From Thermoplasmata archaeon M9B2D (lineage in GTDB: Archaea > Thermoplasmatota > E2 > DHVEG-1), in NCBI GenBank assembly GCA_002900555.1, contig MUGD01000020.1, forward strand, positions 1 through 23,971: DNA of 23,971 nucleotides. The letters are read 5' to 3'. Every line of letters starts with the position of its first letter. The stretch's first letter is position 1. The notes beneath the pieces are model-generated. The model saw nothing but the letters and a program-made list of their open reading frames with translations, had not been told where the DNA came from and searched no databases. A program made the translations under genes and the position numbers. Below, piece by piece: positions 1 through 23,971 of this stretch.

Positions 1-51
1 TAAGTAGAAAAACGTTGTACCGATTTTTACCTATAATATTAAAGATCAAAG

Positions 52-189
52 GTGGAAAAAGAAAGAAATTTATCAGAGTTCAAGTCATCATCTCTTGAAC
101 AATTGGGTCTCAGAGAGGAGGAATATAAAACTAAAAAAAGGAAAGGGAGTTTGGCAGAAAACATATTTTCTTCATATTTCCCCTCATGA
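52..189 (+). CDS. Possible 45-residue small protein, GTG start
   Basis: The frame from GTG 52 to TGA 187-189 encodes a hydrophilic, Lys/Glu/Ser-rich peptide beginning (M)EKERNLSEFKSSSLEQLGL and ending ENIFSSYFPS. There is no clear Shine-Dalgarno motif and I recognise no family. The composition is protein-like, but an AT-rich intergenic stretch can give a frame of this length by chance. The 3' end of the frame overlaps an inverted repeat (TGGCAGAA near 153-160, TTCTGCCA near 204-211). I regard it as a weak candidate only. Confidence 0.2.
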   Translation: MEKERNLSEFKSSSLEQLGLREEEYKTKKRKGSLAENIFSSYFPS

Positions 190-414
190 ATATACTTCTT
201 GGTATTCTGCCACTCTTCTCTCTAGACCGACAATATCGTGTCGATCAGCAAAACAAAAAGTGTATTATTAAAACCATGTCACTGATTTTTTCCTGATCTC
301 TTATTTTTATTTTTTCCAAACATTTAAATGAGTATAGATGATTGCAATGCATGACCTGATTTGTAGGGGGGACAGCCGATACAATACCAGAAATATGTAA
401 GGTTCATTTTTATT
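190..414. other. AT-rich intergenic region with probable promoter for the gene at 415
   Basis: I see no convincing gene here. It contains the short inverted repeat CGACA-N6-TGTCG near 228-243, pyrimidine-rich runs near 284-315, and an AT-rich TTTAAAT near 324-330. That last motif is a plausible TATA element for rightward transcription into the gene starting at 415. Confidence 0.35.
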
Positions 415-1011
415 ATGTTCATTCTCTGTCCACTCATACTCCAGCAGGTTATAGGTGTAGAAGCAAAGATATTTGATATACCAAAATTTAAAGACATGAG
501 GCCGCATCCTTTTGTAAACTATCTTGGGTGGGTTATTGGGAAAATAATTCCAAAAATTTCTTTTAATGAGGGGTTTAAAGCAAGTCCTTCAAATATCACA
601 CTAGGGGTCAATGAAAAAGTAATTTTCGAGGTGGGGAACTGTGACCTTGAAACAGGTAACTTTACACCTGTGAAGGATTGGTTCTTCTTTGCTGATCGTT
701 TTTTACACTTCGAAGCCGAGGTTCTTAGTGGAAACCCCGATGGCGTCTGGTTTATCAATTTTAACCCACCAACCCTGTCGATAAAGCAAACAAGAATTCT
801 AGTCACCAATGTCACACTTTCGTTGACATCGCCGCCAATGGCTGATGAGCCTATTCAGGATACCATCATTCGCATCACTGTTTACGACACATGGGTGATG
901 AAAAATCTATGGTGGCCAGAAAATAAATCATATTGGCCTGGGGGAGATGAATGGTATCTTGGTGCAACTGTTTTGGTTCCTTGGTGCGTTAGGAGGTTTT
1001 GGTTCACTTAG
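415..1011 (+). CDS. 5' part of a frameshifted secreted/membrane surface protein
   Basis: The 198-residue reading frame starts with a hydrophobic segment (MFILCPLILQQVIGVEA) that may be the remnant of a signal peptide, although it lacks the usual positive N-terminus. The body is beta-rich and rich in Pro, Trp and Asn, in the style of archaeal exoplasmic domains. The natural continuation is not the last ~13 residues of this frame but the +1 frame: dropping one T from the TTTT run at 971-974 gives an uninterrupted join (WYLGATVWFLGALGGFGSLS). With the downstream part this would be a protein of about 505 residues. The cause is either a real mutation or a homopolymer sequencing error. The start codon is uncertain, because no ATG with a good ribosome site is visible upstream in frame. 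Confidence 0.6.
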   Translation: MFILCPLILQQVIGVEAKIFDIPKFKDMRPHPFVNYLGWVIGKIIPKISFNEGFKASPSNITLGVNEKVIFEVGNCDLETGNFTPVKDWFFFADRFLHFEAEVLSGNPDGVWFINFNPPTLSIKQTRILVTNVTLSLTSPPMADEPIQDTIIRITVYDTWVMKNLWWPENKSYWPGGDEWYLGATVLVPWCVRRFWFT

Positions 1012-1933
1012 TGGAAAAATATTAACAGATGGGTATACGGTTGACGTCCTAGTCACCGTTAAACCTTTCCATGCAGCAAAAATCCAGGCGTTACCCCCAT
1101 CAAAACTCTCCCCGAATCAGATCACCTCCATCCCCGTGTTAATCCAGAATCAAGGTAACTACAACGACACCTTCAACTTTAAGATCCGAGCTGAAAACGG
1201 CTATCCATTGCTTCTAACAGACAATACCACCATCACGCTTCAACCAGGGGAACAAGGACAGGCGTTGGTCGGTGTGGCGGTCCCTGCACATATTCTTGAC
1301 ACAGGCACGCTTCATTCTCTTATCCTTGAGACGTACTCCGCTGAAGAACCAGGTAGCATCATCGCCTCGCAGCGTATCTTTATCGAAACACAAGGGATTT
1401 ATCTTTCTGAAGAAAACAGCGTATATACGCTTGCGCTGATGGTTTTCTTTTTCATTGTTCTGCTTCTGTTGATCCGATGGTGGCGGAAACTTGTTGGCGG
1501 CAAAACCATGGTACAACCGGAGAAACCCTGGAAGATCCCAGAGGAGCAGCGACACCTCCGGGAGTTGAAACGAACCAGCAGAGAGGCCTATGAACAAGAA
1601 CGGCTCATGATGCAGGATGACTATACATCCGCGTTGCTCTGGTATAAAAACGAAAAAAAAGTAGGTAGAAAGAAACCACAGAAAGAACCTCGGAAAAAGA
1701 TTCTTCCGGCTCTTTCTAAAAAGATAGTTCAACCGATAAAGGCAATAGGCAAACCAAAAAAGAAACAGAAAGAAAAACAAAAGAAACAAAGTCCTGTACC
1801 GTCGAAAAAACCCATGGTAAGACAAAAACAAAAGATCCCTACACCGGTTGCTACCGTACAAGAAACCAGTTTGGAAAAAGCACTTGCCAAAATTAAAAAG
1901 GAACAGAAAAAGCAACTGCGCAGTCTGAAATAA
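947..1933 (+). CDS. 3' part of the frameshifted surface protein: NEW3/COG1470-like domain, one TM helix, basic tail
   Basis: This 328-residue frame carries an exoplasmic beta-sandwich of the NEW3 / COG1470 kind (IQNQGNYNDTFNFKIRAENG, then TITLQPGEQGQALVGVAVPA). A single membrane helix follows at about residues 158-178, then Arg/Trp-rich stop-transfer residues. The cytoplasmic tail of about 140 residues is extremely Lys/Gln/Pro-rich and may be partly coiled coil. The topology is therefore outside-to-inside, C-terminus in the cytoplasm. The apparent ATG at 947 lies inside the 5' partner frame and is probably not a true start; the sequence fits as the +1 continuation of the gene beginning at 415. 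The basic tail might contact nucleic acid or acidic partners, but no function is assigned. Confidence 0.65.
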   Translation: MNGILVQLFWFLGALGGFGSLSGKILTDGYTVDVLVTVKPFHAAKIQALPPSKLSPNQITSIPVLIQNQGNYNDTFNFKIRAENGYPLLLTDNTTITLQPGEQGQALVGVAVPAHILDTGTLHSLILETYSAEEPGSIIASQRIFIETQGIYLSEENSVYTLALMVFFFIVLLLLIRWWRKLVGGKTMVQPEKPWKIPEEQRHLRELKRTSREAYEQERLMMQDDYTSALLWYKNEKKVGRKKPQKEPRKKILPALSKKIVQPIKAIGKPKKKQKEKQKKQSPVPSKKPMVRQKQKIPTPVATVQETSLEKALAKIKKEQKKQLRSLK

Positions 1934-1937
1934 CCAT

Positions 1938-4900
1938 CTATTCTGTTCTCATCTTTTTATACACTTGTATGATAAAAGTAGCAATTAGAATAATACCACA
2001 TATTAGATAAAGCCAAAAACCAACCCCAGGTCCCCATTGACACAACACAGGCTTATTGTATTCTGTACCTGGAATCGATACAGAAAGCATTCCTTGCCCC
2101 ATAAAACTCCCGACGCCAGCCTTTGTAAAAACAGACATAGCACTAACAAACACCACTAAGGAAGCAATAACAAAAGCTAAACATCCAATCAATAAAAAAA
2201 GTTGCCATTTTTCCTTCTTCATATGAATCGAAATAAGCAAGAAAAAAACTAGGAGACTTATGATGATGGTAAGAACTGGAATCAGCATGATAACAACCGA
2301 AAAAATCTCTGGGAGAAACGCAAGATCCCCAGCAATAATTTCAGAGGTCATCGTCATGGAAACTAAGTGTAATGGTACTAAAAATAAGGTTGAAGAGGTT
2401 TGAACACCTAACGAAGCCCCCTGCAGCGACCACCATGGCAATACAAGAGAAACTCCAAAAATACCTATGATGAACAAGAAAAGGCAATACATCGGATTTT
2501 TTCTCATAAATCCAAAAATAAAACCTAGAGTAACGAATACACAAAAAAAGACAAAGACAACAACCGGTAATATTGGCTCTTGAATAGTAATTAAATCAAC
2601 ACTGCGTTCACTTATTACCCAAACCGTGCGCTGACCAATAACGATTCCATGGAGAACTACCTTTATCAGATAAAGACCGGGAGGAACCGAAAATGCATCT
2701 ATGGAACCATTAAGACGTATTTCTTTGGTCTTTCCTCCACGACTCATCTGAATGGTCGCACCATGTAACGCATTACCCTGCGAATCAAAAACATGAAACT
2801 TAACTGGAAATTCCGCGGGAAACACAAACAAGCCATCCGGTGAAGGGATGCTGATTTCTTTTTCAATACTGAAAGATTTATACTGAATCTGCAGAAGGTA
2901 TTTCGCAGAAAGTAAGTCCTTGAACTGATATGAATCATAATTTTTTTTCTCAGAAACTAGTATGATTGGCGTCTGCATTGCGGTGCTTGTCAATCGAGGA
3001 ATAACATCGATTTCAAGAGGTAAACCCCAAAGATCAACCAGTGTTACCATCCAATCATATTGCGAAAGTTCTACGGTTTTTCTAAAAGGAACCATGGTAC
3101 GACTATACCGCAATCGAATGGATTCATTAACCAGCTCAAAACCGCGATAGAGAACTACCAACTGATACGATTCCTTCTGATTACAAGGAGCAGCAAGACG
3201 TGCAACCCCATCAGCATCCGTTGTATTCTGAGCAATGGCTATACTGTGTTGAAAAAGAACGACTTGTGCATCAGCGACACCAGAGCCTTTCTGGTCAATA
3301 ACAGTAACCTCACAGGACCCCTGAGGATGACAAAACATATGGATGGAAGAATTCTTTGTAAGGTCAACCACCGTAGAACCGATAAAACGTCGTTGGTTGC
3401 CAAACCGCGGGTTATCCTTAAAGACTTTTACAACATAGCAACCTGGTTCGAGGCTTTCAAAGTAAACTCGTTTAAACAAGGAGAAATTACGAAAATCAAT
3501 CATATGAATAGCTGTTACCAATACATCTTTCAGGGACGAACCTTCCTCTGATTGCATGGACCCTTTTAAGGGAAGACGACCTGCTGTACCAGCATACACC
3601 ATTCTCGCATCACGATGGACTTCAACAGTAACATACGGAAAACGACGCCCGGTGAATGCGGAAAAAACAGAGCCAAACGGAAACGATGATACGTGATGAA
3701 CAAAGACAGTAAGCGAAACATGCTGTTCCGTAATGGCATCTTCTGATGGATCATCCGTACGTACCGATGGTTTCATCGGTACAAGTGTCTGGAACATCTG
3801 AGCTTCCTTCTCAATTAACGGATAGCCTCCATAAGGGGAAGAAACAAACTCAGCGTCGTATTCAGCAACAAACCCTTCAGGGATCACCATATCTTTCCCT
3901 GCAATGTTTTTTTCATAGGCGTTACGACTGCATTCAATCGCAGCAATCGTATAGTCCAAACCAGGAAGGTGAGGGTATTTCGACTCGTACGCCTTTAGTT
4001 GTATTCCATCACGTTCATTTTCCCCTGATTTCACTACAGAGGGAGAACCAAAAATCAAGGCATGAACTGTTCCAGTGCCTCCTTCATCAAACGAAACCCA
4101 TGCATTCGTTCCCATATCGACATCATCTGATGTTGTAAGAAGCCATATCACCGGATCTTTCTGAGTAGATTCCGGATTGAGATCTACTCGATATTCTTCT
4201 ATCGTATCATGTTCAGAATACAAATGGAAATATGGGAAAATTGTACCGAAGTTCAAGTCTGCAATGGATGCACTTTGTATCCCACCGCACTGTAGTGACG
4301 CATAGGTGCCATCGGTATTTGATGTTTCATAGACTTGGCATTCCTTCAATGCTTCATGAACCACATGCACCTGGATTCGTTCCAAGGATGTTGGACAATA
4401 GAAATACTTATACACCGCAGTAGTCCGCAGGGTTTTATCGGTGGATCTGCTGACAATCTTGCATGAAACCATCAAATTTCCATCACAGAGGATTTCCTTG
4501 GATAACAATTCCTGGCTTGTGGAGGAATACTGCCACATCTCCTCGGCATGATAATAGACGAATTCGAAGGATGCGATTGCTACTCCGTTGTTGGGGACTA
4601 CCTCTGTAGAACTTTCTTTTAGTTTTGTCACGCATTGTGCAGTCGTATACCATAAGAACTTTCCTTCTTGCGCAACCACATAGCGAATGGAATCATCCTG
4701 AGAAATCTGATAAAAATGAGATTCTAAGGGGTACCCAGGAATCGGTTCATAGTAATAGGAGGAGTCCTTAATGGATACATAATCAGGGTATTCCGGAGAT
4801 ATGGTTGGTGATTCATCGTAGTAGATATAATATCGTTCAGTTCCATCTGCTTCTGGGGGGATGAGAAACACAAGGTTACAAGAAACGATGTGATCTTCAT

Positions 4901-5204
4901 CACAATGCATAAGCTCATAAAGTTGGGATTCAACCTCCAAGTTATTGTTTTTGTTTTGACAAATTACCCGTACAGAATGCTTTGTTTCGTTGACCGCCCA
5001 ACAGGGAGAATCAAATCGAAGTGAGAGATCAACAGGTTGGTATCTCGCATGGTCTTCGTCTGTCTTTAAATCTAGGATGATTTCCTGGCGAAACGACCAA
5101 GCATCATCCCACCAACTCTCCTCCTCCGCCAAAATCTGCAGAGGCATTACGAGGAACAGGAAAATCCCTACCAGGATTGAAACACGCATGGTTTTTGCCA
5201 ACAT
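1938..5204 (-). CDS. Large secreted, membrane-anchored surface protein with DUF2341-like N-terminal domain
   Basis: A signal peptide (MLAKTMRVSILVGIFLFLVM...) precedes WWDDAWSFRQEI and a roughly 110-residue module resembling DUF2341 domains of archaeal surface proteins. The middle is a long beta-rich ectodomain. It includes two segments resembling carboxypeptidase-regulatory-type Ig folds (CEVTVIDQKGSGVADAQVVL, and later KFHVFDSQGNALHGATIQMS). The C-terminus holds about five hydrophobic helices, beginning near PILPVVVFVFFCVFVTLGF and ending before the final KKMRTE. The frame can be opened at TTG 5216, but ATG 5204 fits better: GGGGG at 5218-5222 lies 13 bases upstream of it, against 1 base from the TTG. 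Such large head-plus-membrane-bundle proteins are frequent in Thermoplasmata. A role in the cell envelope is inference; no enzymatic motif was seen. Confidence 0.75.
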   Translation of the reverse strand: MLAKTMRVSILVGIFLFLVMPLQILAEEESWWDDAWSFRQEIILDLKTDEDHARYQPVDLSLRFDSPCWAVNETKHSVRVICQNKNNNLEVESQLYELMHCDEDHIVSCNLVFLIPPEADGTERYYIYYDESPTISPEYPDYVSIKDSSYYYEPIPGYPLESHFYQISQDDSIRYVVAQEGKFLWYTTAQCVTKLKESSTEVVPNNGVAIASFEFVYYHAEEMWQYSSTSQELLSKEILCDGNLMVSCKIVSRSTDKTLRTTAVYKYFYCPTSLERIQVHVVHEALKECQVYETSNTDGTYASLQCGGIQSASIADLNFGTIFPYFHLYSEHDTIEEYRVDLNPESTQKDPVIWLLTTSDDVDMGTNAWVSFDEGGTGTVHALIFGSPSVVKSGENERDGIQLKAYESKYPHLPGLDYTIAAIECSRNAYEKNIAGKDMVIPEGFVAEYDAEFVSSPYGGYPLIEKEAQMFQTLVPMKPSVRTDDPSEDAITEQHVSLTVFVHHVSSFPFGSVFSAFTGRRFPYVTVEVHRDARMVYAGTAGRLPLKGSMQSEEGSSLKDVLVTAIHMIDFRNFSLFKRVYFESLEPGCYVVKVFKDNPRFGNQRRFIGSTVVDLTKNSSIHMFCHPQGSCEVTVIDQKGSGVADAQVVLFQHSIAIAQNTTDADGVARLAAPCNQKESYQLVVLYRGFELVNESIRLRYSRTMVPFRKTVELSQYDWMVTLVDLWGLPLEIDVIPRLTSTAMQTPIILVSEKKNYDSYQFKDLLSAKYLLQIQYKSFSIEKEISIPSPDGLFVFPAEFPVKFHVFDSQGNALHGATIQMSRGGKTKEIRLNGSIDAFSVPPGLYLIKVVLHGIVIGQRTVWVISERSVDLITIQEPILPVVVFVFFCVFVTLGFIFGFMRKNPMYCLFLFIIGIFGVSLVLPWWSLQGASLGVQTSSTLFLVPLHLVSMTMTSEIIAGDLAFLPEIFSVVIMLIPVLTIIISLLVFFLLISIHMKKEKWQLFLLIGCLAFVIASLVVFVSAMSVFTKAGVGSFMGQGMLSVSIPGTEYNKPVLCQWGPGVGFWLYLICGIILIATFIIQVYKKMRTE

Positions 5205-5233
5205 GACGGCGTACAAACCCCCACTCTTTAATA

Positions 5234-5249
5234 TATTTCTTAAGAAATA
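5234..5249. promoter_or_regulatory. Perfect 16-bp palindrome upstream of the large surface-protein gene
   Basis: TATTTCTTAAGAAATA is a perfect palindrome about 30 bp before the preferred ATG (5204) of the leftward surface-protein gene. It sits in an 84-bp AT-rich gap that should contain that gene's promoter. It could be an operator overlapping the transcription start. AT-rich palindromes also arise easily by chance, so the role is unproven. Confidence 0.4.
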
Positions 5250-5285
5250 ATTATTGGTTTGTATTATATTATCTTTTTTACATTG

Positions 5286-5292
5286 AAAAAAA
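5286..5292 (-). terminator. T7 tract after hutI
   Basis: On the minus strand a run of seven T lies about 9 bases beyond the hutI stop codon. This fits the archaeal pattern of T-tract termination. No strong hairpin precedes it. Confidence 0.45.
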
Positions 5293-5300
5293 GACAGAAA

Positions 5301-6518
5301 TCAGAGGACTTTACCTTTTTTAATCACGGTTTCTACTAAATTAACCCCAAAATGATAGGGGAGAAACTGATGATTTGGACAATCAAGGAGAAGGACATCC
5401 GCTTGTTTCCCTTTCTCCAGACTCCCGACACCATTATGCATTCCTATCGCACATGCAGCGTTAAACGTCGCTGCGGTAATCGCTTCTGCAGGAGTCATCT
5501 GCATATTCAGACATGCAAGTTGAATAATGAACTGCATGTTTTCTGTCCAACAGTTCGGATTTAAATCAGTCGCCACAGCAATCGGAACACCCAAGTCAAT
5601 CATCTTTCGTGCTGGAGCATAGCGTTGCATCATCAGACAAAACGGTGTTCCTGGGAGAAGCACCCCGGTAACCTGTTGTTGTGCCATTGCTCGTAAACCC
5701 GCCGTGGAAGAACATAGCAGATGATCAGCGCTTATCGCTCCGATCTCTGCAGCCAGAGAAGCACCCCCAGTAAGCGCTATCTCATCAGCATGAATCTTAG
5801 GAACAAGACCATGTTTCTTTCCTGCCGTAAGGACCTTCCTTGCCTGTGCAATGGTAAAAACGCCTTTCTCACAAAACACATCGCAGAATCGTGCGAGCCC
5901 TTTGGTTTCTGGCAGCATCTCATTTATCACAATTTCTACGTATTCGTTTGAATTTTTATCTGAAGGAACTGCATGTGCACCAAGAAAGGTCGATATGATA
6001 TCTATCGGATGAGTCTCTTGGAGTTTTTTTTGAACCTGCAGAAGTTTTACCTCTGTTTGAACATCCAGTCCATAACCGGTTTTCGCTTCACAGCAGGTCG
6101 TACCATACGAAAGCATGGTATCAAGACGCTTCTTGCTTTCCTTTAGCAGTTGCGTCGATGTAGCCTTCCGAGTCAGGTTAACCGTGTGAAATATCCCACC
6201 ACCACGTCGGAGAATCTCTAGATAAGACACACCAGCAAGTTTCAAATTCAGCTCAAACTCACGAGATCCAGCAAACACCACATGAGTATGGGGGTCTACA
6301 AACCCAGGCATGACTAATTTTCCCGAGGCATCAATAATGATATCTGTCTTGTATCGGAGATGCTTCCCGACATCAACAATTATACCATTTTTTATAGCAA
6401 TCGAGCCGTTTTTTATAATACCAAGGTTCTTCATCTGCTGTCGTATTCGGGGTTTTTTCGGTCCTTTTAGGGTGAGCAGTTCCTCTGCGTGAGTGATAAG
6501 GATATCAACAGATTCCAT
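5301..6518 (-). CDS. hutI: Imidazolonepropionase
   Basis: The enzyme hydrolyses 4-imidazolone-5-propionate to N-formimino-L-glutamate, the third step of histidine degradation, in the cytoplasm. At 405 residues it has the usual family length and the amidohydrolase TIM-barrel motifs in order: PGFVDPHTH at 71-79 (metal-binding HxH), KTGYGL at 146-151, FLGAH at 178-182, HADE at 243-246, ADH at 264-266 and TDLNPN at 317-322 (metal/catalytic Asp). All key residues are intact. It is divergent from the formiminotransferase gene, which uses its product, across a 59-bp gap, so co-regulation is likely. Histidase and urocanase are not in this window. ATG 6518 is the start; no strong Shine-Dalgarno motif is visible. 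Confidence 0.95.
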   Translation of the reverse strand: MESVDILITHAEELLTLKGPKKPRIRQQMKNLGIIKNGSIAIKNGIIVDVGKHLRYKTDIIIDASGKLVMPGFVDPHTHVVFAGSREFELNLKLAGVSYLEILRRGGGIFHTVNLTRKATSTQLLKESKKRLDTMLSYGTTCCEAKTGYGLDVQTEVKLLQVQKKLQETHPIDIISTFLGAHAVPSDKNSNEYVEIVINEMLPETKGLARFCDVFCEKGVFTIAQARKVLTAGKKHGLVPKIHADEIALTGGASLAAEIGAISADHLLCSSTAGLRAMAQQQVTGVLLPGTPFCLMMQRYAPARKMIDLGVPIAVATDLNPNCWTENMQFIIQLACLNMQMTPAEAITAATFNAACAIGMHNGVGSLEKGKQADVLLLDCPNHQFLPYHFGVNLVETVIKKGKVL

Positions 6519-6538
6519 AGATTATTCCCAAATAGTTA

Positions 6539-6556
6539 AATGAAGGACTCTTCATT
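6539..6556. promoter_or_regulatory. Inverted repeat in the hutI / formiminotransferase divergent promoter
   Basis: AATGAAG-GACT-CTTCATT is a perfect 7-bp inverted repeat with a 4-bp spacer, near the centre of the 59-bp gap between the two divergent genes. A TATA-like GTTAAAT overlaps its left edge and points toward the formiminotransferase gene. The position suits an operator controlling both genes. The regulator is unknown. Confidence 0.45.
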
Positions 6557-6577
6557 AAGGTTTACGGTGAAACGTTT

Positions 6578-7486
6578 ATGGCACGACTTATAGAATGCGT
6601 ACCAAATTTTAGCGAAGGGAAAAATAAACAGACAATCGACACCATCCATAACTTAATAATGAAACACACAGACGTTACGTTACTTGATTTTACCCCGGAC
6701 GCTGATCATAACCGTACCGACGTTACCCTTATCGGCCCTCCTGAAGCAGTCAAAGCGGTTGTCTTAGAAATCGCTCTGAAGTGCGTTGAACTGATAGATA
6801 TGAACAAACACAAGGGGGAGCATCCACGTATGGGAGCAATCGACGTTGTCCCATTCATCCCTATAACAGAGGTTGACATGGCAGAATGCATCCAACTTGC
6901 CAATGAGTTTGCAAAAGAGTTTTCTGAAAAGACCAACGTGCCGTGCTACCTGTATGAAGAAGCAGCCAAAAGAGAAAATCGGCGGAATCTCGCTGACGTT
7001 CGCCGAGGTCAATACGAGGGCCTTAAAGAAGAGATTGGAAAAAACCCTGATAAAATTCCAGACTATGGACCAAACAAGATCCATTCAACCGCTGGAGCAA
7101 CCGCTGTCGGGGCACGATTCTTCCTCATCGCCTTTAACGTCAACCTCGGTACATCCAACATCACAATAGCAGATGAAATAGCAAAAGCTGTCCGACACAG
7201 CAGTGGGGGTTTCCGATACGTCAAGGCGAAAGGATTTGAGATTAAAGAACGAGGGATCGTACAAGTCTCCATGAATCTAACAAACTATCAAAAAACATCG
7301 ATTTTCCGCGTGTTTGAAACCATTAAAAATGCGGCTGAGCGGCATGGCGTTGCCGTCATCGGGAGCGAAATCGTAGGCTTAGTGCCCCTAGAAGCATTAG
7401 TTGATACGACAAATCACTATCTCCGTCTCGAACAGTTCACTATAAATCAGGTGTTGGAAAAAAGGCTCTTGGAAATAAAAAAGTGA
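6578..7486 (+). CDS. ftcD: Glutamate formiminotransferase (stand-alone FTCD N-terminal half)
   Basis: The enzyme transfers the formimino group of N-formimino-glutamate to tetrahydrofolate, or to the cell's equivalent pterin, completing histidine breakdown to glutamate. The 302-residue length matches the transferase half of the bifunctional enzyme. The hallmark CVPNFSEG is at residues 7-14, and HPRMGAIDV at 82-90 includes His82, equivalent to the catalytic histidine of the mammalian transferase. GGTGA at 6566-6570 lies 7 bases before the ATG and supports the start. The stop codon overlaps the ribosome-binding region of the cyclodeaminase gene, so the two are translationally coupled. In animals the two activities are fused; here they are separate adjacent polypeptides. 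Confidence 0.93.
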   Translation: MARLIECVPNFSEGKNKQTIDTIHNLIMKHTDVTLLDFTPDADHNRTDVTLIGPPEAVKAVVLEIALKCVELIDMNKHKGEHPRMGAIDVVPFIPITEVDMAECIQLANEFAKEFSEKTNVPCYLYEEAAKRENRRNLADVRRGQYEGLKEEIGKNPDKIPDYGPNKIHSTAGATAVGARFFLIAFNVNLGTSNITIADEIAKAVRHSSGGFRYVKAKGFEIKERGIVQVSMNLTNYQKTSIFRVFETIKNAAERHGVAVIGSEIVGLVPLEALVDTTNHYLRLEQFTINQVLEKRLLEIKK

Positions 7487-7491
7487 TTCCT

Positions 7492-8121
7492 ATGACAAAA
7501 CTCGTAAACCAGACAGTAGGATTGTTCCTAGACGAACTTGCATCAAACAGCCCAGCACCAGGTGGGGGAAGCGTCGCTGCATTATCAGGAGCGGTAGGTG
7601 CCGCACTTTCTTCAATGGTTAGCAATCTCACCAAAGGAAAACAAGGCTATGAACCCGTGCAGGACGATATAACAGAACTCCTAGAAAAAAGCGAGAACCT
7701 ACGAAAAGAACTCACGGATCTTATTGACAAGGATACCGAAGCGTTTAACAAAGTCATGAGCGCACTAAAAATGCCAAAAGAAACAGATGAACAAAAAGAG
7801 AAAAGAAAAAATGCCCTACAAATCGCGTTTAAACATGCAGCAGAAGTCCCATTGGAGACAGCGCAAAAATGCGCCCAAGTTATTGAAATCGCCTGTGTTA
7901 TCGCTCAGAAAGGAAATAAAAATTCGATAAGCGACGCAGCAGTTTCAGCAGTAATGTCACGTGCAGGAGTTCAAGCCGCTATCCTCAATGTACGGATAAA
8001 CCTCGGATCAATTAAAGACCCCGCATACGTCCAACAGCGGTCGACACAGCTTGAGGAACTCTGGAACCATGCTACAGAGAAATCAGCAGAAGTTCTTGCT
8101 ATCGTCGAAAAAACCCTATAA
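7492..8121 (+). CDS. Formimidoyltetrahydrofolate cyclodeaminase (stand-alone)
   Basis: The enzyme converts 5-formimino-THF to 5,10-methenyl-THF plus ammonia, passing the one-carbon unit from histidine into folate metabolism. The all-helical protein has the family signature APGGGSVAALSGAVGAAL near residues 22-39, and SDAAVSAVMSRAGVQAAILNV in the C-terminal half, which is typical of cyclodeaminase / FchA. I chose ATG 7492 (209 residues) over GTG 7483, because GTGAT at 7483-7487 looks like the Shine-Dalgarno site 4 bases before this ATG. The upstream transferase gene ends inside that site, which indicates tight coupling and probably substrate hand-over between the two proteins. Confidence 0.92.
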   Translation: MTKLVNQTVGLFLDELASNSPAPGGGSVAALSGAVGAALSSMVSNLTKGKQGYEPVQDDITELLEKSENLRKELTDLIDKDTEAFNKVMSALKMPKETDEQKEKRKNALQIAFKHAAEVPLETAQKCAQVIEIACVIAQKGNKNSISDAAVSAVMSRAGVQAAILNVRINLGSIKDPAYVQQRSTQLEELWNHATEKSAEVLAIVEKTL

Positions 8122-8141
8122 ATCCCCACAAGGGATGCTCC

Positions 8142-8843
8142 ATGATGACCTCACCAAAGATTCTCTATGACATTTTGTTTAATACTTTTGGACAGCAATA
8201 CTGGTGGCCTATCGATAGACAATATCATCATAAACAAAAGAGCGACCCCCGTTTTGAAATAATCATCGGAGCTATCCTTACCCAGAACACCGCCTGGACC
8301 AACGTGGAAAAAGCACTTGATAACCTTAAAAGACAAAAAGCCTTGACAATTCAGATCATAGCTCATATAGATGACTGGACCTTAAAGACAATGATACAAC
8401 CATCAGGGTTTTTTAACCAAAAAGCAGAACGTCTTAAGCGCTTTACATCGCATATAGAAGAAAAATATGCAGGGGATTTGCAGGAGTTTTTTTCACACGA
8501 CACATTAGAAATTCGGAAGGAGCTGCTTTCTTTACATGGGATAGGACCAGAAACAGCTGATTCGATTCTCTTATATGCCGGAAACCATGCTGTTTTTGTC
8601 GTTGATTCATATACAAAACGAATCTGTCAACGATTTCCGTTTCCCGTAGATTGCAGCTCATATGAGGATATTCAGCTTTTCTTTGAAAACGCACTGTGCA
8701 TCACCACCTCAAAAAAGGAAATGGTGCCGATATTCAAAGAATTCCATGCTCTCTTGGTAAAACTCGCAAAGGAGTACTGCTGGAAAAACAAACCTCACTG
8801 CATCACATGCCCACTAACCAATCTATGTAAGAAGCTCCTCTAG
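8142..8843 (+). CDS. MagIII / COG2231-type HhH-GPD DNA glycosylase with [4Fe-4S] cluster
   Basis: This 233-residue base-excision repair protein is related to endonuclease III. Seen in order: WWPI then GAILTQNTAWTNVEKAL (residues 43-59, typical of the COG2231/MagIII subgroup), the helix-hairpin-helix LHGIGPETA (131-139), the catalytic Asp155 in VVDSYTKR, and a C-terminal cluster C213-x6-C220-x2-C223-x5-C229 that can bind [4Fe-4S]. Where bifunctional EndoIII has a catalytic Lys (GVGRKTA), this protein has Glu137. It is therefore probably a monofunctional glycosylase, likely acting on alkylated purines; the substrate is inferred. It starts 20 bases after the cyclodeaminase stop, so it may be co-transcribed. 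Its last 21 bases overlap the 3' end of the convergent orc1 gene. Confidence 0.88.
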   Translation: MMTSPKILYDILFNTFGQQYWWPIDRQYHHKQKSDPRFEIIIGAILTQNTAWTNVEKALDNLKRQKALTIQIIAHIDDWTLKTMIQPSGFFNQKAERLKRFTSHIEEKYAGDLQEFFSHDTLEIRKELLSLHGIGPETADSILLYAGNHAVFVVDSYTKRICQRFPFPVDCSSYEDIQLFFENALCITTSKKEMVPIFKEFHALLVKLAKEYCWKNKPHCITCPLTNLCKKLL

Positions 8844-10001
8844 TTTACCACGTAACACCGCAGCAGGGATATCAGGAAGTGAAATGATCTGGGATTTCCC
8901 AACCTGACCTGCCCCGGAGGGTTTTACTTTGATAAATCCAGTTTGTTCGATTTCCTTTAGATAATTCCAAAACATGGTATGCGCTCGTGCCTCCTCCCCA
9001 TATTCCTCACAAGTGATTGCATATGTTTTCTCCACTTCACCGGTGTTTGCGTACGCTACATTTTCCTTCTGCAATTTTTTAGCAATGGCTAAGAGGGTGA
9101 GCAACTGGTGTTTCCCTAGATTCTTTAGTTTTGTTTCGGTCACAACCGAATAGGTTTCTGCTTTTGCGGCACGAACATGCTCTGGAGTCACCTGCTTTGC
9201 CTGTTTCTCATCAGCGAACAGCCCTGCTTTCCAGAGAAGTTCTATAGAAAAACGTGCATCGCCAGAATCACTTGCGATATCAGCGATAAGCTCAATACTC
9301 TCCGTAAGGACCGTATGTGCATGAAAGGCAAGATCTACCCGTTGTCGTATTATGTCATAAAGCTCATCACGTGTATATCTCTCTAGGACGATGATGTTGC
9401 TTCGTTTAAACGTGCTAAGAACCGCCTCTTCTAGCTCAACGAAAACATCTTTCTGAGAAATCATAATAACTGAGACAGGAGTTGCTGCTTTCATTGTCTC
9501 ATCATTAAACCTGGTGAGGTCATAAATCAGATTTGATCCATCCTTCTTCAACAAGGCATCAACCTCATCAAGTACAAGAATGAGCTGGACTTCTTTCCGC
9601 TGAAGCTGCGTACGAAGAACCTGTAACATCTCCTGCACCGAGAACCCTCTATCAGGGAATCGGGGGTCAAAATGATTCAAAACACCCAGAAGCACCATGG
9701 CATTTGTGGACCGTTTTCGACAATTGATATGAACGTATTCGAGTATCTTCCCCTGTTTTCGTGCAATCTGAACAAGCGACTGACAGAAATATTTCGTCAT
9801 TGCGGTTTTACCGGTTCCAACCGGCCCTCGGATACACGCGTTTTGTGCGATATTAACAAAAAGAGGTTTGAACAGCAAAGCAAGTTTTTTCAGCTGTTCA
9901 GTCCTATGAGGGAGTTCACTAGGGACATAATCAAAATCAAGCGCATGAAGATCTTTAATGACAGATGACGAGAACAATTCATCTTCAATAATACTGCCCA
10001 T
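8823..10001 (-). CDS. cdc6: Orc1/Cdc6 replication initiator
   Basis: An AAA+ protein that marks the archaeal replication origin and helps load the MCM helicase. It has 392 residues, the normal family length. Walker A GPVGTGKT is at 59-66, Walker B LVLDEVDAL at 142-150, a sensor 1 region around ISQKD (181-185), and sensor 2 SGDARFSIELL from 246. A winged-helix DNA-binding domain occupies roughly 300-392. The gene is divergent from priS over an 85-bp gap. A palindromic TATA-like element at 10027-10038 places the start site almost at the ATG, suggesting a nearly leaderless mRNA. The paralogue type (Orc1-1 or Orc1-2) cannot be settled by eye. Archaeal origins often lie beside orc1/cdc6 genes. Confidence 0.93.
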   Translation of the reverse strand: MGSIIEDELFSSSVIKDLHALDFDYVPSELPHRTEQLKKLALLFKPLFVNIAQNACIRGPVGTGKTAMTKYFCQSLVQIARKQGKILEYVHINCRKRSTNAMVLLGVLNHFDPRFPDRGFSVQEMLQVLRTQLQRKEVQLILVLDEVDALLKKDGSNLIYDLTRFNDETMKAATPVSVIMISQKDVFVELEEAVLSTFKRSNIIVLERYTRDELYDIIRQRVDLAFHAHTVLTESIELIADIASDSGDARFSIELLWKAGLFADEKQAKQVTPEHVRAAKAETYSVVTETKLKNLGKHQLLTLLAIAKKLQKENVAYANTGEVEKTYAITCEEYGEEARAHTMFWNYLKEIEQTGFIKVKPSGAGQVGKSQIISLPDIPAAVLRGKLEELLT

Positions 10002-10026
10002 ACCAAAAGGGTAATATCTATTGGTA

Positions 10027-10038
10027 ATAAAGCTTTAT
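10027..10038. promoter_or_regulatory. Palindromic bidirectional TATA element between orc1/cdc6 and priS
   Basis: ATAAAGCTTTAT is a perfect 12-bp palindrome. Its centre is about 32 bp from the orc1 ATG and 54 bp from the priS ATG. One symmetric TATA element could serve both directions, giving a nearly leaderless orc1 mRNA and a priS leader of about 28 bases. The flanks contain the similar words TTGGTAATAAAG and TTGGATAAAG. I see no canonical ORB element. Confidence 0.45.
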
Positions 10039-10086
10039 CTTCTTCGTTGGATAAAGATTATACACCCGTATGATATTGAGATTACA

Positions 10087-11277
10087 ATGGGAGACGAAAA
10101 CGAAGTTCAAAAATCATTAGATTTTCTAAAACACACGTTTCAAATGTACTACGCTTCAAATAAAATGGAGCTTCCTGACCGCTTTGGACGTAGAGAATTT
10201 GCTTTTATCCTCTTCGGTGGAAAAGGCATGGTAAGACACCTTGGGTTTGAGAAAAGGGAGTTACTCTGGGATTTCCTCGCAGAACGAGGACCACAGCATG
10301 CATATTACTCGTCTGCCTATTACCAGTATCCCGCTGCCTCAAAAATGATTGAGAAAAACTGGATGGGGGCAGAACTTATCTTTGATTTGGATTCAGATCA
10401 TCTCCCAAATGCGCAGCAAATGGGGTATGTCGAATCGCTAGTAGCTGTAAAAAAAGAGTTTATCAAATTGATTGATGAGTTTTTGCTTGGTGATTTTGGG
10501 TTTAAAGAAAAGCACATAGAGCTATATTTCAGTGGAGGGAGAGGGTATCATTGCCATGTAAAAGACCCAGCGGTTCTTGATTTGGACAGTAATGAACGAC
10601 GAGAAATCGTCGATTACATCACAGGACGCGATCTTCAGGATTCGCTTATCTTCCATGAAGAAGCAACCGGCAGGAGACGGTATGGGAGTCATTCATTCGC
10701 CAGTGGTAAAAGTTTAAAGATGCCGACACCAGATCAAGATGGATGGAAAGGCAGAATCAGTCGAGGAATTATCGAACTTGTTCATGAGATAAAAAAAAGC
10801 GATGACCCTCGGAAGAGATTAGAGGAATATGGGGTTCGTCCACGTGATGCAGAGCGCCTCGTAGCAGAGCTTTCAGAGGAGCGAATGAGACGGATACAGG
10901 ATGGGTTGCTTGATCAGTCCAAGACCATCCGTAAGTTCTTCTTAAATAGCGCATTGCGGAAAACTGCGGTATCGCTCACCGCTGGGGAGACCGATGAACC
11001 AGTCACCTGTGACGTGAAACGGCTCATTCGATTGCCATCCTCGTTACACGGAAAAACAGGTTTAAAGGTCGTAAAAATCGCTGTTGACGATTTAAAAGAG
11101 TTTGATCCCCTCCGAGACGCCGTTATATTACCTGAGGATCCTGTTCATATCACCCTGCAAAAATCGTTAAATGTACAGATGAAGAACCAACAGTTCCACT
11201 TAGAAAACGGTGATCAGGAAGTACCAACCTATCTGGCTGTCTTTCTCATAGGACGAAAACAAGCAACACTTCTGTAG
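10087..11277 (+). CDS. priS: DNA primase small (catalytic) subunit PriS
   Basis: The catalytic subunit of the archaeal-eukaryotic primase, which makes primers for replication together with PriL. From ATG 10087 it is 396 residues. ELIFDLDSDH near 96-105 contains the catalytic Asp pair (D100, D102), and SGGRGYHCHV at 149-158 is the family signature. RLPSSLHGKTGLKV, a conserved block, is in the C-terminal part. I rejected the upstream in-frame TTG at 10021: it would add 22 residues lying inside the bidirectional promoter, and the family normally begins close to this ATG. Divergence from orc1/cdc6 groups initiation and priming genes. Confidence 0.93.
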   Translation: MGDENEVQKSLDFLKHTFQMYYASNKMELPDRFGRREFAFILFGGKGMVRHLGFEKRELLWDFLAERGPQHAYYSSAYYQYPAASKMIEKNWMGAELIFDLDSDHLPNAQQMGYVESLVAVKKEFIKLIDEFLLGDFGFKEKHIELYFSGGRGYHCHVKDPAVLDLDSNERREIVDYITGRDLQDSLIFHEEATGRRRYGSHSFASGKSLKMPTPDQDGWKGRISRGIIELVHEIKKSDDPRKRLEEYGVRPRDAERLVAELSEERMRRIQDGLLDQSKTIRKFFLNSALRKTAVSLTAGETDEPVTCDVKRLIRLPSSLHGKTGLKVVKIAVDDLKEFDPLRDAVILPEDPVHITLQKSLNVQMKNQQFHLENGDQEVPTYLAVFLIGRKQATLL

Positions 11278-11397
11278 CCTCATTCTTAATGTAAAATCGG
11301 CGATACTAGATAGGAAGGAGAAAAACGATTTCCCCCCTTCTGTCACATTCAGGGGGTTACCCGTACTGTCATTTCTGAAAAAAAAGGAAGATTTTGT
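11278..11397. terminator. Convergent terminator region between priS and aCPSF1
   Basis: The 120-bp gap between the convergent genes holds an imperfect stem (GAAGGAGAAA ... TTTCCCCCCTTC) at about 11315-11341. An A8 run near 11379-11386 reads as T8 on the minus strand shortly after the aCPSF1 stop. The T8 tract is a good archaeal terminator for the leftward gene. The stem may terminate priS. There is no coding sequence here. Confidence 0.5.
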
Positions 11398-13308
11398 CTA
11401 AACGAACCTAAGAGCCTCCAGGTTAAAGGGAGCTGCGGTGTTCATGTTCAGTCGCTTATGGATCGTTGATGACAAATCCACACATTTTGATTCTTCACCA
11501 TGACCAAATATGACGCGTTCAGGGCGAGGTGACATATTGTTAATGAACCCGACGAGCTGTCGTCTGTCGCTATGCCCAGAGAACCCATCACAGGTTTCTA
11601 CGTTCATTTCTACAGGCAGACTTACGATGTTTCCTCCAACGTTCATAGGGACTTCCTTTGCGCCTCGTTGAATCCTCCGACCGATCGTTCCTTCCGCTTG
11701 GTACCCAACGAACACCAAGGTGTTTTTATCTTCCCCAGACCAGTTTTTAAAGTATTCCATGACTGGCCCACCATTCATCATACCACTGGTGGCAAGCACG
11801 ACACAGGGGTCCTTGTCAGCAAGTATTTTTTCTCGCATTTCACCACTATCGACTCGTTTGAAAATCTCAGAAAGTAATGGATTATCACCTTGCTGGAAAA
11901 TCTGGGTCCGTAGTTTGTTGTTCAAATATTCAGGGTATGCGGTGTGAATCGCAGTAGCCTCCCAGATCATTCCATCCAAATAGACCGGGATTTCAGGGAT
12001 TTCTTTCATCTTCACAAGACTTTCCATGACAATCATGACTTCCTGGCTTCGCCCAACGGCAAACACAGGAACAAGGACTTTCCCTTTCTTTTTCATCGAT
12101 GTACGAATGATATCTTTTAATCTATCTGTTGCCTCTTTCCGGCTGGGTTGAAAATCGTCATGTCCTCCATACGTTGATTCAATGACAAGAGCCTCTGCAC
12201 GGGGAAAATGGTTTATCGCCGGGTTAAACAACCAGGTGCGTTCAAATTTGATATCGCCAGTAAACGCTATGTTATACAATCCATCACCGATATGGAAGTG
12301 ACAAATAGAAGACCCAAGGATATGACCTGCGTTATGAAACGTAAGCCGGATATCAGGGGTAATATCAGTCGTGTCCCCATATCCCATCACGATGCAATGT
12401 TTAATCACATTCCTGATGTTCTCAGAGGAGTACGGAACTTTTTTCGCGTCTGCAGCAGCAACCTTAATATAATCCATTTGTAGCAGCGTCATCAGGTCTC
12501 GTGTCGGCGGGGTACAATAGATAGGACCATCATAGCCGTATTTATACAAAATCGGTACCAACCCGCAATGGTCGAGATGCGCATGGGTGATGACGACCGC
12601 ATCGATTTTCTCTAGTGGCAGAACCTCGGGAAGATGAATATAGGGAGACCCGTTGTTCTCAGCAGAGACATCAATACCACAGTCAATCAACACCTTGCTA
12701 TCCTGGGTATGGAGCATAGTACACGAACGACCTACCTCGCGAAAACCACCAAGGGCAATCATACGGATATATTTCTCTCCAGTTGAAGCACCACGATGAA
12801 TCTTCCGACCAATTTTCCGCAAAATATCTTTCCGTTCGTCACTCATCGAACGGAGGTAGCCCCGTATCTCCTGAACGGTCTTTGATTGAATCGGTGGTGC
12901 ACGAACGATGCTTGGCGCCCAGTTGATCTTCTTTCGTATTTCATTTAAGAGTTGGCCTTCACGTCCGATGGCAGCACCAGGTTTCAACGCCTCAATAGTG
13001 ACCTCACCGACATCAGGTTGGAAATAGATATTCGTGATTTCTGCTTCTTTGGGGATAATCTGTCGTATTTTCTTTTCTGCAATCTCAATATCGGTAAGGA
13101 CAGAGGGGTCAGGGCGTACGACAATTCGCTTCTGAAGGGTTTTTGCCATATTCTTTACCAAATCCTTGTTATTAGCAAATTTATCTGGTGTCTTTGTGTA
13201 AATAACCAGAAGTGCCCCTTCAAATTCAACTTCGGAGATATCAACACTTGCGGATATCGAACTTCGGATCTTGCCTCGAATTTCTGTTAGAACATCATCA
13301 ACGGTCAT
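11398..13308 (-). CDS. aCPSF1: KH-domain beta-CASP ribonuclease (archaeal FttA transcription terminator)
   Basis: An archaeal homologue of CPSF73 that cuts nascent RNA and drives factor-dependent transcription termination. The 636 residues comprise two N-terminal KH-like domains (about 1-140, with GREG at 115-118 as the GxxG loop). A metallo-beta-lactamase core follows, with THAHLDH at 241-247 and later IESTYGG and FSGHSDR. A beta-CASP insert includes VFAVGRSQE and LATSGMMNGGP. All metal-ligand motifs look intact. It lies 81 bp downstream of the proteasome beta gene on the same strand, a pairing I recall from other archaea. The gap contains TGTAAA-N6-TTTACA at 13330-13347 and an AT-rich GATAAATA, so an internal promoter is possible. 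Confidence 0.95.
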   Translation of the reverse strand: MTVDDVLTEIRGKIRSSISASVDISEVEFEGALLVIYTKTPDKFANNKDLVKNMAKTLQKRIVVRPDPSVLTDIEIAEKKIRQIIPKEAEITNIYFQPDVGEVTIEALKPGAAIGREGQLLNEIRKKINWAPSIVRAPPIQSKTVQEIRGYLRSMSDERKDILRKIGRKIHRGASTGEKYIRMIALGGFREVGRSCTMLHTQDSKVLIDCGIDVSAENNGSPYIHLPEVLPLEKIDAVVITHAHLDHCGLVPILYKYGYDGPIYCTPPTRDLMTLLQMDYIKVAAADAKKVPYSSENIRNVIKHCIVMGYGDTTDITPDIRLTFHNAGHILGSSICHFHIGDGLYNIAFTGDIKFERTWLFNPAINHFPRAEALVIESTYGGHDDFQPSRKEATDRLKDIIRTSMKKKGKVLVPVFAVGRSQEVMIVMESLVKMKEIPEIPVYLDGMIWEATAIHTAYPEYLNNKLRTQIFQQGDNPLLSEIFKRVDSGEMREKILADKDPCVVLATSGMMNGGPVMEYFKNWSGEDKNTLVFVGYQAEGTIGRRIQRGAKEVPMNVGGNIVSLPVEMNVETCDGFSGHSDRRQLVGFINNMSPRPERVIFGHGEESKCVDLSSTIHKRLNMNTAAPFNLEALRFV

Positions 13309-13389
13309 AATCTACCTTTCTTTAAAGCTTGTAAAACGAACTTTACATGTGTATTTATCTGGTAAGTTACCTCTGAGAATACGGATTTG

Positions 13390-14022
13390 TTACTTCCCCA
13401 TTTTCTGCAATCGTTTTTTAATTTCTTCTTCTGGTATCATCTTGAATTCTTTCTCGGTAATCACTGCTACATCAGCTCCATTTCCTGAAGCTGAGTCTCG
13501 GCCCATCGCGGCAGTAATCGCCCGTAACGCAAGATCGATTCCATCATTTATCGTCATATCATCTCGATATAAATCCTCAAGGACACCAAATGCATAGGGG
13601 GATCCAGAGCCACCAGCGGTGTATTTATCAGGAATGGAACCACCGGCTGCATCTAATGAATAGACATGTCCACCAGTAGCATCCCACCCACCGAGAATCA
13701 ATTGGACATAGTAGGGATAGAATTTCCTGGAATTCAATATATTGGACATCAGGGTCGCAGCGCTTTGCACAGACATTTCCAGGTCCCGTTTAAGGCTATA
13801 GAGTTTCGTTTCTGCACTCAGGTAACGGGATAGAACCTGCAAATCACCAACAAGCCCTGCAGTGGCAAGGGCGAGATGGTTATCGATCTGATATAATTTC
13901 CTTGTCGCTTTATGGGCAATAAGGGTGCCCATGGTCGCTCTACGCTCTGTTGCGATAACAACACCGTCTTTACATACCAATCCAAGTATCGTGGTACCAG
14001 TTTTCTTTAACTCTTCTGTCAT
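13390..14022 (-). CDS. psmB: Proteasome beta subunit
   Basis: The catalytic subunit of the archaeal 20S proteasome. The propeptide is short (MTEELKKTG) and is cut before Thr9, giving mature TTILG. In mature numbering Thr1, Glu17 and Lys33 (in ATRKLYQ) form the active site. GSGSPYAFGVLE carries the conserved SGS segment, and the Asp in AAMGRDSASG corresponds to the supporting Asp166 region. The 210-residue length is typical. A strong TATA box (TATAAATA, minus strand) at 14078-14085 lies about 56-63 bp upstream of the ATG. The gene precedes aCPSF1 on the same strand. No alpha subunit gene is in the window. Confidence 0.96.
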   Translation of the reverse strand: MTEELKKTGTTILGLVCKDGVVIATERRATMGTLIAHKATRKLYQIDNHLALATAGLVGDLQVLSRYLSAETKLYSLKRDLEMSVQSAATLMSNILNSRKFYPYYVQLILGGWDATGGHVYSLDAAGGSIPDKYTAGGSGSPYAFGVLEDLYRDDMTINDGIDLALRAITAAMGRDSASGNGADVAVITEKEFKMIPEEEIKKRLQKMGK

Positions 14023-14032
14023 AAATTACTCT

Positions 14033-14057
14033 CCAGTAAACACCAGAAAAATACTGG
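14033..14057. promoter_or_regulatory. Inverted repeat CCAGTA-N13-TACTGG in the psmB leader
   Basis: A perfect 6-bp inverted repeat with a 13-bp spacer begins 10 bp upstream of the psmB ATG, at about the position expected for the transcript start. It may be an operator or a leader hairpin; chance is not excluded. Confidence 0.3.
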
Positions 14058-14077
14058 GTAACGAATCTCATATCTTT

Positions 14078-14085
14078 TATTTATA
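14078..14085 (-). promoter_or_regulatory. TATA box of psmB
   Basis: TATAAATA on the minus strand, preceded by an A-rich BRE-like stretch (AAAAAG). It would place the transcript start near 14056, giving a leader of about 34 bases before ATG 14022. Confidence 0.6.
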
Positions 14086-14140
14086 CTTTTTGGAGTGATG
14101 ATTCGAGGAGATTCGCAGCTGACAACGTCCTAGTTTGTGG

Positions 14141-15337
14141 TTAAATTATCGATAGCTCTTTTCCTAATTTCTCGAATTTATTAAGGGCGAAATCAAGATC
14201 ATTCGTTGTAAGACCCGCGTTCATCATGGTACGAATTCGGGCTTTATCACGTGCAACCATGGGGAACACAATTGGGAGGGCAAAAACCCCTTCATCAAAT
14301 AAACGATTGCTAAGGTCCTTTGCCTTCCCAGAGTCTCCAACAATTACAGGAGTAATAGGAGTTTCACTTTCTCCGGTATCAAAGCCCAAGGAATTCAATT
14401 CTTTTTTGAAATATTTCGTATTATCCCAAAGTCGTTTCACATGTTCTGGTTCTGTTTCTAAGACATCAATTGCAGCTAGTTGCGCACCGGAAACAGCTGG
14501 TGGATGTGATCCTGAAAGCAGCCATGTCCGTGATTTATTGTATGCGAAGTTCACAAGGTCTTGACTACCTGCGATTAGACCTCCGACAACACCAAAGGCT
14601 TTACTAAACGTCCCCATCTCAACATCGATTTTTCCCTCGATATGGAAATGTGCACCGATTCCACGTCCGTCTTCCCCTATGACTCCTTCGCCGTGAGCAT
14701 CATCAACGTAGGTCATTGCGCCAAACTCATTAGCAAGTTTTACTATCTTATCCATTGGAGCAATGTCTCCATCCATGGAAAAAACACCATCAGTGATGAT
14801 GAGAATACGACGGTACTTCTTATCTGCATTCTTTAAGACCCGTTCAAGGTCGCCCACGTCACGATGTTTGAAAATCGCACGGTCCGCCTTGGTCAGCCGG
14901 ACACCGTCGATGATGCTACCATGGTTCAGCTCATCGCTAATAACGATGTCACCGTCACCGACGAGTTGCGGAATCAGACCGGAGTTTGCAGCAAAGCCGG
15001 TTTGATAAATCAATGCAGATTCAGTCCGTTTAAATCGTGCGAGTCGTTTTTCGACTTCCGTATGGATTTTTAGGGTTCCTGCGATTGCACGCACAGAACC
15101 AGATCCAGCACCATACTTCTTTGCAGCTTCGATGGCTCCTTGAATCAGACGGGGATGGTTACTGAGGTTAAGGTAATTATTCGAGCACATCATTATGACT
15201 TCTTTGCCGTTGACAATCGAATGAGGTTTTGACCCGCTTTCAAGGATACGGATATTCCACTCAAAATGGTTTTTTACTAGCTCATCGTATTCGTCTTTTA
15301 AAAATTTATTTGCATTTCGTTTTGTAATTTGCGTCAT
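14141..15337 (-). CDS. kbl: Glycine C-acetyltransferase / 2-amino-3-ketobutyrate CoA ligase (alpha-oxoamine synthase)
   Basis: A PLP enzyme of the alpha-oxoamine synthase family. The closest match by eye is KBL, which cleaves 2-amino-3-oxobutyrate with CoA to glycine and acetyl-CoA in threonine breakdown. The 398-residue length is right. Motifs are SNNYLNLSNHPRL (52-64), GAGSGSVRAIAGT (76-88), DELNHGSIIDG (135-145), TDGVFSMDGD (182-191), VDDAHGEGVIG (211-221) and the PLP lysine K246 in GTFSKAFG. GGAGG about 9 bases upstream supports ATG 15337. No threonine dehydrogenase is nearby, so a related role (for example 8-amino-7-oxononanoate synthase) cannot be fully excluded, but the N-terminal motifs favour KBL. 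Confidence 0.88.
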   Translation of the reverse strand: MTQITKRNANKFLKDEYDELVKNHFEWNIRILESGSKPHSIVNGKEVIMMCSNNYLNLSNHPRLIQGAIEAAKKYGAGSGSVRAIAGTLKIHTEVEKRLARFKRTESALIYQTGFAANSGLIPQLVGDGDIVISDELNHGSIIDGVRLTKADRAIFKHRDVGDLERVLKNADKKYRRILIITDGVFSMDGDIAPMDKIVKLANEFGAMTYVDDAHGEGVIGEDGRGIGAHFHIEGKIDVEMGTFSKAFGVVGGLIAGSQDLVNFAYNKSRTWLLSGSHPPAVSGAQLAAIDVLETEPEHVKRLWDNTKYFKKELNSLGFDTGESETPITPVIVGDSGKAKDLSNRLFDEGVFALPIVFPMVARDKARIRTMMNAGLTTNDLDFALNKFEKLGKELSII

Positions 15338-15397
15338 TATATTGCCTCCAAGAATGATAAGCCCTACCCAAGGGGGTGAGGAAATATGATTCGCATA

Positions 15398-16540
15398 TTA
15401 AAACATGTTGGTCTGCAGCTTCACCACCCGACTGAGACGGTATCCGATAATTACCATAAAATACCCTTGTTTCGCAAAAAGAGAATCAAGGGTTTTATCT
15501 CCGGTGTCAACCCGTAGAAGCGGGGTAACCATCAGCTTTGAGGGGGTTGCTACGACGATGATGTTGTCAATGCCTATTTTTTTAATGACTCGGGGGCTCA
15601 ATTGAAGATTCCCACGACCAAGGATGAAGCCTTGTGCCCCGATTGGACTGAGAACTATTTTTACTTTCGGATATTTTTTCAGAAGAGAAAGGATTTGTTC
15701 TTCATTTAGATCTCGTCCTATAAGCTGTTTTTGGTAAACAGCGTCAATTCCAAGAAGCGTATGTTCAATATGTAGTTTTTTTGCGATAGCGTCAATGGTC
15801 CCTCCTGAACAGAACAAAAACAACCAATCCTTGTGTTTTTCTAGCTCATCTTTGATATGTTCGGCAAGTTCGTCTTTTACTTCCTCGTCAGAGACTGATT
15901 CAAAACTTGCTTTGCCTACTTGTACATAGGTCGGTTCAATGATTCCTCGTACGACACCGAATAGCCGGATCTTCCATTCTCCATTGCGATAGAGCTCCTC
16001 ATCAAGGTCCATGATTTCCACATCACCGATAGTAAGTCTTTTATTGATGAACTCCGACAGCATTTTTGCCGTGGCTTTTGTGTTAATGCCAAAGACACCG
16101 GAATGCATTTTGACGCCTGCAGGAATGCCAAGGAGCGGGATTTTTTTATCGACAATAGCATAGATATCTCGTGCTGTTCCATCACCGCCACAGAAGAGGA
16201 GTAAATCAAGGTGGTGATCAAGGAATGCTTTGCACGCGGTTGTTGTATCATGAGCTGTGGTTCTATCGCTTGATGGCGAATAGACAATCTGTATGTTTTT
16301 AATTTCAAGAGTTTCTAATACAGTACCACCCATTTCCCCGCTGCAGGTGACCCAGAGAAGATCGTGGTGGTTTTTGGAGAACACAAAAAATTCACGAAGC
16401 ATCTCTTCTGCTTTCTGGCGTGCGACAGGTCTAGCTCCCATTTGAACTGCTTTGTCAAAAACACCATCTGTTCCTTTAAGTCCAACTCGTCCACCCATCC
16501 CTGCAACAGGGTTTATTAAGAAACCTATTTTTACGCTCAT
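15398..16540 (-). CDS. Archaeal NAD-kinase-like protein (COG3199 family)
   Basis: A predicted cytosolic nucleotide kinase of the NAD-kinase / diacylglycerol-kinase fold. The N-terminus IGFLINPVAGMGGRVGLKGTD is typical of COG3199. FCGGDGTARDIY contains the GGDGT signature (about residues 118-122), followed by GIPAGVKMHSGVFG. A C-terminal domain (CSGGTIDAIAKKL, then RGNLQLSPRVI and TPSKL) is also conserved in that family. Length is 380 residues from ATG 16540; a GTG directly before it is an alternative start. Phosphorylation of NAD(H) is the assumed reaction, but members are poorly characterised. It lies 60 bp upstream of the kbl gene on the same strand and may share its transcript. Confidence 0.85.
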   Translation of the reverse strand: MSVKIGFLINPVAGMGGRVGLKGTDGVFDKAVQMGARPVARQKAEEMLREFFVFSKNHHDLLWVTCSGEMGGTVLETLEIKNIQIVYSPSSDRTTAHDTTTACKAFLDHHLDLLLFCGGDGTARDIYAIVDKKIPLLGIPAGVKMHSGVFGINTKATAKMLSEFINKRLTIGDVEIMDLDEELYRNGEWKIRLFGVVRGIIEPTYVQVGKASFESVSDEEVKDELAEHIKDELEKHKDWLFLFCSGGTIDAIAKKLHIEHTLLGIDAVYQKQLIGRDLNEEQILSLLKKYPKVKIVLSPIGAQGFILGRGNLQLSPRVIKKIGIDNIIVVATPSKLMVTPLLRVDTGDKTLDSLFAKQGYFMVIIGYRLSRVVKLQTNMF

Positions 16541-16635
16541 CACATCTCTGAAAGATTGCTCTCAATAGGAATAGGATTTAATAATGCATTGGTTCTAATC
16601 GAAGTACTTTTTCATTTTGAGATTTTACCACGATG

Positions 16636-16646
16636 CGTTTATATAG
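16636..16646 (+). promoter_or_regulatory. TATA box upstream of the GC-rich structured element
   Basis: CGTTTATATAG is close to the archaeal TATA consensus. It lies about 28 bp before the base of the long closing stem (16667-16670), the spacing expected for transcription starting at the element on the plus strand. The motif is nearly symmetric, so it could also serve the leftward gene at 16540 with a longer leader. Confidence 0.55.
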
Positions 16647-16666
16647 TGTCAACGACAAAGTAAAAA

Positions 16667-16811
16667 AGTGGTGAGGAAGGGCGACGTTCGGTTGGGTCTT
16701 GTCTTCCCGATCTGCGCTCTTGTCTTGCGATGACGCCTGGTGTTGCGTAGCTGCGTTGCGTCAGTGCGGCGCCGTATTTCGCGCCTCCTTCCCCCCTCCT
16801 TCCTTACCGTT
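16667..16811 (+). ncRNA. Candidate structured non-coding RNA with twin identical hairpin loops
   Basis: This gap of about 275 bp is non-coding, yet 139 bases of it are about 62% G+C by hand count in an AT-rich neighbourhood. GGTGAGGAAGG (16670-16680) pairs with CCTTCCTTACC (16798-16808), 11 bp with one G-U, extendable to about 14 with wobbles. Inside are four possible hairpins: GGTTGGG/CCCGATC (16690-16712), CGC/GCG (16715-16729), TGACGC/GCGTCA (16731-16763) and GGCGC/GCGCC (16768-16785). The first two have the same 9-base loop, TCTTGTCTT. CCTCCTTCC occurs twice on the 3' side (16784-16792, 16795-16803). A TATA box sits upstream and a T6 run follows at about 16830. The minus strand is an alternative: its 3' end would be followed at once by T6. 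It is not recognisable as 5S, SRP, RNase P or a guide RNA. A palindromic mobile repeat remains possible. Confidence 0.55.
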
Positions 16812-16818
16812 GTAGATG

Positions 16819-17400
16819 TCAAACTTCCTTTTTTAACCCTTGGTGTTTACGTTCTTGTACAACATCAAGGTCAATCGTCCCTTTTGAATATGCCTTAATA
16901 AATGTTCTTGAGTCTATGCTGTACATCTGAGAGTCACACATCAAAAAATATTCTGAACAGGCAGCGCTTTTCACCTCTTCGATGACGTCTCTTGTTATTG
17001 CTGAGGTGAAGTGATGGTCTTCTGAGAGAAAGACGTCAACGCCGTTTTTCAAGATGGAAACAAGAATATTGCAGTCATTGACGATATGATCTGCGGGAAC
17101 GCCATGGTGTTGCATGGAGCGAATACATGCGTGACCTAACGCGTCGGAAAGCAGCCGATTCTTAAAGTCAATGACAGTCGCGTGTGCATGAGTCCAGCGC
17201 TTTATTGCTTTTTTGTAGGTTTGCTCTGTGACGCGCCCCCAGATTTTTAGTTGTTCAAGTTCAGAGGCAACGGTAGTGGTCACAAAACAAGGGATACGAT
17301 CACGTGCTAATATATCTATGATCCGATCAATCAAGGAAGTAGTTTTTAATAGGAATGACGTATCAAACGAGACGCTTCGAATCTGTAGTGTTTTAACCAT
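16819..17400 (-). CDS. PIN-domain ribonuclease-like protein
   Basis: A 193-residue protein whose first ~140 residues look like a PIN domain. The usual acidic residues are in place: Asp13 in SFDTSFLL, Glu47 in VASELEQL, Asp109 in HIVNDCNILV and Asp128 in VDVFLSEDHHF. These would bind metal for single-strand RNA cleavage. The C-terminal ~50 residues are a lineage-specific tail. VapC toxins share this fold, but no antitoxin-sized gene lies next to it; upstream is tRNA-Arg. It may therefore be a stand-alone RNA-processing nuclease rather than a toxin. Its 3' end abuts the structured GC-rich element. Substrate unknown. Confidence 0.75.
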   Translation of the reverse strand: MVKTLQIRSVSFDTSFLLKTTSLIDRIIDILARDRIPCFVTTTVASELEQLKIWGRVTEQTYKKAIKRWTHAHATVIDFKNRLLSDALGHACIRSMQHHGVPADHIVNDCNILVSILKNGVDVFLSEDHHFTSAITRDVIEEVKSAACSEYFLMCDSQMYSIDSRTFIKAYSKGTIDLDVVQERKHQGLKKEV

Positions 17401-17468
17401 TTTTTATTCCAAATCTGTTCTTATTTTTTTCCATTAGTTTACCATGACCTATTCAATAAAGGGGAAAG

Positions 17469-17542
17469 CGGACCTATGGGGATTCGAACCCCAGTATCCG
17501 GCTCCGAAGGCCGGAAGGATATCCAGACTACCTCATAGGCCC
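17469..17542 (-). tRNA. tRNA-Arg (anticodon TCG)
   Basis: The cloverleaf is complete: acceptor GGGCCTA/TAGGTCC, D stem AGGT/TCCT, anticodon stem CCGGC/GCCGG with loop CTTCGGA (anticodon TCG, reading CGA), and T arm TGGGG-TTCGAAT-CCCCA. The discriminator base is G, CCA is not encoded, and there is no intron. A TTTTATAG element around 17570-17577, read leftward, is a plausible promoter. Confidence 0.95.
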
Positions 17543-17706
17543 ATTGTGATGAATGGAATTGCACATCTACTATAAAACTTAGAGTGTTGTCACGTATTTC
17601 ATTGATTATTTTATGGTTGTACTGCTAGGTCTATCAATCAATCGTGATATCCTTTTACTGTCAAACTATAACACGTTACAATGTATCAATACAACAGAAA
17701 ATGGAG
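17543..17706. other. AT-rich intergenic region between tRNA-Arg and the pseudogene
   Basis: No gene is visible. It contains the promoter-like element for the leftward tRNA and an ACTATAACAC element near 17665 that could once have driven the rightward response-regulator gene. Confidence 0.4.
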
Positions 17707-18081
17707 ATGATCGATAAAGAAAAATATTCTGATCGTCGATACTGACGCCGATATCAGTTTGTCCATAAAAAACCTTATTGAAGACGAGGGACATGAAGTG
17801 TACTGTGCAGTGAACGGATTGGAATGTCTAGGGTTGCTAGAAAAAGGGTTTACCGGGGTTCTATTCATCGACCTTCGATTACCATAGAGGGAGGGGGAAA
17901 AATAATTAAAAACAAAATCGCAAAAAGAAAGCTTGAAAAAACGTCGATATCATTATCTTTTCTGCTGTGGGAAGCTCCCTGTCATTAGAAGATAAAAGAC
18001 CTTGAACCGCACATGTATGATTACATCGTAAAACCATTCGATATTAAAAATCTCGTAGAATGTATAGAAAAAAACACACTA
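17707..18081 (+). pseudogene. Decayed response-regulator receiver domain
   Basis: Conceptual translation recovers a CheY-like receiver in pieces. KNILIVDTDADISLSIKNLI carries the acidic pocket, then VLFIDLRLP includes the phospho-acceptor Asp, interrupted by TAG at 17884-17886. A fragment NVDIIIFSAVGSSLS follows in another register, and finally YDYIVKPFDIKNLVECIEKN includes the conserved Lys-Pro. At least one extra base near 17719 separates the likely ATG 17707 from the domain frame. An in-frame stop and further frame changes, including a TGA near 18004, disrupt the rest. A single sequencing error cannot explain this, so the gene is most likely dead. It was a receiver-only protein of about 120 residues; no kinase is adjacent. 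Confidence 0.8.
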
Positions 18082-18120
18082 AAAAAAAAAGATGAAAGGA
18101 AGCTATTGATAGCTTTCTTT
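18081..18120 (-). terminator. Hairpin plus T10 terminator of ftsZ
   Basis: Just beyond the ftsZ stop, the sequence 18095-18120 forms a 12-bp stem (one G-U) around a tiny TG loop: AAAGGAAGCTAT against ATAGCTTTCTTT. On the minus strand it is followed 4 bases later by ten T (A10 at 18081-18090). This has the form of an intrinsic terminator. It overlaps the end of the pseudogene region on the other strand. Confidence 0.65.
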
Positions 18121-18128
18121 AGGTCTTT

Positions 18129-19253
18129 CTACCGTACAAAATCGATATTTCCCATCTTTGGGTTTGACATGACTCTTCGCTGTGGAATGACTGGGGCAGT
18201 CGGATTTGTCCGGCGTTCAGGTCGAGAGGTAAGGAGATTTGGCGATTGAACACCGGTCATGATTGCCATCACCCGGCATTTTCCTTCAAAAGAAGGATCC
18301 ACCCGTGCCCCAAGGATGACATTGGAATAACAATCCATATCCTCGGTGAGAGCTTTGGCGACCTCTTGGACGTATTTTAAACTCATGTTCGGACCACCCG
18401 TGATATGAACAAGTGCGCTATGGGCACCACGATAATCGACATTGAGAAGTGGATGATTTAACGCTTCTTTTACGATCGTATCGACTCCTGCATCCTCATC
18501 AGCTTCTCCCCAGAGCATCACAGAAAGACCACCGGAATCCATGACCGATTTCATATCAGCGAAATCAAGGTTGATCAATGAAGGAACAGAGATCGTTTCA
18601 GAAATTCCCTTCACGGTTTCTGCAACCAATTGATCCATGACCGAGAACGCCTGGTTAATCGGTAGATTTGGTACAAATTCCATTAATCGGTTGTTATCAA
18701 GAACCACGGTACTGTCTGCAGTGACCCGTAGTTTATCAAGGCCTTCGTCCGCCTTTACAAGACGCGCACGCTCCACGTTGAACGGTGTTGAAACCATACA
18801 AGTGACAATCGCCCCAAGTTTCTTTGCAATCTCTGCAACAACAGGGGAAGATCCGGTTCCCGTACCACCACCCATTCCAGCACAGACAAAGACTAAGTCA
18901 GCGCCTTGTAACATTTCCTCAAGTTCTCTACTTGATTCCCTCGCTGCACGCTCACCCATCTCAGGGAACCCACCTGCACCAAGTCCTCGTGTCAGGTTTT
19001 TCCCAATGAGAAGTTTTTTATCAGCGTCGACGAGATCAAGTGCGATTTTATCAGTATTAATTGCAATGGTTTCTGCTCCCTTTACTCCTAACTTGTGGAG
19101 CCGGGTGATTGTGTTGCCCCCAGCACCACCACATCCAATAATCACAATCCGAGCATTACCAAAGAGTCCATCATCAATCTTCTGCCTGCTTTCCTCGCTT
19201 ATCTTATTTTCTATTGCGGTCTCCACAAAAGACTGCATTCTATTTTCGGCCAT
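18129..19253 (-). CDS. ftsZ: Cell-division GTPase FtsZ
   Basis: A tubulin-superfamily GTPase that forms the division ring. The 374 residues have [15 protein letters not shown] (38-52), the tubulin signature GGGTGTG (128-134), and the T7 loop NLDFADM with N228, D230 and D233 for GTP hydrolysis. A short linker leads to the C-terminal peptide MGNIDFVR, which resembles partner-binding tails of FtsZ. AGGAGG about 9 bases before ATG 19253 is a strong ribosome site. The gene follows a CdrS-like ribbon-helix-helix gene with a 96-bp gap containing a 12-bp hairpin, so they are probably co-transcribed. Synteny with cdrS suggests the FtsZ2 type by analogy with haloarchaea; the paralogue was not settled by alignment. 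Confidence 0.96.
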
Positions 19254-19282
19254 TTCTTCGTTCCTCCTATTCTGGTAGTTGG

Positions 19283-19309
19283 GAAGGCCGTCGAAAGTCG
19301 ACGGCCTTC
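19283..19309. promoter_or_regulatory. Perfect 12-bp hairpin in the cdrS-ftsZ intercistronic region
   Basis: GAAGGCCGTCGA and TCGACGGCCTTC flank a 3-base loop, a perfect GC-rich 12-bp stem. It starts 29 bp upstream of the ftsZ ATG, ahead of its AGGAGG site. No T-tract follows on the minus strand, so it does not look like an intrinsic terminator. A processing site, mRNA stabiliser or attenuating element for ftsZ is more likely. Beside it lies a smaller AGGGG/CCCCT inverted repeat (about 19315-19336). Confidence 0.6.
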
Positions 19310-19349
19310 ACTAAAGGGGTGCATCCCATCCCCTGCTTTTACCTTGATT

Positions 19350-19577
19350 TTACTTTTTCATGTAAGGCTCTATAGCAGCGGCCGCAGCTTCCAATTCCTG
19401 GATTTTTTTGAATTTGTCCGCTTTTGCAAGAATACGGTTTGAGTGATTGTCTATATATTCTTTTACCGCATGTCGTACTACCTCAGAACGAGTCGAAAAC
19501 TCTCCCAATCGAATAAAAACGTCGATTTGTCTGAGATCGATTTGAGGTAATCGGATAGTGATGCGGTCGTTTTCCAT
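19350..19577 (-). CDS. cdrS: Ribbon-helix-helix regulator, CdrS-like
   Basis: A 75-residue DNA-binding protein. The N-terminal strand DRITIRLP is followed by two helices (QIDVFIRLGEF, then STRSEVVRHAVKEYI), the classic MetJ/Arc/CopG fold that dimerises on palindromic DNA. The C-terminal ~25 residues are a Lys/Ala-rich helix. ATG 19577 is preferred to the in-frame start at 19607, because GAGGAG lies 5 bases before it. In haloarchaea the RHH protein CdrS is encoded upstream of ftsZ2 and controls cell division; the same order here supports that identity, but it rests on synteny and fold. The upstream region carries a TATA box and an inverted repeat suited to autoregulation. Confidence 0.8.
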   Translation of the reverse strand: MENDRITIRLPQIDLRQIDVFIRLGEFSTRSEVVRHAVKEYIDNHSNRILAKADKFKKIQELEAAAAAIEPYMKK

Positions 19578-19634
19578 AGTTCTCCTCACATTCTTCTTGT
19601 CTGCCAATCAGATGTCGTTTTTATGTCATATATG

Positions 19635-19677
19635 CGATGTTTTGTACATCGACAAATGTCAAACGGCATCATTTGTC
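19635..19677 (-). promoter_or_regulatory. Candidate operator of the cdrS-ftsZ unit: two adjoining inverted repeats
   Basis: GACAAATG (19651-19658) and CATTTGTC (19670-19677) form a perfect 8-bp inverted repeat with an 11-bp spacer. It directly abuts CGATGT-TTTGT-ACATCG (19635-19651), another perfect repeat, and the 8-bp palindrome CATATATG (19627-19634). Together they lie just downstream of the start site predicted from the TATA box at 19708-19717, where a bound repressor would block transcription. RHH proteins bind such repeats, so the CdrS-like protein itself is the natural candidate. Confidence 0.6.
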
Positions 19678-19707
19678 TGACAAGCATAGAAACGAATACG
19701 TGCTTTG

Positions 19708-19717
19708 TTTATATATC
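19708..19717 (-). promoter_or_regulatory. TATA box of the cdrS-ftsZ unit
   Basis: GATATATAAA on the minus strand is a good TATA element. It predicts transcript start near 19686 and a leader of about 110 bases before the cdrS-like ATG 19577, unusually long for an archaeal mRNA. Confidence 0.6.
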
Positions 19718-19817
19718 TTTCTATTTTTTAGGTTCAGTACATCACACAAAACAACAAAATTTTTTTATGAAAAAAAATCGATTTTCTATCTAGAAATCAA
19801 CATCATAATCGAATGAA

Positions 19818-19858
19818 TTTATAAACGTATGCAGGTACTAATGCACGTACTAACGCGT
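19818..19858. repeat. Tandem 12-mer repeat beside a symmetric TATA-like element
   Basis: GTACTAATGCAC (19835-19846) is followed directly by GTACTAACGCGT (19847-19858), identical at 9 of 12 positions. The palindrome TTTATAAA lies at 19818-19825. No gene begins downstream on the plus strand, and the site is between the ends of two leftward transcription units. It may be a protein-binding site or an unrecognised promoter. Confidence 0.35.
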
Positions 19859-19880
19859 GTAATTATTTGCTTTTTCTTTT

Positions 19881-19889
19881 AAAAAAAAA
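19881..19889 (-). terminator. T9 tract after aIF2-beta
   Basis: Nine T on the minus strand begin about 8 bases beyond the stop of the aIF2-beta gene, with a second T-rich stretch close by. This fits archaeal T-tract termination. Confidence 0.5.
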
Positions 19890-19897
19890 TCTGATTT

Positions 19898-20518
19898 TTA
19901 TTGCACGCACCGACCAAACGCAACCGTACCTGAAATCTTTTCTATTTTCACTTTTACAGTCGCACCTTTAATCGCACCTGGAATATAAATGACATACTTA
20001 TCAAAAAAAGCGACACCATCACCGCGCTTGCCGATATCTTTTATCGTCAGTTCGTAAATCTCCCCCTCTTTAAAAATCTCTGTTGGCACTACTGTTTTTC
20101 TCTTTTTCATCGAACCAATCGATCGAAATGCCCCGCAAGCATCACAGCGAATAAGAAGCGTCCGGTCCTTTTTCACTAAATGCGTATCCGGTCGATTACA
20201 CTCAGAACAAATCACATAAGTGTCAACATACTCATCGAGTCTATCTTGAATGGTTTTTATCGGTATTTTCCCCTGGAATATGACGCGGCCACTTGAGATA
20301 TCACCTGCAGTACCAACACTACCAAGCAAAAATTTCAAAAAATGATTTGCATCACGATTCAACACGTCAATGATTTTATCAAAATTTTTTAGAACGGTCG
20401 TATTGCCTTCGTAGAATACATCGACTTTCGGTACTTTAAAACGATCATCATCAATACGTTCCTTTGCAGTCGCAGTATGTACTCGTTTTAACAACTCATT
20501 ATAATTTACTTTATTCAT
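19898..20518 (-). CDS. Translation initiation factor aIF2 subunit beta with C-terminal TRAM domain
   Basis: The beta subunit of the heterotrimer that brings initiator Met-tRNA to the ribosome. The N-terminal part matches archaeal aIF2-beta (NYNELLKRV; FYEGNTTVLKNF; FLLGSVGTAG; GRVIFQGKI). A zinc ribbon uses Cys104, Cys107, Cys125 and Cys128 (CSECNRPDTHL; CDACGAF). Residues ~148-206 form a TRAM-like domain (GEIYELTIKDIGKRGDGVAF; VYIPGA-like YVIYIPGAIKG), which extends the ~140-residue core to 206. TRAM domains bind RNA, so the fusion may strengthen contact with tRNA or rRNA. The start ATG has no Shine-Dalgarno motif, and a TTTTTATC element about 25 bp upstream suggests a nearly leaderless mRNA. 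Confidence 0.93.
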   Translation of the reverse strand: MNKVNYNELLKRVHTATAKERIDDDRFKVPKVDVFYEGNTTVLKNFDKIIDVLNRDANHFLKFLLGSVGTAGDISSGRVIFQGKIPIKTIQDRLDEYVDTYVICSECNRPDTHLVKKDRTLLIRCDACGAFRSIGSMKKRKTVVPTEIFKEGEIYELTIKDIGKRGDGVAFFDKYVIYIPGAIKGATVKVKIEKISGTVAFGRCVQ

Positions 20519-20565
20519 ACGATACGATGGCGAAATACATCGAATGATAAAAATCTTCCGTAGAC

Positions 20566-20573
20566 AAAAAAAA
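20566..20573 (-). terminator. T8 tract after the 45-residue small protein gene
   Basis: Eight T on the minus strand lie about 27 bases beyond the stop of the small gene, within a CTTCC/GGAAG inverted repeat. This would separate it from the aIF2-beta transcript. Confidence 0.4.
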
Positions 20574-20599
20574 GGAAGAGATGGAAAGAAAATGTCGAT

Positions 20600-20737
20600 T
20601 TACAGGTGGGGTTGATTAGAACGCAGAAGCGCACCCATAACAAAGAAACCATCTTTCATTGCCTGTTCAGCAAGGTCAACTTGCGTCGTATATACCTTTG
20701 TATTATCTTTTGTCCAATGCCAAATGAACTCGGCCAT
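20600..20737 (-). CDS. 45-residue small protein of unknown function
   Basis: The minus-strand frame from ATG 20737 to TAA 20600-20602 encodes MAEFIWHWTKDNTKVYTTQV, then DLAEQAMKDGFFVMGALLRS and NQPHL. It has a normal amino-acid composition, with two Trp close together and an amphipathic C-terminal helix. GGGGGAGAG about 7 bases before the ATG is a convincing ribosome site. A promoter-like AT element (near 20789-20797), a palindrome at the predicted start site and a T8 terminator complete an independent small transcription unit between elp3 and aIF2-beta. I do not recognise the family. The coding call rests on ribosome site, spacing and composition. Confidence 0.65.
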   Translation of the reverse strand: MAEFIWHWTKDNTKVYTTQVDLAEQAMKDGFFVMGALLRSNQPHL

Positions 20738-20751
20738 AATCTACTCTCCCC

Positions 20752-20766
20752 CAACCAATTTGGTTG
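20752..20766. promoter_or_regulatory. 15-bp palindrome in the leader of the small protein gene
   Basis: CAACCAA-T-TTGGTTG is a perfect 7-bp inverted repeat around one base. It ends 14 bp before the small gene's ATG, directly upstream of its ribosome site. A TATA-like element (ATTATTTAAAG, minus strand, near 20789-20797) predicts transcript start right at its outer edge. A repressor site or a tight leader hairpin are both possible. Confidence 0.45.
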
Positions 20767-20803
20767 CAAACGAAGAAAACACTATGTCTTTAAATAATTT
20801 TTT

Positions 20804-20810
20804 AAAAAAA
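20804..20810 (-). terminator. T7 tract after elp3
   Basis: Seven T on the minus strand begin 6 bases beyond the elp3 stop, inside a TTTTTTAAAAAAA symmetric stretch. It is a likely terminator for elp3. Confidence 0.45.
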
Positions 20811-20816
20811 GAAGGT

Positions 20817-22403
20817 CTATGGTTGTATTATTTTAGATACGTAGATTCCGTCATCGGAAAAACCTAATTTTCTGTAGTATGGTTTTACACCGACACCGCT
20901 AAGCACAAATAAATGTTTTTTTTCATACCGTTCAAGACAGATACGTTCTGCTTCGTACAAAAGATACTTCCCATATCCTCTATGTTGGAATGCTTCAGAG
21001 CTACGTTCACCAAGTGGAGCCTCACGACCAAGTATTTTTAATTCTCTGATAATCATACATGGTTCTTTTTGAAGTTCTGGACGATGCGGGCTTGCAACAT
21101 CTCGCAACCGTATATATCCAATCATAATATCCTGCGTTGTATCCTCAAGAGAAATAAAAATCTCTTCACCGCCGTTCGCCCGATACCGACGATGCACACA
21201 AGAAAGAGATTCATCGGTCAATGTCTTTGTTTTTTCAGCAGGAACATGTCCGATCTCTCGGCAGCGGATACACCGACAAGACGTCGTATGTTCCTGCATC
21301 TCTTTTTCAACATATTGCCGAAGATTGCTTTTTGTAATCCCTGTAACAATTTGATGAGATGGTATATCGCGTTGTATTCGTTGAATACGTACCCACTCTG
21401 GAACCTCCTGTTTTATACGGGCGATGAGGCGAGACGCCTGATCTGTTGTGAGAGGTTCATAGTTTCCTTGTTTCCAGAGGTCATATAGTGTGGTCCCTTT
21501 CACAATAAGGGTCGGATAAATCTTTATCATGTCTGGTTTGAAGTCCTCATTTGTGAAGATCTCATGGAATGCTTCCAAATCTCTTCTTTCCGTGCTTCCT
21601 GGCAGACCAGGCATCATATGATAGCAGACTTTTAACCCTGCATCTTTCGCGATGCGAGTCGCTGCAATCGAATCAGAAACCGTATGACCTCGTTTGATCC
21701 CAAACAGTATTGTATCAAAAATTGTCTGTACACCTAATTCAACCCGTGTAGCACCTAAGAATAATGCATGGTCAGCATGTTGTAACCGAAACCAGTCAGG
21801 GCGCGTCTCAACAGTCAGACCAATACATCGTGATGGTGCTGTCTCATTTTTCTTTTTTGCTAGTTCTAATGTTTTAGATCGTTGATTATTCAACGCATCA
21901 TAACATCGTTTCACAAACCACTGTTGGTAGTCGGGTAGACGAGCTGTAAAGGTTCCACCCATGATGATAAGGTCAACTTTATCAGTCACATGCCCAATTG
22001 CGTGAAGTTGCTCAATACGGCTCCGTACCTGCAGATATGGATCGAAATTGTTACAGCAGGCACGCATGGCAGCAGGCTCATGTCCAGTATAGCTTTGCGG
22101 TGTGTTGCTCTCCGGGCCACCCGGGCAAGGTACGCATTTTCCATGAGGGCACATCTCCGGCGAGGTCATGGCAGCAATGATGGAGACACCAGAAAGCGTA
22201 CGGGTCGATTTCTTCCGTAACAAGGAGTATGGTACCTGGTTCTCGAATCGATCTGTAGGAAGTTTTGCAAGAATCTCGCTGTCCCGTGGTATCGTTTGCA
22301 GGTTGTACTTTTTACACAATTTCACTTTGGCTTTATGCAGTTCGTCTTTTGATTGAATTTTTTTCAAAAGAATCAGTTCAATAATATCTTGGTGAAATGG
22401 CAT
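20817..22403 (-). CDS. elp3: Elp3: tRNA uridine carboxymethyltransferase (radical SAM + acetyltransferase)
   Basis: The enzyme modifies the wobble uridine (U34) of tRNAs to a cm5U-type base, using S-adenosylmethionine radical chemistry and acetyl-CoA. The 528 residues match archaeal single-subunit Elp3. A basic N-terminal tRNA-binding region is followed by the radical-SAM cluster C85-x4-C90-x2-C93 in MCPHGKCVPCPGGPES. Further blocks are GGTFTARLPDYQQWF (149-163), ETRPDWF and RVELGVQT. A zinc-ligand segment has C376, C378 and C381. The GNAT domain (about 400-528) has the acetyl-CoA loop QHRGYGKYLL (473-482) and GVGVKPYYRKLGF. All motifs are intact. ATG 22403 has no obvious Shine-Dalgarno site. 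Confidence 0.96.
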   Translation of the reverse strand: MPFHQDIIELILLKKIQSKDELHKAKVKLCKKYNLQTIPRDSEILAKLPTDRFENQVPYSLLRKKSTRTLSGVSIIAAMTSPEMCPHGKCVPCPGGPESNTPQSYTGHEPAAMRACCNNFDPYLQVRSRIEQLHAIGHVTDKVDLIIMGGTFTARLPDYQQWFVKRCYDALNNQRSKTLELAKKKNETAPSRCIGLTVETRPDWFRLQHADHALFLGATRVELGVQTIFDTILFGIKRGHTVSDSIAATRIAKDAGLKVCYHMMPGLPGSTERRDLEAFHEIFTNEDFKPDMIKIYPTLIVKGTTLYDLWKQGNYEPLTTDQASRLIARIKQEVPEWVRIQRIQRDIPSHQIVTGITKSNLRQYVEKEMQEHTTSCRCIRCREIGHVPAEKTKTLTDESLSCVHRRYRANGGEEIFISLEDTTQDIMIGYIRLRDVASPHRPELQKEPCMIIRELKILGREAPLGERSSEAFQHRGYGKYLLYEAERICLERYEKKHLFVLSGVGVKPYYRKLGFSDDGIYVSKIIQP

Positions 22404-22583
22404 TCGTTGGCCGTATTATAGCCCTAGGTAAAAAATCTTTGTTACAACGACAAAAACGTACTGAAGTAGCCGTAGTTGCATTTTAGTCGACCCTTGAGTA
22501 TTCGATTTTTAGATATGAAGGATCACAAAAGGTCATGATTTCTTGTTTGTTCAGTAGGCAAATGTGTTTTTGTAATCCATCTA

Positions 22584-23333
22584 TTAATCAAACTCGAAAA
22601 CACCAATAATTTCATTCGTAGGTAGATAGTTTAGCACAATAATCCCCGTACAATTGGTCAAGATATCACCCACAGTAACAACGCCATCGGGCAATGGGTC
22701 GCAGTTGCCTTCGCCTATTTCAGCAATGGTATTCCATAGGACAGAATTAGGGTTAACAGAAAGCACTGTTAAGGTTCTGTTTATCTTATCTTGTTCAAAC
22801 GATATTATGGGTGTATATGGAGTTTGCTGATCAGGATCGATGATTCCTAGGAGAATACCAATTTTCACCCATCGAAGAAGTCGTATGCCCCAGGTCATCG
22901 TTCGCCAAAGCATGAATTTTGACTGGGTAATAACAAACAGAGATGTACTGAGATACAATCTAAATACTCTGTATTTGAAGATATTCCAAAAGACTTTTTC
23001 AAGCATTGTTTGATTGTCGCTGTTTGGTTGTGGTTCCTGGTTGTTGTTCATACGGATATCATCGAATTTCTTGGTACGTAATGTTGAAACCAATGTGCTT
23101 TCCATCTCATCGACATCGTGTTGGAATTTCTCATACATTTCTGGGTAGTCCTGGGTAAGAGTACCAATGAAAACGACGAGTTCTCCGGCATCCATAGTCG
23201 TAATTGTATCGTACGACATGTACGATGTTGTCAGATTATTTTCTACGTTCTGTATTTGAATCGCTTGCATAACTGGTATAAATGCTATCAAAAAAGCAGC
23301 CATAATACTCCCTATTGCAATCCGTCTCTTCAT
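22584..23333 (-). CDS. Secreted or membrane-anchored protein of unknown function
   Basis: A 249-residue protein starting with a signal sequence or N-terminal anchor (MKRRIAIGSIMAAFLIAFIP). A Glu/Asp-rich helical segment follows, then a middle part with hydrophobic stretches (YRVFRLYLSTSLFVITQSKF; GIRLLRWVKIGILLGIIDP). The C-terminal beta-rich domain (INRTLTVLSVNPNSVLW; GNCDPLPDGVVTVGDILTNC; TGIIVLNYLPTNEIIGVFEF) resembles the end domain of many euryarchaeal pilin-like or surface proteins. That domain keeps two Cys that could form a disulfide. GGTGATA about 4 bases before ATG 23333 is a good ribosome site, and a TTTATATTA element upstream is a likely TATA box. Function is not assigned. Confidence 0.7.
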   Translation of the reverse strand: MKRRIAIGSIMAAFLIAFIPVMQAIQIQNVENNLTTSYMSYDTITTMDAGELVVFIGTLTQDYPEMYEKFQHDVDEMESTLVSTLRTKKFDDIRMNNNQEPQPNSDNQTMLEKVFWNIFKYRVFRLYLSTSLFVITQSKFMLWRTMTWGIRLLRWVKIGILLGIIDPDQQTPYTPIISFEQDKINRTLTVLSVNPNSVLWNTIAEIGEGNCDPLPDGVVTVGDILTNCTGIIVLNYLPTNEIIGVFEFD

Positions 23334-23390
23334 TTATTATCACCATTGCTATAATAGAACTTAATATAATATAAATATTACTATTATTAT

Positions 23391-23971
23391 TTAGGAGTCC
23401 CAAAAACCGCGTGTTTTTGCGTACTGAAGCTCTGCTTGCAAAATATCACGTAAAAACTTTATTTCCTGCTCCTCGGATTTCACTAGCTCTAGTTTATTAC
23501 TTCGTCTAAGGATACGTGCTGCGGTATCAGGGCCAATACCACGACCAACCAATGCAAGCACAGCAAATTTCCCGTAACTCAATACAAGGCTTGCGTTTTT
23601 GTGCAAACGTCGTACTTCTCTGTTTTCTTCCATGGTTCTATGTTTTTTGGAAAGTAAGGAAAGAAACTTTTTGTTGTAACGACGAACAACTGCGATTTTA
23701 ATCGCGCCGCACCGTGAACATGCTGGTTGTACAGCGATTCGGCCTACAATCGAATTCCACGAATAGTGACAGTTCGTACATACCAGCGTGATGTCTGCAT
23801 CTTCCAACCGTTTCTTCAACGCCATAAGAATCGTTCGATCTGCCCGCTGAGGGACCATAAGCCCACGAACGGTCTCAAATCCGGAAAGCGCTATGGGCGA
23901 TAATCCTTGGATGTGAATTGTAATTTCATTGCTCTGTATCTTGCGTAAGATCTGAACGGTATGGTCAATGT
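23391..23971 (-). CDS. C-terminal part of an archaeal Lhr-type ATP-dependent helicase (partial, runs off the window)
   Basis: The minus-strand frame stays open from the right edge to TAA at 23391-23393. Reading in from the edge, it gives IDHTVQILRKIQSNEITIHI, then QGLSPIALSGFETVRGLMVP and QRADRTILMALKKRLE. A zinc-ribbon follows (CTNCHYSW; CSRCGAIKIAVVRRYNKKF), then RRLHKNASLVLSYGK, the helix-hairpin-helix-like GRGIGPDTAARILRR, and the end YAKTRGFWD. This matches the C-terminal region of the large Lhr/Ski2-like archaeal helicases. The ATG at 23858 is internal (MVPQRADR) and is not the gene start. The helicase core lies beyond the window. Confidence 0.85.
   Translation of the reverse strand, partial: IDHTVQILRKIQSNEITIHIQGLSPIALSGFETVRGLMVPQRADRTILMALKKRLEDADITLVCTNCHYSWNSIVGRIAVQPACSRCGAIKIAVVRRYNKKFLSLLSKKHRTMEENREVRRLHKNASLVLSYGKFAVLALVGRGIGPDTAARILRRSNKLELVKSEEQEIKFLRDILQAELQYAKTRGFWDS

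Follow-up and report, generated by a model that had tools for sequence, protein, structure and literature searches.

A putative small RNA family of one archaeal class with a shared start, a C-rich 3' arm and a common promoter layout

Overview

The element at positions 16670-16808 (+) of the window, by which we mean the whole 23,971-nucleotide stretch of archaeal DNA analysed here, is very probably an RNA gene and a member of a family. We propose a stand-alone non-coding RNA gene of about 140 nt with a TATA promoter of its own; transcription would diverge from that of a NAD kinase gene and proceed in the direction of the 3' end of a PIN-like gene. The first nucleotides of the RNA, GGUGAGGAAGG, would pair with the last, CCUUCCUUACC, closing a multi-branched fold. 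The element would be the long member of a small RNA (sRNA) family of one archaeal class, characterized by a shared start, a C-rich 3' arm and a shared promoter layout. By extension from a short sister RNA, the long RNA may act post-transcriptionally by pairing with purine-rich ribosome-binding sites, and its pairing parts would then be its UCUUCC(C) stretches and its pyrimidine 3' arm. Conservation, strand, promoter, shared ends and absence from Rfam are established at the level of sequence. We regard the explanation as a whole as moderately probable, and the mode of action assigned to the long form as tentative.

Genomic setting, stem and fold

The NAD kinase of the window is 100% identical to one of Thermoplasmata archaeon M11B2D. 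Its gene, annotated as an ATP-NAD kinase family protein (Pfam PF01513 and PF20143), occupies 15398-16540 on the minus strand and is divergent from the RNA. Convergent with the RNA is the gene for a 193-aa PIN-like or FCF1-like protein (16819-17400, minus strand), which has no Pfam or NCBIfam match and takes its name from relatives labeled FCF1- or VapC-like by their sources. A tRNA-Arg (TCG) gene at 17468-17542 (-) lies upstream of the PIN-like gene in the window and recurs 55-150 nt upstream of that gene in four related loci (L001, L002, L006 and L008).

The G+C content of the element is 61.9%, against 30.9% in the upstream flank, 36.4% in the downstream flank and 42.4% in the whole window; a value as high occurs in 1 of 2384 segments of 139 nt. 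Its closing stem of 11 bp, including one G-U, is formed by the 5' arm GGTGAGGAAGG (16670-16680, +), invariant among the aligned long forms, and the 3' arm CCTTCCTTACC (16798-16808, +). The interior (16681-16797, +) comprises a hairpin GGGCG..CGCUC with a conserved UUCGG / UCUUCCCGAUC part and UCUUCC at 16702, a second site at 16723 and two more hairpins, followed by a C-rich stretch ahead of the 3' arm; these hairpin assignments derive from folding together with weak covariation. UCUUCC in the P2 region is shared by the window and 10 of the 11 other long forms, being absent in L114, while the second site reads UCUUGC in the window and UCUUCC in 7 of the 11 others. The original prediction had described an 11-bp terminal stem, four internal hairpins, about 62% G+C between AT-rich flanks and a T6 run following the stem on the minus strand. 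All of these were recovered, the four inner hairpins in the predicted plus-strand fold, and a T6 run follows the closing stem on both strands. The plus-strand run (16829-16834) may mark where transcription ends; it overlaps the PIN-like gene, encoded on the opposite strand, at that gene's 3' end, and a run of at least six T also lies downstream of the RNA in L001-L006.

Compared with shuffled sequences, the predicted fold is stable on the plus strand (z -2.64; 4 of 200 shuffles equally stable) and on the minus strand (z -3.38; 1 of 200), and the 1.2-kb region around the element contains 13 other inverted repeats of similar size. Taken alone, the fold is modestly beyond chance and provides weak evidence; we take the element as real because it is conserved across relatives.

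Conservation and distribution of the long form

A search with the PIN-like family yielded 35 loci, and the long-form set comprised 12 members, namely the window (W), L001-L008, L044, L020 and L114. In eight other genomes (L001-L008) the element lies between the NAD kinase and PIN-like genes, as in the window. In L044 (genome G023) it adjoins the NAD kinase gene, with no PIN-like gene within the 3.1 kb read; in L020 (G020) it adjoins the PIN-like gene and has a different gene on its other side; L114 (G032) is a probable, diverged long form at another locus. Among the loci with the PIN-like gene in Thermoplasmatota-type genomes (L001-L022), 9 of 22 have the element there; two are uninformative, as the sequence of L016 stops at the gene and that of L021 is masked nearby.

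Across nine aligned loci (window and L001-L008), both stem arms are 100% identical, the interior is 79.6% identical and the block from CATTTTG to the TATA box 83.0%. The corresponding values outside these parts are 59.2% between TATA box and start and 50.1% after the stem, with 68.1% and 54.7% further towards the NAD kinase gene. The ten genomes matched by covariance model R1 are those from which it was built, and over 80 genomes R1 found no long form beyond them. Each genome has one match to the long form, rather than the many dispersed copies that the original prediction had named as the mark of a repeat.

Position 4 of the closing stem is G-U in 11 of the 12 long forms and G-C in L020. Since the 5' arm never varies, no two-sided change is seen in the closing stem of the long family. 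The interior has three two-sided pairs (shuffle mean 1.1; 42 of 500 shuffles reach three), and its covariation score is matched by 97 of 500 shuffles; covariation inside the long form is weak.

Promoter and strand

The TATA box TTTATATA (16638-16645, +) stands 24 nt ahead of the stem. An upstream promoter box, CATTTTGAGATTTTACCAC (16613-16631, +), starts 25 nt before it, within the block that is 83% conserved. TTTANATA is found 23-25 nt upstream of GGTGAGG in 10 of the 12 long forms and in all 18 short sister RNAs described below; A/T-rich boxes of other sequence occupy the TATA position in L007 and L020, the two remaining long forms. CATTTTG at exactly this spacing from the TATA box is present in nine of the 12 long forms and in seven of the 18 short RNAs; if CGTTTTG is also admitted, the counts are 10 of 12 and 12 of 18. 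Archaeal transcripts start at a characteristic distance from the TATA box, which here would place the start at or adjoining the first G of the stem; the closing stem would then join the extreme 5' end of the RNA to its 3' end.

The well-placed plus-strand TATA box of the original prediction is thus conserved in relatives. The orientation, which that prediction had left open, is now assigned to the plus strand because of the TATA spacing, the kept G-U at position 4, which permits pairing there on the plus strand only, and the paralogues.

Of the 80 genomes of the class, 46 contain the promoter box, which among the matches listed also stands ahead of protein genes (reversed control, 8 hits). A box specific to these RNAs was therefore ruled out, as it also precedes two response-regulator-like and two pilin-like genes, identified by eye. 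It is absent before RNase P genes in the ten upstream stretches read. The class-wide form, CATTTTGACATTTTNACAC, lies 25 nt before TTTAWATA (L305-L328), with up to 21 occurrences per genome among the matches listed; by eye, the genes behind it are pilin-, response-regulator- and lipoprotein-like, together with the RNAs.

Comparison with known RNAs

The Rfam covariance-model search proposed in the original prediction was conducted with Rfam 15. At gathering score, only a tRNA at 17469-17542 reached the cut-off in the window; neither strand of 16560-16900 gave a match at E <= 10, and C/D and H/ACA guide RNA models likewise gave none in this interval. Seven loci with short forms had no match at E <= 1. 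Archaeal RNase P RNA (RF00373) and SRP RNA (RF01857) resemble the element as structured, G+C-rich stable RNAs, but both are encoded at other places in the long-form genomes, RNase P RNA as a separate gene in 7 of 10 (five above cut-off) and SRP RNA in 8 of 10, and both were rejected as its identity. The earlier suggestions that known archaeal RNAs do not match and that the element belongs to an undescribed archaeal small RNA family are supported by these results, given that no Rfam family matches and that the closing stem is preserved in the relatives found. The long form also has features of a stand-alone intergenic sRNA: it is intergenic, has its own TATA box (10 of 12), and its sole candidate reading frame is broken in 5 of 12.

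Sister RNAs

Two weak and unexpected 61-nt matches of model R1, in G011 and G066, represent a short form of 55-69 nt with the layout TATA-N23/24-GGTGAGGAAGGG, which starts as the long form does and has a similar C-rich 3' arm. Among 389 genomes of the phylum, 18 contain its pattern and 4 the reversed control; all 18 belong to the 80 genomes of the class, with none among the other 309, and the short RNA adjoins a DUF1015 gene at 16 of the 18 loci. A related pattern, TTTANATAN{18,30}GTGAGGAAGG, has 28 places in 19 of the 80 genomes (reversed control, 0), reduced to 27 after G044, inside a long open frame, was dropped. The long form and the short GGUGAGGAAGGG RNA have in common their start, their TATA spacing and a pairing 3' arm, and the short-form model matches the window element through its arms (19.0 bits, E 0.0042). 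Both forms are present in each of G001-G008, G020 and G023, and probably in G032 as well.

A third set of RNAs, 83-97 nt long and found in nine genomes, carries GGTGAGGTAGG. With the 3' arm picked blind to position 8, eight of the nine GGUGAGGUAGG RNAs have A (seven) or G (one) opposite U8, compared with U opposite A8 in 15 of 15 clean short RNAs. U8 with A opposite in this set is the two-sided change missing from the long family alone. The compensatory stem changes anticipated by the original prediction are thus absent within the long family and appear, as a change from A8-U to U8-A, once the sister RNAs are included. Across the sets, 365 of 385 arm pairs are complementary, a count reached by 0 of 2000 shuffles under a 3'-arm rule leaning towards pairing at position 8. 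The shuffle test was repeated with the 3' arm chosen blind to that position; the blind rule selects a different, equally scoring register in 8 of the 12 long forms.

Model R2 has weak matches in 44 of 80 genomes at E <= 0.1, part of which are further hairpins. Other hairpin RNAs (L159-L162) start with TGTGAGG or TATGAGG, with TTTAAATAG 24 nt upstream and an upstream stretch TTAACA-G-GTTGAAATA. The window itself contains a second hairpin RNA candidate at 115-228 (+), with loop CTTCATATTTCCCC, stem GGCAGAA/TTCTGCC and outer pairing GAGAG/CTCTC; a TATAAAA box lies near 124, and model R2 scores the candidate at 16.7 bits (E 0.017). Sequences similar to this candidate were found in L205, L188, L229, L242, L244, L246, L249 and L250.

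The short-form loop and starts of putative secreted-protein genes

In 16 of the 18 short forms the loop reads CUUCAUAUU-N-CCCC, the complement of GGGG-N-AAUAUGAAG, which combines a ribosome-binding site and a start codon. This loop recurs in additional hairpin sets whose arms differ. Matches to the motif number 119 in 28 genomes when overlapping ones are included, compared with 7 for the reversed control. We read 99 distinct occurrences, a sample in which some loci had been preselected by model R2 and orthologues were counted separately. Half of them (50 of 99) are starts of frames of at least 60 aa, and 44 of these 50 have a hydrophobic, signal-peptide-like N-terminus, such as MKKFIPILIVGILVLSGLGAAAF, against a background of 60 of 220 frames, or 9 of 18 when the second residue is Lys. 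The common start in secreted-protein genes of the class (L179-L262) is GGGG-N-AATATGAAGAA, with a signal like MKKFIPIxIVGILVLSGLGAAAF. At the other 49 occurrences the reverse frames are shorter than 60 aa, and 47 of the 49 have at least eight pairs across the motif, a weak mark because 24 of the 50 gene starts have at least eight as well. Between an mRNA start and a hairpin of the same genome, the perfect complement extends to 16-21 nt at 10 of 47 gene starts; these are raw lengths without a shuffled control, 9 nt of which are present by construction. A peptide encoded on the strand opposite to the short RNA was rejected, as the frames there span 3 to 54 codons among the 16 motif-bearing short forms. 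On this sequence evidence, the short sister RNA has the look of a repressor of secreted-protein synthesis.

For the long form, the search for an anti-start-codon motif was negative: the window element has no CAU, and its 11 relatives have neither CTTCAT nor CATAT. No target for the long form was found. A broader view, which we consider speculative and rather doubtful, is that a network of many sRNAs controls the cell surface, with the window RNA as its long partner; in it, tens of CUUCAUAUU-N-CCCC hairpins would bind the ribosome-binding site and start codon of many secreted-protein mRNAs and the long GGUGAGGWAGG RNAs would tune them through shared arms.

Alternative explanations

Two alternatives accept the RNA and assign it another function. 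The bulged closing stem could bind one protein, so that long and short RNAs enter a single ribonucleoprotein as scaffolds and the long form pairs with no mRNA. This is possible, though rather unlikely: an identical 5' arm on RNAs with unrelated interiors of 55-160 nt and the large, branched interior structure of the long form speak for it, but it comes without a known protein partner, the 3' arm varies where pairing permits, and the wider-set hairpins have other arms. The other alternative makes the long RNA an antagonist or partner of the short one, its 5' arm pairing with the short RNA's 3' arm and thereby holding the short RNA back or releasing it. The identical 5' arms of both forms in ten genomes (G001-G008, G020 and G023) and in G032 suit this idea. 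However, the two RNAs have different arms in G011 and G066 (GGTGAGGAAGG and GGTGAGGTAGG), so matching arms are not required, and each form closes on itself equally well, which leaves the idea unlikely.

The remaining explanations deny a plus-strand RNA gene. A leaderless 20-aa peptide could be read from GTG at 16671, and a 20-codon frame with its stop in the same place persists in 7 of 12 long forms (W, L001, L005-L008 and L044; for example, VRKGDVRLGLVFPICALVLR). The frame is broken in the other five (L002, L003, L004, L020 and L114), with 1-nt indels in L002/L003 and in L004; changes between W and L007 mostly alter the residue while whole nucleotide blocks are kept; conservation extends past the stop to the 3' arm; and the common start leads into other frames in the short and U-type RNAs. 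We reject the peptide with reserve, since 7 of 12 keep the frame, and judge it very unlikely. Slightly less probable still is a minus-strand element that would serve the PIN-like gene, with its stop codon 8 nt distant, as 3' UTR or terminator. Its fold is also stable relative to shuffles (z -3.38, as above) and T6 follows the stem, but the conserved TATA and upstream boxes indicate the plus strand, the kept G-U would be A-C on the minus strand, the element persists beside the NAD kinase gene in G023, where the 3.1 kb read holds no PIN-like gene, and the sister RNAs are located elsewhere. As for mobile or repeated DNA of MITE type, the closing inverted repeat alone recalls it; the single copy per genome, the conserved locus and the imperfection of the repeat at the DNA level led us to reject it, its probability being negligible. 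We accordingly retain the plus-strand sRNA gene as the preferred explanation.

Relation to known archaeal sRNAs and implications

The closest parallels are from Methanosarcina mazei. There, sRNA154 and sRNA41 are experimentally proven intergenic sRNAs that mask ribosome-binding sites, and loop 2 of sRNA154 has an anti-ribosome-binding-site sequence that masks the site of glnA2 mRNA (PMC5867862). The short sister RNA, as read here from sequence, likewise has a loop complementary to a ribosome-binding site and start codon. Relative to sRNA154 and sRNA41, the present family belongs to another phylum, no sequence relation was found through Rfam, and its long form lacks the anti-start motif; moreover, the motif recurs in many hairpins of each genome, and the genes that match it mostly encode secreted-like proteins. 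A third sRNA of this species, sRNA162, is reported to act in trans by masking a ribosome-binding site and to contain, as a second domain, a cis-antisense one (PMC3510493). The window RNA resembles the latter in running towards the 3' end of a convergent gene, but sRNA162 is reported to use an unstructured linker (PMC3510493), whereas in the window RNA the two ends would pair to close the molecule. The family may share with the Methanosarcina sRNAs the idea of ribosome-binding-site masking, and not sequence.

The literature searched, among open PMC papers, contains no report of this family, nor of an sRNA with a known role in this uncultured class. Few archaeal sRNAs have a known role. The combination of a constant start and a constant 3' arm with swappable interiors is unusual for a family. 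The start-codon complement in the short sister yields a direct prediction, namely that one set of sRNAs acts on many secreted-protein mRNAs. If so, the family may represent an unseen layer of gene control in poorly known microbes, and it could serve as a marker for sediment metatranscriptome studies.
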